This document shows, piece after piece, positions 1 through 64,000 of a DNA stretch of 64,000 nt. Made by a program: the position numbers and the translations under genes. This DNA is from Streptomyces triticisoli. Lineage in GTDB: Bacteria; Actinomycetota; Actinomycetes; Streptomycetales; Streptomycetaceae. Position 1 is the stretch's first letter; each line of letters starts with the position of its first letter. The stretch lies in contig NZ_QFDQ01000020.1 of NCBI RefSeq assembly GCF_003270085.1, forward strand, positions 39,616 through 103,615. The letters are read 5' to 3'. The notes beneath the pieces were generated by a model. That model worked only from the letters and a program-made list of their open reading frames with translations, was not told the DNA's origin and made no database searches.

Positions 1-205
1 GCATCGGCTCCCGGTTGCCGCCGGAATCCAGATCCGGGACTGGCCAGTGTGCCGGTGGAAGAACTTGCTGAAGTGGGTGGGGCCGGGGAAGTCGAGCCGG
101 TCGGCGATACGGGCGACGACCTCGGCCGCAGCGTCTCGGCCACCCGCTTCACCGCGCCCGTCCCGCCCCTGATAGCCGCCCGTGTCCGCGTACTACCCCA
201 CCTGA
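1..205 (-). pseudogene. AraC-family regulator C-terminal remnant
   Basis: Read on the minus strand, about positions 175 to 40 encode RIADRLDFPGPTHFSKFFHR followed by HTGQS. This is the second helix-turn-helix of AraC/XylS regulators, where 'F..P.HFS..F....G.SP' is the signature. The frame is closed by a TAG near 205, has no credible start or ribosome site, and runs off the left edge. Only the tail of the DNA-binding domain is present, so this is a decayed fragment or the end of a degenerate gene continuing to the left. No other gene is visible in 1-394. Confidence 0.5.
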
Positions 206-394
206 AAGCCCGTCAGGACGAGCGTCATTTCAGCGTCAGGACTTCCAGGACGCCCCATCTGCAGACCAGGCAACAATCAGCCACCGCGCCGGAAAAGCCC
301 AGACCAGGGTCCATGGGGCCAAGCCATCACGCCTCGAACTGTTTCCACCGGGGAAGGACGTCGAATTCATCCCCCGCTTCCACAAAACCGCAGG

Positions 395-1750
395 TCAACG
401 ACCCTTCTCAGTAGGCTCAAGGATCGCGACGCACTCCACATGATGCGTCATCGGGAACAGGTCGAAGGCCCGCAGTGTCCGTACCCGGTAGCCGCCCTCG
501 CGGAAGTACGCCAGGTCGCGGGCGAGGGCCGCCGGGTCGCAGGCGACGTAGGCGATCCGGCGGGCGCCCAGGGACGACAGGTGGGCCACCGTCGTGCGGC
601 CCGCGCCCGCGCGGGGCGGGTCGAGGACGATCAGATCGACCTCGGTGATGCCGGTGCGCGGGAGGACGGACTCGACCTTGCCCTGTTCGATGCGGACGCG
701 GGGGAAGCCGGCGAGGTTGTGCCGGGCGTCCTCGACCGCGCGCTTGCCGGACTCGACCCCGAGGACCGCGCCCTTGTCGCCGACGCGGTCGGCCAGGGCT
801 CCGGCGAAGAGGCCGACGCCGCAGTAGAGGTCCAGAGCCATGTCGCCCTTGCGGGGAAGGAGGCCCTGCATGACCGCCGTGACCAGGGTCTCCGCCGCCA
901 TGGGGTGGACCTGCCAGAAGCCGCCGGCGCCGACGCGGTGGGTGCGGCCGTCGGCGCGTTCGCGGACGAAGGGGCGGCCGTGGACGCGGTGGACGCCGCC
1001 GGTCTTCTCGTCGACCCGGAGGACGGAGACCGGACGGTCCAGCTCGACCAGCGGGAGGCGGGCGCCGGGGCGCGGGGTCAGGATCACCTGGCGGTCCTGC
1101 GAGCCCGTCGCCGCTATCGCCTCGACCGACTCCATGCCGGTCCAGTCGCGTCGCTCGATGCCCAGTTCACTCACCCCGGGAGCCGCGATCATGCAGTGCT
1201 CGATCGGCTCGACCTCGTGCGAGCGGTGGCGGCGCAGGCCGGCCTTGCCCGTGGCCGGGTCGACCGCGTACTGCACGCGTGTGCGCCACTGCGGGACCTC
1301 GCCCGCGGGCAGCTTGTCGCCCTCGGCCGGCATCACCGTGCCGTCCCAGCCGGCCTCCTCGGGAGTGAGGCCCGCGAGCCGCTTCAGCTGCTCGGCGATC
1401 ACCTCGCCCTTGAGCCGCCGCTGGGCGCCCGGCTTGGCGTGCTGCCAGTCGCAGCCGCCGCAGCGGCCGGGGCCGGCGTAGGGGCAGGGGGCCTCGACGC
1501 GGTCCTTGGAGGCGTCGAGGATCCGTACCGCGTCCGCGCGCAGGAAACGGGCGCCCTCCTCGCCCTCCGTCACCCGCGCCACGACCCGCTCACCGGGCAG
1601 CGCGTGCCGTACGAACAGCACCTGGCCCTCGGAGGTGCGGGCGATGCAGTGGCCGCCGTGGGCGACGGGGCCGATCTCGACCTCGTACTCCTGTCCCACC
1701 AGCGCGCCCTTCTCCGGCCCCACCTGCGAGTTCTTCGGTTCTGCCTGCAT
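395..1750 (-). CDS. TRAM-domain class I SAM-dependent RNA uridine methyltransferase (RumA/TrmA family)
   Basis: This 451-aa protein probably makes 5-methyluridine in rRNA or tRNA. An N-terminal TRAM (OB-fold RNA-binding) domain fills about residues 15-75. An iron-sulfur type cysteine cluster CPYAGPGRCGGC lies near residue 88. The SAM-binding loop ALDLYCGVGLFAGAL, the DPPRAGAGR motif and the catalytic cysteine in YVACDP follow, in family order. I chose the ATG at 1750 because GGAG sits about 10 nt upstream; an in-frame start at 1792 would add 14 unconserved residues. It lies just downstream of the APC permease on the same strand, as Rv2689c/Rv2690c do in M. tuberculosis. Which RNA it modifies cannot be read from the sequence. 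Confidence 0.9.
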   Translation of the reverse strand: MQAEPKNSQVGPEKGALVGQEYEVEIGPVAHGGHCIARTSEGQVLFVRHALPGERVVARVTEGEEGARFLRADAVRILDASKDRVEAPCPYAGPGRCGGCDWQHAKPGAQRRLKGEVIAEQLKRLAGLTPEEAGWDGTVMPAEGDKLPAGEVPQWRTRVQYAVDPATGKAGLRRHRSHEVEPIEHCMIAAPGVSELGIERRDWTGMESVEAIAATGSQDRQVILTPRPGARLPLVELDRPVSVLRVDEKTGGVHRVHGRPFVRERADGRTHRVGAGGFWQVHPMAAETLVTAVMQGLLPRKGDMALDLYCGVGLFAGALADRVGDKGAVLGVESGKRAVEDARHNLAGFPRVRIEQGKVESVLPRTGITEVDLIVLDPPRAGAGRTTVAHLSSLGARRIAYVACDPAALARDLAYFREGGYRVRTLRAFDLFPMTHHVECVAILEPTEKGR

Positions 1751-1820
1751 GGTGGGGTGACTCCAGATCCAGAAAGGGGAACGGCCGGACAACAGCCCAC
1801 CAGTCTACGTGAGAGCTCCG

Positions 1821-3890
1821 TCAGCGCTTCGCCGCCGGTGGCTCCTTCGACTCCTTCGCCTCCTTCGCCCGGTCCTGGGCCGGGCCCCGCCGTACCGCAC
1901 CCGGCGCGTTCCACTCCTGGCGCCTGCGGGCGCGCAGCTTGGCGGCCTCGGAGGAGGCGAGCTGGTAGGGCACCGAGGTCACCATCACGCCCGGCGTGAA
2001 CAGCAGCCGGCCCTTCAGGCGCAGCGCGCTCTGGTTGTGCAGCAGGTGCTCGTACCAGTGGCCGACGACGTACTCGGGGATGATCACCGAGACGGCGTCC
2101 CGCGGGGACTCCTTGCGCAGGCTCTTGACGTACTCGATGACCGGCCGGGTGACCTCGCGGTAGGGCGAGTCGAGCACCTTCAGGGGTACGTCGATGTTGC
2201 GCTGCTCCCACTCCTCGCGCAGCGCCCTGCTCTCGGCCGGGTCGACGTTGACGGTGAGCGCCTCCAGGGTGTCCGAGCGCATCAGCTTGGCGTAGGCCAG
2301 TGCGCGCAGGGCGGGGCGGTGGATCTTGGAGACGAGGACGACGGAGTGGACGCGGGAGGGACGGACCACGTCGTCGCTCGGGCCCTCGGGGGCGGCGATC
2401 TCCTCGGAGACACGGTCGTAGTGCCTGCGGATCGCGGTCATCGTCACGAAGAAGAGGCACATGCCGAGCACGGCCACCCAGGCGCCGTGCATGAACTTGG
2501 TGACGAGGACGACGACCAGCACCAGGCCGGTGAGGAAGGCGCCGAAGGTGTTGATGGCGCGGGAGCGGATCATGTGGCGGCGCCTGGCCGCGTCCCGCTC
2601 GGTGGCCAGGTGCCGGTTCCAGTGCCTGACCATGCCGATCTGGCTGAGGGTGAAGGACACGAACACGCCGACGATGTACAGCTGGATCAGCCGGGTCGTG
2701 TCGGCGCCGTAGACGACGACCAGCAGCGCGGCGGCGCCCGCGAGCAGCACGATGCCGTTGGAGAAGGCGAGGCGGTCGCCGCGGGTGTGCAGCTGGCGGG
2801 GCAGGTAGCGGTCCTGGGCGAGGATCGAGCCGAGCACCGGGAAGCCGTTGTAGGCGGTGTTCGCCGCGAGGAAGAGGACCAGGGCCGTGGCCGCGGCGAG
2901 TACGACGAACAGGAAGCTGTTCCGGCCGAACACCGCCTCGGCGACCTGGGAGATCACCGGGTCCTGGACGTAGTCCGGGCCGACCGGGACGCCCTTGTGG
3001 AGCAGGTCGGTGGCCGGGGTCTCGGCCATACGGACCTTGGTCGACATGGCGAGGGTGATGATGCCGCAGAACATCGTCACGGCCAGCAGGCCCATCATCG
3101 CCAGCGTGTTCGCCGCGTTCCTCGACTTGGGCCTGCGGAAGGCCGGCACGCCGTTGGAGATCGCCTCGACTCCGGTGAGCGCGGCACAGCCGGAGGAGAA
3201 GGCGCGCAGCAGCAGGAAGACGAGGGCGAAGCCGGCGAGTCCCTGCTGCTCGGCCTTGATCTCGAAGTCGGCCGTCGGCGCCCGCATGGTGTCGCCGAGC
3301 ACCAGTCCGCGGAAAGCGCCCCAGGCGAACATGAGGAATACGCCCGTGACGAAGACGTACGTCGGGACGGCGAAGAGCTTGCCCGACTCCCTCACTCCGC
3401 GCAGGTTCATCAGCGTCAGCAGCACGATCACGGCGACCGCGCAGAGCACCTTGTGCTCGACGACGAAGGGGATCGCGGAGCCCAGGTTCTCGATGCCGGA
3501 GGAGATGGAGACCGCGACGGTCATGACGTAGTCGACCAGGAGCGCGCTGGCGACCGTCAGACCCGCCTTGGGGCCCAGGTTGGTGCCGGTCACCTCGTAG
3601 TCGCCGCCGCCGCTCGGGTAGGCGTGCACGTTCTGCCGGTAGGAGGCGACCACGGTGAACAGCAGCACGGCGACCGCGACCGCGATCCAGGGGCTGAAGT
3701 GGTACGCCGACAGGCCCGCGATGGACAGGACCAGCAGGACCTCCCCCGGCGCGTACGCCACGGAGGACAGCGGGTCGGAGGCGAAGACGGGGAGTGCGAT
3801 CCGCTTCGGCAGAAGCGTCTCGCTCAGCCGGTCACTGCGCAGTGCGCGCCCGATCAGAATGCGTTTGGGCACGTCGGTCAGTTTGGACAC
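1821..3890 (-). CDS. KimA-like APC-superfamily permease, probable potassium importer
   Basis: About 689 aa: roughly 12 membrane segments (residues 30-460) followed by a hydrophilic cytoplasmic domain of about 220 residues. The N-terminal pattern RILIGRALRSDRL...ASDPLSSVAYAPGE resembles B. subtilis KimA (YdaO), a high-affinity K+ importer inhibited by c-di-AMP. Older annotation calls such proteins amino-acid permeases. The GTG at 3890 starts VSKLTDVPKRI; longer frames to 3986 give unconserved residues. It is divergent from two TrkA/RCK proteins, which supports a potassium role. Family membership is clear. The K+ substrate is inferred from similarity and context. Confidence 0.8.
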   Translation of the reverse strand: MSKLTDVPKRILIGRALRSDRLSETLLPKRIALPVFASDPLSSVAYAPGEVLLVLSIAGLSAYHFSPWIAVAVAVLLFTVVASYRQNVHAYPSGGGDYEVTGTNLGPKAGLTVASALLVDYVMTVAVSISSGIENLGSAIPFVVEHKVLCAVAVIVLLTLMNLRGVRESGKLFAVPTYVFVTGVFLMFAWGAFRGLVLGDTMRAPTADFEIKAEQQGLAGFALVFLLLRAFSSGCAALTGVEAISNGVPAFRRPKSRNAANTLAMMGLLAVTMFCGIITLAMSTKVRMAETPATDLLHKGVPVGPDYVQDPVISQVAEAVFGRNSFLFVVLAAATALVLFLAANTAYNGFPVLGSILAQDRYLPRQLHTRGDRLAFSNGIVLLAGAAALLVVVYGADTTRLIQLYIVGVFVSFTLSQIGMVRHWNRHLATERDAARRRHMIRSRAINTFGAFLTGLVLVVVLVTKFMHGAWVAVLGMCLFFVTMTAIRRHYDRVSEEIAAPEGPSDDVVRPSRVHSVVLVSKIHRPALRALAYAKLMRSDTLEALTVNVDPAESRALREEWEQRNIDVPLKVLDSPYREVTRPVIEYVKSLRKESPRDAVSVIIPEYVVGHWYEHLLHNQSALRLKGRLLFTPGVMVTSVPYQLASSEAAKLRARRRQEWNAPGAVRRGPAQDRAKEAKESKEPPAAKR

Positions 3891-4086
3891 AACAGAGGAT
3901 CGTAAGCCTTCCGGCCCCCGATGGCCCACCTTCCCCGTGCTCGAACGCGTTCGTGCGGGGGCACCCCTGCCCGGGCTCTGCCTCACGGGTGAAATCCGGG
4001 GTTCAAGGCCCGGGGATCGGGCAGGCGGGAGGGTGCGCCGTGCCTAGATGTCCGGACCTCGTTCCTCGCCGAACCCCGGAGGTCCC

Positions 4087-4200
4087 ATGCCCCCGACCGC
4101 GGAGCTGATCGGTGCCGCCGCCGCGTTGCTCGGCCTCGGACTCCTGACCCTGTGCAGCGTGCGCAGCATCATCCGGCGCAGGCCGTTCGAGACCGAGTGA
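4087..4200 (+). CDS. Small single-span membrane peptide (37 aa)
   Basis: ATG at 4087 is preceded by a perfect GGAGG four bases upstream (4078-4082), and the frame ends in TGA at 4200. The peptide has one hydrophobic span (LIGAAAALLGLGLLTLC) and a short basic tail (RSIIRRRPFETE), so it should sit in the membrane with the basic end in the cytoplasm. It is too short for usual gene callers. It lies between the KimA-like permease and the RCK genes and reads toward the latter. A transporter accessory role like that of KdpF is only a guess; I do not recognise a family. Confidence 0.55.
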   Translation: MPPTAELIGAAAALLGLGLLTLCSVRSIIRRRPFETE

Positions 4201-4362
4201 CCAAGCGAGAGACCGGGTGAGAAGCCGGGTGGGAGACCGGGTGCCGGGAACCGCCCGGCACGCGGCAGGGGGTGCCCGCCCCGCACGGTGCGTGTGTAGC
4301 TTGTCCCCTGTCTGAGACCCTGATGGGGCTGAGCAGTGGCCATTGACACCGGAAGGACGGTC

Positions 4363-5034
4363 GTGCACATCGTCATCATGGGCTGCGGGCGAGTGGGCTC
4401 CGCTCTCGCCCAGACCCTGGAGCAACAGGGGCACACGGTCGCGGTGATCGACCGGGACCCCACCGCCTTCCGTCGGCTGGGCCCCGGGTTCGGCGGCCGC
4501 CGGGTCACCGGGATCGGCTTCGACCAGGACACGCTGCGCGAGGCGGGCGTCGAGGAGGCCGGTGCCTTCGCGGCCGTCTCCAGCGGCGACAACTCGAACA
4601 TCATCTCCGCGCGCGTGGCCCGCGAGATGTTCGGCGTGCAGAACGTCGTGGCCCGTATCTACGACCCCCGCCGCGCCGAGGTGTACCAGCGCCTGGGCAT
4701 CCCGACCGTGGCCACGGTCCGCTGGACGGCCGACCAGATGCTGCGCCGGCTGCTGCCCTCGGGCGCGGAGCCGCTGTGGCGCGACCCGACCGGAGGCGTC
4801 CAGCTCGCCGAGGTGCACGCCTCCACCAGGTGGGTGGGCCACAGGATCAGCCGGCTGCAGGAGGAGACGGGCGTCCGGGTGGCGTTCCTGACCCGCCTCG
4901 GCGAGGCCATCCTGCCGTCCTCGCAGACGGTGCTGCAGGAGGGCGACCTCGTGCACGTGATGATGCGGACGGACGACGTGGAGAAGGTCGAGGCGGCGTT
5001 CGCCGAGGGTCCCGAAGAGGAGGGCGGTCACTGA
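4363..5034 (+). CDS. TrkA-type RCK potassium-uptake regulatory protein (CeoB-like)
   Basis: A 223-aa cytoplasmic protein: an N-terminal RCK_N Rossmann fold (IVIMGCGRVGSALAQTL at the start, acidic IDRD after beta-2) and a C-terminal RCK_C domain from about residue 140. These subunits bind nucleotides such as NAD(H) or ATP and gate K+ channels or transporters; in several Gram-positives RCK_C domains bind c-di-AMP. I chose GTG at 4363 because GGAAGG lies six bases upstream; the in-frame GTG at 4336 lacks such a site. The stop overlaps the start of the next gene (TGATG), so the two are co-translated. It matches M. tuberculosis ceoB in position. Confidence 0.88.
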   Translation: MHIVIMGCGRVGSALAQTLEQQGHTVAVIDRDPTAFRRLGPGFGGRRVTGIGFDQDTLREAGVEEAGAFAAVSSGDNSNIISARVAREMFGVQNVVARIYDPRRAEVYQRLGIPTVATVRWTADQMLRRLLPSGAEPLWRDPTGGVQLAEVHASTRWVGHRISRLQEETGVRVAFLTRLGEAILPSSQTVLQEGDLVHVMMRTDDVEKVEAAFAEGPEEEGGH

Positions 5035-5702
5035 TGAGGGTCGCCATTGCCGGTGCCGGCGCGGTCGGCCGCTCGATCGCGAGCGAGCTGCTGGAGAACG
5101 GCCACGAGGTCCTTCTGATCGACAAGGCGCCGACCGCGATCTCGGTCGAGCGCGTCCCGCAGGCGGAGTGGCTGCTCGCCGACGCCTGCGAGATCACCTC
5201 GCTGGACGAGGCGGCGCTGCAGCGCTGCAACGTGGTGATCGCCGCGACGGGTGACGACAAGGTGAACCTGGTCGTCTCCCTGCTGGCGAAGACGGAGTAC
5301 GGCGTGCCGCGGGTGGTGGCCCGCGTGAACAACCCGAAGAACGAGTGGCTGTTCAACGAGGCGTGGGGCGTGGACGTCTCCGTGTCCACCCCGCGTCTGA
5401 TGTCCGCGCTGGTGGAGGAGGCGGTCAGCGTGGGCGACCTGGTCCGTCTGCTGCGCTTCAGCCACGGCGACGCCAACCTGGTGGAGCTGACCCTGCCGGA
5501 GGAGTCGGCGCTGGCCGGCACCCAGGTCGGCGATGTCGAGTGGCCGGAGGACACCGCGCTGGTCACCATCATCCGGGGCGCCCGGGTGCTCACCCCGTCC
5601 GGGGAGGACTCCCTGGAGGTGGGTGACGAGCTGCTGTTCGTGGCCGCGCAGGCGCGTGAGGGGCAGCTGGAGGACCTGCTGTCGGTGCGCCGGAAGGACT
5701 GA
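5034..5702 (+). CDS. Second TrkA-type RCK potassium-uptake protein (CeoC-like)
   Basis: This 222-aa paralogue of the preceding gene starts at an ATG sharing one base with its stop codon. The nucleotide-binding loop is VAIAGAGAVGRSIASELL with a following LIDKAPT; the RCK_C domain occupies about residues 135-220. The tandem pair corresponds to ceoB-ceoC of mycobacteria, where the two are thought to form a hetero-oligomeric ring regulating K+ uptake. No TrkH/TrkG membrane subunit lies in the window, so the divergent KimA-like permease is the obvious candidate partner, by context only. A strong hairpin follows the stop. Confidence 0.88.
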   Translation: MRVAIAGAGAVGRSIASELLENGHEVLLIDKAPTAISVERVPQAEWLLADACEITSLDEAALQRCNVVIAATGDDKVNLVVSLLAKTEYGVPRVVARVNNPKNEWLFNEAWGVDVSVSTPRLMSALVEEAVSVGDLVRLLRFSHGDANLVELTLPEESALAGTQVGDVEWPEDTALVTIIRGARVLTPSGEDSLEVGDELLFVAAQAREGQLEDLLSVRRKD

Positions 5703-5722
5703 CGGGGCTGACGGGTGGACAG

Positions 5723-5762
5723 CGGTGAGGGGCGCCCGGAGGTCTCCGGGCGCCCCTCACCG
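5723..5762. terminator. Bidirectional hairpin terminator
   Basis: A perfect 18-bp stem (5723-5740 with 5745-5762) closed by a 4-nt loop sits between the end of the second RCK gene and the convergent DUF3159 gene. There is no long T run, as is usual in Streptomyces. Confidence 0.8.
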
Positions 5763-5777
5763 TCGTATGGGCGTTGC

Positions 5778-6539
5778 TCAGGCCTGACGGCGGTGGCGGC
5801 CGCCGGCCGGCGTGTCTCCGCGCTCCCGCGCGAGGGCCGCCTCGCGCTCCTCCTCGGCCTTCTCCTCCGCCTCCATCTCCGCGAACACGTCGATCGGAGG
5901 GGGCGCCTTCGCCAGGAAGACCCAGGTCAGCCAGACCGCCAGCAGGAACGGTGGGATCTTCAGCGTCACCAGGACCCAGCCGAGCTGCGTGGTGTCGGCC
6001 CACCAGTACAGCGGGAAGAGGATCGCGCACTTGGCGAGCAGGATCAGGCCCCAGGCCCAGCTGGCCTTGGCGTACGCCTTCTTGCGGCCCGGGTTGCGGG
6101 TCCGCCAGGAGAGGTTCTCCCGGAAGACCGGGCCGAGCATCAGGCCGATCAGCGGCACGCCGGCGAGGGTGGTGATGATGTACGCCAGTGCCAGGCCCAG
6201 CGTGTAGAGCATGCCCGGCAGGTAGAAGTCCTTGGCGTTGCCGGTCATCATCGCGAAGACCACGCCGAAGGCGACACCGAAGACACCGCTGAAGGCGTGC
6301 TTGACGGTGTCCCGCATCGCCAGCCGGACCACGACCAGCACCAGCGAGACGGCCAGGGCGGCGATCGCGGACCAGTGCAGGTTCTTGTTGATCGTGAAGA
6401 TGGTGACGAAGATGAGGCCGGGCAGCACCGTCTCGACCATGCCCCGGACCCCGCCGAACGCCTCGAACAGCGCGGCCTCCGTCACCGCCCGGGCATCGTC
6501 GGCCGTCGTTTCTTCGGTCGGCTTGTCGAGTGACGTCAC
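5778..6539 (-). CDS. DUF3159 integral membrane protein
   Basis: A 253-aa protein with about five hydrophobic spans (residues 35-200) and a charged, Glu-rich C-terminal tail (EMEAEEKAEEEREAALARE). It is the counterpart of M. tuberculosis Rv2693c and keeps the same place beside the ceoBC-like genes. GTG at 6539 is the start; the preceding OB-fold gene stops three bases before it, so the two form one transcript. The biochemical role is unknown. Its conserved place beside potassium genes suggests, but does not show, a link to ion or membrane homeostasis. Confidence 0.85.
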   Translation of the reverse strand: MTSLDKPTEETTADDARAVTEAALFEAFGGVRGMVETVLPGLIFVTIFTINKNLHWSAIAALAVSLVLVVVRLAMRDTVKHAFSGVFGVAFGVVFAMMTGNAKDFYLPGMLYTLGLALAYIITTLAGVPLIGLMLGPVFRENLSWRTRNPGRKKAYAKASWAWGLILLAKCAILFPLYWWADTTQLGWVLVTLKIPPFLLAVWLTWVFLAKAPPPIDVFAEMEAEEKAEEEREAALARERGDTPAGGRHRRQA

Positions 6540-6542
6540 CGG

Positions 6543-6941
6543 CTACTCCCGTCCGAGGGGTCGCAGTTCGTACTTGGGGTTGAAGAGCACCCGGCGGCCC
6601 CGGCTCATCGAGATCCGGCCCGATGCGATCAGCTTGCGCCCCGGTTCTATCCCGACGATGGAGCGCCTGCCGAGCCACACCACGTCCAGGGCGGCGGAAC
6701 CGTCGAACAGCTCGGCCTCCAGGGCCGGGACTCCGGCACGCGGACGCAGGGTGACCGTGCGCAACGTACCAGTCACCGTGACGATCTGCCGGTCGTGGCA
6801 GTCGCAGATCCGCGTACAGCCGGCGGTCTCGGTGTCCTCCCGCAGCTCCTCGGACTCCAGGTCCTCCCGCGACGAGGAGAGCCGGTCGAGCATGCGCCGG
6901 AACCGGCCCGCCGGCTTTTCGGAACCAGGAACAGCACTCAT
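6543..6941 (-). CDS. OB-fold nucleic-acid-binding domain protein
   Basis: A 132-aa protein. After a charged N-terminal 40 residues with a possible metal site (GCTRICDCHD), the region IVTVTGTLRTVTLRP...ALEAELFDGSAALDVVWLGRR has the strand pattern of an OB fold like that of RecG/lysyl-tRNA-synthetase-type anticodon-binding domains. It matches Rv2694c in position. ATG at 6941 is preferred over a GTG at 6965; neither has a good ribosome site. It is translated almost directly into the DUF3159 gene. Function unknown. Confidence 0.8.
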   Translation of the reverse strand: MSAVPGSEKPAGRFRRMLDRLSSSREDLESEELREDTETAGCTRICDCHDRQIVTVTGTLRTVTLRPRAGVPALEAELFDGSAALDVVWLGRRSIVGIEPGRKLIASGRISMSRGRRVLFNPKYELRPLGRE

Positions 6942-6983
6942 GTGTTGAAGCGTACCGGGGGGCACCGACGGTGCCGTAACGGC

Positions 6984-7667
6984 TCACTTCTCGAAGCGGT
7001 AGCCCATCCCCGGCTCGGTGACGAAGTGCTTGGGGTGCGAGGGGTCGGCCTCCAGCTTCCGGCGCAGCTGGGCCATGTACACGCGCAGGTAGTTCGTCTC
7101 CGTGCCGTACGACGGCCCCCACACCTCCTGCAGCAGCTGCTTCTGGCCGACCAGGCGGCCGGTGTTGCGCACCAGCACCTCCAGCAGGTGCCATTCGGTG
7201 GGGGTGAGCCGTACGTCCCTGCCGGCCCGGTGGACCTTCTTGGCGGCCAGGTCGACGGTGAAGTCCTCGGTCTCCACCAGCACGTCGTCCTCGCCGCCGC
7301 CGACCGGTTCGGCGCGGCGGACGGCGGCGCGCAGCCGGGCCAGCAGCTCGTCCATGCCGAAGGGTTTGGTGATGTAGTCGTCGGCGCCCGCGTCCAGTGC
7401 CTGGACCTTCTCGTCGGAGGAGTGCCGGGCCGACAGCACCAGGATCGGCACGCGGGTCCAGCCGCGCAGGCCCCTGATCACCTCGACGCCGTCCATGTCG
7501 GGCAGGCCCAGGTCGAGGACGACCGCGTCGGGGTGGCGGGAGGCGGCGAGGTCGAGGGCGCCGCGGCCGTCGGTGGCGGCGTCGACCTCGTACTTGCGTG
7601 CCTTGAGGTTGATCACGAGGGCGCGCACGATCTGCGGCTCGTCGTCGACCACCAGCACCCGCGTCAT
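6984..7667 (-). CDS. kdpE: KdpE response regulator
   Basis: A 227-aa OmpR/PhoB-type regulator. The receiver holds the acidic pair DDE at 8-10, phospho-acceptor Asp52 (VVLDLGLPDMDG), the switch Ser and the invariant Lys in ITKPFG. The winged helix ends in the typical HFVTEPGMGYRFEK. It overlaps the kinase gene upstream by four bases (ATGA). KdpE normally activates kdpFABC for high-affinity K+ uptake; no kdpFABC is present here, so it acts on a distant target. Confidence 0.93.
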   Translation of the reverse strand: MTRVLVVDDEPQIVRALVINLKARKYEVDAATDGRGALDLAASRHPDAVVLDLGLPDMDGVEVIRGLRGWTRVPILVLSARHSSDEKVQALDAGADDYITKPFGMDELLARLRAAVRRAEPVGGGEDDVLVETEDFTVDLAAKKVHRAGRDVRLTPTEWHLLEVLVRNTGRLVGQKQLLQEVWGPSYGTETNYLRVYMAQLRRKLEADPSHPKHFVTEPGMGYRFEK

Positions 7668-10207
7668 GTGGTTTGCCTTTCTGGTTCGGCGAGTCGTGCG
7701 GGCACGCGAGGGCTCTTCGCGGCCCGCAGGGTGAGGACCATCGTCAGTCCGCCGCCGGGCGTGTCCTCGGCGTCGAGCGTGCCGCTCATGGCCTCGGCGA
7801 AGCCGCGCGCCACCGCGAGACCGAGGCCGACGCCGGCTCCGCGCGGGGCGTCGCCGTGGCGCTGGAAAGGCTCGAAGATACGGTCCTTGGCCTCGTCCGG
7901 GACGCCCGGACCGCGGTCGACGACCCGGACCTCGACCCGGTCGGCCATGGCGCTGGCGGACACCAGGACCGGTTCGTCCGGTGGACTGTACTTCACGGCG
8001 TTCTCCACCAGGTTGGCCACCGCGCGCTCCAGCAGCCCGGGGTCGACGGCCACCATCGGCAGGGTCTCCGGCACGTCCAGGTCGACGCTGTCCTCGGGGA
8101 CCCCGCCCAGCGCCATCGGCACCACCTCGTCGAGGTCGATCCCCCGGATCAGCGGGGTGACGGTGCCGGTCTGCAGGCGGGACATGTCCAGCAGGTTGCC
8201 CACGAGGTGGTCGAGCCGGTCGGCGCCCTCCTCGATGCCCTGGAGCAGCTCCGCGCGGTCCTCCTCGGACCACTCGACGTCCTCGGACCTGAGCGAGGAG
8301 ACGGCCGCCTTGATCCCGGCGAGCGGGGTGCGCAGGTCGTGGCTGACGGCGGCGAGCAGCGCGGTGCGGATCCGGTTGCCCTCCGCGAGGGCGCGGGCCC
8401 GGTCGGCCTCCTCTTGCAGGCGGCGGCGCTCCAGGACGACGGCGGCCTGGGCGGCGAAGGCGGCGAGCACCCGGCGGTCGGAGGCGGGCAGCACCCGTCC
8501 GGTCAGCGCCAGCGCCATGTGGTCGCCGACGGGCATGTCGACGTCCGCGTCCTCGGGGCGCTCCAGGGGCCGGCCGGTGCCCACGTGGCCGGCGCACGTC
8601 CAGGGGTCGACGTCGCTCTTCCGCTCCAGCAGTGCCACCGACTCCATGCCGAACGTTTCGCGGACCCGCTCCAGGAGCGCCTCCAGGCTGGTCTCGCCGC
8701 GCAGCACGCTGCCCGCGAGGAAGGACAGTATCTCCGCCTCGGCGCGCAGCCGGGCCGCCTGGTGGGTGCGTCTGGCCGCGAGGTCCACCACCGAGGCCAC
8801 GGACACGGCGACCCCGAAGAAGATCGCGAGGGCGACGATGTTCTTGGGGTCGGCGATGGTGAGCCGGTGCAGGGGCGGGGTGTAGTAGTAGTTCAGCAGG
8901 AGCGAACCGACGGCCGCCGAGGCGAGCGCCGGCAGCAGCCCGCCGAGCAGGGCCGCGGCCACCGTCAGGGCGAGGAACAGCAGCATGTCGTTGGCCAGGC
9001 CCAGGTCCCCGGCGTTCAGCAGCAGCGCGAGGACCACGGGGCCGGCGACGGCGACGGTCCAGCCCCCCACGATCCGGGCCCGGCCGAGGCGTGCGCCTCG
9101 GGCCACCGGCAGCCCGCGTCCCTTGGCGGCCTGTGCGTGGGTGACGATGTGCACGTCGAGGTCGGGGCCCGACTCGCGGGCCACGGTGGCGCCGACGCCG
9201 GGCCCGAAGACGTACTGCCAGCTCTTGCGGCGCGAGGAGCCGAGCACGATCTGGGTGGCGTTGACCCCGCGGGCGAAGTCGAGCAGCGCGGCCGGTACGT
9301 CGTCGCCGACGACGTGGTGGAGGGTGCCGCCCAGGTCCTCCACGAGGGTGCGCTGGACGGCCAGCTCCTTGGGGGAGGCGGAGGTCAGTCCGTCGCTGCG
9401 GGCGATGTAGACGGCCATGACCTCCCCGCCGGCGCCCTTCTCGGCCAGGCGGGCGGCCCGGCGGATCAGGGTGCGCCCCTCGGGGCCGCCGGTCAGGCCG
9501 ACCACGATCCGCTCGCGCGAGCCCCAGATCCTGGAGACCCGGTGCTCGGCACGGTAGCGCTGCAGGTACTCGTCGACCCGGTCGGCCACCCACAGCAGGG
9601 CCAGCTCGCGCAGCGCCGTGAGGTTGCCGGGGCGGAAGTAGTTGGACAGGGCCGCGTCGACCTTGTCCGGCTGGTAGATGTTGCCGTGCGCCATCCGGCG
9701 GCGCAGGGCCTCCGGCGACATGTCGACGAGCTCGACCTGGTCCGCCCGCCGCACCACCTCGTCCGGGACGGTCTCGCGCTGCCGTACGCCCGTGATCGCC
9801 TCCACCACGTCGCCGAGGGACTCCAGGTGCTGGATGTTGACCGTGGAGACGACGTCGATGCCGGCCGCGAGCAGCTCCTCCACGTCCTGCCAGCGCTTGG
9901 CGTTGCGGGAGCCGGGGATGTTGGTGTGGGCGAGCTCGTCCACCAGGGCGACGGCCGGGGCGCGGCGCAGTACGGCGTCGACGTCCATCTCGGTGAAGGT
10001 GCCGCCGCGGTCCTCCAGCTCCTTGCGGGGCACCTGCTCCAGGCCGTGCAGCATCACCTCGGTGCGCGGGCGGTCGTAGTGCTCGACGAACGCGACGACG
10101 CAGTCGGTGCCCCGCTCCACCCGGCGGTGCGCCTCGGACAGCATCGCGTACGTCTTGCCGACGCCCGGCGCCGCACCGAGGTAGATCCGGAGCTTGCCGC
10201 GTGCCAT
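7664..10207 (-). CDS. kdpD: KdpD osmosensitive potassium sensor histidine kinase
   Basis: An 847-aa membrane kinase with the full KdpD layout: N-terminal KdpD domain with a Walker A loop GAAPGVGKT at residues 11-19 and VDELAHTN, a USP-like domain (about 230-370), four closely spaced membrane helices (DUF4118, about 385-490), a GAF domain, then HisKA with the phospho-His in AAVSHDLRTPL (about 630) and HATPase_c with LVENAVKYS and GVGLGLAVARGF. KdpD senses low K+ or turgor and, in some Firmicutes, binds c-di-AMP through the USP domain; I cannot see that signature with confidence here. The stop overlaps kdpE by four bases. Confidence 0.94.
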   Translation of the reverse strand: MARGKLRIYLGAAPGVGKTYAMLSEAHRRVERGTDCVVAFVEHYDRPRTEVMLHGLEQVPRKELEDRGGTFTEMDVDAVLRRAPAVALVDELAHTNIPGSRNAKRWQDVEELLAAGIDVVSTVNIQHLESLGDVVEAITGVRQRETVPDEVVRRADQVELVDMSPEALRRRMAHGNIYQPDKVDAALSNYFRPGNLTALRELALLWVADRVDEYLQRYRAEHRVSRIWGSRERIVVGLTGGPEGRTLIRRAARLAEKGAGGEVMAVYIARSDGLTSASPKELAVQRTLVEDLGGTLHHVVGDDVPAALLDFARGVNATQIVLGSSRRKSWQYVFGPGVGATVARESGPDLDVHIVTHAQAAKGRGLPVARGARLGRARIVGGWTVAVAGPVVLALLLNAGDLGLANDMLLFLALTVAAALLGGLLPALASAAVGSLLLNYYYTPPLHRLTIADPKNIVALAIFFGVAVSVASVVDLAARRTHQAARLRAEAEILSFLAGSVLRGETSLEALLERVRETFGMESVALLERKSDVDPWTCAGHVGTGRPLERPEDADVDMPVGDHMALALTGRVLPASDRRVLAAFAAQAAVVLERRRLQEEADRARALAEGNRIRTALLAAVSHDLRTPLAGIKAAVSSLRSEDVEWSEEDRAELLQGIEEGADRLDHLVGNLLDMSRLQTGTVTPLIRGIDLDEVVPMALGGVPEDSVDLDVPETLPMVAVDPGLLERAVANLVENAVKYSPPDEPVLVSASAMADRVEVRVVDRGPGVPDEAKDRIFEPFQRHGDAPRGAGVGLGLAVARGFAEAMSGTLDAEDTPGGGLTMVLTLRAAKSPRVPARLAEPERQTT

Positions 10208-10324
10208 GGCCTCATTGTCTTCCCGTCGTGCGTGGGGACGCAGCGTCGACCTTACGGCTGCTCAGCGCGGCCCGAGGGGCCCGTGCGGGGGTGGGGACGG
10301 CCCTTGGCGCGACTCTGACGTCGG

Positions 10325-10378
10325 TGCGTCACGGATCTGTCAGCACGTCACGGATCCGTCGGTGCGTCACGGTTCGAC
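10325..10378. repeat. Three 19-bp direct repeats between kdpD and the ABC ATPase
   Basis: The core CGTCACGG begins at 10327, 10346 and 10365, an exact 19-bp period, with GATCYGTC following in the first two copies. The third copy overlaps the stop codon of the ABC ATPase gene. The array lies about 120 bp upstream of kdpD. A regulator-binding iteron set is possible; no function is shown. Confidence 0.6.
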
Positions 10379-11059
10379 GATCCTCCCGTCGCGCAGCTCC
10401 AGGACCCGGTCGGCGAGGTCCAGCAGGGTCGCGTCGTGGGTGGCGACCAGTGCGGTGACTTCCTCGCTGCGGACGACGGCGCGCAGCAGCTCCATCACGG
10501 CGTGGCCGGTCTCCGCGTCCAGCTGACCGGTCGGCTCGTCGGCCATGAGGAGCGCCGGCTCGTTCGCGAGGGCGCGGGCGATGGCCACCCGCTGCTGCTG
10601 GCCGCCGGAGAGCTCACCGGGCCGCTGCCGGGCGTGGTCGGCGAGGCCGACCAGGGACAGCAGCAGCTCGACGCGCTCCTCCCGCTCGCGCGGGTCGGCG
10701 CGACGCAGCCGCAGCGGCACGCCGACGTTCTCCGCGGCCGTGAGGATCGGGATGAGCCCGAAGGACTGGAAGACGAACCCGATGCGGTCCCGGCGCAGGG
10801 CGAGCAGGCCGTCCTCGCCGAGCTCGGACAGGTCCCGGCCGTCGACGTGGACCCGTCCCTCGTCCGGCTCGTCGAGCCCGCCGACGACGTTGAGCAGGGT
10901 GGTCTTGCCGGAGCCGGAGCGGCCCTTGAGGGCGACGAGTTCACCACGCGGCAGCTCGAAGGAGACTCCCCGCAGGGCGTGCACGGTGCCGGCTCCGTGC
11001 CCGAAGGACTTGTGGACGTTCTCGACGCGCACCATGGTCTCGGTGACGACCTGGCTCAT
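10367..11059 (-). CDS. ABC transporter ATP-binding protein (MacB/LolD type), no partner permease
   Basis: A 230-aa soluble ATPase: Walker [10 protein letters not shown] near residue 45, Q-loop in [13 protein letters not shown] signature [15 protein letters not shown] and Walker [13 protein letters not shown]. This type (ABCE3/MacB/LolD/FtsE-like) usually pairs with a FtsX-like permease involved in lipoprotein or peptide export. No permease is present on either side: 634 bp of non-coding DNA lie upstream and kdpD lies downstream. ATG at 11059 has GGGGAGGG upstream. The partner must be encoded elsewhere or be lost. Confidence 0.88.
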
Positions 11060-11693
11060 GTGCCCTCCCCGCTGCGGTCCCCCGTGGACCGGGCGTCAGT
11101 ATCACGACCCCCGCCGGTCCCTTCAAGCCCCCAACGGACGCGCGCCCACGATGGTTCCGCTTCAGGAATCCCGTTTCGGGCGGGACCACTGTCCGGCGGC
11201 GCGAGTCCCCTCCGGGACCGCGGCGGGGGCTTCGCCCCGGAGCGCGGCGGACATCCGTCGGCGCGGGCGTGGAGACCGCGTACCTGGTGCGAGTGGGGCC
11301 CTGGCGGGCGGCCGTACGTGCTGGAGGGCGGCCTTACCCGCCGAAGGGCCGCCCCCTTTGGCGGGCCGGATCAACCAACGGCGTCCCTGTGAGGGGCGCG
11401 GCCCTTCAGGTCTGCGACGAAGCGACGGCGACGGCCGGCGCCCCTCGGAAGGAGCACATCGGAAACCGCGGGATCCGGGCACACCCTCACCCGAGCCCCG
11501 CGCACAAGGACCCCAGCCGCACAGAGCCCCTGACCCGGCCCACAGGACCAGACTGCTCCGGCAGACCACGCCGGGCCCCGCGGAGCCGGGCACACCTTCA
11601 CCCGGACCCCGCGCGCGCAGAACCCCCAGCCCCCGCTCACCCGGGCCGACGGACCCCGTGGCCCGGAGCCCCGCCCGGTCCGGCCGGCGGGCC
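11060..11693. other. 634-bp non-coding stretch with degenerate direct repeats
   Basis: No frame here has family features or a good start. Two imperfect direct copies of a segment of about 46-48 bp (11472-11517 and 11583-11630, both containing CCGGGCACACC then TCACCC) lie 111 bp apart. Around 11280-11400 there are GC-rich inverted segments of GCGGCC and GGGCGGCC type, common in Streptomyces intergenic repeats. The frame on the minus strand at 11162-11593 is low-complexity Arg/Pro/Gly and I regard it as non-coding. Confidence 0.5.
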
Positions 11694-12458
11694 CTAGCGG
11701 ACCTCGGTGATCTCCGGGCCGCGCTGGAGCTGGCCCAGGCCGCCGGCGAAGCGGGACTGACCGTCGTCGTCCTGCTGGACGCCCTCGGGCACCATCTGCG
11801 CGTCGTTCGGCAGCTTCAGGACGATCGGGTCGCGGGGCGCCATCGGACCCTCGCCACGGACCACGACCGTGTCCCGGAAGATCTCCTCGAGCAGCCCTGC
11901 CGCCTGCGGCTGCACCGCGCCCTGCCCGGAGATCACCCCGCGCAGGAACCAGCGGGGACCGTCCACACCGACGAACCGCACGACCTGGTAGCCGCCCGTG
12001 CCGTCCGGCAGCTGCACCGGGACCTGGGCGCGCAGCTCCCAGCCCAGCGGCCCTTCGACCTCGTCCACGATGCCGCCCTGCTGGGTGATGCCGGAGGCGA
12101 TCTCCTCACGCACCTCGACCCAGATGCCCTCGCGCTTGGGCGCGGCGAAGGCCTGCAGCTGAACGGCGCTGTCCTGCAGGACGACGGTCGCCGCGACGAT
12201 CGCGTCGCCCGCGACCTCCACCCGCAGCTCCATGCCGTCGACGCCGGGCACGAACAGGCCGCCCAGGTCCACGCGGCCCTCGGCCGGGTCACGCACCTCG
12301 GAGCTGTCCCAGGGCCCGTCGGGCCGCGGTGCGGGCTCGAGCCTCACCCGCTCGCGCTCGCCCTCGTCGTCCGCCTCGGTGTCGACGCTGTCGACGACCT
12401 GCTCGGCCTCGCCGGCCGCGTCCTCGGCGGCACCCTTCTTCTTGCGACGTCCGAACAC
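11694..12458 (-). CDS. DUF3710 domain protein
   Basis: A 254-aa protein with a short basic start (VFGRRKKKG), an acidic linker, then a conserved beta-rich DUF3710 domain (about residues 70-235; [25 protein letters not shown]). It corresponds to Rv2696c. GTG at 12458 has GGAAGGA seven bases upstream and lies one base after the dut stop, so dut and this gene are translationally coupled. Function unknown. The constant coupling to dUTPase across actinobacteria hints at nucleotide or DNA metabolism, by context only. Confidence 0.88.
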
Positions 12459-12459
12459 G

Positions 12460-13011
12460 TCACTGTCCTTCCCGGTCGGATACGACCGAAGCGTATCGAT
12501 TCCCACCCGCCGGGCCGCCCACGGCGGCCCGGCCGTTCGTGCCGCTCGCGTCGTCCACGGCGGCGTGGCCACCCGTGGACCCGAAGCCCCCCTCGGCCCG
12601 CGCCGAGCCGGGAAGCTCCGCCACCTCCTGGAAGCGGACCCTCTCGACCTGCTGGACGACCAGTTGGGCAATCCGGTCGAAGCGCTCGAACCGCACGGAC
12701 TCGCGCGGGTCGAGATTCACCACGATCACCTTGATCTCCCCACGGTACCCGGCATCAACCGTCCCCGGGGCATTCACGAGGGCGACACCGCAACGGGCCG
12801 CGAGGCCGGAGCGCGGATGCACGAACGCCGCGTACCCCTCGGGCAGCGCGACAGACACGCCCGTGGGCAGCACGGCCCGCTCCCCCGGCGCCAGTTCGCA
12901 CTCCACGGTGGTGCGCAGATCGGCGCCGGCATCGCCCGGGTGCGCGTACGCCGGAAGCGGTACGTCGGGGTCGACACGCCGGATCAGCACGTTCAGGGGC
13001 TCGCCGCTCAC
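12460..13011 (-). CDS. dut: Deoxyuridine 5'-triphosphate nucleotidohydrolase (dUTPase)
   Basis: A 183-aa homotrimeric dUTPase, converting dUTP to dUMP plus pyrophosphate to keep uracil out of DNA and feed dTMP synthesis. All five motifs are visible: [36 protein letters not shown] with the catalytic Asp, IV DRIAQLV and V the C-terminal [11 protein letters not shown] arm. An Ala/Gly-rich tail of about 35 residues after motif V is longer than in most bacterial forms. GTG at 13011 overlaps the upstream thioesterase stop by four bases (GTGA). Confidence 0.96.
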
Positions 13012-13592
13012 GGGTTCACCTCGAAGGCACGGGCACGCCGGACCTGGTCCGGGTCGTTCATGGCGGCCCGGATCTCCTCCTCGCGGCCGTGCTCCACGAA
13101 GTGCTCCACCTTGACCTCGATGAAGACGGCGTCGGCGCGCACGGCGACCGGCCCGTCGGGGCCGCCGACGCGTCCGGTGGCCCTGGCGTAGATCTTCCGG
13201 CCGGCCACCGCGATGGCCTCGGCCTCCAGGTACAGGGTCGTGCCGACCGGCACCGGCCGCACGAAGTCGGTCTCCAGCCGCCCGGTCACGGAGATCGTGC
13301 GCAGCAGCCAGTTCAGCGAGCCGAGGGCCTCGTCGAGGGCGGTCGCGAGGACGCCGCCGTGCGCGAGGCCGGGCGCGCCCTGGTGGGCGGGCCGCACGGT
13401 GAACTCGGCGGTGATGCGGACGCCGTCCCCGGCCCGCACCTGCAGGTGCAGCCCGTGCGGCTGCTCACCGCCGCACCCGAAGCACTCTCCGTAGTGCGCG
13501 CCGAGGAGTTCACCGGGCGCGGGGGCGTCAGGGTGCCGCAGGGGTTTCACGGCGTCGGCGGGGGGCTGAAGGGCTGCGGAACTGGCACTCAC
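13008..13592 (-). CDS. PaaI/4HBT-type hotdog thioesterase
   Basis: A 194-aa hotdog-fold protein. The 4HBT core spans about residues 50-170, with the PaaI-like motif GLAHGGVLATALDEALG (HGG plus catalytic acidic residue) and DFVRPVPVGTTL. A CFGCG element near residue 37 precedes the core. Such enzymes hydrolyse acyl-CoA thioesters; the acyl group cannot be predicted. GTG at 13592 follows AAGG; the gene overlaps dut by four bases. Confidence 0.85.
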   Translation of the reverse strand: MSASSAALQPPADAVKPLRHPDAPAPGELLGAHYGECFGCGGEQPHGLHLQVRAGDGVRITAEFTVRPAHQGAPGLAHGGVLATALDEALGSLNWLLRTISVTGRLETDFVRPVPVGTTLYLEAEAIAVAGRKIYARATGRVGGPDGPVAVRADAVFIEVKVEHFVEHGREEEIRAAMNDPDQVRRARAFEVNP

Positions 13593-13649
13593 AGGCGCAG
13601 ACCTTACCCGCGCGTCGGCGCCGACCGGACACCGTGCCAAGCTTGGTGC

Positions 13650-14126
13650 ATGCAGCTCTCCGCGCAGCCGTACGAAGAACGTCTCACCGCACCCCGTTCC
13701 TGGTGGCTGATCAGCCTGCTGATCGGTGTCTCGGTCGCCCTTGTCCTGCTTCCCTTCGGCACCCTGCCGATGCTGGCCGGCCTGGCCGGCGGCACGGCGG
13801 CGACGGCGGTCGTGGTGAGCTCCTACGGCTCGGTGCGCATCCGGGTCGTGGGCGGCCTGCTGATCGCGGGCGAGGCGAAGATCCCGGTCACGGCGCTGGG
13901 CGAGGCTCATGTGCTGGACGCGGAGGAGGCGCGCGCCTGGCGCACCCACAAGGCGGACACCCGGGCCTTCCTGCTGCTGCGCGCCTACATTCCCGGGGCG
14001 CTGCGGGTGGAGGTCACCGACCCGGAGGACCCGACGCCGTACCTGTACCTGTCGACGCGGGAGCCGGAGCGGCTGGCCGAGGCACTGCGGACGGCGCGGG
14101 CGGCCGCGGCGTCGGAGACCGCGTAG
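13650..14126 (+). CDS. DUF3093 membrane protein
   Basis: A 158-aa protein. Two adjacent hydrophobic segments (about residues 18-60, WWLISLLIGVSVALVLLPFG and a Gly/Ala-rich second span) are followed by a soluble beta-rich domain with AYIPGALRVEVTDPEDPTPY. This is DUF3093, the equivalent of Rv2698, divergent from the dut group as in mycobacteria. ATG at 13650 directly precedes the first helix; the ribosome site is weak. Function unknown. Confidence 0.86.
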   Translation: MQLSAQPYEERLTAPRSWWLISLLIGVSVALVLLPFGTLPMLAGLAGGTAATAVVVSSYGSVRIRVVGGLLIAGEAKIPVTALGEAHVLDAEEARAWRTHKADTRAFLLLRAYIPGALRVEVTDPEDPTPYLYLSTREPERLAEALRTARAAAASETA

Positions 14127-14176
14127 GGCACAGCGCCCGTACGGGGTGATGCGGGGCGGGTGCTCCGGGGCCGGCG

Positions 14177-15160
14177 TCAGCGCCCGGGTTCCTCCCCTGC
14201 TTTCCCGGAGCTGTCGGAGTCGTCGGGGCCATCGGGGCCGTTCTGGAGTGCCGGCGGGTTCTCGGGCCGGTCCAGGGGCGGCAGCGTGGGCAGCTCGTCC
14301 CAGGGGACCTGGATCTTGCGCAGGTCGGCGCGGACGTGGGCCGCGAGCCTGCGGGTGTCGTACCGGTTCATGACGGCACCCACGGCGGCGCCCACCATGA
14401 ACGGCATCAGGTTCGGCAGGTTCCGTACCGTGCGCTTCATGACCTGTCGGCGCAGCCGGCGCCTCATCCGGCCGCCGAGGGCCGTGTCGATCGTGGACGG
14501 CTTGTGCACGTCGACGCCGCGCTCCTGTGACCAGGAGGACAGATACACGGTGCTGCGGACCTTCAGACTTCCGGGAGGCCGCACCCCGTACACCTCGTGG
14601 AGCTCGGCGATCAGCTTGAGCTCGATCGCCGCGACCCCGGTGACCTCCGTGGCCAGTTCGGTCGGCATCGCGGGCGGCACGGGCAGCATGGCCGCTGCCC
14701 CGATGCCCGCTCCGACCGTGGAGGAGGCGGCCGCGGCACCCGCCACCAGCTTGTCCGCGAGCTGTTCGGGCCCGAGGCCCGGGAACTGCCGGCGGAGCGT
14801 GGTGAGGTCCCGTACGGGGACCCGCGGAGCCATGTCGATGATCCGGTCGGCGAGGTACGACAGAGCCGCCCTGGCGTGGCTCCCGCTCTTGCGGACGCCC
14901 GTCCTGGCGGCTTCCCCGGCCCTGCTCCGGATCACCGCGGTCCGGCGGGCGGCGGGCGCGGGCCTTCCCGCCGTGGCGGGGTCGCCGCGCCCGGAGACGG
15001 GAGCGAGCGAGGCCGATCCCGCCGGTCCGCTCCTGTCGGAGTCGGATGTACGGGACGGGCCTCGCTCGTCGTCACGCGCGCCGTGAGGGCCGTCGGACGG
15101 CCCCGGGTCCGCTTTCCCGTGGGAGAAGCGGCGCTTCCAAGGAGGGGTCGAGCCAGTCAC
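14177..15160 (-). CDS. EcsC-like conserved hypothetical protein
   Basis: A 327-aa protein. The first 80 residues are Pro/Ser/Arg-rich and look disordered. The central and C-terminal parts carry Gly/Ala-rich amphipathic segments (GAGIGAAAMLPVPPAMPTEL; PNLMPFMVGAAVGAVMNRY), as in EcsC-family proteins that associate with membranes. GTG at 15160 lies 13 bases after the DUF4193 stop, so both are probably one transcript. I assign the EcsC resemblance with moderate confidence and no function. Confidence 0.72.
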   Translation of the reverse strand: MTGSTPPWKRRFSHGKADPGPSDGPHGARDDERGPSRTSDSDRSGPAGSASLAPVSGRGDPATAGRPAPAARRTAVIRSRAGEAARTGVRKSGSHARAALSYLADRIIDMAPRVPVRDLTTLRRQFPGLGPEQLADKLVAGAAAASSTVGAGIGAAAMLPVPPAMPTELATEVTGVAAIELKLIAELHEVYGVRPPGSLKVRSTVYLSSWSQERGVDVHKPSTIDTALGGRMRRRLRRQVMKRTVRNLPNLMPFMVGAAVGAVMNRYDTRRLAAHVRADLRKIQVPWDELPTLPPLDRPENPPALQNGPDGPDDSDSSGKAGEEPGR

Positions 15161-15173
15161 GGCCGACCCTGCC

Positions 15174-15470
15174 TCAGTCGCAGTCGCGGCAGATCGGCTG
15201 GCCGTTCTTCTCCCGGGCCAGCTGGCTGCGGTGATGCACCAGGAAGCAGCTCATGCAGGTGAACTCGTCCTGCTGCTTGGGCAGTACCCGGACGGCCAGT
15301 TCCTCGTTGGAGAGGTCGGCGCCGGGCAACTCCAGTCCTTCCGCGGCCTCGAACTCGTCGACGTCCACTGACGAAGCCGACTTGTCGTTCCGCCTGGCCT
15401 TCAGCTCTTCCAGGCTGTCCGAGTCGACGTCGTCGTCGGTCTTGCGTGGGGTGTCGTAATCGGTTGCCAT
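15174..15470 (-). CDS. DUF4193 zinc-ribbon-like small protein
   Basis: A 98-aa acidic protein. The N-terminal half is rich in Asp/Glu and Lys, and the C-terminus has a paired-cysteine motif CMSCFLVHHRSQLA...CRDCD that should bind zinc. It is the counterpart of Rv2699c. ATG at 15470 has GAGGGGGAG upstream. Function unknown; in mycobacteria the family is conserved and sits in the same neighbourhood. Confidence 0.87.
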   Translation of the reverse strand: MATDYDTPRKTDDDVDSDSLEELKARRNDKSASSVDVDEFEAAEGLELPGADLSNEELAVRVLPKQQDEFTCMSCFLVHHRSQLAREKNGQPICRDCD

Positions 15471-15863
15471 GTCGCTCTCCCCCTCTGGGTGTCTGCGGTG
15501 TCTCCAGCGCACGTAACGCGTGAGAGGCCGGACTTGTGCCCGACCCGAGGCGGAGATTTTGCCTCACATCAAGGTCTGTTACTCAATCGACACCCAACCG
15601 CACTCCTCAAGAGTGATCGGCTTGGATGGCGATCGGGACCGTACACGGTCCGTATGCCGCACTTCAAAGCGGTCTCCCCGTGTACTTCCCGTGATCAGGA
15701 GGCCTGAAAACCCGGATTTTCCCGGCTTTTCCATGGCCTTTGTGATCACGGAGAGTGGATGACCGGAAAACCGCTCATGTGATCGATCACACACGGAAAA
15801 GCCGGGAACGGGCCCCGAAAATTCCGCGCAAAGCGAACATCCCCGCGTGTCGGCGCCATGGTC
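15471..15863. promoter_or_regulatory. Upstream region of the DUF4193 transcript with clustered GATC palindromes
   Basis: This 393-bp gap holds no gene. It contains the perfect 14-bp palindrome TGTGATCGATCACA at 15778-15791, plus TGTGATCAC at 15741-15749 and a related GTGATCA near 15691. The spacing of the TGTGA/TCACA halves (4 nt) differs from the CRP consensus (6 nt). A regulator site for the DUF4193 promoter is plausible but unproved. Confidence 0.45.
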
Positions 15864-17150
15864 TCAGATCGGCAACGCGACCCGCATCACGAGTCCACCC
15901 CCCTCGCGCGGCTGAGCCGAAATGTGCCCGCCGTGCGCCCTCGCCACGGAGCGGGCGATGGACAGGCCCAGGCCGACGCCCTTGTCGCTGCCCGTGCGCT
16001 CGGTTCGCAGCCGCCTGAAGGGCTCGAAGAGGTTGTCGATCTCGTACGCCGGGACCACCGGCCCGGTGTTCGCGACCACCAGCACCGCCTGCCCGTGCTG
16101 GACATCGGTCACCACCTCCACCCACCCGCCCTCCCGTCGCCCGCCACCACCCTTGTTCGGAAGCGCTTCGCGCTGCACCTCCTCATGGGCAACGTTGTAC
16201 CGCACCGCGTTCTGCACCAGGTTCAGCGCGATCCGCTCCAGCAGTACGCCGTTGCCCTGGACCACCGCCGGCTTGCGCTCGCCGCGGATCCTGACGCCCT
16301 TCGCCTCGGCCTCCGCGTGCACCTGGTCGATGGCCTGGGAGGCCACCTCGGCGAGGTCCACCGGCTTGCGCTCGACTATCTGGTTGTCACTGCGGGCGAG
16401 CAGCAGCAGGCCCTCCACCAGTTGCTCGCTGCGCTCATTGGTGGCCAGCAGGGTCTTGCCGAGCTGCTGCAGCTCCACGGGCGCGTGCGGATCGGACAGC
16501 TGCACCTCCAGGAGCGTGCGGTTGATCGCGAGCGGTGTGCGCAGTTCGTGGGAGGCGTTGCCGACGAAGCGCTGCTGGGCGGTGAAGGCCCGCTGCAGCC
16601 GCTCCAGCATGTCGTCGAAGGTGTCCGCGAGCTCCTTCAGCTCGTCGTCCGGTCCGTCCAGCTCGATCCGCCGGGACAGGTCCGAGCCGGCCACCGCGCG
16701 GGCGGTGCGGGTGATCCGGCCGAGCGGCGCCAGCACCCGGCCGGCCATCGCGTAGCCGAAGGCGAAGGCGATCACGGCGAGGCCGAGCAGCGCCAGCAGA
16801 GAGCGGCTGAGCAGGTCGTCCAGGGCGTGCTGACGCTGCTGGTTCACGCAGTCGTTCATCGCGTGGTTGAGCTGCGTCGCGGTGGTCTGGGTCGGGAAGT
16901 TGCAGTTCTCGCTGGTGACCTGACCCGAGATGATCTTGAAGGGCAGCTCGCTGCCCACCTGCACGGCGTGCGCCGCGAGCAGGTAGATGATCAACAGCAG
17001 CAGGATGCCGGCGATCAGGAACATCCCGCCGTACAGCAGCGTCAGCCGTATCCGGATGGTCGGACGCAGCCACGGGAAGACCGGCTCCGGCCTCCTCGGG
17101 TCCCAGGTGGGCTTCGGGGGCGCCTGGGGCGGCGCCGGGGTCGCGGCCAC
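15864..17150 (-). CDS. cutS: CutS sensor histidine kinase
   Basis: A 428-aa kinase. Two membrane helices (about residues 36-62 and around 140-160) flank an extracytoplasmic sensor of about 75 residues with two cysteines, Cys83 (ENCNFP) and Cys101 (NDCVNQ). HAMP follows, then HisKA with the phospho-His in GNASHELRTPLA and HATPase_c with NLVQNAVRYN and GVGLGLSIARSVA. In S. coelicolor and S. venezuelae CutS is proposed to sense extracytoplasmic redox or protein-folding state through two conserved sensor cysteines (from memory). GTG at 17150 follows the cutR stop by six bases. Confidence 0.9.
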   Translation of the reverse strand: MAATPAPPQAPPKPTWDPRRPEPVFPWLRPTIRIRLTLLYGGMFLIAGILLLLIIYLLAAHAVQVGSELPFKIISGQVTSENCNFPTQTTATQLNHAMNDCVNQQRQHALDDLLSRSLLALLGLAVIAFAFGYAMAGRVLAPLGRITRTARAVAGSDLSRRIELDGPDDELKELADTFDDMLERLQRAFTAQQRFVGNASHELRTPLAINRTLLEVQLSDPHAPVELQQLGKTLLATNERSEQLVEGLLLLARSDNQIVERKPVDLAEVASQAIDQVHAEAEAKGVRIRGERKPAVVQGNGVLLERIALNLVQNAVRYNVAHEEVQREALPNKGGGGRREGGWVEVVTDVQHGQAVLVVANTGPVVPAYEIDNLFEPFRRLRTERTGSDKGVGLGLSIARSVARAHGGHISAQPREGGGLVMRVALPI

Positions 17151-17156
17151 GGCGGA

Positions 17157-17810
17157 TCAGATCCGGTAGCCGGAGCCGGGCACGGTGACGATCACCGGGG
17201 GCTCGCCGAGCTTGCGGCGCAGCGTCATCACCGTGACGCGCACGACGTTGGTGAACGGGTCGGTGTTCTCGTCCCAGGCCTTCTCCAGCAACTGCTCCGC
17301 GGACACCACCGCGCCCTCGTTGCGCATGAGGACCTCCAGGACGGCGAACTCCTTCGGCGCGAGCTGGACCTCCTTGCCCTCGCGGAAGACCTCGCGGCGG
17401 TTCGGGTCGAGCTTGATCCCGGCGCGCTCCAGGACGGGCGGCAGGGGCACGCTGGTACGCCGGCCCAGGGCACGCACGCGCGCCGTCAGCTCGCTGAACG
17501 CGAACGGCTTGGGCAGATAGTCGTCGGCGCCGATCTCCAGGCCCTCCACACGGTCGCTGACGTCGCCGGACGCGGTCAGCATCAGCACGCGGGTGGGCAT
17601 GCCGAGCTCGACGATCCTGCGGCAGACGTCGTCGCCGTGCACCAGGGGGAGGTCGCGGTCGAGGACGACCACGTCGTAGTCGTTGACGCCGATGCGCTCC
17701 AGGGCGGCCGCACCGTCGTACACGACGTCGACGGCCATGGCCTCCCGGCGCAGTCCGGTGGCCACCGCATCGGCGAGCAGTTGCTCGTCCTCGACGACGA
17801 GTACGCGCAC
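17157..17810 (-). CDS. cutR: CutR response regulator
   Basis: A 217-aa OmpR-type regulator, the same length I recall for S. coelicolor CutR. The receiver has EDE at 7-9, the phosphorylated Asp51 (VVVLDRDLPLVHGDD) and Lys in LPKPFAF. The winged-helix domain includes VVRVTVMTLRRKLGEP and ends VPGSGYRI. GTG at 17810 has GGAAGGA about nine bases upstream; an in-frame ATG at 17894 adds an unconserved His/Thr-rich extension. It is co-transcribed with cutS. Known targets involve cell-envelope protein quality control. Confidence 0.9.
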   Translation of the reverse strand: MRVLVVEDEQLLADAVATGLRREAMAVDVVYDGAAALERIGVNDYDVVVLDRDLPLVHGDDVCRRIVELGMPTRVLMLTASGDVSDRVEGLEIGADDYLPKPFAFSELTARVRALGRRTSVPLPPVLERAGIKLDPNRREVFREGKEVQLAPKEFAVLEVLMRNEGAVVSAEQLLEKAWDENTDPFTNVVRVTVMTLRRKLGEPPVIVTVPGSGYRI

Positions 17811-18245
17811 GTCGCTTGTCCTTCCTGTGTCCGCCCGCGCAGCGCCGCTCGGGCACACGCGGGCAGGGGTGTCTTCATGGGTGTGGGTTTCCATCCTGCC
17901 CTTTTCGGCCTAAGTCGGCTGTAAGCCGGGGAAGCGGCCGCCGGGCAAGAGGTGACGGACGGATGAAGGGTGCGGGAATGTCGAATTTTCTCACCGGGTT
18001 GAGGTTTCCGCGGGAGGGAGCCGGGGGAGGACGGCTTTACACCCCGCGATCACGCTCTGCATGTGCCGCACCACCATGTGGTACTCCGCGATCCGCTTGC
18101 GCAGAGTGGGTGTGGGTGTCCGGCGCCGTCGCCGCCCTGCAGGGCAACACTGGGCAGCACTGGGCACCTGCTGAGACGTGATCGCCCCTTCCGAACGGCA
18201 CACCCCCGTGCCACCGACCCACGACCCAGGACGAGGGGGCGCAGC
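17811..18245. other. 435-bp gap upstream of cutR with a possible coding scrap
   Basis: The cutR promoter should lie here. On the minus strand about 18000-18110 reads RKRIAEYHMVVRHMQSVIAG, which looks like an amphipathic helix rather than shadow sequence, but there is no credible start or domain. It may be the remnant of a lost gene. A short direct repeat CACTGGGCA occurs twice around 18150-18168. Confidence 0.35.
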
Positions 18246-18419
18246 ATGGACGCATTCACCGCAGGACTTCTGCAGCGCATAAAGGCGACCGAGTCCGACC
18301 TGACGCGGGCTCGTGACGAGGGCGACGACTTCCTCGTCGAGGTTGAGCTGGGCGAACTCGACGACCTGCGCCGCCTCGCCGCCGAACACGGTGTGGAGGT
18401 CGGCGCGTCTGGCGTCTGA
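18246..18419 (+). CDS. Small conserved helical protein (57 aa)
   Basis: ATG at 18246 opens a 57-aa protein (MDAFTAGLLQRIKATESDLT...) with alternating acidic and hydrophobic residues, predicted to be two short helices and no membrane span. The frame ends in TGA and is followed within 15 bases by a strong hairpin, supporting a real monocistronic gene. I recall similar short Streptomyces proteins but no function. Confidence 0.7.
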   Translation: MDAFTAGLLQRIKATESDLTRARDEGDDFLVEVELGELDDLRRLAAEHGVEVGASGV

Positions 18420-18431
18420 TCAGCCTGTATG

Positions 18432-18477
18432 CGAGTGGGGTCCCGGCGAATCCAGCGCCGGGACCCCACTCGTTCTT
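18432..18477 (+). terminator. Hairpin terminator after the 57-aa gene
   Basis: A perfect 17-bp stem (18432-18448 with 18456-18472), 7-nt loop, followed by TTCTT. It also lies at the end of the convergent inositol monophosphatase gene and may serve both. Confidence 0.8.
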
Positions 18478-18511
18478 GGGCTTGCTCGGCCATGGGGGCT
18501 TGAGTGGGCCC

Positions 18512-19327
18512 TCAGTCGTGCCAGGCTCCGAACTCGTCCAGGAGCCGCTGAAGCGGCTCGAAGACGCCAGGAGTGGCCGCTACCGTCAGGTCGCCCGACG
18601 GGGGCTCTCCCGGGCGGCCGCCCGTCAGTGCGCCCGCCTCTCTGGCGATCAGGTCGCCCGCTGCGAAGTCCCAGGCGTTCAGGCCGCGCTCGTAGTAGCC
18701 GTCGAGGCGGCCGGCCGCCAGGTCGCAGAGGTCCACCGCGGCCGAGCCGCTGCGCCGGATGTCGCGCAGTCGCGGGATCAGGCGGCGGGCGACGTCGGCC
18801 TGGTGGGTGCGGACCTCGGTGACGTAGTTGAAGCCGGTGGCGACCAGGGCCTGGTCCAGAGGCGGTGCGGGGCGGCAGGCGAGCTTGCGCTCGCCGGCCC
18901 AGTTTCCGGTGGCCCAGGCGCCGCGGCCGCGTATGGCGCGGAAGGTCTCGCCACGCATCGGGGCGGCCACGACACCCACGACGACCTCGCCGTCCTGTTC
19001 GGCCGCGATGGACACCGCCCAGGTCGGCAGGGAGTAGAGGTAGTTCACCGTGCCGTCGAGCGGGTCTATCACCCAGCGGATGCCGCTCGTGCCCTCGGTG
19101 GCGGCGCCCTCCTCCCCGAGGAAGCCGTCGTCGGGGCGCCGGTCGGCGATCAGGCCGGTGATCAGCTTCTCGGCGGCGATGTCCATCTCGGTGACGACGT
19201 CGATCGGGCTGGACTTGGTGGCGGCCACCGCGAGGTCGGCCGGGCGGCCGTCCCGGAGTAGCTCTCCGGCCCGTGCGGCGGCCTGGAGGGCGAGCTGCAG
19301 CAGCTCCGTGTGCAGGGCGTCGGTCAC
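18512..19327 (-). CDS. suhB: Inositol monophosphatase family protein (SuhB-like)
   Basis: A 271-aa Mg2+-dependent phosphatase of the IMPase/FBPase superfamily. The metal-binding signature FLGEEG...WVIDPLDGTVNYLYSLPTWAVS near residue 85 and the second motif NAWDFAAGDLIAREAG near residue 220 are both intact. Likely substrates are inositol 1-phosphate or related sugar phosphates. GTG at 19327 has GAGGAG five bases upstream and lies eight bases after the ferrochelatase stop. Rv2701c suhB occupies the same place in M. tuberculosis. Confidence 0.88.
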   Translation of the reverse strand: MTDALHTELLQLALQAAARAGELLRDGRPADLAVAATKSSPIDVVTEMDIAAEKLITGLIADRRPDDGFLGEEGAATEGTSGIRWVIDPLDGTVNYLYSLPTWAVSIAAEQDGEVVVGVVAAPMRGETFRAIRGRGAWATGNWAGERKLACRPAPPLDQALVATGFNYVTEVRTHQADVARRLIPRLRDIRRSGSAAVDLCDLAAGRLDGYYERGLNAWDFAAGDLIAREAGALTGGRPGEPPSGDLTVAATPGVFEPLQRLLDEFGAWHD

Positions 19328-19335
19328 AGGGCTCC

Positions 19336-20463
19336 TCACGCGAAGGGGCTGTCGGCGCCCGCGGCGGCGGGGCGGGGCGCGCGCGCCGGGCAGCAGCCCA
19401 CCGGGCAGAGGTTGTGGCTCGGGCCCAGGGCGCCCAGGGCGCACGGTGTGACCTGCTGCCCGCGCTCGGTGGCGGCGCGCTCCACGATCAGGTCGCGGAC
19501 GGCGGCGGCGAAGCGCGGGTCGGCGCCGACGGTGGCCGAGCGGCGCACCGGCAGGCCCAGCTCGTCGGCCTTGTCCTTGGCCTCCGTGTCGAGGTCGTAG
19601 ATGACCTCCATGTGGTCGGAGACGAAGCCGATGGGCGCCATGACGACCGCCGGGACGCCGGCCGCGTGCCGCTCCTCGAGGTGGTCGCAGATGTCGGGCT
19701 CGAGCCACGGGATGTGCGGGGCGCCGGAGCGGGACTGGTAGACGAGCTGCCAGGGGTGGTCGACGCCGGTGCGCTCGCGGACGGCGTCGGCGATCAGCTG
19801 GGACACGTCCAGGTGCTGGCGGACGTACGCCCCGCCGTCGCCGTGCTCCTCCACGGGGCCGGAGGTGTCCGCGGCGGAGTTCGGGATCGAGTGGGTGCAG
19901 AAGGCGATGTGCGCGCCGTCGCGGACGTCCTCGGGGAGGTCGGCGAGGGACTCGATCACACCGTCGATCATGGGCTCGAGGAACCCGGGGTGGTTGAAGT
20001 AGTGCCGCAGCTTGTCGACCTTCGGCAGCTCCAGGCCCTCGTCCCGCAGGGCGCCGAGGGCGTTCGCGAGGTCCTCGCGGTACTGGCGGCAGCCGGAGTA
20101 GGAGGCGTAGGCGCTGGTGGCGAAGACCACGATGCGGCGGTGGCCGTCGCGGACCATCTCCCGCAGGGTGTCGGTGAGGTAGGGCGCCCAGTTGCGGTTG
20201 CCCCAGTAGACCGGCAGGTTCAGACCGTGGTCGGCGAAGTCCTTGCGGAGGGCGGCCAGCAGGTCACGGTTCTGGTCGTTGATGGGGCTGACACCGCCGA
20301 ACAGGAAGTAGTGCTCGCCGACCTCCTTCAGGCGTTCGGTGGGGATACCGCGCCCCCGCGTCACGTTCTCCAGGAACGGGATCACGTCGTCCGGCCCCTC
20401 GGGGCCGCCGAACGAGAGCAGGAGCAGGGCGTCGTACGGGGTGGGATCGAGCACGTCAGGCAT
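19336..20463 (-). CDS. hemH: Ferrochelatase (coproporphyrin III type)
   Basis: A 375-aa enzyme inserting Fe2+ into the porphyrin in the coproporphyrin-dependent haem route of Actinobacteria. [21 protein letters not shown] opens the fold; the active-site His is in AFCTHSIP and the second catalytic region is [16 protein letters not shown]. The C-terminus carries a cysteine cluster ([19 protein letters not shown]), which with an internal Cys binds the 2Fe-2S cluster typical of actinobacterial forms. ATG at 20463 gives [14 protein letters not shown], with GCAGGA upstream. Confidence 0.93.
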
Positions 20464-20582
20464 GTCTCGATCCTGCCACTTCCCACTGACAGCCGAGATC
20501 CCGACCCGCACAGAGCGGCGCACTTGTAAGCTGTATCAGCTTTCTTCACGCCTTACCGGACAACCGGCTTCCCGGAGACCCT

Positions 20583-21821
20583 GTGCCCAGCCCCTACCGT
20601 GCCCTGTTCGCCGCCCCCGGCTCCAGGGGTTTCTCCGCCGCGGGGTTCATCGGCCGGATGCCCCTGTCGATGATGGGCATCGGCGTGGTGACGATGATCT
20701 CCGAGCTCACCGGGCGCTACGGGCTCGCGGGCGCGCTGTCGGCCACCATCGCGCTGGCCGCCGCCCTCATCGGACCGCAGATATCCCGGCTGGTCGACCA
20801 GTACGGACAGCGCCGGGTGCTGCGGCCCGCGACGCTCGTCTCGCTGACCGCCGCGACGGGGCTGCTGCTCGCCACGTCCTTCCGGTGGCCGGACTGGGTG
20901 CTGTTCGTGTGCGCCGCCGGGATCGGCTCGGTGCCGAGTCTGGGCGCGATGGTCCGCGCCCGCTGGGCGGCCCTGTACCGGGGGACTCCGCAGCTGCACA
21001 CCGCCTACTCGTTCGAGTCGGTGGTGGACGAGGTCTGCTTCATCTTCGGGCCGATCGTCTCCATCGGGCTGTCGACGGCCTGGTTCCCGGAGGCGGGGCC
21101 GCTGCTGGCCGCCTGTTTCCTGGCGGTGGGCGTGTTCTGGCTGACCGCGCAGCGCGCCACCGAGCCCGAGCCGCACCCGCGCGAGCAGCGCGGCGGCGGT
21201 TCGGCCCTGCGGGCAGGCGGACTGCAGGTGCTGGTGTCCACCTTCGTGGCCACCGGGGCGATCTTCGGGGCGGTGGACGTGGTCACCGTGGCCTTCGCCG
21301 ACGAGCGGGGCCACAAGGGCGCCGCGAGCATCGTGCTCGCCACGTGCGCGGTGGGGTCCTGCACGGCGGGGATCGTCTTCGGACTGCTGCGCTTCGCGGG
21401 GCCGCCCGCCCGCCGCTGGCTGCTGGGCGTATGTGCGATGGCCGTGAGTATGATCCCCCTCCTACTGGTCGGAAACCTGCCGTTTCTGGCCGTGGCGCTG
21501 TTCGTTGCGGGCCTGTCCTTCGCTCCCACGATGATCACGACGATGGCCCTCGTCGAAGAGCACGTACCACGCACGCAGCTGACCGAGGGCATGACCTGGG
21601 TGAGCACCGGGCTGGCGGTCGGGGTGGCGCTCGGCTCCTCGGTGGCCGGCTGGGTGATCGACGCGGCCGGCGCGCGGGCCGGGTACGGGGTTCCGGTGGT
21701 GTCCGGGGCCGTCGCGGTCGCGGTCGGTTTCCTCGGGTACCGCCGGCTCAGCAGGCCGGCTCCGGGTCGGGGAGGCTCCGTTGAGCAGCACGACGAGCAC
21801 GAAGAACGGCACATGGCGTAA
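20583..21821 (+). CDS. MFS transporter
   Basis: A 412-aa protein with 12 predicted membrane spans in two halves. The loop between helices 2 and 3 reads SRLVDQYGQRRVLRP, a variant of the MFS G-x-x-x-D-x-x-G-R-R motif. GTG at 20583 has GGAG upstream. The last 41 bases overlap the start of the sugar-lactone oxidase gene in another frame, so the two are coupled. The substrate cannot be predicted; an efflux or sugar exporter is possible. Confidence 0.85.
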   Translation: MPSPYRALFAAPGSRGFSAAGFIGRMPLSMMGIGVVTMISELTGRYGLAGALSATIALAAALIGPQISRLVDQYGQRRVLRPATLVSLTAATGLLLATSFRWPDWVLFVCAAGIGSVPSLGAMVRARWAALYRGTPQLHTAYSFESVVDEVCFIFGPIVSIGLSTAWFPEAGPLLAACFLAVGVFWLTAQRATEPEPHPREQRGGGSALRAGGLQVLVSTFVATGAIFGAVDVVTVAFADERGHKGAASIVLATCAVGSCTAGIVFGLLRFAGPPARRWLLGVCAMAVSMIPLLLVGNLPFLAVALFVAGLSFAPTMITTMALVEEHVPRTQLTEGMTWVSTGLAVGVALGSSVAGWVIDAAGARAGYGVPVVSGAVAVAVGFLGYRRLSRPAPGRGGSVEQHDEHEERHMA

Positions 21822-23100
21822 CTGGGGCGGCAACGTCGGTGCCCGCCCCGCGCGCGAGGTCACGCCGGCCTCCGTGGAGGAGCTGGCGGCGGCCGTACGG
21901 AAGGCCGCCGAGGACGACCTGAGGGTGAAGGCCGTCGGCACCGGTCACTCGTTCACGTCCATCGCGGCGACGGACGGCGTCATGGTCCGCCCGGACCTGC
22001 TGACCGGCATACGCGGGATCGACCGCGACGCCATGACGGTCACCGTGGAGGCCGGCACTCCGCTCAAGAGACTCAATGTCGCTCTCGCGCGCGAGGGCCT
22101 GTCGCTCACCAACATGGGCGACATCATGGAGCAGACGGTGTCCGGGGCGACCAGCACCGGCACCCACGGCACGGGGCGCGAGTCGGCCTCGATCGCCACC
22201 CAGATCAAGGGCCTGGAGCTGGTCACGGCGGACGGCTCGGTGCTCACCTGCTCGGAGAAGGAGAATCCCGAGGTCTTCGCGGCCGCGCGCATCGGACTGG
22301 GCGCCCTCGGGATCGTCACGGCGATCACCTTCGCCGTCGAGCCCGTCTTCCTGCTCACCGCGCGCGAGGAGCCGATGGCGCTCGAGCGGGTGCTCGCGGA
22401 GTTCGACCAGCTCTGGGCGGAGAACGAGCACTTCGAGTTCTACTGGTTCCCGCACACCGGCAACACCAACACCAAGCGGAACAACCGCAGCGCCGGACCC
22501 GAGCAGCCGGTCGGGCAGCTGTCCGGCTGGTTCGAGGACGAGTTCCTCTCCAACGGCGTCTTCCAGGTGGCCAACTGGGTGGGCCGCGCCGTGCCCGCCA
22601 CCATCCCGTCGATCGCGCAGATCTCCAGCCGGGCACTGTCCGCGCGGACGTACACCGACATCCCCTACAGGGTCTTCACCTCCCCGCGCCGGGTGCGCTT
22701 CGTGGAGATGGAGTACGCCGTCCCACGTGCGGCCCTGGTGGACACGCTGCGCGAACTGAAGGCGATGGTCGACCGCTCCGGCCTGCGGGTGAGCTTCCCG
22801 GTGGAGGTGCGCACCGCTCCGGCCGACGACATCACCCTGTCCACCGCCTCGGGCCGCGACAGCGCGTACGTGGCGGTCCACATGTTCCGGGGCACCCCCT
22901 ACCAGCGGTACTTCACCGCCGCCGAGCGCCTCTTCACCGCGCACGAGGGCCGTCCGCACTGGGGCAAGATCCACACCCGGGACGCCGACTACTTCGCCGG
23001 CGTCTATCCGCGCTTCGCCGAGTTCACGGCGCTGCGGGACCGGCTGGATCCCCGGCGCCGGTTCCAGAACGACTACTTGCGGCGGGTGCTGGGGGCGTAG
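21781..23100 (+). CDS. FAD-linked sugar-1,4-lactone / alditol oxidase family protein
   Basis: A 439-aa oxidase of the ALO/VAO superfamily. The N-terminal FAD domain contains VKAVGTGHSFTSIA, whose His is in the position used for covalent FAD attachment in S. coelicolor AldO, and SGATSTGTHGTG. The C-terminal ALO domain ends with the hallmark HWGKIH motif. The start is TTG at 21781, five bases after GGGAGG and inside the MFS gene. It should oxidise a sugar lactone or polyol with O2 or another acceptor. Its last 77 bases overlap the 3' end of the convergent membrane-protein gene. Confidence 0.86.
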   Translation: MSSTTSTKNGTWRNWGGNVGARPAREVTPASVEELAAAVRKAAEDDLRVKAVGTGHSFTSIAATDGVMVRPDLLTGIRGIDRDAMTVTVEAGTPLKRLNVALAREGLSLTNMGDIMEQTVSGATSTGTHGTGRESASIATQIKGLELVTADGSVLTCSEKENPEVFAAARIGLGALGIVTAITFAVEPVFLLTAREEPMALERVLAEFDQLWAENEHFEFYWFPHTGNTNTKRNNRSAGPEQPVGQLSGWFEDEFLSNGVFQVANWVGRAVPATIPSIAQISSRALSARTYTDIPYRVFTSPRRVRFVEMEYAVPRAALVDTLRELKAMVDRSGLRVSFPVEVRTAPADDITLSTASGRDSAYVAVHMFRGTPYQRYFTAAERLFTAHEGRPHWGKIHTRDADYFAGVYPRFAEFTALRDRLDPRRRFQNDYLRRVLGA

Positions 23101-23857
23101 CGGTCGCGGTGGGGGCCGGGGCGGTGGTGCCGGTGCCGGCCGGGTCGTCCGCTCCGGTGCTCCCGGTGTCCGTACTACCCGTGCTCCCCGGGTTCCCCGG
23201 GCTCCCCGTGGGTTCCGGTGCCGGCGTCGGGCTCACCTCCGTAACGCTGTCCGTGTGGCCGGAGTCGGTGTCGCCCCGTGGTGTCCCTGCGTCGGTCCCG
23301 GCCGGAGGAGTCCGCGTCGGGGAGGACTCGGGCGCCGGGTCGCCCGGCTCCCGCGAGGAAGAAGGGTGGTCGCCGGTCACGACCTCGCCGACCGTCGTTC
23401 CCCTGCCGCCGCTGAAGGTGCTGCCCGACACCAGTTCGTACGCGGTGATGCCGACCAGGGTGAGCCCGAAGACGAGGGCGGCCGCGAGCACGGGCCGCTT
23501 CCAGCTCCTGCCGCGGGCACGGTGGACGGTCCCCTCGGTGAACTCGCCGGGCGGCGGCGGGGTCCGCCCGGCGGGGACGGACATGGCAACCGGCCTGGCG
23601 GCGGCGGCCTTCTCCCGCAACTGCTCGCCGGTGTGCCGGAAGAAGTGCTGGAAGACCGGGCCGCCGCAGGTGGCGATGACACTGACGACACCGGCCCCGA
23701 GGATCGTGCCGTAGACGCCGAAGGAGGAGGCGAGTTTCGCGGCCACCACCGCCGCGACGGCGCTGCCCGCGACTTGAGGCACGGTCAGGTCGATCCGCCG
23801 TCTCCTCGCCTCCTCCCCCACACTCGACCCACCATCACCATCGGGCCTTTCGCGCAT
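23024..23857 (-). CDS. Single-span membrane protein with Pro/Thr/Gly-rich extracytoplasmic tail
   Basis: A 277-aa protein. A Gly/Ala/Val-rich membrane-associating region lies at about residues 25-70, a clear membrane helix (VLAAALVFGLTLVGITAYEL) at about 122-141, and a 130-residue low-complexity tail rich in Pro, Thr, Ser and Gly (NPGSTGSTDTGSTGADD) that should face outward. ATG at 23857 is preferred over 23887 (no ribosome site). The tail coding sequence runs 77 bases into the convergent oxidase gene. Function unknown; the cell-wall-spanning type of tail is common in Streptomyces envelope proteins. Confidence 0.7.
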   Translation of the reverse strand: MRERPDGDGGSSVGEEARRRRIDLTVPQVAGSAVAAVVAAKLASSFGVYGTILGAGVVSVIATCGGPVFQHFFRHTGEQLREKAAAARPVAMSVPAGRTPPPPGEFTEGTVHRARGRSWKRPVLAAALVFGLTLVGITAYELVSGSTFSGGRGTTVGEVVTGDHPSSSREPGDPAPESSPTRTPPAGTDAGTPRGDTDSGHTDSVTEVSPTPAPEPTGSPGNPGSTGSTDTGSTGADDPAGTGTTAPAPTATATPPAPAASSRSGTGAGDPAGPAAP

Positions 23858-24354
23858 TCCCGGACCTTGCCTCCCTCTGTCGCACATGCGTACATGGCCG
23901 CATCTTTCGTGTGTGATCAGCCGACTGCACGAGAAAGGGACGTACGGACGAAACCGTTAGTTCCGTTTCCGGTGATTACGTGAAATACGCCACGTTCGTG
24001 ATCGAAAAAATTGGTCAGGGCCGGTCAAGTCCCACCCCTTGCCAGAAGTTGGGCGGCGCGCCCATCCACGCACATGGTCCAAATGGAGTACCGTTGTGAG
24101 CCCTGGGCCCGGCCTCCCTTCGGGGTGTCCGCGGCCCGGCTGGACCGCCGGGAGGGAGCTGGTTGCACAGGGTGACGGAGTTGGTCACTTAGCGTTGTCA
24201 ACAGGTAACCGTGCCATAACGGCGATCCAGGGCCCCCGCCCGACACGCCGGGCAACTCGGCAAGGTTGTGGCAGGCTGCACCCGGGCAGGCCACACTCGA
24301 CTAGCGGAAGCAGCGACGCACGTGACGTCGGCAGGCACCACCCGGGAGGTCCCC
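23858..24354. promoter_or_regulatory. Divergent intergenic region before sepH
   Basis: About 500 bp with no gene. It must hold the promoters of the membrane-protein gene (leftward) and sepH (rightward). I see AT-richer patches near 23960-24015 but no element I can name with confidence. The sepH ribosome site GGGAGG lies just before its ATG. Confidence 0.4.
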
Positions 24355-25392
24355 ATGCCCGAACTGCGTGTCGTGGCCGTCTCCAATGACGGCACACGGC
24401 TGGTGCTGAAGGCTGCGGACAGCACGGAGTACACGCTTCCGATCGACGAACGGCTCCGTGCCGCCGTGCGCGGCGACCGTCCCCGCCTCGGCCAGATCGA
24501 GATCGAGGTGGAGAGCCATCTCCGCCCCCGCGACATCCAGGCACGGATACGGGCCGGCGCGTCCGCGGAAGAGGTCGCCCAGCTCGCCGGCATCCCCGTC
24601 GACCGGGTACGGCGCTTCGAGGGCCCCGTACTCGCCGAGCGCGCCTTCATGGCCGAGCGTGCCCGCAAGACCCCGGTCCGCCGCCCCGGCGAGAACTCCG
24701 GCCCGCCGCTCGGCGAGGCCGTCCAGGAGCGGCTGTTGCTGCGCGGCGCCGAGAAGGACACCGTCCAGTGGGACTCCTGGCGGCGCGACGACGGCACGTG
24801 GGAAGTACTGCTGGTCTACCGGGTCGCGGGCGAACCGCACTCGGCGAGCTGGACGTACGACCCGCCGCGCCGCCTGGTGCAGGCCGTCGACGACGAGGCG
24901 CGCGCCCTGATCGGCGAGTCCGACGACCTCGGCGCCCCGGAGCCCACCTTTCCGTTCGTGCCGCGCATCGCGCGTCTGCCGCGCGAGCGCTCCTTCGACC
25001 GGGACAAGGACCGTGACCGCGACCGTCCGATGCTGCCCGCGCAGGCCCCCGAGCCGGCCGAGGAGAGCACGGGCGAGCGCGACTCGCTGACCAGCCTGCT
25101 GGAGGCGGTGCCGAGCTTCCGCGGCGACCTGGTGGTGCCCGAGCGGGCGCCGGATCCCCTGGAGGAGCCCACACAGGAACCTGAGGTGGAGGAGCCCCCG
25201 GCCCCCGCGGCCTCCGCCGGGGCGGCCTACGCGGACGTCCTCATGCCGCGCTCCGTCAGCAGCCACCGCGACCGCCTGATCGGTGCCACCGACCGCCAGG
25301 CGGAGGCGGACGGCGTCCGCCCCGGCCGCCGGGCCGCTGTCCCGAGCTGGGACGAGATCGTCTTCGGCACACGCCGCAAGAAGCAGGAGTAG
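24355..25392 (+). CDS. sepH: SepH cell-division regulator (DUF3071)
   Basis: A 345-aa protein. The N-terminal DUF3071 domain (MPELRVVAVSNDGTRLVLKA through about residue 170) contains a helix-turn-helix-like segment (AEEVAQLAGIPVDRVRRFEG). A long acidic, Pro-rich disordered linker follows, and a short conserved end PSWDEIVFGTRRKKQE. SepH (SCO5855) binds FtsZ and stimulates filament assembly during sporulation septation; the N-terminal domain makes the FtsZ contact (from memory). ATG at 24355 has GGGAGG five bases upstream. A hairpin follows the stop. Confidence 0.93.
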   Translation: MPELRVVAVSNDGTRLVLKAADSTEYTLPIDERLRAAVRGDRPRLGQIEIEVESHLRPRDIQARIRAGASAEEVAQLAGIPVDRVRRFEGPVLAERAFMAERARKTPVRRPGENSGPPLGEAVQERLLLRGAEKDTVQWDSWRRDDGTWEVLLVYRVAGEPHSASWTYDPPRRLVQAVDDEARALIGESDDLGAPEPTFPFVPRIARLPRERSFDRDKDRDRDRPMLPAQAPEPAEESTGERDSLTSLLEAVPSFRGDLVVPERAPDPLEEPTQEPEVEEPPAPAASAGAAYADVLMPRSVSSHRDRLIGATDRQAEADGVRPGRRAAVPSWDEIVFGTRRKKQE

Positions 25393-25401
25393 CGGGGCCG
25401 T

Positions 25402-25442
25402 GGAGGGGAGGACCGCGCCTGCCGGGTGCGGTCCTCCCCTCC
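25402..25442 (+). terminator. Hairpin terminator after sepH
   Basis: A 15-bp perfect stem (25402-25416 with 25428-25442) around an 11-nt loop, ten bases after the sepH stop. No strong T run. Confidence 0.75.
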
Positions 25443-25557
25443 GCCCACCCATGATCCCGACGAGTGCGACGCAGGGTCCGCTCCGGGCACCTCGGGACGA
25501 ACCCGACGTCACGACAGACGGGGCATCACCTGCGCCCGCATGACGGCCGGCGGTCGG

Positions 25558-26403
25558 TCACTGCGGGTCCGGGCCCACCGCGACGGGGCGGGACGGGTCC
25601 GAGGACCACTCCGACCAGGAGCCGACGTACAGCGCCGCCGGGATTCCCGCGACGGCCAGTGCCAGCACCTCGTGGGCCGCGGAGACGCCCGAGCCGCAGT
25701 AGACGCCGACGTCCCTGCCACTGGTCGCTCCCAGCGCCTCGAACCGGGCCGCGAGTTCCTCGGCGGGCAGGAAACGCCCGTCCGGGCCGGTGTTCTCGGT
25801 CGTGGGCGCGGACACCGCGCCCGGGATGTGTCCGCCCACCCGGTCGATCGGCTCCACCTCGCCCCGGTACCGCTCCCCCGCGCGCGCGTCGAACAGCACG
25901 CCGGAGCGCGCCAGTTCCCCTGCCGCGTCGGCGTCGAGGAGCGGCAGCGCGCCCGGCTCCGGCGAGAAGTCGCCCTCGGCCGGCTCGGGTGCGGCGGCGG
26001 TCCGAAGCGGCCCCTCCCAGGCCGCCAGCCCCCCGTCCAGGACCCGTACGTCGGGGTGCCCGGTCCAGCGCAGCAGCCACCACGCGCGGGCCGCCGCCCA
26101 GCCCTGCCCGCCGTCGTGCACGACGACCGGCCGGCCCGCGGACACCCCGGCACGGCGCATCGCGGCGCCGAAGACCTCCAGGTCGGGCAGCGGATGGCGG
26201 CCGTTGCCGCCCGGCGCCGAGGCCAGTTCGCGGTCCAGGTCGACGAAGACGGCGCCGGGGATGTGCCCGGCCTCGTAGGCGGCGCGCCCGTCGAAGGGCG
26301 GCCCACCGGCTGCCGTGAGCTGCCAGCGGACGTCGAGCAGCACCGGCGGGTTCGGCCCCGCGAGGGCGGTCGCGAGATCGGATGCGGAGATGATGGCGTT
26401 CAT
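25558..26403 (-). CDS. Two-domain rhodanese-type sulfurtransferase
   Basis: A 281-aa tandem rhodanese. The N-terminal domain (about 5-125) is inactive: its loop reads VHDGGQGWAAARA without a cysteine. The C-terminal domain (about 150-275) has the active loop YCGSGVSA with the persulfide-forming Cys. Typical role: thiosulfate or 3-mercaptopyruvate sulfurtransferase, moving sulfur to cyanide or thiols. ATG at 26403 has AAGGA about nine bases upstream; an ATG at 26412 lacks spacing. Donor specificity cannot be told from CGSGVSA alone. Confidence 0.88.
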   Translation of the reverse strand: MNAIISASDLATALAGPNPPVLLDVRWQLTAAGGPPFDGRAAYEAGHIPGAVFVDLDRELASAPGGNGRHPLPDLEVFGAAMRRAGVSAGRPVVVHDGGQGWAAARAWWLLRWTGHPDVRVLDGGLAAWEGPLRTAAAPEPAEGDFSPEPGALPLLDADAAGELARSGVLFDARAGERYRGEVEPIDRVGGHIPGAVSAPTTENTGPDGRFLPAEELAARFEALGATSGRDVGVYCGSGVSAAHEVLALAVAGIPAALYVGSWSEWSSDPSRPVAVGPDPQ

Positions 26404-26643
26404 GGTGACCATCCTTGCGCACGGGGTGGCCGCATCGTCCGAGTCCGACTACTCTGCCCGCCGGACAGGTCCGATCACGACGCGTACGGGATCGGACACG
26501 TGCTGTACAGCTGACCGACATCCTTCGGCAAGCGCACGGAAACGGACAGGACACCGCCTTCGGGGACACGCCTTCGGGGACGTGCTTTCGGGGGAGGGCG
26601 GGATTCGAGGCGGCCGCCACGAGGGGCCGGGAGATGAGTGACG

Positions 26644-27447
26644 ATGACCGAGGCGTCGGAGCCGACCGGTCCGAACGGCCGGGCACACACGCGGTACACG
26701 CCCGGCACACCGTGCCGGGTGAGCCTGATGGTCCATGACATAGCCGCCACCCAGGCCTTCTACACAGAGCTCTTCCACTGGGAGTTCCAGCCGGGCCCCC
26801 GCGGATCAGGCCCCTCCGTACGGGCCCTGCTGGACGGTCACGAGGTGGCGGACATCGGGCAATTGCCGCCCGATCGGCACCTGCCCGTCGCCTGGACGCC
26901 ATATCTCGCCTCGGACGACGTGGATCTGACAGCCGAAACGGTACGCCTGTGCTGCGGCACGATCGGGGTGGGCCCGCTGGACGCCGGTGAGGCGGGGCGT
27001 CTGGTGATCGGATCGGACCCGTCGGGCGCGGTGTTCGGCGTCTGGCAGACCGCCGCACGCCTGGGCACACGTGTCGCCGGCGGACCCGGCACCCCGGCGT
27101 GGAGCGAGTTGGTGACCTTCGAGACGGAGAGCGTGGTCAAGTTCTATGAAACGTTGTTCGGTTACGAGGGGAGGGCGGCGGGGCCCGACGGCTTCGACTA
27201 CGTGACCCTGCACCTGAACGGACGCCCGGTCGCCGGCGTGCACGGCATGGGTCACGCCCTGCCCCGTGACCGGGGCTCGCACTGGCTGACGTACTTCCAG
27301 GTCGCCGACGTGGACAGCACACTCGAACGGCTCGTCGCTCTCGACGGCCGGGCACTCACCCCGGCGCGGGACTCGGCCCACGGCCGGGTGGCCACGGTGA
27401 CCGACCCGGAGGGCGCCCGGTTCGCGCTGATCCAGGACCCGCGGTGA
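26644..27447 (+). CDS. VOC (glyoxalase/bleomycin-resistance) superfamily protein
   Basis: About 267 aa, made of two vicinal-oxygen-chelate modules: first SLMVHDIAATQAFYTELFHWEF, second LVTFETESVVKFYETLFGYEG. This two-module form is common in Actinobacteria (hydroxylase or CFP30B-like). Metal-ligand positions are not fully conserved, so catalysis is uncertain. GTG at 26638 and ATG at 26644 are both in frame after GGGAG; I prefer ATG 26644. No operon partner. Confidence 0.8.
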   Translation: MTEASEPTGPNGRAHTRYTPGTPCRVSLMVHDIAATQAFYTELFHWEFQPGPRGSGPSVRALLDGHEVADIGQLPPDRHLPVAWTPYLASDDVDLTAETVRLCCGTIGVGPLDAGEAGRLVIGSDPSGAVFGVWQTAARLGTRVAGGPGTPAWSELVTFETESVVKFYETLFGYEGRAAGPDGFDYVTLHLNGRPVAGVHGMGHALPRDRGSHWLTYFQVADVDSTLERLVALDGRALTPARDSAHGRVATVTDPEGARFALIQDPR

Positions 27448-27783
27448 CTCCGGCGGCCCGCGTTGACAGCGGGTGTCACCCAGGGGGGTGATACCGGCAA
27501 GACGTCCGGTGACAGCGCTGCCCATGGGCCGGTGTCGACGTCGGATATCCGCCAGCGTGAAACGCGCGGAACCGGAGTCTGGGTCCGTGACTGTGACATC
27601 GACCGCGGCATTCCGCATCCATGCACTTCCCGCTGAGGCACTGGACTGAGGTTTGGTCGTTATGCGCACCACTTGCCCTGTTGACCGCTTAGCGTAACCA
27701 GTGGTGACGCAGCGACAGAGAGCGACTGTACGTGTGGTATTCGCACGAGTAGGAGCTGCGCCCCGTAACGGCGTCCACTGCGG
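27448..27783. other. Intergenic region before the XRE remnant
   Basis: 336 bp without a gene. An imperfect inverted repeat (GGTGTCACCC and GGGTGATACC) at about 27470-27495 may be a terminator of the VOC gene or an operator. TTGACC near 27681 could be a -35 box for the XRE gene. An in-frame TAA at 27766 separates the XRE frame from any upstream coding sequence. Confidence 0.35.
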
Positions 27784-28530
27784 GTGCGGGAGGGCCTGCG
27801 CCGCGAGGAGTTCGGCCGTCGGCTCGGCTGCTCGGCGTCCACGGTGGCGTCGTTCGAGCAGGGGCGGAGGATTCCGTTGCCGCGGACGATCGATCGGGCC
27901 GATGAGGTGCTGCGGGCGGACGGGTTGCTGACCGTGTGGAAGGAGCAGGTCGAGCGGGCTCAGTATCCGGCGTTCTTTCAGGGAATGGCCGCCTTGGAGA
28001 AGGAGGCTGTGGAGCTGCTTGCGTACGACACCCTTGTGGTCAACGGCCTACTTCAGACCGAGGAATACATGCGGGCGCTGCTCACAATGCGGCGTCCACC
28101 GCTGAAGCAGGACACCATCGAGCAACGGGTGGCAGCGCGGCTGGTCCGGCAGGACATCCTCAACCGGGAGCCGGCACCACTGCTGAGCTTCGTGATGGAC
28201 GAGTCGGTGTTGCGACGCGGGTACGGGGGACCGGACGTGCACCGGGGACAGTTGGATCACTTTCCCGTCATCGGGCAAAGGCGCAACGTCGAGCTCCAGG
28301 TCATGCCGCTCAGCTGTGTGGAAAGCGCAGGTGTGGACGGGCCGTTCACCGTCGTCATCCGTCACGACGGCAAGCAGTTCGTGTACGCGGAAACACAGGG
28401 AACCAGCGCACTTGAAACGGACGCCGCACGCACTGCTCTCACTTCCTCACGCTATGGGATCATCCGATCACAAGCTCTCACTCCGCGAGAGTCGATGGCG
28501 TTCGTCGAAGGGTTGCTGGGATCACTATGA
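27784..28530 (+). pseudogene. XRE-type regulator with DUF5753, N-terminus missing
   Basis: The 248-aa frame starts at GTG 27784 and reads VREGLRREEFGRRLGCSAST, the second half of an XRE helix-turn-helix, followed by a DUF5753 ligand-like domain (VELLAYDTLVVNGLLQTEEY...). Relatives begin 15-30 residues earlier with a first helix such as LRxLRxREGL. Here PLRVREGL is preceded by a TAA, and the neighbouring frame carries a plausible continuation, suggesting a frameshift near 27765-27780. Overlap with the following DUF397 gene (ATGA) is typical of the WhiJ/BldB-like module. It is probably inactive or a short form. Confidence 0.6.
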
Positions 28531-28757
28531 ACAACGCTGAGACCTCGACCGTCACTTCTGCCTCCCCTGGTTCAAGAGCAGCTACAGCGGAGCCGAAGGC
28601 GGGCAGTGCGTAGAGGTCGCGGCTGCCACGGCAGTTGTGCATGTCAGGGACTCCAAGGCTGTTGCCGGGCCCATGCTCACGGTCTCGCGAGAGGCGTGGG
28701 CGGGATTCATCGGGCGGCCTCATCGGAGCGGCGCGTCCGACGGTCGTACGCGCGCGA
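28527..28757 (+). pseudogene. DUF397 small protein gene, frameshifted
   Basis: ATG at 28527 overlaps the XRE stop, but that frame ends at TAG 28611. The family sequence resumes in another frame from about 28560: PWFKSSYSGAEGGQCVEVAA, then VHVRDSKAVAGPMLTVSREA and WAGFIG. A one-base indel between about 28550 and 28566 explains this. The usual stop after the AWxxF motif is also missing, so the second frame runs on to 28954. DUF397 proteins pair with DUF5753 regulators (as BldB/WhiJ relatives); both partners here look decayed. Confidence 0.7.
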
Positions 28758-28758
28758 G

Positions 28759-28794
28759 AGCCCTGTCGGCCCCTTGTCGGGCGGCAGGGCTTTT
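28759..28794 (+). terminator. Hairpin with T run
   Basis: AGCCCTG (28759-28765) pairs with CAGGGCT (28785-28791) with further inner pairing, followed by TTTT. It lies after the DUF397 remnant and just beyond the convergent thymidine kinase stop. Confidence 0.6.
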
Positions 28795-28814
28795 ACGTGA
28801 GTGGGGTTGCCCGG

Positions 28815-29465
28815 TCAGTCGGCAGTCACCGGCAGCACGTCCGGCGACAGCGCCGCCGCCCGCGCCGAGGCGGCCGTCATGCGGCGGCGGTGGTGGCGGC
28901 GGCACAGGACCTCGTAGCCGATCTCGTCCGCGGAGCGGGTCACGTCGCCGATGACCACCTGGGCGCCCTCGACGACCATGACACCGCCCACCGTGCGGGC
29001 GTTGTGCGTGGCGCGGGCGCCGCACCAGCACAGGGCCTCGACCTGGAGCACCTCGACCCGGTCGGCGAGTTCGATCAGACGCTGGGAGCCGGGGAACAGC
29101 TTGGTGCGGAAGTCGGTGGTGATACCGAAGGCGTAGACGTCGATCTCCAGGTCGTCGACCACGCGCGCGAGCTGGTCGATCTGCCCGGGGGCGAGGAACT
29201 GGGCCTCGTCCGCGATCACGTAGTCGGCACGTCCGCCCTGCGAGAGGTGGTCGACGATGTGGGTGTAGAGGTCCATGCCGTCCTCGATCTCCACCGCGTC
29301 GGTGACCAGGCCGAGGCGGGAGGACAGTTTGCCCTCGCCGGCGCGGTCGTTCCGGGTGAGGATCATGCCGGCCAGTCCGCGGGCGGAGCGGTTGTGCTCG
29401 ATCTGCAGAGCCAGTGTCGACTTCCCGCAGTCCATGGTTCCGGAGAAGAACACCAGCTCGGGCAT
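28815..29465 (-). CDS. tdk: Thymidine kinase
   Basis: A 216-aa type II thymidine kinase, phosphorylating thymidine to dTMP with ATP. P-loop GTMDCGKST at residues 9-17, Walker B-like VIADEAQFLA near 85, the substrate-binding lasso with zinc ligands CWCG (about 147) and CRRH (about 190), and the thymidine-contact region. ATG at 29465; ribosome site weak. The leader contains a GAGTGC microsatellite at about 29490-29505. Confidence 0.93.
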   Translation of the reverse strand: MPELVFFSGTMDCGKSTLALQIEHNRSARGLAGMILTRNDRAGEGKLSSRLGLVTDAVEIEDGMDLYTHIVDHLSQGGRADYVIADEAQFLAPGQIDQLARVVDDLEIDVYAFGITTDFRTKLFPGSQRLIELADRVEVLQVEALCWCGARATHNARTVGGVMVVEGAQVVIGDVTRSADEIGYEVLCRRHHRRRMTAASARAAALSPDVLPVTAD

Positions 29466-29538
29466 GAGCAGTTGGGCACCTTTCGGTGAGTGCGAGTGCG
29501 AGTGCGGGTACGAGTGCGCGTGCGGTGTGCGGGCGGCG

Positions 29539-30801
29539 TCAGGAGCGTACTTCGAGCAGGGGGACCAGTTGCTCGGCAGGGGTCATCGAGCCGTGGTTGC
29601 CGACCATCGACGACTCCTTGGGCTCCCGCTCGGAGGCGATGAGCAGGACGTCGTCGCGGGCGGCGGCGACCACGTCGCCGATCCGCTCGTACACGCGTTC
29701 GTCGATCCGCGGCCCGAACCAGCCCGCCGCGACCGCCTCCTCGCGGGAGGCGACCCAGAACTGCTCGCCGAGCACCTCGCGCCAGCAGGTGAGGACGTCG
29801 CTCTCGGCGCCCGGGACCGCGTAGACGTGCCGGGCGCGTCCCTCGCCGCCGAGCAGGGCGACTCCGGCGCGCAACTCCCAGTCCTCGTCGAAGTCGTAGC
29901 GGTGCTCCTCGTCGAACGGGATGTCGACCATGCCGTGGTCGGCGGTGACGTAGAGCGCGCTGCGGGGCGGCAGTTGCTCGGCCAGGCGCTGGGCGAGGCG
30001 GTCGACGTGCATGAGCTGGCCGCGCCAGGTGTCGGAGTCGATGCCGTAGCGGTGGCCGGCGCCGTCGAGCTCGGAGTAGTAGGTGTAGACGAGGGCGCGG
30101 TCGGCGGCGGCGAGCTGCTCGGCCGCGACGTCCATGCGTTCCTCGCCGGTCAGCCGTCCCAGGAACGTTCCGCCGCTGAGCGCGACCTTGGTCAGCGGGG
30201 TGTCCTCGAAGATCGGGGAGGACACCTGGGCGGCGTGCACGCCCGCCCGGTGGGCGAGCTGGAAGACGGTGGGGTACGGCTGCCAGGAGCCCGGGTCGGT
30301 GTACGGATGCCAGCGGAGCTGGTTCATCAGCTCGCCGGTGGCCGGGTTGCGCACGGTGTAGCCGGGCAGGCCGTGGGCGCCGGGGGGCAGGCCGGTGCCG
30401 ACGGAGGCGAGGGAGGTCGCCGTGGTCGCCGGGTAGCCGGCGGTGAGCGGGCGGCCGGTGCCGCCGCGGGAGCCGGCGAGCAGGGAGGTGAGGAAGGGGG
30501 CGTCCTCGGGGTGCGCCTTCAGCTGCTCCCAGCCGAGGCCGTCGACCAGGAAGACGCAGACGCGGTCGGCGGGGGTCAGCTCGGGGATCGCGGCGGTCAT
30601 CTCCGGTACGCCCATGCCGGCGGCCAGCGTGGGCAGCAGGTCGGCGAGCGAACCGGAGCCGTACTGCGGGACGGGCGCGGACTCGACGGCCAGGGGCTGC
30701 GGCTGGTCCCAGGCGGGGGCGTCGGCGGGGGCGGGCACGGGGAGCCCCCGGCCCTGAGCGGCGGCGGGTCCCTGGGCAGCAGCGGGAGACGGGCGGGTCA
30801 T
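29539..30801 (-). CDS. Alkaline-phosphatase-superfamily nucleotide pyrophosphatase/phosphodiesterase
   Basis: A 420-aa protein. Metal and nucleophile motifs of the type I phosphodiesterase family are visible: VFLVDGLGW (metal Asp), AGYPATTATSLASVGTG (nucleophile Thr), SELDGAGHRYG (Asp and His ligands), ADHGMVD and NHGSM. No signal peptide is evident; the N-terminus is Ala/Pro-rich, suggesting a cytoplasmic enzyme. ATG at 30801 overlaps the DUF5998 stop. It should hydrolyse phosphodiester or nucleotide pyrophosphate bonds; the natural substrate is unknown. Confidence 0.87.
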   Translation of the reverse strand: MTRPSPAAAQGPAAAQGRGLPVPAPADAPAWDQPQPLAVESAPVPQYGSGSLADLLPTLAAGMGVPEMTAAIPELTPADRVCVFLVDGLGWEQLKAHPEDAPFLTSLLAGSRGGTGRPLTAGYPATTATSLASVGTGLPPGAHGLPGYTVRNPATGELMNQLRWHPYTDPGSWQPYPTVFQLAHRAGVHAAQVSSPIFEDTPLTKVALSGGTFLGRLTGEERMDVAAEQLAAADRALVYTYYSELDGAGHRYGIDSDTWRGQLMHVDRLAQRLAEQLPPRSALYVTADHGMVDIPFDEEHRYDFDEDWELRAGVALLGGEGRARHVYAVPGAESDVLTCWREVLGEQFWVASREEAVAAGWFGPRIDERVYERIGDVVAAARDDVLLIASEREPKESSMVGNHGSMTPAEQLVPLLEVRS

Positions 30802-31388
30802 CAGCGGGTCAGGTCCGCGGTCGCCTCGGAGATGGCCTGCGCGAAGGCGAGGGCCTGGCGCACCGTCTCCGGGCCGTCCCCGGCCTCGCTGACGCGCAGG
30901 CTCAGGTCGTCGGCCGTCGAGTTGCCCGTGTAGCCGTGGTCCGCCTCGCAGTTGGGGTCGCCGCAGGCGGCGGGTTCGAGGTCGATGCGGGAGACGGCGC
31001 CCCAGCCGATGGTCAGCACGATCTCGCGGGGCAGGGTGCCCGGCGTGTACTGCTCCGGGTTGGCGACCACGCGGCTGACCACGACCGAGGAGATCCGGCC
31101 GAGTTTGACCGACTCGGTGGAGGTCGTGGCGTACGGCGTCGGGGAGGTGCTGTCGGCGGCCTGCTCGTCGGTGTGGCTGACGATGAAGCGGTTGCCGGTG
31201 AGGACGAGCACCGTCACGTGCCGTCGCACCTCGTTCTGGTCGAACGTGGTCTCCTGGTGGACCAGGTACGACCGGACGGGCTCACCACCCACGGCGGCCT
31301 CCACCGCCTCGGCCACGAGAGCCGGGTAGTAGCCACTGCGCTCGATCGCCGCGCGCAGCCCCTGGGTCGTCGTACTGGTCTTGGCCAT
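30801..31388 (-). CDS. DUF5998 protein
   Basis: A 195-aa protein beginning MAKTSTTTQGLRAAIERSGYY, with a beta-rich middle (HVTVLVLTGNRFIVSHTDEQ) and CGDPNCEADHGYTG near the C-terminus, a possible metal site. It is found in this place in streptomycetes, overlapping the phosphodiesterase gene by one base. ATG at 31388 follows AGGATGG; a start at 31397 would lose the spacing. Function unknown. Confidence 0.82.
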   Translation of the reverse strand: MAKTSTTTQGLRAAIERSGYYPALVAEAVEAAVGGEPVRSYLVHQETTFDQNEVRRHVTVLVLTGNRFIVSHTDEQAADSTSPTPYATTSTESVKLGRISSVVVSRVVANPEQYTPGTLPREIVLTIGWGAVSRIDLEPAACGDPNCEADHGYTGNSTADDLSLRVSEAGDGPETVRQALAFAQAISEATADLTR

Positions 31389-31449
31389 GCGGTCCATCCT
31401 ACGGTGGCGCGCTGACTGCGAGGCACCGCCGTGGGGCGGGGAGCCCCGG

Positions 31450-34400
31450 TCAGTACGCCGGGAGGGTGCGCGGGCCGAGGTCGTCGCGGGCCGGCGGGGG
31501 TGCCAGGCGCACGGTGGCGCCCAGGACGCTCAGCCCGCGCGGGGCGACGACGACCGGCTCCAGGGTGACGGCGACGACCTCCGGATGGTCGTCGACCAGC
31601 CTCGACACGCGCAGCAGCAGCTCCTGCAGCGCGGGCGTGTCGACCGGGTCCGAGCCGCGCCAGCCGAACAGCAGGGGGGCCGTGCGGATGGACCGGATCA
31701 TCGAGGTGGCCTCGCGTTCGGTGATCGGGACCAGGCGGTGCGCCATGTCGTCGAGCAGCTGCGAGGCGGCTCCGGCGAGCCCGAAGGAGAGCACGGCGCC
31801 GGCCGCGGGGTCGATGACCGCGCGGACCAGGGTGTCGACTCCTCTGGGTGCCATCGCCTGCACCACCGGCCGCAGCTGTTCGGGCCTGCCGAAGAGGTCG
31901 GTCAATTCAGCATATGTGCGGCGCAGTTGCTCCTCGTCGGCGAGGTCGAGCCGTACGCCGCCCAGGTCGGCGCGGTGCCGCAGGTGCGGGGCGGTGGCCT
32001 TCAGGGCGACGGGGTAACCGAGGGTGCGGGCGGCTTCGACGGCGGCCTCGGGGCTGGGGGCGGGCAGGACGCGGCGGACGTGGACGCCGTACCGGCCGAG
32101 CAACTCGCAGGTCTCCTCCGTGCCCAGTGTCAGCCCCTGCCCGCGCGCGAGCAGCCCGTCGATGAGCGCGGCGGCGCCCTTCTCGTCGATGTCCTCGTAC
32201 TCGGGCACCTTGCCGGGGTCGGCGGCCTCCCGCCGCCACTGGGCGTACCTGACGGCTTCGGCGAGCGCCCGGACGGCACGCTCGGCGGCGGGGTAGGCGG
32301 TGATGAGGCGGGAGCCGGCGCGAGGTTCCTCGTGGGCGGCCTCGGACGGCTGCGCGACCTCGGGCCCCGCGCCCCACGTCGCCCCGGCGGAGGCCGGCCA
32401 CCGGGACCCCGGGCCTGCCGTGTCGGCCTCACGCTCCCGACCGGGCCGGGAACCCGTTCCTGTCTGAGGTCCCGTCCCGGGCCGGGATCCCGTGCGGGTC
32501 TGCGCGCCGGTACCGGCTTCGGGGCCCGGACCGGGCTGGGGCCCTGTGATCGCCTCGGGTCCCGTTCCTGTCCCGGGGTTCGGACCGGACTGCGGTCCCG
32601 TGACGGATTTCCCGCTCGAAGCGGGCCGGGAGCCAGTACCCGCCTGCGGCCCTGTCCCGGCCTCGGGGCCCGCGCCGGGCGGCGGTGCCGTGCTCGTTCG
32701 CGGGGCTGTCCCCGACTGAGCTGTCTGTGGGGCCGTCCCCGGCTGGGCCGTCTGCGGGCCTGTGCTGGCCGCCGCCGACAGGGCCTCCGCCAGGCCGCCG
32801 AGTTCGACGTGGACGACCAGGACCGGCTTGCCGGGCACCGCCTCCGCGGCCGAGCGCAGGGCCGCGGCCAGGGCCGCGTCCTCGGCGGCGCCCTCGCCCA
32901 CGGCCGGTATCGCCGTGACGACGACGGCGTCGGTGGTCTCGTCGGCGAGTGCGCGGGACAGTGCCAGCCGGAAGTCCTCCGCCGACGCCGCCGTCGTCAG
33001 GTCCTGCGGCGGCTGCGGGCGCAGTCCCTCGGCGAGGCAGCGGTCGTGGGTGAGCACGCCCAGCGACTCGGAGTTGCCGAGGATCGCCACCCGCGGGCCG
33101 GGCGGCAGTGGCTGCCGGGCGAGCAGCAGGCCGGTGTCGACCAGTTCGGTGATGGTGTCCACGCGGATCACGCCGACCTGCCGCATCAGCGCGGACACCG
33201 TCGCGTGCGGCAGCCGCGTCGCCCGTACCGCGTGCCCCTGCGGGGCGGACCCCGCGCTCTGCACCACGACCAGCGGCTTCACCGCCGCCGTACGCCGGGC
33301 GAGGCGGGTGAACTTGCGCGGGTTGCCGACGGACTCCAGGTACATCAGGGCGACGTCGGTGTCGGGGTCGTCGTACCAGAACTGCATGACGTCGTTGCCG
33401 GAGACGTCCGCCCGGTTGCCCGCCGACACGAAGGTCGACACGCCCGTGGTCCCCGTGACCCCGCCGCCGCGCCGGTACAGCCGGGACAGCAGCGCGATGC
33501 CGATCGCCCCGGACTGCGCGAACAGCCCGATCCGGCCGGGCCGCGGCATCTCGGGGGCCAGGGAGGCGTTCAGCCGGACGTCCGGCGAGGTGTTGATGAT
33601 CCCGAAGGTGTTCGGTCCGACGATGCGCATGCCGTACGTGCGCGCGTGCCGCACGAGGGCGCGCTGGCGCTCGCGGCCCTCGGGGCCGCTCTCCGCGTAC
33701 CCGGCGGAGATCACGACGAGTCCCTGCACGCCGTGCTCGCCGCACTCGGTGACGACCTCCGGGACGTGCTCGGCCGGCACCGCGACGACGGCGAGGTCGA
33801 CGGGCCCGTCGATGTCCCGCACGGAGCGGTGGGCGGGTACGCCGTCGATCTCCTTGCAGTCCTCGCCGAAGGCCCGGTTCACGGCGTGGAGCCGGCCGGT
33901 GAACCCGCCGTCGCGGATGTTGTCGAGGATGCTGCGGCCCACGCCCCCGCGCGTGCGGCCCACGCCGATGACGGCGACGGAGCCGGGCACCAGCAGTCGC
34001 CGTACCGACCGCGCCTCGGCGCGCTGCTCCCGGGCGCGCTGCACGGCCAGCGAGCGGTCGGTCGGCTCGATGTCGAACTCCAGGTGTACGACGCCGTCCT
34101 CGAAGCTGCGCTTCTGGGTGTACCCGGCGTCCGTGAACACCTTGATCATCTTGTTGTTGGCGGGCAGCACCTCGGCGCTGAAGCGGCGGATGCCGCGCTC
34201 GAGGGCGACGGCCGCGATGTGCTCCAGGAGCGCGGAGGCGACCCCACGTCCCTGGTGGGCGTCCTGCACCAGGAAGGCGACCTCGGCCTCGTCGGAGGGC
34301 GCCGTGGCGGGCATGCCGTCGGTGCCGATGCGGTCATAGCGTACGGTGGCGATGAACTCGCCGCCGATCGTGGCCGCGAGTCCCACCCGGTCCACAAAGT

Positions 34401-34620
34401 CGTGGTGCGTGAAGCGGTGGACGTCCTTCGCGGACAGCCGCGGGTAGGGCGCGAAGAAGCGGTAGTACTTGGACTCGTCCGACACCTGCTCGTAGAAGCT
34501 GACCAGACGGTCGGCGTCGTCGGCGGTGATGGGGCGGATGCGCGCGGTGCCGCCGTCGCGCAGCACCACGTCGGCCTCCCAGTGGGCGGGGTACTCGTGC
34601 CGGTCCGGCGAGGTCTGCAT
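31450..34620 (-). CDS. GNAT acetyltransferase fused to ADP-forming acyl-CoA synthetase-like domain (Pat type)
   Basis: A 1056-aa protein. The N-terminal GNAT domain (about 20-170; FLVQDAHQGRGVASALLEHI is the acetyl-CoA loop) is followed by a CoA-binding Rossmann domain (SVAVIGVGRTRGGVGRSIL), succinyl-CoA-ligase-like domains, and a C-terminal ATP-grasp (LGRYGVHVRRVLPA onward). This is the inverse domain order of Salmonella Pat and matches the streptomycete protein lysine acetyltransferase SlPatA, reported to acetylate acyl-CoA synthetases. A low-complexity Gly/Pro/Thr insert of about 150 residues (about 640-790) separates the synthetase parts. ATG at 34620; no ribosome site. It regulates acyl-CoA synthetases by acetylation rather than making acyl-CoA, by family inference. 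Confidence 0.86.
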   Translation of the reverse strand: MQTSPDRHEYPAHWEADVVLRDGGTARIRPITADDADRLVSFYEQVSDESKYYRFFAPYPRLSAKDVHRFTHHDFVDRVGLAATIGGEFIATVRYDRIGTDGMPATAPSDEAEVAFLVQDAHQGRGVASALLEHIAAVALERGIRRFSAEVLPANNKMIKVFTDAGYTQKRSFEDGVVHLEFDIEPTDRSLAVQRAREQRAEARSVRRLLVPGSVAVIGVGRTRGGVGRSILDNIRDGGFTGRLHAVNRAFGEDCKEIDGVPAHRSVRDIDGPVDLAVVAVPAEHVPEVVTECGEHGVQGLVVISAGYAESGPEGRERQRALVRHARTYGMRIVGPNTFGIINTSPDVRLNASLAPEMPRPGRIGLFAQSGAIGIALLSRLYRRGGGVTGTTGVSTFVSAGNRADVSGNDVMQFWYDDPDTDVALMYLESVGNPRKFTRLARRTAAVKPLVVVQSAGSAPQGHAVRATRLPHATVSALMRQVGVIRVDTITELVDTGLLLARQPLPPGPRVAILGNSESLGVLTHDRCLAEGLRPQPPQDLTTAASAEDFRLALSRALADETTDAVVVTAIPAVGEGAAEDAALAAALRSAAEAVPGKPVLVVHVELGGLAEALSAAASTGPQTAQPGTAPQTAQSGTAPRTSTAPPPGAGPEAGTGPQAGTGSRPASSGKSVTGPQSGPNPGTGTGPEAITGPQPGPGPEAGTGAQTRTGSRPGTGPQTGTGSRPGREREADTAGPGSRWPASAGATWGAGPEVAQPSEAAHEEPRAGSRLITAYPAAERAVRALAEAVRYAQWRREAADPGKVPEYEDIDEKGAAALIDGLLARGQGLTLGTEETCELLGRYGVHVRRVLPAPSPEAAVEAARTLGYPVALKATAPHLRHRADLGGVRLDLADEEQLRRTYAELTDLFGRPEQLRPVVQAMAPRGVDTLVRAVIDPAAGAVLSFGLAGAASQLLDDMAHRLVPITEREATSMIRSIRTAPLLFGWRGSDPVDTPALQELLLRVSRLVDDHPEVVAVTLEPVVVAPRGLSVLGATVRLAPPPARDDLGPRTLPAY

Positions 34621-34753
34621 GGGCCCAGAGTACGGCTAGCGTCCGACAGCGGGGGGAGGCAGTCTGTGGAGGACACACGTCGGACCGAGGCCGCGGTCCG
34701 ACGCGTCCCGGAGCGGAACGACGACCCGCCCCGGGACGCTTCACGTGTGGGAA

Positions 34754-34769
34754 ACTGGTCTAGACAACC
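34754..34769 (+). promoter_or_regulatory. DasR responsive element (dre) upstream of ptsH
   Basis: ACTGGTCTAGACAACC matches the DasR operator consensus (ACTGGTCTAGACCAGT type) at 12-13 of 16 positions including the full TGGTCTAGAC core. It lies 26 bp before the ptsH start. DasR is the GlcNAc-responsive repressor of the PTS genes in Streptomyces, so repression relieved by glucosamine-6-phosphate is predicted. Confidence 0.75.
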
Positions 34770-34794
34770 CTGATCACCTGAAGGGCAGCATCAC

Positions 34795-35076
34795 ATGGCT
34801 GAGCGCCGCGTCAACGTCGGCTGGGCCGAGGGCCTCCACGCCCGCCCCGCCTCCATCTTCGTCCGGGCCGCCACGGCCGCAGGCATCCCCGTGACGATCG
34901 CCAAGGCCGACGGCACCCCCGTCAACGCGGCCTCCATGCTGGCCGTGCTCGGCCTCGGCGCCCAGGGGGGCGAGGAGGTCGTCCTGGCCTCCGACGCCGA
35001 GGGCGCGGACACCGCGCTGGACCGGCTGGCCAAGCTGGTGTCCGAGGGGCTCGAGGAGCTTCCCGAGACGGTCTGA
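34795..35076 (+). CDS. ptsH: PTS phosphocarrier protein HPr
   Basis: A 93-aa phosphocarrier passing phosphate from enzyme I to sugar-specific IIA proteins. The active site GLHARPAS has the phosphorylated His15; the region around NAASMLAVLGLGA has Ser47, equivalent to regulatory Ser46 of Firmicutes. The fold is complete. ATG at 34795 follows GAAGGG by about nine bases. A dre site lies upstream, so GlcNAc control through DasR is expected. Enzyme I is not in the window. Confidence 0.95.
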   Translation: MAERRVNVGWAEGLHARPASIFVRAATAAGIPVTIAKADGTPVNAASMLAVLGLGAQGGEEVVLASDAEGADTALDRLAKLVSEGLEELPETV

Positions 35077-35154
35077 CCGTCGGCAGGACGGGGCAGGACG
35101 GCCGACTGATCCGGCTGATTCTTCCGGTCCGGCTGATCGGGCTGATCAGGCGCC

Positions 35155-35197
35155 GAAGCCGTGCCGTCCTCTCCGGACGGCACGGCTTCTCCGTTTT
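35155..35197. terminator. Convergent hairpin terminator between ptsH and the M23 peptidase
   Basis: A perfect 15-bp stem (35155-35169 with 35175-35189), 5-nt loop, then TCCGTTTT on the plus strand. Confidence 0.8.
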
Positions 35198-35211
35198 CCG
35201 GGCGCGGTGTG

Positions 35212-35970
35212 TCAGATGTTCACGCCGTGCCCGCGGAGGTAGGCCACGGGGTCGACGTCGGAGCCGTAGTCCGGGGCCGTACGGGCCTCGAAGTGCAGGT
35301 GCGCTCCGGTGACGTTGCCGGTCGCGCCGGACAGGCCGATCCGCTGGCCGGGGACGACCGTCTGGCCCACCGAGACCGCGATGGACGACAGGTGGCCGTA
35401 CTGGGTGTACATGCCGTCGGCCATCCTGATCACGACCTGGTTGCCGTACGCCCCGCCCCAGCCGGCCTGGACGACGGTGCCGACGCCGACCGCGTGGACG
35501 GCGGCGCCGCTCGCGGCGTGGAAGTCGATGCCGGTGTGGGAACCGGAGGACCACAGGGAGCCACCGCTCCGGTAGCCGGTGGAGACGTAGGAGCCGGAGA
35601 TCGGCGACACGAAGGTGTTCAGACGCCTGCGCTCGGCCTCACGGGCGGCGCGCGCCTCGGCCTCGCGCTCCTTCTCCGCCTGCTCCGCGGCCTTCTTGCG
35701 GGCGGCCGCCTCGGCCAGCTTCTGTTCGGCGGCCTGCTTCTGGGCGGCGGCCTGGGCGCCGATCTTCTCGGCGATGCTGTCGCCGATGGTGACGACCGGG
35801 GTCAGGCCGGTGTCCTCGGGAGCGGGAGCCTCGGCGGCGAGGGCCGGGGAGGCGGCGAGAGTGCCGACGACGCCGGTGGTGGTGAGGGCCGCGACGCCCG
35901 CCGCGCGGGCGGTGGTGCGGTGCATCCGGCTGGGCCGGCGGTGCTTCCCGGTGGCGCGAGTGAACGCCAT
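35212..35970 (-). CDS. Secreted M23 (LytM) cell-wall endopeptidase
   Basis: A 252-aa exported protein. Residues 1-46 are a signal peptide (twin basic region, hydrophobic core GVAALTTTGVVGTLAASPALA, cleavage after ALA). A coiled-coil of Ala/Glu/Lys repeats (about 65-115) precedes the M23 domain with zinc ligands HTGIDF (H...D) and HLHFE. It should cut peptidoglycan stem peptides. ATG at 35970 follows GGAAAGGA. The mRNA carries a c-di-AMP riboswitch, tying wall hydrolysis to c-di-AMP level. Confidence 0.9.
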   Translation of the reverse strand: MAFTRATGKHRRPSRMHRTTARAAGVAALTTTGVVGTLAASPALAAEAPAPEDTGLTPVVTIGDSIAEKIGAQAAAQKQAAEQKLAEAAARKKAAEQAEKEREAEARAAREAERRRLNTFVSPISGSYVSTGYRSGGSLWSSGSHTGIDFHAASGAAVHAVGVGTVVQAGWGGAYGNQVVIRMADGMYTQYGHLSSIAVSVGQTVVPGQRIGLSGATGNVTGAHLHFEARTAPDYGSDVDPVAYLRGHGVNI

Positions 35971-35984
35971 GTAGACGCTGGTCC

Positions 35985-36145
35985 TTTCCTTCCCTGTCGC
36001 CTACCGGGTTAGCTGACAGGTTCGGAGCAGGAAGGTCTCCTACGGACACCCTCGCGACACGCGCGGGCGTCCGATTCACCTCAGGGACTGCGTGGGTCCC
36101 CGGCTCCCCTGGCTCGCGCCGTACGGGGACTCGGCGATGGCTGCC
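35985..36145 (-). promoter_or_regulatory. ydaO-type c-di-AMP riboswitch
   Basis: Read on the minus strand, the M23 leader shows, in order, ATCGCCGAGTCC, AGGGGAGCCGGGGACCCA, GAGGTGAATCGGACG, TCCGAACCTGTCAGCTAACC and GGTAGGCGACAGGGAAGG. These are the conserved ydaO/yuaA elements: GGGG..ACCC stem, GGTGAATC, CGAA-CC-GNCAGCTAAC and the closing purine stretch. In Streptomyces this riboswitch turns off rpfA-type wall hydrolases at high c-di-AMP. Placement directly before the M23 start fits an off-switch. Confidence 0.9.
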
Positions 36146-36189
36146 CGGTGCCGCGGGTGCGGCGCACTGCCCGACGAACAGCCGGACCG

Positions 36190-36219
36190 ACGCTAGACGG
36201 GGGTGCTTTTGATTCCCAA
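36190..36219 (-). promoter_or_regulatory. Promoter of the riboswitch-M23 transcript
   Basis: Minus strand: TTGGGA (36219-36214), 18-nt spacer, TAGCGT (36195-36190). Transcription would start near 36183 and run into the riboswitch. Confidence 0.5.
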
Positions 36220-36285
36220 ACGGAACAGAGGTTTTGTAGCGCAGACCACAGGGCAGAGAGGAAGACTTCGCCTCAATTCAGACAC

Positions 36286-36325
36286 CGTGGGGCCCTGGTG
36301 ACGCTTCGGTCACCAGGGCCCCACG
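36286..36325 (-). terminator. Hairpin terminator after the M16 pair
   Basis: A perfect 17-bp stem (36286-36302 with 36309-36325) and a 6-nt GCTTCG loop, just past the stop of the inactive M16 gene. Confidence 0.8.
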
Positions 36326-36336
36326 CACGCGTGCCG

Positions 36337-37725
36337 CTACTCGGCCGCCACGACGGTGACGCGGCCGATGCCGAGAGCCTCGACGGGCTCCTTGATCTGC
36401 GCGGCGTCACCGACGAGGACGGTCACCAGCCGGTCCACCGGGAAGGCGTTGACGACGGCCGCGGTGGCCTCCACCGTGCCGGTGGCGGCGAGCTGCTGGT
36501 ACAGCGTCGCCTGGTAGTCGTCGGGCAGGTGCTGCTCGACCTGGTCGGCCAGCGTGTTCGCCACGGCGGCCGCCGTCTCGTACTTCAGCGGCGCCACGCC
36601 GACGAGGTTCTGCACGGCGACGTCCCGCTCGGTGTCGGTCAGGCCCTCGGCGGCGAGCTTGCGCAGCACCGTGAAGAGGTCCCGCAGGGCCGGGCCGGTG
36701 TTCGGCGTGTCGACCGAGCCGCTGATGGCGAGCATCGCGGCGCCCGAGCCGTCGGGGGCGGAACGCAGCACCTGGCCGAACGCCCGCACACCGTAGGTGT
36801 AGCCCTTCTCCTCGCGCAGGACACGGTCCAGGCGGGAGGTGAGGGTGCCGCCGAGGCAGTACGTGCCGAGCACCTGGGCGGGCCACACACGGTCGTGCCG
36901 GTCGGGGCCGACACGACCGATGAGCAGCTGTGTCTGGACGGCGCCGGGCCGGTTGACGATGACCACGCGCCCGGTGTCGTCGGCGGTCACCGGCGGCACG
37001 GGCCGCGGCTTGGCGGGCGCCCCCGTCCAGGCGCCCAGGGTCTCGCCCAGCAGCTCGTCCAGGTCGATGCCGGTGAGGTCGCCGACGACCACGACGGTGG
37101 CCGTGGCGGGACGTACGTACCGGTCGTAGAAGGAGCGGACGGCCGCCGAGTCGATGGCGCCGACCGTCTCCTCGGTGCCCTGGCGCGGGCGCGACATGCG
37201 CGCGGTGGCCGGGAACAGCTCCTTGGAGAGCTCCTTGGCGGCACGGCGGGCGGGGTTGGCCTGCTCGTGCGGGATCTCGTCGAGCCGGTTGCGCACCAGC
37301 CGCTCGACCTCGGAGTCGGCGAAGGCGGGTGCCCTGAGGGCGTCGGCCAGCAGGCCGAGCCCCTTGGCCAGGCGGGAGGCCGGGACCTCCAGGACGAGCC
37401 GTACGCCGGGGTGGTCGGCGTGCATGTCGAGGGTGGCGCCCGCGCGCTCCAGCTCGGCGGCGAACTCCTCGGCGGAGTGCTTGTCGGTGCCCTCGGAGAA
37501 GGCCCGGGCCATGATCGTGGCGACGCCGTCCAGGCCGTCCGGCTCGGCGTCCAGGGGCGCGTCCAGCAGCACCTCGACGGCGACGACCTGCTGGCCGGGG
37601 CGGTGGCAGCGCAGCACCGTCAGGCCGTTGTCCAGCGTTCCGCGCTCGGGTGCCGGGAACGCCCACGGCCTGGCCTCGCCCGCCTGGGGCCGGGGGTGGA
37701 ACTCCATCGTGGCGAGCTCGGTCAC
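36337..37725 (-). CDS. M16 peptidase-family protein, non-catalytic partner
   Basis: A 462-aa M16 subunit. The zinc motif HxxEH is absent: the matching position reads ATIMARAFSEGTDKHSAEEF. The Arg/Tyr substrate-binding pair typical of the partner subunit is kept (REEKGYTYGVRAFG). GTG at 37725 overlaps the catalytic gene stop (GTGA); ATG at 37707 is an alternative. With its neighbour it should form a heterodimeric M16B protease like SPH2681/SPH2682-type bacterial pairs. Substrate unknown. Confidence 0.87.
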   Translation of the reverse strand: MTELATMEFHPRPQAGEARPWAFPAPERGTLDNGLTVLRCHRPGQQVVAVEVLLDAPLDAEPDGLDGVATIMARAFSEGTDKHSAEEFAAELERAGATLDMHADHPGVRLVLEVPASRLAKGLGLLADALRAPAFADSEVERLVRNRLDEIPHEQANPARRAAKELSKELFPATARMSRPRQGTEETVGAIDSAAVRSFYDRYVRPATATVVVVGDLTGIDLDELLGETLGAWTGAPAKPRPVPPVTADDTGRVVIVNRPGAVQTQLLIGRVGPDRHDRVWPAQVLGTYCLGGTLTSRLDRVLREEKGYTYGVRAFGQVLRSAPDGSGAAMLAISGSVDTPNTGPALRDLFTVLRKLAAEGLTDTERDVAVQNLVGVAPLKYETAAAVANTLADQVEQHLPDDYQATLYQQLAATGTVEATAAVVNAFPVDRLVTVLVGDAAQIKEPVEALGIGRVTVVAAE

Positions 37726-39119
37726 TTCGCCGCCTCCTCGGTGTCGTCGGTGGCCGCGGCGTCCGCGTCCTGGGCGTCGGCGGCTTCGGCTGCTTCGACT
37801 GCCTCGGCCGTGTCGGCGGCGGTCGGCTCGTAGACGAGCACCGCGCGGTTGTCGGGCCGCAGGCGGGCCCTGGCGGCCTCCTGGACCTCCTGCGGGGTCA
37901 CCTCCAGGACGCGCTTGACGGCGGTCAGGGCGAGCTGCGGGTCGCCGAACAGGACGGCGTACCGGCACAGTTCGTCGGCGCGGCCCGCGACCGTGCCGAG
38001 CCGGTCCAGCCACTCGCGCTCCAACTGGGCCTGGGCGCGCTCCATCTCCTCGGCCGTCGGTCCCTCCTCCGCGAACCGGGAGAGCTCCTCGTCGATGGCC
38101 GACTCGATGACGGGGATCTCGACGTCGCCGGAGGCCTTCACGTCCAGCCAGCCCAGGGAGGGCGCGCCGGCCAGCCGCAGCAGGCCGAAGCCGGCGGCGA
38201 CGGCGGTACGGTCGCGGCGCACCAGCCGGTTGTACAGGCGGGAGGACTCGCCGCCGCCGAGGATGGTCAGCGCCAGGTCGGCCGCGTCGCACGCGCGCGT
38301 GCCGTCGTGCGGGAGCCGGTAGGCGGCCATCAGGGCACGGGCCGGGACCTCCTCCTCGACGACCTCGCGCATCTGCTCGCCGATGGTCTCGGGCAGGGAG
38401 CCGTCGCGGGGCTGGGGCTTGCCGTCGTGGGACGGGATGGAGCCGAAGTACTTCTCGATCCAGGCGAGCGTCTGCTGCGGGTCGATGTCGCCGACGACCG
38501 ACAGGACGGCGTTGTTGGGCGCGTAGTACGTCCGGAAGAACTGCCGGGCGTCCTCCAGGGTGGCCGCGTCGAGGTCCGCCATGGAACCGATCGGCGTGTG
38601 GTGGTACGGGTGGCCCTCCGGGTAGGCGAGGGCGGTCAGCCTCTCGAAGGCGGTGCCGTAGGGGACGTTGTCGTAGCGCTGGCGGCGCTCGTTCTTGACG
38701 ACGTCCCGCTGGTTCTCCATGGACTCGTCGTCCAGCGCGGCGAGCAGGGAGCCCATGCGGTCGGCCTCCAGCCAGAGGGCGAGCTCCAGCTGGTGGGCGG
38801 GCATGGTCTCGAAGTAGTTGGTGCGCTCGAAGCTGGTGGTGCCGTTGAGCGAGCCGCCCGCGCCCTGCACCAGCTCGAAGTGACCGTTGCCCTTGACCTG
38901 GGCGGAGCCCTGGAACATCAGGTGCTCGAAAAGGTGAGCCAGGCCGGTGCGTCCCTTGACCTCGTGGCGCGAGCCGACGTCGTACCAGAGGCACACCGCC
39001 GCGACCGGGGTCAGGCGGTCCTCGGAGAGCACCACGCGCAGGCCGTTGGCCAGGCGGTGCTCGGTCGCTGTCAGGCCGCCGGAGCCTGCCTCGGCTGTGG
39101 CCGTGTGACCCATGGGCAT
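37722..39119 (-). CDS. M16 family zinc peptidase, catalytic subunit
   Basis: A 465-aa cytoplasmic M16B peptidase. The inverted zinc motif HLFEH is at residues 62-66 with the distal Glu near residue 140 (MENQRDVVKNERRQ). ATG at 39119 sits six bases after AAGGG; ATGs at 39125 and 39113 are worse spaced. The open frame continues far upstream to 40280, but that part is the repeat region and has no start context. The C-terminus is Ala/Glu/Asp-rich. It is coupled to the inactive partner. Confidence 0.9.
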   Translation of the reverse strand: MPMGHTATAEAGSGGLTATEHRLANGLRVVLSEDRLTPVAAVCLWYDVGSRHEVKGRTGLAHLFEHLMFQGSAQVKGNGHFELVQGAGGSLNGTTSFERTNYFETMPAHQLELALWLEADRMGSLLAALDDESMENQRDVVKNERRQRYDNVPYGTAFERLTALAYPEGHPYHHTPIGSMADLDAATLEDARQFFRTYYAPNNAVLSVVGDIDPQQTLAWIEKYFGSIPSHDGKPQPRDGSLPETIGEQMREVVEEEVPARALMAAYRLPHDGTRACDAADLALTILGGGESSRLYNRLVRRDRTAVAAGFGLLRLAGAPSLGWLDVKASGDVEIPVIESAIDEELSRFAEEGPTAEEMERAQAQLEREWLDRLGTVAGRADELCRYAVLFGDPQLALTAVKRVLEVTPQEVQEAARARLRPDNRAVLVYEPTAADTAEAVEAAEAADAQDADAAATDDTEEAAK

Positions 39120-39264
39120 GTACATCCCTTCGATCGCGATGGCGGTGTGCGAACCGCCCGTTTCCTGCCAGTCCTGCCACTGTATGCAAGCGTGCGGACC
39201 CCTGGCGAAGTTCCCGGAGGTCGTACGCCGAGAGCGAGATCGGAAGCGGGGCGAGCGAGCCGTC

Positions 39265-40110
39265 GGACGCGCCCCGAGCGCAGGACGCCTCCGGGGCGCG
39301 GTGGGGCAGTCGAGGCCGGCGCCCCACACCCGCGGCGCGGGCACGAAACAGTGGCGATGGACGTGGACAACCCGCCACGGCGTCCCACGCCCGCGGCGCA
39401 GGCACGCGTGCGTGGCGCGGGGCAGGCCGGGAAGCGGCTGCGGCGAGAGTGCGCGGGCACGGGCACGCGTGCGTGGCGCGGGCGTGGCACCGGTCGGTCT
39501 TTGCGGGTTCGGGCGGGGCGGCACGCGCGCGGGAGAGGGGCCGCGATCGTCGGCGTGGGGATGGCCATCCTCTGGGGGCGACGCGCGCGCGGAGGACGGG
39601 CCGGCCGTTCCGGGACTCCGTGGGCCCGGCCAAGGCGCCCGGGCGCGGAACCGGCCTCGGGGGCCGGGGCATCGGACGTCACTGCTGAGCCGCTGCGGTC
39701 GCCCCACAGGAGCGGGCCATGCCGCTGAAGCGGCTGCACCGCGCAGGCGGCGGCAGCGTCGGGCGGGATCGCCGGGCCAGGAGGTGCCGCCGGCTCCCCG
39801 GGCCCGGCGGGCGCCGCGGCCGGAATGCCGCGCGTGTGCAGGGCACTGGCACGAGGCCGAGGCGCGGCTCGGAGTCGGGTTCGGAAATTCCACGCGTGCG
39901 CGAGGCACACGTCCCCAGTCCGGCGGAGTCCGCGCTCCACTGGCGGAATTCCACGCGCGCGAGGCACACGGTGCCGTCCGGGGCGTAGGGCCAGGCGTTG
40001 GACGGAATTCCACGCGTGCGCGAGGCACGCGCTTCCGGCCGGGCGGGCACTGCACCGGACCCGCGGAAATTCCGCGGGTCCGCGGGGCACGCGTGCGCGT
40101 GGGACGGGCA
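39265..40110 (-). CRISPR. Degenerate CRISPR-like array, type I-E style, no cas genes
   Basis: The 846 bp between the M16 genes and parC carry a repeat with 59-62 bp period. Plus-strand markers 'ggcac' closing each repeat fall at 39340, 39401, 39462, then 39841, 39903, 39962, 40023 and 40085; weaker units fill the middle in phase. On the minus strand the best copies read GTGCCTCGCGCACGCGTGG then AATTCC, close to the type I-E consensus (GTGCTCCCCGCGCACGCGGG...), with a hairpin core (CCTCGCG/CGCGTGG). Intervening 31-33 bp differ. Many copies are mutated, so the array is a relic or a 61-bp minisatellite. No cas gene is in the window. Confidence 0.5.
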
Positions 40111-40326
40111 ACGCGCGGCGGGAGCATCTCGGGGTACGAGGGCGGCCCGCGCCCGGAATCGTGGTGGTGACGGTGACTTCGGACGCGAGGCCGGCGGCTC
40201 CCATACGGTGGGGCAGAGGCCGGTGCGGCGGAGCCGGTGGGGCGGGGGCTGGTCCGGGTTGTCAGTCGGGCGGTCCACAATGGTCCGCGTCAGATCCCGT
40301 CACGCTTCAGCAAGGAGCCGGCAGCG
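40111..40326. promoter_or_regulatory. parC upstream region
   Basis: 216 bp between the repeat array and parC. Two weak segments in phase with the 61-bp repeat (near 40125 and 40189) may be dead units. The parC promoter must lie here; the ribosome site AAGGAG is at 40313-40318. Confidence 0.4.
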
Positions 40327-42783
40327 ATGGCCCGCCGCAGCACGAAGACCCCGCCGCCCGACGACTCGTACGAGGAGAAGATCCTCGACATCGACGTCGT
40401 CGATGAAATGCAGGGCTCCTTCCTCGAATACGCGTACTCGGTCATCTACTCCCGCGCCCTGCCGGACGCCCGGGACGGTCTCAAGCCGGTGCACCGCCGC
40501 ATCGTCTACCAGATGAACGAGATGGGCCTGCGGCCTGAGCGCGGGTACGTGAAGTGCGCCCGCGTCGTCGGCGAGGTCATGGGCAAGTTGCACCCGCACG
40601 GCGACGCGTCGATCTACGACGCCCTCGTGCGCATGGCGCAGCCCTTCTCCATGCGCGTTCCCCTGGTCGACGGCCACGGCAACTTCGGTTCGCTGGGCAA
40701 CGACGACCCGCCGGCGGCCATGCGGTACACCGAGTGCCGTATGGCGGCGGCGACGTCCCTGATGACGGAGTCCATCGACGAGGACACCGTCGACTTCGCC
40801 CCCAACTACGACGGCCAGGAACAGGAACCGGTCGCCCTGCCCGCCGCCTTCCCGAACCTGCTCGTCAACGGCTCCTCGGGCATCGCCGTCGGCATGGCCA
40901 CGAACATGCCTCCGCACAACCTCAACGAGGTCATCGCGGCCGCCCGCCACCTGATCCGTTACCCGAACGCGGACCTGGACGCCCTGATGAAGCACGTCCC
41001 GGGCCCGGACCTGCCCACCGGCGGCCGGATCGTCGGCCTGTCCGGGGTCAGGGACGCCTACGAGACGGGCCGCGGCACCTTCAAGATCCGCGCGACGGTC
41101 TCGGTGGAGACGGTGACGGCCCGCCGCAAGGGGCTGATCATCACTGAACTGCCCTTCGCCGTGGGCCCGGAGAAGGTGATCGCCAAGATCAAGGACCTGG
41201 TCGGCTCGAAGAAGGTCCAGGGCATCGCCGACGTCAAGGACCTCACCGACCGCGAGCACGGCCTGCGCCTGGTCATCGAGATCAAGAACGGCTTCGTGCC
41301 GGAGGCCGTCCTGGAGCAGCTCTACAAGCTGACGCCGATGGAGGAGTCCTTCGGCATCAACAACGTCGCGCTCGTCGACGGCCAGCCCCTCACCCTGGGC
41401 CTCAAGGAGCTCCTGGAGGTCTACCTCGACCACCGCTTCGACGTCGTACGGCGCCGCAGCGAGTACCGGCGCGGCAAGCGGCGCGACCGGCTGCACCTGG
41501 TCGAGGGCCTGCTCACCGCGCTGATGGACATCGACGAGGTCATCCGTCTGATCCGCTCCAGCGAGAACTCCGCGCAGGCCAAGGAGCGCCTGATGGAGCA
41601 CTTCTCGCTGAGCGAGGTGCAGACGCAGTACATCCTCGACACGCCGCTGCGCCGTCTGACCAAGTTCGACCGCATCGAGCTGGAGGCGGAGAAGGACAAG
41701 CTCGTCGCGGAGATCGAGGAGCTGACCCGGATCCTGGAGTCGGACGCGGAGCTGCGCAAGCTGGTGTCGGCCGAACTGGCCGCGGTCGCCAAGAAGTTCG
41801 GCACTCCGCGGCGCACGATGCTGCTGGAGGCGGGCGCCGCCCCGGCCGCCGCGGTGCCGCTGCAGGTGGCGGACGACCCGTGCCGCGTACTGCTGTCCTC
41901 GGCGGGTCTGCTGGCCCGTACGGCGAACAGCGATCCGTTCCCGCAGGGCACGGACGGCAAGCGGCACAAGCACGACCTGATCGTCTCGGCGGTTCCGGCG
42001 ACCGCCCGCGGCGAGGTGGGCGTGGTGACGTCCGCCGGCCGCCTGCTCCGGGTGAACGTCATCGACCTGCCCCAGCTGCCGGAGACGGCCTCGGCGGCGC
42101 ACCTCTCCGGCGGCGCACCCCTGGCGGAGTTCGTCACCCTGGAGGAAGACGAGAGCGTGGTCTGCCTGACCACGCTGGACGAGTCGTCGCCGGGCCTGGC
42201 CCTCGGCACCGAACAGGGTGTCGTCAAGCGTGTGGTCCCCGACTACCCCTCGAGCAGGGAGGAGTTGGAGGTCATCACCCTCAAGGAGGGCGACCGGATC
42301 GTCGGCGCGGTGGAGCTGCGCACCGGTGAGGAGGACCTGGTCTTCATCACGGACGACGCCCAGCTCCTGCGTTACCAGGCCTCCCAGGTCCGCCCGCAGG
42401 GCCGCCCGGCCGGCGGCATGGCCGGCATCAAGCTCGCCGAGGGCGCCAAGGTCATCTCGTTCACGGCCATCGATCCGGCCGCGGACGCGGTCGTCGTCAC
42501 CGTCGCCGGCTCGCGCGGGACGCTGGACGACTCCGTGCAGACGACGGGCAAGGTCACCCCGTTCGACCAGTTCCCGCGCAAGGGCCGGGCGACCGGCGGT
42601 GTCCGCTGCCAGCGGTTCCTGAAGGGCGAGGACTGCCTGGCCTTCGCCTGGGCCGGCCCCACGCCGGCCCGGGCCGCGCAGAAGAACGGCAGCCCGGCCG
42701 AACTCCCGGAGGCCGACCCGCGCCGCGACGGCTCGGGCGGGTCGCTGCCGAAGACGTTGGCGGTGGTGGCGGGGCCGGCCTAG
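40327..42783 (+). CDS. parC: DNA topoisomerase IV subunit A (ParC)
   Basis: An 818-aa GyrA-family subunit. The DNA-cleaving tyrosine is Tyr134 (AMRYTECR). At the quinolone position (GyrA Ser83) it has Ala104 ([10 protein letters not shown]). A winged helix, tower and coiled coil fill residues to about 500; the C-terminal half has beta-pinwheel blades ([29 protein letters not shown]) but no GyrA-box, which separates it from gyrase A. ATG at 40327 follows AAGGAG. The stop shares CTAG with the convergent CobW gene. It pairs with parE at 48114-50237. Confidence 0.93.
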
Positions 42784-44054
42784 ACCGGGGGCTCCTGCAG
42801 GTCCGGATCCCCGGGATCCGGTTCCTCGGAGCCTCGTACGTAGCGGAGGACGCCCCACATGCCGTGCTCGTCGGCGTGCGGGGCGTCGTCCTTGCACGCC
42901 TCCAGCTCCTTGCCGAGGGCGCCCGTGTCGATGCCGGAGCCGATGAGCACCAGCTGGGTGAGGCGGGGTTCGCCGGCCGGCCAGGGTTCGGGATAGAAGC
43001 GCAGGAAGCGGCCCACGGCGTGCACGGCGTAGCGGTTGCGGGGGTCGTGGGGGCCGAAGTCGACGTACCCCTTGATCCGGTAGAGCCCGTCGGGGCGGCT
43101 GTCGAGGAACCGCATCAGCCGGCGGGGGCCGAGCGGCACGTCGGCGGCGAAGGAGAGGCTGTCGTAGCCGGTGTGCAGGTGCCCGGCGTGGCCGCTGTCG
43201 TAGCCGGTGTGCAGGTGCCCGGCGTGGCCGCTGTCGTAGCCGGTGTGCAGGTGCCCGGCGTGGCCGCTGTCGTAGCCGGTGTGCAGGTGCCCGGCGTGGC
43301 CGCTGTCGTCGCTGCCCTCGTGCAGATCGTCGAAGGACAACTGCCCGATGCGCTCCTCGCCGGGCCTGCAGTCGAAGAGGAACTCGGGGTCGACACGGCC
43401 GTGGGAGGCCGGGACGACGGCGGCCCCGTCGACGAGGGACGCCACGAGGTCGAGCACCTTTTCCACGTCGGCGGCCCGGTCCGCCTTGTTGACGACGACG
43501 AGGTCGGCGAGCGCGAGATGCCGGTCGAGTTCCGGGTGGAGCGCGCGGGTGGCGTCGAACTCGGCGGCGTCGACGACCTCGACGAGCCCGCCGTAGACGA
43601 CCCTGGGGTTGTCACTGGCCAGCACCATGCGGACGAGCTCCTGGGGTTCGGCGAGTCCGCTGGCCTCGATGACGACGACGTCGATACCGGCGGCGGGGCT
43701 CGTGAGCCGGTCCAGGTACACGTCGAGCTCGCTCACGTCGACCGCGCAGCACAGGCACCCGTTGCCGAGGGAGACGGTGGAGTCCCCGAGCGCTCCCGCG
43801 ACCGCCATGGCGTCGATCTCGATGGCGCCGAAGTCGTTGACGATCGCGCCGATACGGCTTCCGCCGCTGTGGTGGAGGAGGTGGTTGAGCAGCGTGGTCT
43901 TCCCGGAGCCGAGGAATCCGGCGAGCACGACGACCGGGATCTGCGGCACGGCCGGACTCGGACTTGGCTGCGGACCCGGACCCGGACCCGGACTTGGCTG
44001 CGGGCTTGGGCTCGGGTTCCGGCTCGGACTGGAGTCCCGGCTCGGCTGACTCAC
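42780..44054 (-). CDS. CobW/P47K-family (G3E) GTPase, probable metallochaperone
   Basis: A 424-aa GTPase. After a Pro/Ser/Gly-rich start: Walker [12 protein letters not shown], metal site GNGCLCCAV (CxCC), switch region EASGLAEPQE, NKAD, and the C-terminal CobW_C domain. Between them is a His-rich loop made of four identical copies of the 12-residue unit DSGHAGHLHTGY, probably Zn/Co binding. GTG at 44054 follows GAGAGAGG; a longer start at 44093 has none. COG0523 proteins deliver zinc or other metals; no Zur box was found in the gap upstream. Its stop overlaps parC. Confidence 0.88.
   Translation of the reverse strand: MSQPSRDSSPSRNPSPSPQPSPGPGPGPQPSPSPAVPQIPVVVLAGFLGSGKTTLLNHLLHHSGGSRIGAIVNDFGAIEIDAMAVAGALGDSTVSLGNGCLCCAVDVSELDVYLDRLTSPAAGIDVVVIEASGLAEPQELVRMVLASDNPRVVYGGLVEVVDAAEFDATRALHPELDRHLALADLVVVNKADRAADVEKVLDLVASLVDGAAVVPASHGRVDPEFLFDCRPGEERIGQLSFDDLHEGSDDSGHAGHLHTGYDSGHAGHLHTGYDSGHAGHLHTGYDSGHAGHLHTGYDSLSFAADVPLGPRRLMRFLDSRPDGLYRIKGYVDFGPHDPRNRYAVHAVGRFLRFYPEPWPAGEPRLTQLVLIGSGIDTGALGKELEACKDDAPHADEHGMWGVLRYVRGSEEPDPGDPDLQEPPV
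43161..43304 (-). repeat. 36-bp minisatellite, four perfect copies, inside the CobW gene
   Basis: Four identical 36-bp units (43161-43196, 43197-43232, 43233-43268, 43269-43304) encode the 12-residue His-rich unit. Perfect identity, at DNA level including all third positions, indicates recent expansion; copy number may vary between strains. Confidence 0.95.
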
Positions 44055-44214
44055 CGTGCGACCTCTCTCACGCCGACGCGTGCACCGGCTCACGACCGCG
44101 GTGCACGCACGAAGGTGGAATGCCGATCAAGGATACGAGCCACCTGCCGACGCCTGTCCCGCGGCGGCGCCCGGAGCGGGTCACTCACACGGCCGAAAGC
44201 CGCTTCGCATCCGG

Positions 44215-44233
44215 TCAGGTTAGGCTTACCTGC
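44215..44233 (+). promoter_or_regulatory. Iron box (DmdR1/IdeR-type) overlapping a leaderless promoter
   Basis: TCAGGTTAGGCTTACCTGC is a near-perfect match to the iron-box dyad (TTAGGTTAGGCTAACCTAA). It ends one base before the GTG start of the ferredoxin-like gene. TAGGCT at 44221-44226 serves as -10, so transcription would begin at about the start codon. Repression by DmdR1 with Fe2+ is predicted. Confidence 0.8.
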
Positions 44234-45175
44234 GTGAGTACGTGCTCAACCCTTTCCCGGCAGTCCGACGAGCCGCTGGCCGCCACCGCGCCCGTGGCGA
44301 CGACGTGGCTGCTGCTGGAACAACCCGGCCCATGGGGTGCCAAGGCGCTCACTTCGAGCCACCTGGACCCCGCTGCCGGCCGTGCGTTGGAGCGGGCCGC
44401 GCAGGGCACCGGCGTCCGTATCGCGCTCATCCGCCGCCCGGGCCGCCACCCGGACCGCGGCACGTCGTCCCTGCGGCGTGTGTACGCGGCCCACACCGTT
44501 CCGGGGAACGTATGGCTGCACAGCGCCATGACCGCCGACCCCGAACAGCTGCTGGACCTCGACTTCGCCGCACTGGGCAGGGGTGACCACCACACCTTCG
44601 ACGCGGCACTGCAGGGCGCGCCCCACACAGGTGATCCGCTCACACTGGTGTGCACCAACGGCAAGCGCGACCGGTGCTGCGCCCTCCTCGGCCGTCCCCT
44701 CGCGGCCGAGCTGACCTCCTCCGGGGTCCAGGAGGTCTGGGAGGTCACGCACCTGGGCGGCCACCGCTTCTCGCCGACGCTCCTCGTGCTGCCGTACGGC
44801 TACGCGTACGGGCGGGCCGAGGCGCACACCGTCAAGGAGGTCCTGCACGGCGTGCGGGAGGGCCGGGTGGTCCTCGAGGGCTGCCGGGGCCGTACGGCCT
44901 GGGAGCGGCACGAGCAGGCCGCGGAGCTGGCCGTGCGGCAGGCGGCGGGCGAGTACCGCGCGGACGCGCTGAGCGTCGTACGCACCGACGGCGCCGCGCC
45001 CCGCTGGGAGGTGACCGTCGCCCACGCCGACGGGCGCCGCTGGGAGGTGACCGTGGCCCAGGGGGCCGCCCAGCCGCCCCGGCCGGAGAGCTGTGGCGCC
45101 TCGGTACTGGGCGGGCCGACGCGCATGGACGTGGTCGCCGTCCGCGAACCGGCGGGCACCCGGCTCACCGGATGA
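44234..45175 (+). CDS. Sucrase/ferredoxin-like family protein, iron regulated
   Basis: A 313-aa protein of the sucraseferredoxin family, with a thioredoxin-like 2Fe-2S ferredoxin domain (CTNGKRDRCCALLGRPL cysteines; about residues 130-215) after an N-terminal domain. The C-terminal part contains a duplicated RWEVTVA. GTG at 44234 directly follows the iron box, with no room for a ribosome site, so leaderless translation is expected. A role in iron acquisition or siderophore reduction is inferred from the operator. No iron transporter is nearby. Confidence 0.85.
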   Translation: MSTCSTLSRQSDEPLAATAPVATTWLLLEQPGPWGAKALTSSHLDPAAGRALERAAQGTGVRIALIRRPGRHPDRGTSSLRRVYAAHTVPGNVWLHSAMTADPEQLLDLDFAALGRGDHHTFDAALQGAPHTGDPLTLVCTNGKRDRCCALLGRPLAAELTSSGVQEVWEVTHLGGHRFSPTLLVLPYGYAYGRAEAHTVKEVLHGVREGRVVLEGCRGRTAWERHEQAAELAVRQAAGEYRADALSVVRTDGAAPRWEVTVAHADGRRWEVTVAQGAAQPPRPESCGASVLGGPTRMDVVAVREPAGTRLTG

Positions 45176-45252
45176 CGGCACCGCCGCGCAGCCGGCGATC
45201 CGTACCACACCCGCTGTGGCGGCCCACGCCTGTCGACGTACCGCCATGGGGC

Positions 45253-45882
45253 ATGAGTTTCCCGCCTCCCGCACGCCGCCGCCGGCTCCGCCTGCCACGG
45301 CGGGTGTTCTCGCGGGTGCTGCTGATGCGGCCGGCGATCGCCGAGGGAGTCGCGGTGCTCGCGACCGGGCTGTTCCTCGCGCCGCTCGGCCGTCAGCTGG
45401 ACGAGCAGGCGATGCGCCGCGCGCTCGCCATCGCGGCGACCACCGCCGAGAACCGGCAGCTCGCGCTGGATCCGCAGCACACCGCCCCGAGCGCCGACGG
45501 GCCCGTGCAGCTGGAGGCGGAACGGATCCGCAAGGTGGCCGGCGCCGAGTACATCGTGATGGAGATCGACACCGGCACGCTGGGTCGCTCGGCGCATGGC
45601 AAGGTGCCGCTGTACGGCGACAGCCACCGCATCGTCGGGGCGGTCTTCGTCGGCATCGCCTACAACAGCGTGCGCGCCAAGCTGATCGGCGCGATCCCAG
45701 GACTGCACGCCTACGCCGGCGGGGTCCGGGCGGCCGTCGCGGTGGCCGCCCGGACCGGCCTGAGCCGCTCCACCGCCCAGCGCTGTCCGCGCCGCCTGGA
45801 GCAGGCCGGGCGTCTGCGCCTGTCCCTGAAGCACGGCGACACGGGGCGGCCCGAGCACCGGTACGCGTGGGGGGCGCCGTAG
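45253..45882 (+). pseudogene. Collapsed CitA/CitB-type two-component remnant (sensor N-terminus joined to regulator HTH)
   Basis: The 209-aa frame begins MSFPPPARRRRLRLPRRVFS with a membrane helix and the start of a CitA/DcuS-type sensor (AEYIV...MEIDTGTLGRSAHGKVPL...IVGAVFVGIAY), then the second membrane helix. After about residue 165 it switches to RTGLSRSTAQRCPRRLEQAG and ...GRPEHRYAW, the C-terminal helix-turn-helix of CitB-family regulators. PAS, HisKA, ATPase and receiver domains are all absent. Two deletions are apparent, one inside the sensor loop. It is a fusion left by an internal deletion, presumably non-functional. Confidence 0.7.
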
Positions 45883-45932
45883 TCCGGTCCGGGCGGCGGT
45901 GCGGTGGTACGACGGTGCGGCGCCGGCCGACG

Positions 45933-47525
45933 TCACACGGCGCCCGCTCCCGTCAGTGACCGCACCTCCGTCTCCGCGTGCTTGGCCTCGTCCGGCAGTT
46001 CGGTGGAGGTGACGGTGCCGAGCCAGCCGGCGAGGAATCCGAGCGGGACGGAGACGATGCCGGGGTTCTGCAGCGGGAAGAGCTGGAAGTCGACGCCCGG
46101 GAAGAGGGAGTCGGGGCTTCCGGAGACCACTGGGGAGAGCACGACGAGCACCAGGGCGGGGATCAGTCCGCCGTAGACGGCCCACACCGCGCCGCGGGTC
46201 GTGAAACCGCGCCAGAACAGCGAGTACAGCAGCACCGGCAGGTTCGCGGAGGCGGCCACGGCGAAGGCGAGGCCCACCAGGAAGGCGACGTTGAGGTCGC
46301 GGGCGAGCAGGCCGAGGGCGATCGCCAGCACGCCGATGCCGGCCGCGGCGACGCGCGCCACGGCGACCTCACTGCGCTGCCGGGCACCGCGGCGCCGCAG
46401 GGAGGCGTACAGGTCGTGGGCCACCGACGCCGAGGAGGAGAGCGTGATCCCGGCGACCACCGCGAGGATCGTGGCGAAGGCGACCGCGGCCACCACCGCG
46501 AACAGGACCGTGCCCGCCGTGGAGCCCGCGCCGCCGCCCAGGTCGAGGGCCAGCAGCGGGACCGCCGTGTTCCCGGCCGCGTTGGACTCCCGCAGGGCGT
46601 CCGGTCCGACGATCGCCGCCGCGCCGAAGCCGAGGACGATCGCCATCAGGTAGAAGCCGCCGATGAGCCCGATGGACCAGATCGCCGAACGCCGGGCGGC
46701 CCGCGCGGTCGGCACGGTGTAGAAGCGGGACAGGATGTGCGGCAGCCCGGCCGTGCCGAGCACCAGTGCGAGCCCGAGGCTGATGAAGTCCAGGCTCGCG
46801 GTCAGGTCCCCGCCGTACTTCAGTCCGGGAACCAGGAAGGCGTCCCCGTGCCCGCTGCGTTCGGCCGCGGTGAGCAGCAGCCGGTCGAGGTCGCCGTGGA
46901 ACCTGACCAGGACGAGCACGGTCAGCACGACGGTGCCGCCCATCATCAGGACCGCCTTGACGATCTGGATCCAGGTGGTGGCCCGCATCCCTCCCAACGA
47001 CACATAGATCACCATCAGCGCGCCGACGCCGACGACGGTCCAGGCCTGCGCTCCCCCGCCGGTCCGCCCGAGGAGCAGCGCCACCAGGCTGCCCGCGCCC
47101 ACCATCTGCGCCACCAGGTACAGAACGGACACGGTGACCGAAGAGGTTCCCGCCGCGATCCGCACCGGCCGCTCGCTCATCCGGGCCGCGACCACGTCGG
47201 CGAGCGTGAACCGTCCGCAGTTGCGCACCAGTTCGGCGACGAGGAACAGCACCACCAGCCAGGCCACGAGGAAGCCCACGACGTACAGCACCCCGTCGTA
47301 GCCGAACAGCGCGATCAGCCCGGGAACGCCCAGGAAGGAGGCGGCCGACGCGTAGTCGCCCGCGACGGCGAAGCCGTTCTCCATGGGCGAGAACAGCCGC
47401 CCGCCCGCGTAGAACTCCTCCGCCGAACCGTGCCGGTTGCGGCTCACCCAGGTGGTGATTCCCAGAGTGACCGCGACGAACGCGCTGAACAGCAGCAGCG
47501 CCAGTGTCTGGTGGTCGCCGGTCAC
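45933..47525 (-). CDS. Cation-acetate/monocarboxylate symporter (SSS family, ActP/MctC-like)
   Basis: A 530-aa Na+ (or H+)/solute symporter with about 13 membrane helices. GGRLFSPMENGFAVAGDYASAASFLGVPGL is typical of ActP/MctC (acetate, pyruvate, propionate uptake), and TAGLPHILSRFYTVPTARAARRS is also conserved. GTG at 47525 overlaps the DUF485 stop (GTGA). The remnant CitA/CitB regulator lies convergent; intact relatives of that system sit beside such symporters, so its regulator has probably been lost. Confidence 0.9.
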   Translation of the reverse strand: MTGDHQTLALLLFSAFVAVTLGITTWVSRNRHGSAEEFYAGGRLFSPMENGFAVAGDYASAASFLGVPGLIALFGYDGVLYVVGFLVAWLVVLFLVAELVRNCGRFTLADVVAARMSERPVRIAAGTSSVTVSVLYLVAQMVGAGSLVALLLGRTGGGAQAWTVVGVGALMVIYVSLGGMRATTWIQIVKAVLMMGGTVVLTVLVLVRFHGDLDRLLLTAAERSGHGDAFLVPGLKYGGDLTASLDFISLGLALVLGTAGLPHILSRFYTVPTARAARRSAIWSIGLIGGFYLMAIVLGFGAAAIVGPDALRESNAAGNTAVPLLALDLGGGAGSTAGTVLFAVVAAVAFATILAVVAGITLSSSASVAHDLYASLRRRGARQRSEVAVARVAAAGIGVLAIALGLLARDLNVAFLVGLAFAVAASANLPVLLYSLFWRGFTTRGAVWAVYGGLIPALVLVVLSPVVSGSPDSLFPGVDFQLFPLQNPGIVSVPLGFLAGWLGTVTSTELPDEAKHAETEVRSLTGAGAV

Positions 47526-48025
47526 GACGCACCGCCCCGGACGCCGCGCGTCAGCTCCTGCGTGTCCCACCGCAGTTCGAGCGCCGCCCGGTCCCGGCGC
47601 AGCCGTGCGTGCCGGGCGTAGGCCCAGGCCAGGAGGAAGGTGCTGAGGAACTGTCCGAGACCGGCCAGCATCGCCACGTTCACCGCGCCCGCCACCGGCC
47701 GCGCCATGAGCGCGGGCGCGGTCGTCGCGGTCACGACGTACGCCACGTACCAGACGAGGAGGACCGCGACCGCCGGGACGACGAACCGCCGGTACCGGCT
47801 GCGCACCTCCTGGAACGCCGCGCTGCGCTGCACCTCGAGGTACACCTCGGCCGCCGCGCCGCCGGCCGGTCCGGCCCGCCCCTCGCGGCGGGCCGCCGGT
47901 ACCGGTGCGGAGGGGACCGCCGTGCCGTCCCCCTCGCCCCAGCCGGCGGCCAGCGCGTCGTACCAGGGGTCGCGATACCTCATGTCATCCGCGCCCCCGC
48001 GGGGACGGCCGTTGCTCGACTGCAT
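47522..48025 (-). CDS. DUF485 membrane protein, symporter partner
   Basis: About 167 aa. The first 70 residues are soluble; the C-terminal half has two membrane helices (VPAVAVLLVWYVAYVVTA and NVAMLAGLGQFLSTFLLAWA) typical of DUF485 (YjcH), the small protein always encoded with ActP/MctC symporters. It overlaps the symporter start by four bases. ATG at 48025 is the most likely start; ATG 47983 (MRYRDPWYDAL) is also reasonable. Confidence 0.85.
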   Translation of the reverse strand: MQSSNGRPRGGADDMRYRDPWYDALAAGWGEGDGTAVPSAPVPAARREGRAGPAGGAAAEVYLEVQRSAAFQEVRSRYRRFVVPAVAVLLVWYVAYVVTATTAPALMARPVAGAVNVAMLAGLGQFLSTFLLAWAYARHARLRRDRAALELRWDTQELTRGVRGGAS

Positions 48026-48113
48026 GCCCAAGGATGGACAGAACGGGAAGATCCCTGACTTCCCTTCCCCCGCTCTTCACCCCATCAGGTGACTCAGGGG
48101 ACAGGGGGCGTCA

Positions 48114-50237
<2,124 letters not shown>

Positions 50238-50679
50238 GCGGTTCGCTCCTCGCTGAATTTCAAATGGGGCCCTGGTGAACAAGGGCGCGGCTTGGGTCGC
50301 CGCTCAGAGGGTACCGAGGCCTGGTAGAGCCCTTGCAACGCAACCCTCGGCAGGGACCCAGAGTAGTAGAGAGTCGCATGAGTGTTCGATGCTTCGACGG
50401 AGTGAAGCACATATCACGTTCCCTTCGGAGGCATGAACCATTTAGGCTCCGGGCACGTCCTCATGAGCAACCGGCAACCCGGCCGGGGAGGACCGACCAT
50501 GACCGACAGCGCGAACCCGTACGACACATAGAAACGCAATACGGCACATTCGCCGCCAAACCGGCAACAGCCAGCCGTCCCGGAAAGATTTTTCGAGGAA
50601 AAGCCACGATCGGGAACGTTTGGGGCTGGTTGGATGTTGACCCTGGTACGACAGCTCGTCGAGCTAGAGAAGAGGCGAC
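50238..50679. other. Intergenic region between parE and the DUF7455 gene
   Basis: 442 bp. It holds a short frame, 50433-50531 (+), starting one base after GGAGG and containing a TTA codon as its fourth codon; a second internal ATG at 50499 also has GGGGAGG upstream. Divergent promoters for parE and the zinc-ribbon gene must lie here. Confidence 0.4.
50433..50531 (+). CDS. Candidate 32-aa leader or small protein with a TTA codon
   Basis: ATG 50433 (MNHLGSGHVLMSNRQPGRGG..., 32 aa, TAG at 50529-50531). Leu4 is TTA, the rare codon that depends on bldA tRNA in Streptomyces. Two in-frame ATGs (50463 and 50499) lie downstream, the latter with GGGGAGG. No family match. It could be a uORF upstream of the 76-aa gene or a chance frame. 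Confidence 0.3.
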   Translation: MNHLGSGHVLMSNRQPGRGGPTMTDSANPYDT

Positions 50680-50910
50680 GTGACTACTGTTCTGACCCCC
50701 GCGAGCCCGCTGACGGCCGCCGATCGCTGCGACCGCTGCGGCGCCCAGGCATACCTGCGCGTTGTCCTGCTCAGCGGTGGAGAACTGCTCTTCTGCGCCC
50801 ACCACGGTCGCAAGTTCGAGCCGGAACTCAAGAAGATCGCCGCTGAGATACAGGACGAGACGGGGCGCCTGATGCCCGGTGGCACGAGCGCGTCCGCCCA
50901 AGAGCGCTGA
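50680..50910 (+). CDS. DUF7455 small zinc-ribbon protein
   Basis: A 76-aa protein with two paired metal-binding sites: CDRCGAQAYLRVVL and FCAHHGRKF, expected to bind zinc. Such small proteins are encoded next to hrdB in Streptomyces and other Actinobacteria. GTG at 50680 follows GAAGAGG. Function unknown. A hairpin follows. Confidence 0.82.
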   Translation: MTTVLTPASPLTAADRCDRCGAQAYLRVVLLSGGELLFCAHHGRKFEPELKKIAAEIQDETGRLMPGGTSASAQER

Positions 50911-50949
50911 CATCTCGCACGACGAGCCAGCTCCGGCACAGGCCGGCGA

Positions 50950-50988
50950 ACGGGCGGCCGCCCCTGGTTGTCAGGAGCGGCCGCCCGT
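50950..50988. terminator. Hairpin terminator after the zinc-ribbon gene
   Basis: A 12-bp stem ACGGGCGGCCGC / GCGGCCGCCCGT with a 15- to 16-nt loop; lies between two convergent genes. Confidence 0.65.
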
Positions 50989-51009
50989 CCTCGTGGCCGG
51001 TGACGCCGG

Positions 51010-51873
51010 TCAGGGCTCGTCGGGCGCCCCGCGCGACGCCTTGACGCCAAGAACCTGGCTCAGCGTCCGTACGATGTCGGACACGCGCGTGTAGACGCCA
51101 GGGCCCTCCGCGCGCCCACAGCCGTTCCCCCACGACACGAGCCCGATCAGCCGCCCCCGCGCGACCAGCGGGCCCCCGCTGTCCCCCTGGCACGCGTCCC
51201 GGCCCCCCGTGGCCTCCCCCGCACACAGCATGCTGCCGGGCAGGTACGTGCCGTCCTCGCTGCCGCCCGGATAGGCCCGTTCGCACTGCGCGTCGGGCAG
51301 GACATGGACCCGCGCGGCATGCAGACTGTGCGCGTAGACACCGGTGCCGGCGGTGTCCCCCCAGCCGTAGACCGTGGCGCTCGTACCGGGCGCGTACGCC
51401 GGGTCGCCCGCGCCCGCCAGAGGTATGACGGAGCTCTGGGGCACCGGCTCGGCGAGGGTGAGCACGGCGAAGTCACCGGCGTTGGTGTCGGCGTCATAGT
51501 GCGGGTTGACCCAGACGGCGCGCACCGGGATCTCCTTGCCCTGGCGCGAGAGCAGATCCGTACGCCCGGTGATCACTTTCAGATCCCGCGTCGGTGGCGC
51601 GCCCACGACATCTCCGCCCAGACAGTGGGCCGCGGTGAGCACCGCTGTCCGGCCGACCACCACGCCACCGCAGAACTGCCCCGCCCGCGTGCCTCCGAAC
51701 CGGTCACGGCTGGCGAGGGCCACGGCCCACGGACTGTGCGACACATCGACGGGGAAGCCGCCGATGACAACGCTGTCGGCGGCGGAGGGAGCGGCGGTGG
51801 CCAACGGTATCGCGGCTCCCACGGCCGCCAGGACCAGCGGCCGGGCCAGTGCCCGGGCAACACGGCGTCGCAT
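51010..51873 (-). CDS. Secreted trypsin-like S1 serine protease
   Basis: A 287-aa secreted protease. Signal peptide residues 1-32 (RRRVARALARPLVLAAVG... cleaved after APSAA). Catalytic triad: His in LTAAHC, Asp in NAGDFAVL, Ser in CQGDSGGP. The preceding Asp six residues upstream (RDACQGDSGG) predicts trypsin-like Lys/Arg specificity; six cysteines can form three disulfides. ATG at 51873 follows GAGGAG. Convergent with the zinc-ribbon gene. Confidence 0.92.
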   Translation of the reverse strand: MRRRVARALARPLVLAAVGAAIPLATAAPSAADSVVIGGFPVDVSHSPWAVALASRDRFGGTRAGQFCGGVVVGRTAVLTAAHCLGGDVVGAPPTRDLKVITGRTDLLSRQGKEIPVRAVWVNPHYDADTNAGDFAVLTLAEPVPQSSVIPLAGAGDPAYAPGTSATVYGWGDTAGTGVYAHSLHAARVHVLPDAQCERAYPGGSEDGTYLPGSMLCAGEATGGRDACQGDSGGPLVARGRLIGLVSWGNGCGRAEGPGVYTRVSDIVRTLSQVLGVKASRGAPDEP

Positions 51874-51933
51874 GATGCTCCTCACTCTGGGACGATCATC
51901 GGACACCCAGAGTCATGCAGAGCGACGCGCCCC

Positions 51934-51967
51934 GCAGCACGAAGGGCCCGGCAGCACGAAGGGCCCG
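51934..51967. repeat. Tandem 17-bp duplication before the hrdB terminator
   Basis: GCAGCACGAAGGGCCCG occurs at 51934-51950 and 51951-51967. The second copy is the left arm of the hrdB terminator, so the duplication has given the terminator a spare arm. Confidence 0.85.
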
Positions 51968-51996
51968 CTCCCCGGGTGGGGAGCGGGCCCTTCGTG
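51955..51996 (-). terminator. hrdB hairpin terminator
   Basis: A perfect 19-bp stem (51955-51973 with 51978-51996) with a GGGT loop, just downstream of hrdB. Confidence 0.85.
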
Positions 51997-52041
51997 TCGT
52001 ACGTACCGGACCTGCGCGCCGCAGGGCCGGAGCTGGTCGAT

Positions 52042-53580
52042 CTAGTCGAGGTAGTCGCGCAGTACCTGCGAGCGCGACGGGTGGCGCAGCTTCGACATGG
52101 TCTTGGACTCGATCTGACGGATCCGCTCGCGCGTGACGCCGTACACCTTGCCGATCTCGTCGAGGGTCTTCGGCTGACCGTCGGTGAGACCGAAGCGCAT
52201 GGAGACGACGCCCGCCTCGCGCTCGGACAGGGTGTCGAGCACCGAGTGCAGCTGCTCCTGCAGCAGTGTGAAGCTGACCGCGTCGGCCGGGACGACCGCC
52301 TCGGAGTCCTCGATGAGGTCACCGAACTCGCTGTCGCCGTCCTCACCCAGCGGGGTGTGCAGCGAGATGGGTTCGCGGCCGTACTTCTGGACCTCGATGA
52401 CCTTCTCCGGGGTCATGTCGAGCTCCTTGGCCAGCTCCTCCGGGGTGGGCTCGCGGCCCAGGTCCTGGAGCATCTGGCGCTGCACGCGCGCGAGCTTGTT
52501 GATGACCTCGACCATGTGCACCGGGATACGGATGGTGCGGGCCTGGTCGGCCATGGCGCGGGTGATCGCCTGACGGATCCACCAGGTGGCGTACGTGGAG
52601 AACTTGTAGCCCTTGGTGTAGTCGAATTTCTCCACCGCGCGGATGAGACCGAGGTTGCCCTCCTGGATCAGGTCCAGGAAGAGCATGCCGCGGCCGGTGT
52701 AGCGCTTGGCCAGGGAGACCACCAGACGGAGGTTGGCCTCCAGGAGGTGGTTCTTGGCGCGGCGGCCGTCCTCGGCGATGATCTCGAGCTCACGCTTGAG
52801 TTTGGGGGCGAGCTTGTCGGAGTTGGCCAGCTTGTCCTCGGCGAACAGACCCGCCTCGATCCGCTTGGCCAGCTCGACCTCCTGCTCGGCGTTGAGCAGG
52901 GGGACCTTGCCGATCTGCTTGAGGTAGTCCTTCACCGGGTCGGCGGTGGCGCCGGCCGCGGCGACCTGCTGGGCGGGGGCGTCGTCCTCGTCCTCGTCGG
53001 AGAGGACGAAACCGGCGTTCTCGGTGCTCTCGGGCTCCTCCGTGCCCTTGGTCTCCTCGAGTGCCTCGTCCTCGAGCAGCTCGGCGTCGTCCTTCTTGGC
53101 GGCCGCGGTCTTCTTGGCCGCCGTCTTCTTGGCCGCGGTCTTCTTCGCCGCCGTCTTCTTGGTGGCGGTCGTCTTCTTGGCAGCGGCCTTCTTGACGGGG
53201 GCCTCGCCCTCGACGGGCGTGTCGGCGGCGGGGGCCTCCGGGGTGGCGGTGGCGGTGGCCTTCCGGGTGGTCACCGCCTTCGCCGCGACCGTCTTGCCGG
53301 CGGTGCGCTTGGCCGGACTCTTCGCTGCGACGCTCTTTCGGGTGCGCTTGTTGGGCTCCGCGGCACTGACCATCAGCGTCACACCCTCTTCCTCGAGGAC
53401 CTGGTTGAGGCTGCGCAGTACGTTCTTCCACTGAGTGGCCGGAATCTGGTCAGCTTCAAAGGCCCGACGCACATCGTCGCCGGCGATCTGCCCCTCAGCC
53501 TTTCCCCGCTCAATGAGCGCCATGACAGAGGCGGATTCGGCGATCTCCGGCGGGAGCGTACGGGATGTGCTGGCCGACAC
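52042..53580 (-). CDS. hrdB: Principal RNA polymerase sigma factor HrdB (RpoD)
   Basis: A 512-aa sigma-70 group 1 factor; S. coelicolor HrdB is of the same size (511). Region 1.1, then an Ala/Lys-rich stretch ([12 protein letters not shown]) and an acidic one typical of streptomycetes, then region 1.2-2 ([37 protein letters not shown]), region 3 and region 4.2 ([20 protein letters not shown]). GTG at 53580 has AGAGG upstream. Directs transcription of housekeeping genes. It has its own promoter (see 53744-53771). Confidence 0.97.
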
Positions 53581-53743
53581 GAACAACCTCTCGGAACGTT
53601 GGAAAGCGGCTTCCGGCCCCGTCCACAGTGGACAGGAGCCGACCATCGACCTGGGGATGGGCCGACGGTACGGGCGGAGGCCGGGAAGAGGCACAGCGCC
53701 GTGAACGACGTCCGTATTCCCTCCGCGGCTGCCACTAATTAGG

Positions 53744-53771
53744 TCATCGCGTTCTTCCCACGAGCGTTACG
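53744..53771 (-). promoter_or_regulatory. hrdB: hrdB promoter, sigma-ShbA type
   Basis: On the minus strand CGTAAC (53771-53766), 16 nt, CGATGA (53749-53744). This equals the ShbA (SigShbA) promoter described for hrdB in S. griseus (CGTAAC-N16-CGATGA, from memory). It lies about 160 bp upstream of the hrdB start. The rest of 53581-54017 holds no gene. Confidence 0.7.
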
Positions 53772-54017
53772 CCCAATCCACGTGGCCCGAGTCACACCCC
53801 GTAAGCGTGTAAAAACGGTCAGAGATGGGCACATAGCGTCAATGGCCACCATGGAAGCGGTCTGACCAACGAATTTCCCCTCGGCCGCGCACGGACCCCG
53901 CCGGTTCGCGGAGGGTTCGGCCGGGTCCTGCGGGAGGCGGTTCACCGGCCGGACGAGGCCGCGGAGGACGGCAGGGCCCGGCCGTACCGCCCACGCAGGG
54001 ACCAGGGCTCGAGCAGG

Positions 54018-54905
54018 TCAGTGCTCGCGCGGCGCGGGGACCACCCGTTCGACCTCGGGGTGCACCGTGAGCAGTTGACGCATGGCTCCCTCCGCCGCCG
54101 CGCCGTCGCCCGCCGCGAGGGCGTCGGCGATCCGCGCGTGCTGAGCCAGCGAGGCCTCGGTGGGCCGGTCGCAGCCCGTGACAGGGCCGCCGGAGACCTG
54201 GAGGGCGGCGGAGACGATTCCGGAGAGGTGCTCCAGCATCCGATTGCCCGCCATCTGGATGAGCAGCGTATGGAATTCGGCATCCGCGCGGGAGAAGGTG
54301 AGCGTGTCGCCCTGCGCGAGGGCGTGCCCCATGATCTCGACCATGTCGCACAGGCGCTGCTGGACGTCCTCGCGCCCGTGCCCGGCGGCGAGTCTCGCGG
54401 CGAGCGGTTCGATCGTCCAGCGCAGCTCGCTCAGCTCGCGGCGCTGGTCGTCGCGCTGCGGCCCGAAGGCCCGCCACTCGATGATGTCCGGATCGAGCAG
54501 GTTCCAGTCGCTGACCGGGCGCACGCGCGTGCCGACGTTCGGCCGGGCGCTGACCAGGCCCTTGGCCTCCAGGACGCGGAGCGACTCGCGGACGACGGTG
54601 CGGGAGACCTCGAAGCGCTGGCCGATCTCCTCGGGCACCAGCGGGCGGTCGGCTCCCAGATCCCCGGAGACGATCATCTGACCGAGCTGCTGGACGAGTT
54701 GGCCGTGCAGTCCACGGCCGCGGCTGCCCGCGGTGCGGCGGCCCACGCGCCCCAGCTCCGGGTCCGCGCCCTCCCAGGCAGGGTTTGCGACGCGGCCGGG
54801 GACGGGTGTCTCGGCGTAGGGGTAACGGTCGAGTCCGCCCGGGCCGACGGGGCCGGAGTCTGCGGAGCGGGCGGCGGTCATCATGGTGTGCGCAAGGGTA
54901 CTCAC
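54018..54905 (-). CDS. whiH: GntR/FadR-family sporulation regulator WhiH
   Basis: A 295-aa protein. The winged helix (GQLVQQLGQMIVSGDLGADR, EIGQRFEVSRTVVRESLRVL) at about 65-125 and an FCD/FadR C-terminal helical domain (AEFHTLLIQMAGNRMLEHLS, QHARIADALAAGD) with likely metal-binding His. Position next to hrdB and length match WhiH (SCO5819), needed for sporulation septation and autorepressing. GTG at 54905 follows AAGGA. Confidence 0.88.
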   Translation of the reverse strand: MSTLAHTMMTAARSADSGPVGPGGLDRYPYAETPVPGRVANPAWEGADPELGRVGRRTAGSRGRGLHGQLVQQLGQMIVSGDLGADRPLVPEEIGQRFEVSRTVVRESLRVLEAKGLVSARPNVGTRVRPVSDWNLLDPDIIEWRAFGPQRDDQRRELSELRWTIEPLAARLAAGHGREDVQQRLCDMVEIMGHALAQGDTLTFSRADAEFHTLLIQMAGNRMLEHLSGIVSAALQVSGGPVTGCDRPTEASLAQHARIADALAAGDGAAAEGAMRQLLTVHPEVERVVPAPREH

Positions 54906-55067
54906 GGATCCTTTGTCGGCGTCGCCTCCAACTGCCTTGAGGTCTTTGGTGAAAAGCACACGAAAGGGTGATCGCTCACTTCGCCGCAATTGACGCCTTA
55001 TCAGAAAGAAACGGACCCCTCTCGGGGAATTGCGTACAGAGAGCGAGCGGATAGGCGCAAAGGGTGG

Positions 55068-57707
55068 TCAACGGGTCCTGCCCCGCAGGACCGTCAGCAG
55101 ATAAGCGCACAGCAACGCGGTGAGGGACAACGTCAGCGCGCCCCCGACGGGTTGGGCGATCACGCGAACCGCGGCGGTCAGGTAGCGGTCGCCTCCGAAG
55201 GGCCACTGCAGCAGGAACACCTGGCGCAGCCGCGCGGGAAGTCCGGTGGCGTCCCACGCCTTCCCGCCCATGACCGCCTGCACCAGCGGTACGACGAGCA
55301 CCGGTACGGCCACTACGGACGCGAGCCCGGCCGTGGTGGACCGGAACAGCCCCGCGGCCAGCACACCGGTCCAGGCGCAGCCGACCACGAGGCCCGTCCA
55401 ACTCGCACCGAGCGAAAGCCAGTCGCCGGGAACCTGGGTGAGCTCCTGTCCGTACACGACATAGAGCACCTCGGCGTCGCAGCCGACCGTGAGGAAGGCC
55501 AGCATCAGCGCGGTGGCCGTGGCGACGACGAGCTTCGCGGCGAGCAGTCCGAGCCGCCGGGGGACGGTCCCCCGGTCCGCCGCCAGCGCGGGGTGGCGGA
55601 ACTCGTCGCCGGAGGCCAGCGCGCCGAGCAGCCCGGCACCGAGCGCCGCCGGGGGCAGGGGCAGCTGCTGCGGCCACGCCGCGATCAGTCGCGGCTGCGG
55701 GGTGTGGCCCATGCGCCCCATGACCAGCGCCGTGAGGGCGGAGACGGCGAGGACGGCGGCACAGGTGACGAAGCTCGTGCCGATACCGGTGGCACGGCGC
55801 AGTTCGTAGCGCAGGGGGCGCAGGGGGCCGGGCGCGGGACGGACCGAGATGGGGGGTGGCAGAGGGGACGAGGCGTCGAGCACGACGGCCTCCGCCGGAC
55901 GCGGGGTCGGGATCGAGGGCTGGGTATCGGCAGGATGTTCGGTACCGGGACGTTCGGTACCGAGATGCCCGGTGCCGAGATGTTCGGTACCGGGGTGCGC
56001 TGCCGCGCGCTGTGGGATCGGAGGCTGGGCGGAGTCCGCTGCCGCCCGCTGCGAGGCAGGGGGCTGAGGAGGCCGCGCGGTCGCCGGGGTGTGCGCACGC
56101 GCGGGGTTGTCGTCGGATCGCGATGACGCGGGGGCGGCCTCGGGGGTGGCGGCCGGGGCCTCGGAAGGGGTGGTGCGGGCCTCGGAGCCGCCGGTTGTGT
56201 CCAGGCCCCCGGAAACGAGGGTCAGGCTCGGGCCGTGGGAGCGGGCGGTGACATACGGGGCCTGGGTGCCGTTCGCGGCGTCCGGGGACCTGGAAGCGGT
56301 GGTGAGGTCCAGGGCTTCCGAGTGGGCCGTTGAGTCCGGGTGGCCGGGACGGGTGGAAAGGTGCGGGCCGGTGGCCAGGTGCGGGTCGTCCGGGCAGGTG
56401 GCGGGCGCCCCGCCGTCGGGACCGGCGGCGCGGACCCTGTTCCCTGCGTGGGCCGCGGCGGCGCCGACCTTCGCGCGCGATTCCAGCGGCACGCTGTTCT
56501 CGTGCGCGATGACGGATGCCGGTGAAGGACCCGCGGGGACATGCGTATCCCTGGGCAGTCCGGCGGCGCGCGCCGGTTCCGGGTCCGTGGTGACGGAACC
56601 GCTGTCGGCGACCGGGGGGACGGGCACGCCCTCCGGGCCCTCTGTGCCCCCTCCTCCTTCGCTGCGCGCGGCGACTGCCGCGTGCGCCGAAGGAGCAGCG
56701 GCCGGCGGCGGTCCCTTCTCGAAGGCCGGCACGGCGGCGGACACCTGCCGCCTGCCGGTGGTCGTGGGCTCCGCCCGGGCCCACGGATCTCCGGCCGCCG
56801 GGTTCGCACCCGAGGGCGCCGCCCCGGCGCCAGGGCCCATGTCACCGACTTCGTCCGCGAGTTGGTGGATAAGGATGCCGTGACGGAACGCGGCCTCCCC
56901 GATGTCGGCGCACGTACTGCCGTAGACCGACAGACGGTTGCCGCCCTCGTTTACGACCTCCACGGAGCGACGGGCGGTGCGGGCCTCCTTGGCCAGCAGG
57001 GCCCCGAGCCGGGCGGCGTGCGGGCTGCGGACGGCGACACGGGGACGCAGGCGGTTGCGGGCGAACTCCCCGGCCTCCTGGTCGGCGACGAGTCTGCCGC
57101 CCTCGAGGGTGACGACGCGGTCGGCGGTGCGTGCCGCCTCCTTGGGGTCGGCCGTGGTGAACAGGACCGTACCGCCCTGGGTGGCGTGGGCCCGCAGCAT
57201 GCCGTGCAGCCAACGGCTTTCCCGCGCGGACAGCCCGCCGGCCGGCTCGTCGAGCACCAGCGTGTGCGGATCGGACAGCAGGACGCAGGCCAGACCCAGC
57301 CGGCGGTCCATCCCCCGCGACAGAGTGCCCAGGCGCTCCTCCCGGAGGCTGACGAGCCCGACGACCTCAAGGACTTCGTCGGCACGCCGGGCGGGAAGCC
57401 CCACAGCGGCGCACAGCATCCGCAGGTGGCCGCGGACCGTGCGTGAGGGGTGCCCCGGGACGTCACCGAGGAGGACGCCGACCTCGCGCGCGGGATGGGC
57501 GATGCGATGCAGAGGGCGGCCCTTGAAGTAGGCGATACCACGGCCCTGTTGGAGCTCGAGCATGAGTCTGAGCGCCGTCGTCTTGCCCGCGCCCGCCGTT
57601 CCGAGGAGCGCAGTGACGCGGCCCGCGTGCGCTTCGAAGGAGACGTCGTCGACGGCGGGCGGAAGGCCCTTACGGGAATCGCTGGTCAATCCGAAGGCCT
57701 GGATCAC
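55068..57707 (-). CDS. ABC transporter: ATPase fused to membrane domain through a long linker
   Basis: An 879-aa fusion. N-terminal ATPase: Walker A LLGTAGAGKTTALRL, signature LGTLSRGMDRRLGLA (degenerate SGGQ), Walker B TLVLDEPAGGLSA; about residues 1-215. Then a long disordered linker (about 280-610) rich in Ala/Pro/Ser, with HLGTERPGTEH repeats. A C-terminal ABC-2-like membrane domain of about six helices (about 625-879). GTG at 57707 is likely (TTG at 57716 also in frame). ABC-2 families export antibiotics, lipids or polysaccharides; substrate unknown. Neighbour of whiH. Confidence 0.8.
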   Translation of the reverse strand: MIQAFGLTSDSRKGLPPAVDDVSFEAHAGRVTALLGTAGAGKTTALRLMLELQQGRGIAYFKGRPLHRIAHPAREVGVLLGDVPGHPSRTVRGHLRMLCAAVGLPARRADEVLEVVGLVSLREERLGTLSRGMDRRLGLACVLLSDPHTLVLDEPAGGLSARESRWLHGMLRAHATQGGTVLFTTADPKEAARTADRVVTLEGGRLVADQEAGEFARNRLRPRVAVRSPHAARLGALLAKEARTARRSVEVVNEGGNRLSVYGSTCADIGEAAFRHGILIHQLADEVGDMGPGAGAAPSGANPAAGDPWARAEPTTTGRRQVSAAVPAFEKGPPPAAAPSAHAAVAARSEGGGGTEGPEGVPVPPVADSGSVTTDPEPARAAGLPRDTHVPAGPSPASVIAHENSVPLESRAKVGAAAAHAGNRVRAAGPDGGAPATCPDDPHLATGPHLSTRPGHPDSTAHSEALDLTTASRSPDAANGTQAPYVTARSHGPSLTLVSGGLDTTGGSEARTTPSEAPAATPEAAPASSRSDDNPARAHTPATARPPQPPASQRAAADSAQPPIPQRAAAHPGTEHLGTGHLGTERPGTEHPADTQPSIPTPRPAEAVVLDASSPLPPPISVRPAPGPLRPLRYELRRATGIGTSFVTCAAVLAVSALTALVMGRMGHTPQPRLIAAWPQQLPLPPAALGAGLLGALASGDEFRHPALAADRGTVPRRLGLLAAKLVVATATALMLAFLTVGCDAEVLYVVYGQELTQVPGDWLSLGASWTGLVVGCAWTGVLAAGLFRSTTAGLASVVAVPVLVVPLVQAVMGGKAWDATGLPARLRQVFLLQWPFGGDRYLTAAVRVIAQPVGGALTLSLTALLCAYLLTVLRGRTR

Positions 57708-57806
57708 CCGCAGCAAGATAGCGCGCTATGTCCATTTTTCGGAGGATCTCTCCGTTCTTCCGGGTTCTCCGGCCCGGCGCACTCGGCGACTCGCCGGGGC
57801 CGGGGG

Positions 57807-58565
57807 TCAGACTTCCGGGCGCAGCATCGGCGGATTGAGCAGCGTGGCTCCGCCGGCCCGGAACAGCTGGGCGGGCCGGCCGCCCTGCCGAGTGGTCGTG
57901 CCCCCGGTCGGCACCAGGAAGCCCGGCGTGCCCGTCACCTTGCGGTGGAAGTTGCGCGGGTCGAGGGCCACGCTCCACACCGCCTCGTAGACACGGCGCA
58001 GTTCTCCGACCGTGAACTCCGGCGGGCAGAACGCGGTCGCCAGCGACGAGTACTCGATCTTCGAGCGGGCTCGCTCGACTCCGTCCGCGAGGATCTGGGT
58101 GTGGTCGAAGGCGAGCGGCGCCACCGGCTCCCCGTCGCGGCCGTAGCCGCCCTGCTGCAGCAGCTCCTCCACGGGCGCCCAACGGGCGTCGCCGGCGTCG
58201 CTGCCCGCCCGGGGCGCGGGCAGATCGGGGGCGAGGGCGAGGTGAGCGACACTGACGACCCTCATGCGGGGATCCCGCTTGGGATCGCCGTAGGTCGCGA
58301 GCTGCTCCAGGTGCGCACCGTTGTCCTGCACCGGGGCGAACGGGTCGTGGACGCGCAGTCCGGTCACCTCGGCCAGCTCCCGCGCCGCCGCCTGCGCCAG
58401 GTCCTCGTCGGCCCGTACGAACCCCCCGGGCAGCGCCCACCGTCCCTGGAAGGGGGGCTCGCCCCTGCGTACCGCCAGCGCGCACAGGGAATGGCGGCGC
58501 ACGGTCAGCACGACCAGGTCCACGGTGACGGCGAAGGGCGGAAAGGCTGACGGGTCGTAGGGCAT
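57807..58565 (-). CDS. NUDIX-domain regulator of NrtR type
   Basis: A 252-aa protein: NUDIX domain (about 10-150) plus C-terminal winged helix (FTVGELRRVYEAVW...NFHRKVTGTPGFLVP). The NUDIX box reads GGFVRADEDLAQAAARELAE then VTGL; the third catalytic Glu of REUxEExGU is Val, suggesting lost hydrolase activity and a sensor role, as in NrtR repressors that respond to ADP-ribose. ATG at 58565 has no ribosome site; -10 TATGAT lies nine bases before it, so it is probably leaderless. Confidence 0.82.
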   Translation of the reverse strand: MPYDPSAFPPFAVTVDLVVLTVRRHSLCALAVRRGEPPFQGRWALPGGFVRADEDLAQAAARELAEVTGLRVHDPFAPVQDNGAHLEQLATYGDPKRDPRMRVVSVAHLALAPDLPAPRAGSDAGDARWAPVEELLQQGGYGRDGEPVAPLAFDHTQILADGVERARSKIEYSSLATAFCPPEFTVGELRRVYEAVWSVALDPRNFHRKVTGTPGFLVPTGGTTTRQGGRPAQLFRAGGATLLNPPMLRPEV

Positions 58566-58571
58566 GCGGCG

Positions 58572-58593
58572 ATCATAGTCGTCTGCCTGACGA
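58572..58593 (-). promoter_or_regulatory. Promoter and palindromic operator of the NUDIX regulator
   Basis: TATGAT (58577-58572, minus) serves as -10 for a leaderless start. TCGTCTGCCTGACGA at 58579-58593 is a perfect palindrome (TCGTC/GACGA arms) between -10 and -35. Auto-regulation is the natural reading. Confidence 0.55.
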
Positions 58594-58745
58594 TAAGCAC
58601 TCCCTTCTCCGGTCGCACCGAGGGCTGGTCCACATCGGTCCGCGGGCTTTCCGGCGGGCTCCGGCGGTACCGGAAAGCCGCGGTGGCGCGCCTCGCCGGG
58701 CGTCCCGCCAGTCGGGCGGGAACCACCGCTCGGGTGAGTGTTCGT

Positions 58746-60299
58746 TCACACGTGCCCCTCGGGGATGTCGCTGCCCGCGTCGGTGCCCGGCCGGCCGGCG
58801 CCTCGACGGCGTGTACCGTCCTGCGTCGAGGTACGCGTACGTGTGCGGCTCGATGCCCTGGAGGGGCCCGGGCGCGTGCCGTCGGTCCGTGCGGCCGCCG
58901 GGCGCGCCCCGTCCGGGACCGGTCCGCCCACCCGCGTCCGGCGCCGACGGCGGGACACCTCGCCGGGCTCCGCCTGCGCACAACCGCCTTCGGTCCCGGT
59001 CGCCCCGTGGGGCACAGCGGTGTCCGCGCCGGCCGGTTCCCCCTTCGGCATGGCGGCTCCTGCCGTTTCCCGGGTGTCCGTTTCCCGGGTGTCCGTTTCC
59101 CGGGTGTCACTGTCTTCGGCTTTCGGTCCCGTACGCCCTTGGCGCTCCGCACGCAGGCAGCGCCGGACGGATTCGGGGTCCAGCCCCTCGTTGCAGGCCT
59201 GGTGCAGGAGGCGGGCGAAGAGGTAGTCGGGGTCCGCGCCCAGCGCCATGGCCAGGGCTTCCCGGGCCTCCAGATCGTCCCCGGCCGACCAGGCGACCCA
59301 GCCCGCGAGCGTCAGTGGCGCCGCCGCGTGTTCACTGTACGGACCGACGCAACGGCGGGCCAGGGCCCGCCACAGCCGCAGTGCCGGGCCTGCCTCGTCT
59401 CCTTCCATCCACTCCGCCGCGCGATCGCGTGTCGTACGGTCCTGCAGGCCGAGGATCAGCGACGCGGCCTCTTCGTGCTCGAGCAGCTGGTCGTCACGGA
59501 GGTCCGCGGGAACGGTGTCGGGGACGAGGGGTGCCTCGGCGAACCGGCGCATCACGCGCCCGGCGAGCTCCAGGGTCTCCTCGGCCACCGCCGCGCGGTC
59601 CACCTCGTCGAGGATCCTGGGCACGAGGGACATCCCGGCAGCGTCCAGGGCGATCTCCTGCTCCAGCGCCGCGGAGGTCTCCCAGGGAAGCAGTCTGGCC
59701 CTCAGGTCCTTCAGGCTGCCCCGTACCCGGATGCCGGCGTAGGTGGCCGCGGCGGCCAGTACGGAGGTGCCGGGCAGTCCCATGGGCAGCCCGTCCTCGG
59801 GGCAGCAGCTCTCGGTCGGGCAGCAGTACGACCAGAAGCGGCCGCCGGAGATGCAGAGCGCTTCGATCACGGGGACGTCGAGGCGGCCGCACTCCGTGCG
59901 CAGCTTCCGGGCCAGCGGCTCCAGCCGCCGCATGACCTGTCGTCCCGTCTCCCCCGGAGTCGGCTCCTGGCAGACGAAAGCCACCATCTGCTCCGGCTTG
60001 GCGCCCCTGCGCTCGCTGCCCGTGATCAGGCCGTGGGCCAGCTGACGGGCCGCGGCCGGCCAGTCGTCACTGCTGGGGGGAATGCCGAGCCTGGCCCTCC
60101 CGCCGAACCTGCCGCGCCCACCGCGATCGTGCAGCGCGACCAGGACGATGCTGTCCTCGGGCCGGTACCCGAGCAGATACGGCAGGGCGTCGGCGAGCTC
60201 GGCCGGGGTGCGGAGGGTGACCTGGTGTTCGGGGCCGGGTCCGTCGTAGGCGATGTCGCCGTTTTCGAAGGGTCCGGTCGTTTCGCTGTGATTCGTCAT
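58746..60299 (-). CDS. DUF4192 protein
   Basis: A 517-aa protein. The conserved DUF4192 core fills about residues 25-385 (LRTPAELADALPYLLGYRPEDSIVLV; FVCQEP; CISGGRFWSYCC). The cysteine pair CCPTESCC near residue 160 may bind metal. The C-terminal 130 residues are low-complexity, basic and Thr/Arg-rich, with a (DTRET)x3 tract. ATG at 60299. The family is actinobacterial and of unknown function. Confidence 0.83.
   Translation of the reverse strand: MTNHSETTGPFENGDIAYDGPGPEHQVTLRTPAELADALPYLLGYRPEDSIVLVALHDRGGRGRFGGRARLGIPPSSDDWPAAARQLAHGLITGSERRGAKPEQMVAFVCQEPTPGETGRQVMRRLEPLARKLRTECGRLDVPVIEALCISGGRFWSYCCPTESCCPEDGLPMGLPGTSVLAAAATYAGIRVRGSLKDLRARLLPWETSAALEQEIALDAAGMSLVPRILDEVDRAAVAEETLELAGRVMRRFAEAPLVPDTVPADLRDDQLLEHEEAASLILGLQDRTTRDRAAEWMEGDEAGPALRLWRALARRCVGPYSEHAAAPLTLAGWVAWSAGDDLEAREALAMALGADPDYLFARLLHQACNEGLDPESVRRCLRAERQGRTGPKAEDSDTRETDTRETDTRETAGAAMPKGEPAGADTAVPHGATGTEGGCAQAEPGEVSRRRRRTRVGGPVPDGARPAAARTDGTRPGPSRASSRTRTRTSTQDGTRRRGAGRPGTDAGSDIPEGHV
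59074..59110 (-). repeat. 15-bp repeat, about three copies, inside the DUF4192 gene
   Basis: GTGTCCGTTTCCCGG-type units repeat across 59074-59110 and encode DTRET x3 in the disordered tail. Likely to vary in copy number. Confidence 0.8.
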
Positions 60300-60384
60300 G
60301 CGTCGACGATCTCGCAGAACGCAGAAGCCTGCTTGACCCTGTGGACAACTCCGGGCAGGGACACGTCAGGAGATCCCGGAGATC

Positions 60385-62544
60385 TCAGCCTGTCGCAGCG
60401 AGGACCAGGGGAAGGACCTGTCCGCTGCCTGCCCGGCGGAGCAGGCGGGCGGCGACCGCGAGGGTCCAGCCGGAGTCGGTGCGGTCGTCCACGAGCAGGA
60501 CGGGGCCGGGAGAGCGGGCCAGGGCACCGGCCAGCTCCTCGGAGACGGTGAAGGCACCGAACAGCGCCCTGAGACGCTGGGCGGAGTTGCTGCGGCGTAC
60601 CGCGTGCTCGCCACCCGGCCCGGTGTACGCGAGGGTCCCCAGGAAGGGGAGGCGCCCGACGGTCGCGATGCCCTGGGCGAGGGAACCGACCAGGTGAGGG
60701 CGGGACAGGGACGGTACGGCGACGACGCCCACGGGCCGGGCGGCGGCATCCGCGGCATCCAGCGCCCAGCCGCCCGGGGAGCGCGCCCAGTCGGCGAGGA
60801 CCGCCACCGCGGCCCGCAGGACATCGTCGGGAACCGGCCCGTCGGGCGCGTCCTCGGCCAGCAGCGGGCGCAGCCGGTTGCCCCAGCCGATGTCCGAGAG
60901 CCGCCCCAGGGCACGCCCGGTGGAGCACTGCTCCTCGGCCGGGATACGTCCCTTGAGGTCGATGCCCAGTGCGGGCATCCCCGTCGGCCACATCCGGCGC
61001 GGCTCGATCTCCACCCCCGGGCGGTCCAGTTCCTTCGCCGCCCCCGCCAGCGTCTCCGCCGAAACGGAGGCGTCGGCCCAGGACCCCGCGCAGTTGTCGC
61101 AGCGGCCGCACGGGGCCGCCCCCTCGTCGTCCAGCTGCCGGCGCAGGAACTCCATCCGGCACTGTGCCGTGCTCGCGTACTCGCGCATGGCCTGCTGCTC
61201 GGCCGCCCGCTGCCGGGCGACCCGGGCGTACCGCTCGGAGTCGTAGACCCACTGCTCGCCGGTGGAGATCCAGCCGCCCTTCACCCGCTTCACCGCGCCG
61301 TCGACGTCCAGCACCTTCAGCATCGTCTCCAGCCGGCTGCGCCGGAGGTCGACCAGGGCCTCCAGAGCCGGCACGGACAGGGGCCGTTCCGCGTCCGCGA
61401 GGGCCGAGAGGGTCTGGCGGACCTGTGCCTCGGGCGGGAAGGCGGTGTCGGCGAAGTAGCGCCAGATGGCCTCGTCCTCCTTGCCCGGCAGCAGCAGCAC
61501 ATCGGCGTGGGCCACCCCGCGACCCGCGCGCCCCGCCTGCTGGTAGTAGGCGATCGGCGAGGACGGCGAGCCCAGGTGGACCACGAAGCCCAGGTCCGGC
61601 TTGTCGAAGCCCATCCCCAGCGCCGAGGTCGCGACCAGCGCCTTGACCCGGTTCTCCAGCAGGTCCGCCTCGGCCTGCAGCCGGTCGGCGTTCTCCGTGC
61701 GCCCCGTGTAGGAGGCCACCTTGAAGCCGCGTTGCCGCAGGAAGGCGGTGGCCTCCTCGGCGGCGGCGACGGTGAGGGCGTAGACGATCCCGGAGCCGGA
61801 CAGTTCGTCCAGGTGCTCGGCGAGCCAGGCCAGGCGGTGCGCGGCGTCCGGCAGCCGGACCACACCCAGCCGCAGGCTTTCCCTCTCCAGCGGGCCCCGC
61901 AGCACCAGGGCCTCGCCTGCGCCGGTACCCAACTGCTCGGCCACGTCCGCGGTGACCCGCGCGTTGGCGGTCGCCGTGGTGGCCAGCACCGGGACGCCGG
62001 GGGCGAGCTCGGCCAGCATCGCCCGCAGCCGGCGGTAGTCCGGCCGGAAGTCATGTCCCCAGTCGGAGATGCAGTGCGCCTCGTCGACCACCAGCAGACC
62101 GGTCGTGGCCGCGAGCCCGGGCAGCACCTGCTCGCGGAAGTCCACTGAATTGAGGCGCTCCGGACTCACCAGGAGAACGTCGGTCTCGCCACGCGAGATC
62201 TCCTCGTGGATGACGTCCCACTCCTCGGGGTTGGCCGAGTTGATGGTGCGCGCCCGGATACCGGCCCGTGCCGCCGACTCGACCTGGTTGCGCATCAGCG
62301 CCAGCAGCGGTGAGACGATCACCGTCGGTCCGGAGCCGCGCCGGCGCAGCAGAGCGGTGGCGACGAAGTACACCGCCGACTTGCCCCAGCCGGTGCGCTG
62401 CACCACCAGGGCGCGCCGCCGTTCCTCCACCAGGGCCGCCACCGCCTGCCACTGGTCCTCCCGCAACCGCGCCGAGCCCCCCGGCTCGCCGACGAGCTCG
62501 GCGAGGACGGCATCGGCTTCAGCGCGGAGTTCCAGATCGTCCAT
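60385..62544 (-). CDS. recQ: RecQ-family ATP-dependent DNA helicase with C-terminal phosphoribosyltransferase-like domain
   Basis: A 719-aa protein. Helicase motifs in order: QRTGWGKSAVYF (I, about residue 50), VIVSPLLALMRNQ (Ia), VVDEAHCISDWGHDFRPDY (II), LATTATA (III), IAYYQQAGRAGRG (VI). The RecQ-Ct zinc site C..CGRCDNC is present at about 460. The last 160 residues include VLLVDDRTDSGWTLAVAARL, matching the PRPP loop of type I phosphoribosyltransferases, instead of an HRDC domain. ATG at 62544; the ribosome site is close. 3'-5' unwinding expected; role of the tail unknown. Confidence 0.87.
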   Translation of the reverse strand: MDDLELRAEADAVLAELVGEPGGSARLREDQWQAVAALVEERRRALVVQRTGWGKSAVYFVATALLRRRGSGPTVIVSPLLALMRNQVESAARAGIRARTINSANPEEWDVIHEEISRGETDVLLVSPERLNSVDFREQVLPGLAATTGLLVVDEAHCISDWGHDFRPDYRRLRAMLAELAPGVPVLATTATANARVTADVAEQLGTGAGEALVLRGPLERESLRLGVVRLPDAAHRLAWLAEHLDELSGSGIVYALTVAAAEEATAFLRQRGFKVASYTGRTENADRLQAEADLLENRVKALVATSALGMGFDKPDLGFVVHLGSPSSPIAYYQQAGRAGRGVAHADVLLLPGKEDEAIWRYFADTAFPPEAQVRQTLSALADAERPLSVPALEALVDLRRSRLETMLKVLDVDGAVKRVKGGWISTGEQWVYDSERYARVARQRAAEQQAMREYASTAQCRMEFLRRQLDDEGAAPCGRCDNCAGSWADASVSAETLAGAAKELDRPGVEIEPRRMWPTGMPALGIDLKGRIPAEEQCSTGRALGRLSDIGWGNRLRPLLAEDAPDGPVPDDVLRAAVAVLADWARSPGGWALDAADAAARPVGVVAVPSLSRPHLVGSLAQGIATVGRLPFLGTLAYTGPGGEHAVRRSNSAQRLRALFGAFTVSEELAGALARSPGPVLLVDDRTDSGWTLAVAARLLRRAGSGQVLPLVLAATG

Positions 62545-62829
62545 GCCTCCATGCAACCCGATGGCACGGACAATCAGCCACTCCGGTCCGTCGCGGCGGA
62601 GCCGGTCCCGGGAGTCGTACGGCGGCACGGCGGGTAGGAATATGAGCCGCGGGGTGCCCGACAAGGGCCGGTGCCCTCAATCGCTCGTTGCCGCATCCAA
62701 GTTCGACAGGGAGAATCGAAGTCCGCTCCCCGCACGGCTCGGCCGTGATCCGGTAGGGCTCTCCTGCGGTGTGCGCGTCCCCGAATCCGACCACGCCCGC
62801 AGTGTGGGCGCGTTGCCGAAGGGAGGAAC

Positions 62830-63444
62830 GTGACCTTCGGATTCGCTCCGTCCTCGGCGGCATCGTTGCCGATGCCCGCCGCTTCCGCCCATCGCGTGCT
62901 CGAACCCGCGGAGTGGGCCGCCGCGGGCATCCCTCTGCTGCGCAATCCCCGCGAGGTCGTCAGCGGGCTGCACGCCCGGCACCGGCCCGCGCCGGCCACC
63001 GCTGTGATCGCGGTCCTCGACCCGGACGACCGGCTGCGGGCGAGCGCGTCGTTCACCCGCCGGCCGGCGCCCGCCGACGGCTGGATGCTCCGCAACGCGC
63101 TGCTCGCCCAGCTGCGCCGGGTCATTCCGCACGATCTGCGGCGCCGCACTCCGGTGCGCACCGCCGTACTGCTCTACTGCCGCGACGGAGACTCACGCTG
63201 GACGGAGGAGGACGGTGCGTGGATGTGGGGTCTGCGTGACGCCTGCACCCTGCACGGACTGCGCTGCGGGGCGTACATCACGCTGACCCGGGACGGCTGG
63301 CAGGTCCTCGGCGAGGGCCGCGGGGGCCGTCGGCCGAACGCGGACTCGGCACCCGAGCCCTTCGGTACGGCCGAGTTGCCGCCCCCGCCGCCGCGCACCG
63401 GAGGGGCTGCCTCCGAGGTACTGCGCCGGGCGGTGGCCCGCTGA
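62830..63444 (+). CDS. Conserved hypothetical protein (DUF4192-like C-terminal half)
   Basis: A 204-aa protein. The section VIAVLDPDDRLRASASFTRR, then RTAVLLYCRDGDSRWTEED... is mixed alpha/beta. The C-terminal 40 residues are Pro-rich. GTG at 62830 follows GGGAGGAAC. No recognised family; the 'DUF4192-like' note is only a faint resemblance. It diverges from recQ. Confidence 0.7.
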   Translation: MTFGFAPSSAASLPMPAASAHRVLEPAEWAAAGIPLLRNPREVVSGLHARHRPAPATAVIAVLDPDDRLRASASFTRRPAPADGWMLRNALLAQLRRVIPHDLRRRTPVRTAVLLYCRDGDSRWTEEDGAWMWGLRDACTLHGLRCGAYITLTRDGWQVLGEGRGGRRPNADSAPEPFGTAELPPPPPRTGGAASEVLRRAVAR

Positions 63445-63480
63445 CGTCGTCGGCACCGTCTCCGGGGTGCCGACGGCGGC

Positions 63481-64000
63481 TCAGACGCCCGCGCCCAGCA
63501 CCGAGTTGATCTGCTGCGGGTCACCGCAGACGATCAGCAGCGCGCCGGCCCTGGAGTGGGCCAGCGGCAGCACCGTGGCGGCAGTGGTGTCGGTGCTGTC
63601 GTTGACGGCGACCACGACCACGGGGCGGGACGCGGCACGTGAGGCCACGGCGGCGTCCGCGTAGAAGACGTCGTCGCGCGCGTCGTGCTGCGCCCAGTAG
63701 GACGCCTCGCCGAAGGACAACTCGTGCGCGGCCCACGGGTGCGGCTCACCGGTGGTGATCACCAGCACGTCGCCGGGGGTACGGCCCGACTCCAGGAGCA
63801 GGTCGACCGCTTCCTCGGCGGCGTCGAGCGCTCCCTCGGCGGAAGCCGGGATCAGCTGGATCTGCGGGCTCGCCGAGGCCGCGGGGGCAGCGGACCCCGA
63901 CGGGCCGGGTTTGGTCGCGGCCCCTTCTCGCGTCGTACGTTGCGCCGGCGGCGCGGGCCGCACGGGGCCGGGACGGCCGGGGCGCGGCGGGGCCGCGGGG
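63481..64000 (-). CDS. Partial gene, C-terminal part (start beyond the window)
   Basis: The frame is open from 63481 to the right edge. The visible 170 residues start in a Pro/Arg-rich low-complexity stretch and end with an alpha/beta segment: LIPASAEGALDAAEEAVDLL, DVLVITTGEPHPWAAHELSF, VVVVAVNDSTDTTAATVL, ALLIVCGDPQQINSVLGAGV (end). The last part is like the C-terminal motif of superfamily I helicases (GDxxQ). A P-loop protein is possible; not identified further. Confidence 0.65.
   Translation of the reverse strand, partial: PAAPPRPGRPGPVRPAPPAQRTTREGAATKPGPSGSAAPAASASPQIQLIPASAEGALDAAEEAVDLLLESGRTPGDVLVITTGEPHPWAAHELSFGEASYWAQHDARDDVFYADAAVASRAASRPVVVVAVNDSTDTTAATVLPLAHSRAGALLIVCGDPQQINSVLGAGV

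Follow-up and report, generated by a model that had tools for sequence, protein, structure and literature searches.

Stray CRISPR loci are said to have been described by Nivala et al. in 2018 as products of non-canonical spacer integration, the local sequence becoming the repeat. Integration of spacers outside arrays is described in two further papers, in one of them under overexpression of Cas1-Cas2 (PMC11788318) and also in the other (PMC9456107). The type I-E system of Streptomyces avermitilis uses the protospacer-adjacent motif (PAM) AAG, the last G of which is inserted along with 32 bp; its new spacers have a uniform length of 32 bp, and four had gone in flipped (PMC4762764). Spacers matching the organism's own genome are reported there too, and three such matches described in that paper lack AAG. 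Self-matching spacers are not rare, at 6% of spacers (PMC8616872). A literature search, covering titles and abstract openings, found no prior report on the locus described here.

The window, by which we mean the whole 64-kb stretch of DNA analysed, corresponds to positions 39616-103615 of contig C111 in a draft genome of 6.84 Mb and 297 contigs. A first-pass annotation had read its positions 39265-40110 as one CRISPR-like array of many mutated units, a relic of a dead system lacking cas genes. The repetition is real. A lag scan for 24-nt stretches (at least 19 of 24 nt matching) recurring at lags of 56-66 gave 75 matches in the 64 kb, 57 of which start within 39265-40110, all 57 at lags of 59-62; the null, from 20 shuffles within 200-nt blocks, had a mean of 0.45 matches and a maximum of 4. 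A single array it is not: the region holds two separate clusters, a clean set of five repeats at 39821-40093 on the right and, at 39317-39588 on the left, a less CRISPR-like tandem cluster of 61-bp period. Their parts and the flanking genes are as follows.

37722..39119, minus strand: M16 peptidase gene flanking the array, divergent from parC, with its start near 39119
39317..39588, tentatively minus strand: left cluster, of 60-61-bp period, with repeat-like blocks at 39317, 39378 and 39439 and weaker ones to 39588
39821..39849, minus strand: repeat R1, 29 nt, borders set by the parse; diverged from R2-R4; joins the left half of the nearest relative's single copy
39850..39881, minus strand: spacer s1, 32 nt
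39882..39911, minus strand: repeat R2, 30 nt
39912..39943, minus strand: spacer s2, 32 nt
39944..39970, minus strand: repeat R3, 27 nt, without 2 nt of the core
39971..40002, plus strand: spacer s3, 32 nt, self-matching (DUF3152 gene on contig C261)
40003..40031, minus strand: repeat R4, 29 nt
40032..40063, minus strand: spacer s4, 32 nt
40064..40093, minus strand: repeat R5, 30 nt, forming an inverted repeat with the end of s4
40327..42783, plus strand: flanking gene for a presumed parC-like topoisomerase

The name parC follows the first-pass annotation. The gap between the M16 gene and parC is 1213 bp long here and 176-763 bp in 79 relatives. The 80 best relatives of the M16 peptidase are all Streptomyces records except one labelled Actinobacteria, which makes Streptomyces the probable genus of the draft genome, and 79 of the 80 fetched loci entered the gap table, L061 being left out because it gave no parC. 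In two other Streptomyces species (L048, L058) inspection by eye suggests unrelated tandem repeats at this place, so that the gap seems prone to repeat growth. Beyond parC, at 43158-43309, lies a perfect 36-bp tandem repeat of 4.2 copies within an open frame, encoding a repeated histidine-rich peptide; the frame is presumably that of a GTPase, which looks CobW-like.

The right cluster, parsed by its outermost conserved columns, consists of five repeats of 27-30 nt separated by four spacers of exactly 32 nt each, the spacing of type I-E that had been proposed for it. Its period of 59-62 bp arises from indels inside the repeats, spacer length being constant. GGCAC words mark the repeats of both clusters: those on the left stand where the annotation had put them (39340, 39401 and 39462), those on the right exist but each one base away, at 39842, 39904, 39963, 40024 and 40086, and the intervals of 62, 59, 61 and 62 given for them hold; two more such words, at 39848 and 40046, are out of register. 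R2-R4 are near-identical save for indels, while R1 and R5 have diverged. A 13-bp perfect inverted repeat at 40056-40082 is formed by R5 and the end of s4, and is possibly the trace of a templated mutation; a single event of that kind would account for the several differences between R5 and R2-R4.

Aligned unit by unit, the right-cluster repeats stand far above shuffles (z = 21) and the spacer positions do not (z = 1.8), both values having been computed with unit borders a few bases off the final parse. The mean pairwise score of the spacers is -0.08, that of random 32-mers from the flanks -0.20, and 44% of 2000 draws were at least as high as observed: the right-cluster spacers are unrelated to one another. 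The difference in intervening sequence that had been claimed for the whole region thus holds on the right. On the left it holds only in part, neighbouring blocks having up to 40 nt in common and two 'spacers' starting with the same 15 nt. For these two reasons we do not claim the left cluster as a CRISPR array. Its repeat differs from that of the right cluster; V5 within it has its highest score when read on the plus strand and compared with the resident repeat of this genome (z 3.9); and at the corresponding point the nearest relative found carries a single palindromic copy. Conservation of the whole unit, spacers included, as expected of a minisatellite, is found in part in the left cluster and fails in the right.

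The origin of one spacer can be traced. Positions 39970-40002, comprising s3 and the last G of R3, are a 33/33 copy of a sequence on another contig of the same genome, C261 (E 9.9e-10; 2.9e-9 in a second own-genome search, in which the next matches outside the region appear only at 4e-4 and above). The donor lies at the 3' end of an open frame encoding a DUF3152 domain. Its context reads GTGGAA and then, from the first base of the match, GGTGCC; as AA directly precedes the 33-nt match, the s3 protospacer is 32 nt with an AAG PAM immediately upstream, the G having been carried along. A survey for the donor region was positive in 7 of 12 genomes tested. The ortholog in the nearest relative found matches at 32/33 with the same AA before it, and that of another genome at 30/33 with TA before it. 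Since other genomes hold orthologs of the DUF3152 gene, we conclude that the sequence passed from the gene to the array. The donor remains intact, PAM included, and s3 is still identical to it while R1 and R5 have drifted. A search of relatives with the array examined 41 genomes, of which 26 gave matches at E≤0.01, for the most part over short stretches; those around s3, at first taken for donor orthologs, are partial alignments that look like chance, and the real orthologs were found separately. A fourth genome (G078), 83% identical across repeat and spacer, was likewise discarded as a donor ortholog, the sequence encoding a different protein there.

The AAG PAM with its carried-along G is seen for one of the four spacers. 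For s1, s2 and s4 there was no match at E≤1e-5 in 392 genomes, with the two best first-look candidates scored per genome, and no donor in the own genome among the 40 of 223 candidates scored. Nor did a phage or plasmid source, which the first-pass annotation had proposed to look for, emerge: at E≤1 the whole region 39265-40110 matched 14 phage records, the best at 0.07, and 39 plasmid records, the best at 0.02, with no convincing donor among either, and the exact repeat pattern had 0 matches in viral contigs. The one Rfam match was by chance.

The cell has CRISPR machinery elsewhere. Profile searches for Cse1 and Cas1 gave no match on the array's contig, Cse1 being confined to contig C245 and Cas1 to C245 and C250; the claimed absence of cas genes therefore stands for the contig, as regards these two proteins, but not for the genome, and, arrays without cas genes being known, it does not speak against an array. 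C245 carries cas1e, cas2e, cas5e, cas6e, cas7e, cse1 and cse2, all above curated cut-offs, and since cas1e and cas2e are among these type I-E genes an integrase of that type is available in trans. The frame at the cas3 position, which we take to be cas3, gave no NCBIfam match at 1e-5 for the piece tested. Accompanying the operon are two arrays with a different repeat, CTGCTCCCCGCACCCGCGGGGATGGTCCC, with counts of 28 and 24 for its most frequent 12-mers. The terminal base of the resident repeats is C, and spacer 1 of a resident array (L014 2443-2475), the one clear self match among the resident spacers, matches the own genome 33/33 at C74:37039-37071 (L180) without AAG; the resident Cas1-Cas2 may therefore prefer another motif, or be less strict. 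A comparison of the resident arrays with phages, aimed at the resident PAM, gave no match at E≤0.01.

Two further CRISPR features were noted in the draft. On C250 (L126, G000:C250:12001-31000, at 7500-12800) a gene for a reverse transcriptase-Cas1 fusion, its Cas1 domain in two frames in the draft, is adjoined by Cas6 and RAMP genes and has beside it a short array of three copies of TATGCCCTGCGGGCGTCAG. Contig C34, again other than that of the cas operon, bears a mini-array of two repeats and one spacer (L181 1500-1590, G000:C34:27670-27753), the repeats being near the resident type I-E repeat; the genes adjoining it are presumably chelatase-like.

As to the repeats themselves, their proposed minus-strand resemblance to type I-E repeats is borne out: in an ungapped alignment R2 (39910-39882) agrees at 22 of 29 positions with a Nocardiopsis type I-E repeat whose terminal base was set to G, and R2-R4 score z 4.9 on that strand against the published Nocardiopsis repeat, the best of many comparisons (five repeats against 16 reference repeats on both strands). 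When the entire gap is scanned, its highest I-E-like score does not exceed shuffles (window z 1.8), and among the 80 gaps of the 79 relatives and the window none is clearly beyond them, the best being z 2.9 in L053 and 2.7 in L016. Folding of four right-cluster repeats gave structures unlike that of the resident repeat for R2 and R4, and a retained central stem for R1 and R5. The array repeat pattern (27 nt, up to 3 mismatches) occurs in one of 392 genomes, its own; it retrieves only R2 and R4 of the five local repeats, and diverged or shortened copies elsewhere would escape it. The array flanks resemble neither resident leader beyond shuffles (16 against 15.4, and 18 against 15.0), whereas the two resident leaders score 62 against each other; the comparison covered leaders of the resident type. 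Repeat likeness would orient the array on the minus strand, the PAM of s3 on the plus strand.

Relatives were compared at the same site. The nearest found, G295 and S. kebangsaanensis (L016), are identical across their 695-bp gap and so count as one sequence. They have a single-copy counterpart of the repeat at the same point, with a clean difference of 244 bp by which the relative is shorter, and the G295 copy is a chimera of R1 and R5, an arrangement also compatible with collapse. G295 has no Cse1, and in a Cse1 survey of 9 genomes the 3 positives were the own genome, G208 and G164, the latter two matching the gap ends only, with nothing resembling the array there. In the gap search 392 genomes were drawn, with two best first-look candidates scored in each, and 257 matched at E≤1e-10; because only G295 reaches the middle of the gap, among the matches listed, the ancestral state at the site is not polarised.

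That type I-E adaptation produced these spacers is very probable. Because one 32-base spacer exactly copies the cell's own genome and cas genes are present on another contig, CRISPR machinery may well have written the array at the wrong place; the statement as a whole, namely that a type I-E Cas1-Cas2 integrase wrote it and did so outside proper CRISPR loci, is in our estimation an even call. Such an integrase would capture a 33-bp piece, the G of AAG and 32 nt, and insert it at a palindromic, repeat-like local site, which would be copied each time, the local sequence thereby turning into 'repeat'. Speaking for such stray writing are the occurrence of the repeat pattern in one of 392 genomes, the want of a resident-type leader, folds of R2 and R4 unlike the resident repeat, and, in the nearest relative, a single copy and no Cse1. 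Against it are the terminal C of the resident repeats, the C74 match without AAG, the drift of R1 and R5 beside an undecayed s3, and a donor for one spacer of four; also the I-E-like minus strand of R2-R4, the stem in R1 and R5, the lack of an array in G208 and G164, and a pattern that misses three of the five repeats.

The remnant reading follows closely. On this view the locus was once an ordinary orphan type I-E array, equipped with a repeat type, cas genes and a leader of its own; it has decayed here, and recombination has collapsed it to one repeat in the nearest relative. We rate this as a serious possibility, somewhat short of even. It accounts for the likeness of the minus-strand repeats to actinobacterial I-E repeats (both the ungapped agreement of R2 and the R2-R4 score against Nocardiopsis), for the stem kept in R1 and R5, and for the G295 copy, since an R1/R5 chimera across the 244-bp difference is what repeat-repeat recombination would give. 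An AAG-using system separate from the resident one would suit the different terminal base of the resident arrays, the Cse1-bearing G208 and G164 match the gap ends only, and cas-less orphan arrays are known (PMC8616872). It fares less well with a repeat pattern found nowhere else in the 392 genomes (a pattern that misses three of five local repeats), with the lack of a leader resembling the resident ones, with the other repeat of the left cluster and with an s3 undecayed despite the drift of R1 and R5. The relic proposed by the first-pass annotation is thus a close contender without being the sole fit, given that the repeat was found nowhere but here, that no leader of the resident type was recognised, and that the genome has a type I-E operon on another contig. 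On balance we prefer off-locus writing.

The 61-bp minisatellite of non-CRISPR origin that had been offered as the other reading is improbable. The seemingly tandem gaps of L048 and L058, judged by eye, and the 40-nt blocks and common 'spacer' starts of the left cluster lend it something, but we reject it for the right cluster, where the spacers are mutually unrelated and all of 32 nt, one of them reproduces part of a gene from a different contig with a PAM beside the original, and Tandem Repeats Finder (score 30) gives no array of period near 61. The least probable reading takes the locus for a series of binding sites through which a protein would regulate the divergent promoters of M16 and parC, and the donor match for a by-product of templated insertion: palindromic cores do lie between divergent genes, but the gap middle is aligned by G295 only, among the matches listed, and constant 32-nt spacing with a PAM-flanked insert would be unexpected.

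Returning to off-locus writing by a type I-E integrase, we tentatively extend it to a natural neo-CRISPR, rather less likely to be right than wrong: a native palindrome of the gap would have become the repeat through successive insertions of 33-bp fragments by the type I-E integrase of the cell itself, the resulting private array storing a piece of one of the cell's genes, and the second cluster, at a distance of about 230 bp, would have arisen earlier in the same way from another palindrome. The array is probably silent in defence, since both the donor and its PAM are intact and neither flank of the repeats shows a leader of the resident type. If the plus orientation is right, the intact donor and PAM would mean that the array goes unused by a working effector; alternatively s3 would have been inserted flipped relative to the repeat, so that a transcript of the minus strand would encounter GTC in place of AAG and leave the gene alone. 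Under either orientation lethal self-attack need not be supposed. Should the locus prove to be a natural array of this kind, its private repeat, its single-copy counterpart in a sister species and its PAM-flanked self spacer would make it suitable for testing how CRISPR loci arise, and also how a self-derived spacer is tolerated.

Set beside known systems, the locus shares with the type I-E array of S. avermitilis (PMC4762764) its 32-nt spacers, repeats of about 29 nt with a putative palindromic core, an AAG PAM with the G carried in, and self-matching; it departs from that array in having no adjacent cas genes, no recognised leader of the resident type, a repeat found at one locus only, and five units whose repeats are non-identical and of 27-30 nt. 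With cas-less orphan arrays and the tandem repeats classed as false CRISPRs (PMC8616872, PMC5294841) it has in common a repeat-spacer look and no neighbouring cas genes; false CRISPRs lack spacer diversity, whereas the present spacers are distinct and for one of them there is a donor with a PAM. From the off-array integration described under Cas1-Cas2 overexpression (PMC11788318) this locus differs in lying in a natural genome, in holding four spacers and in being deduced from sequence alone. What it would share with stray loci is integration outside arrays and, reportedly, the use of local sequence as the repeat.
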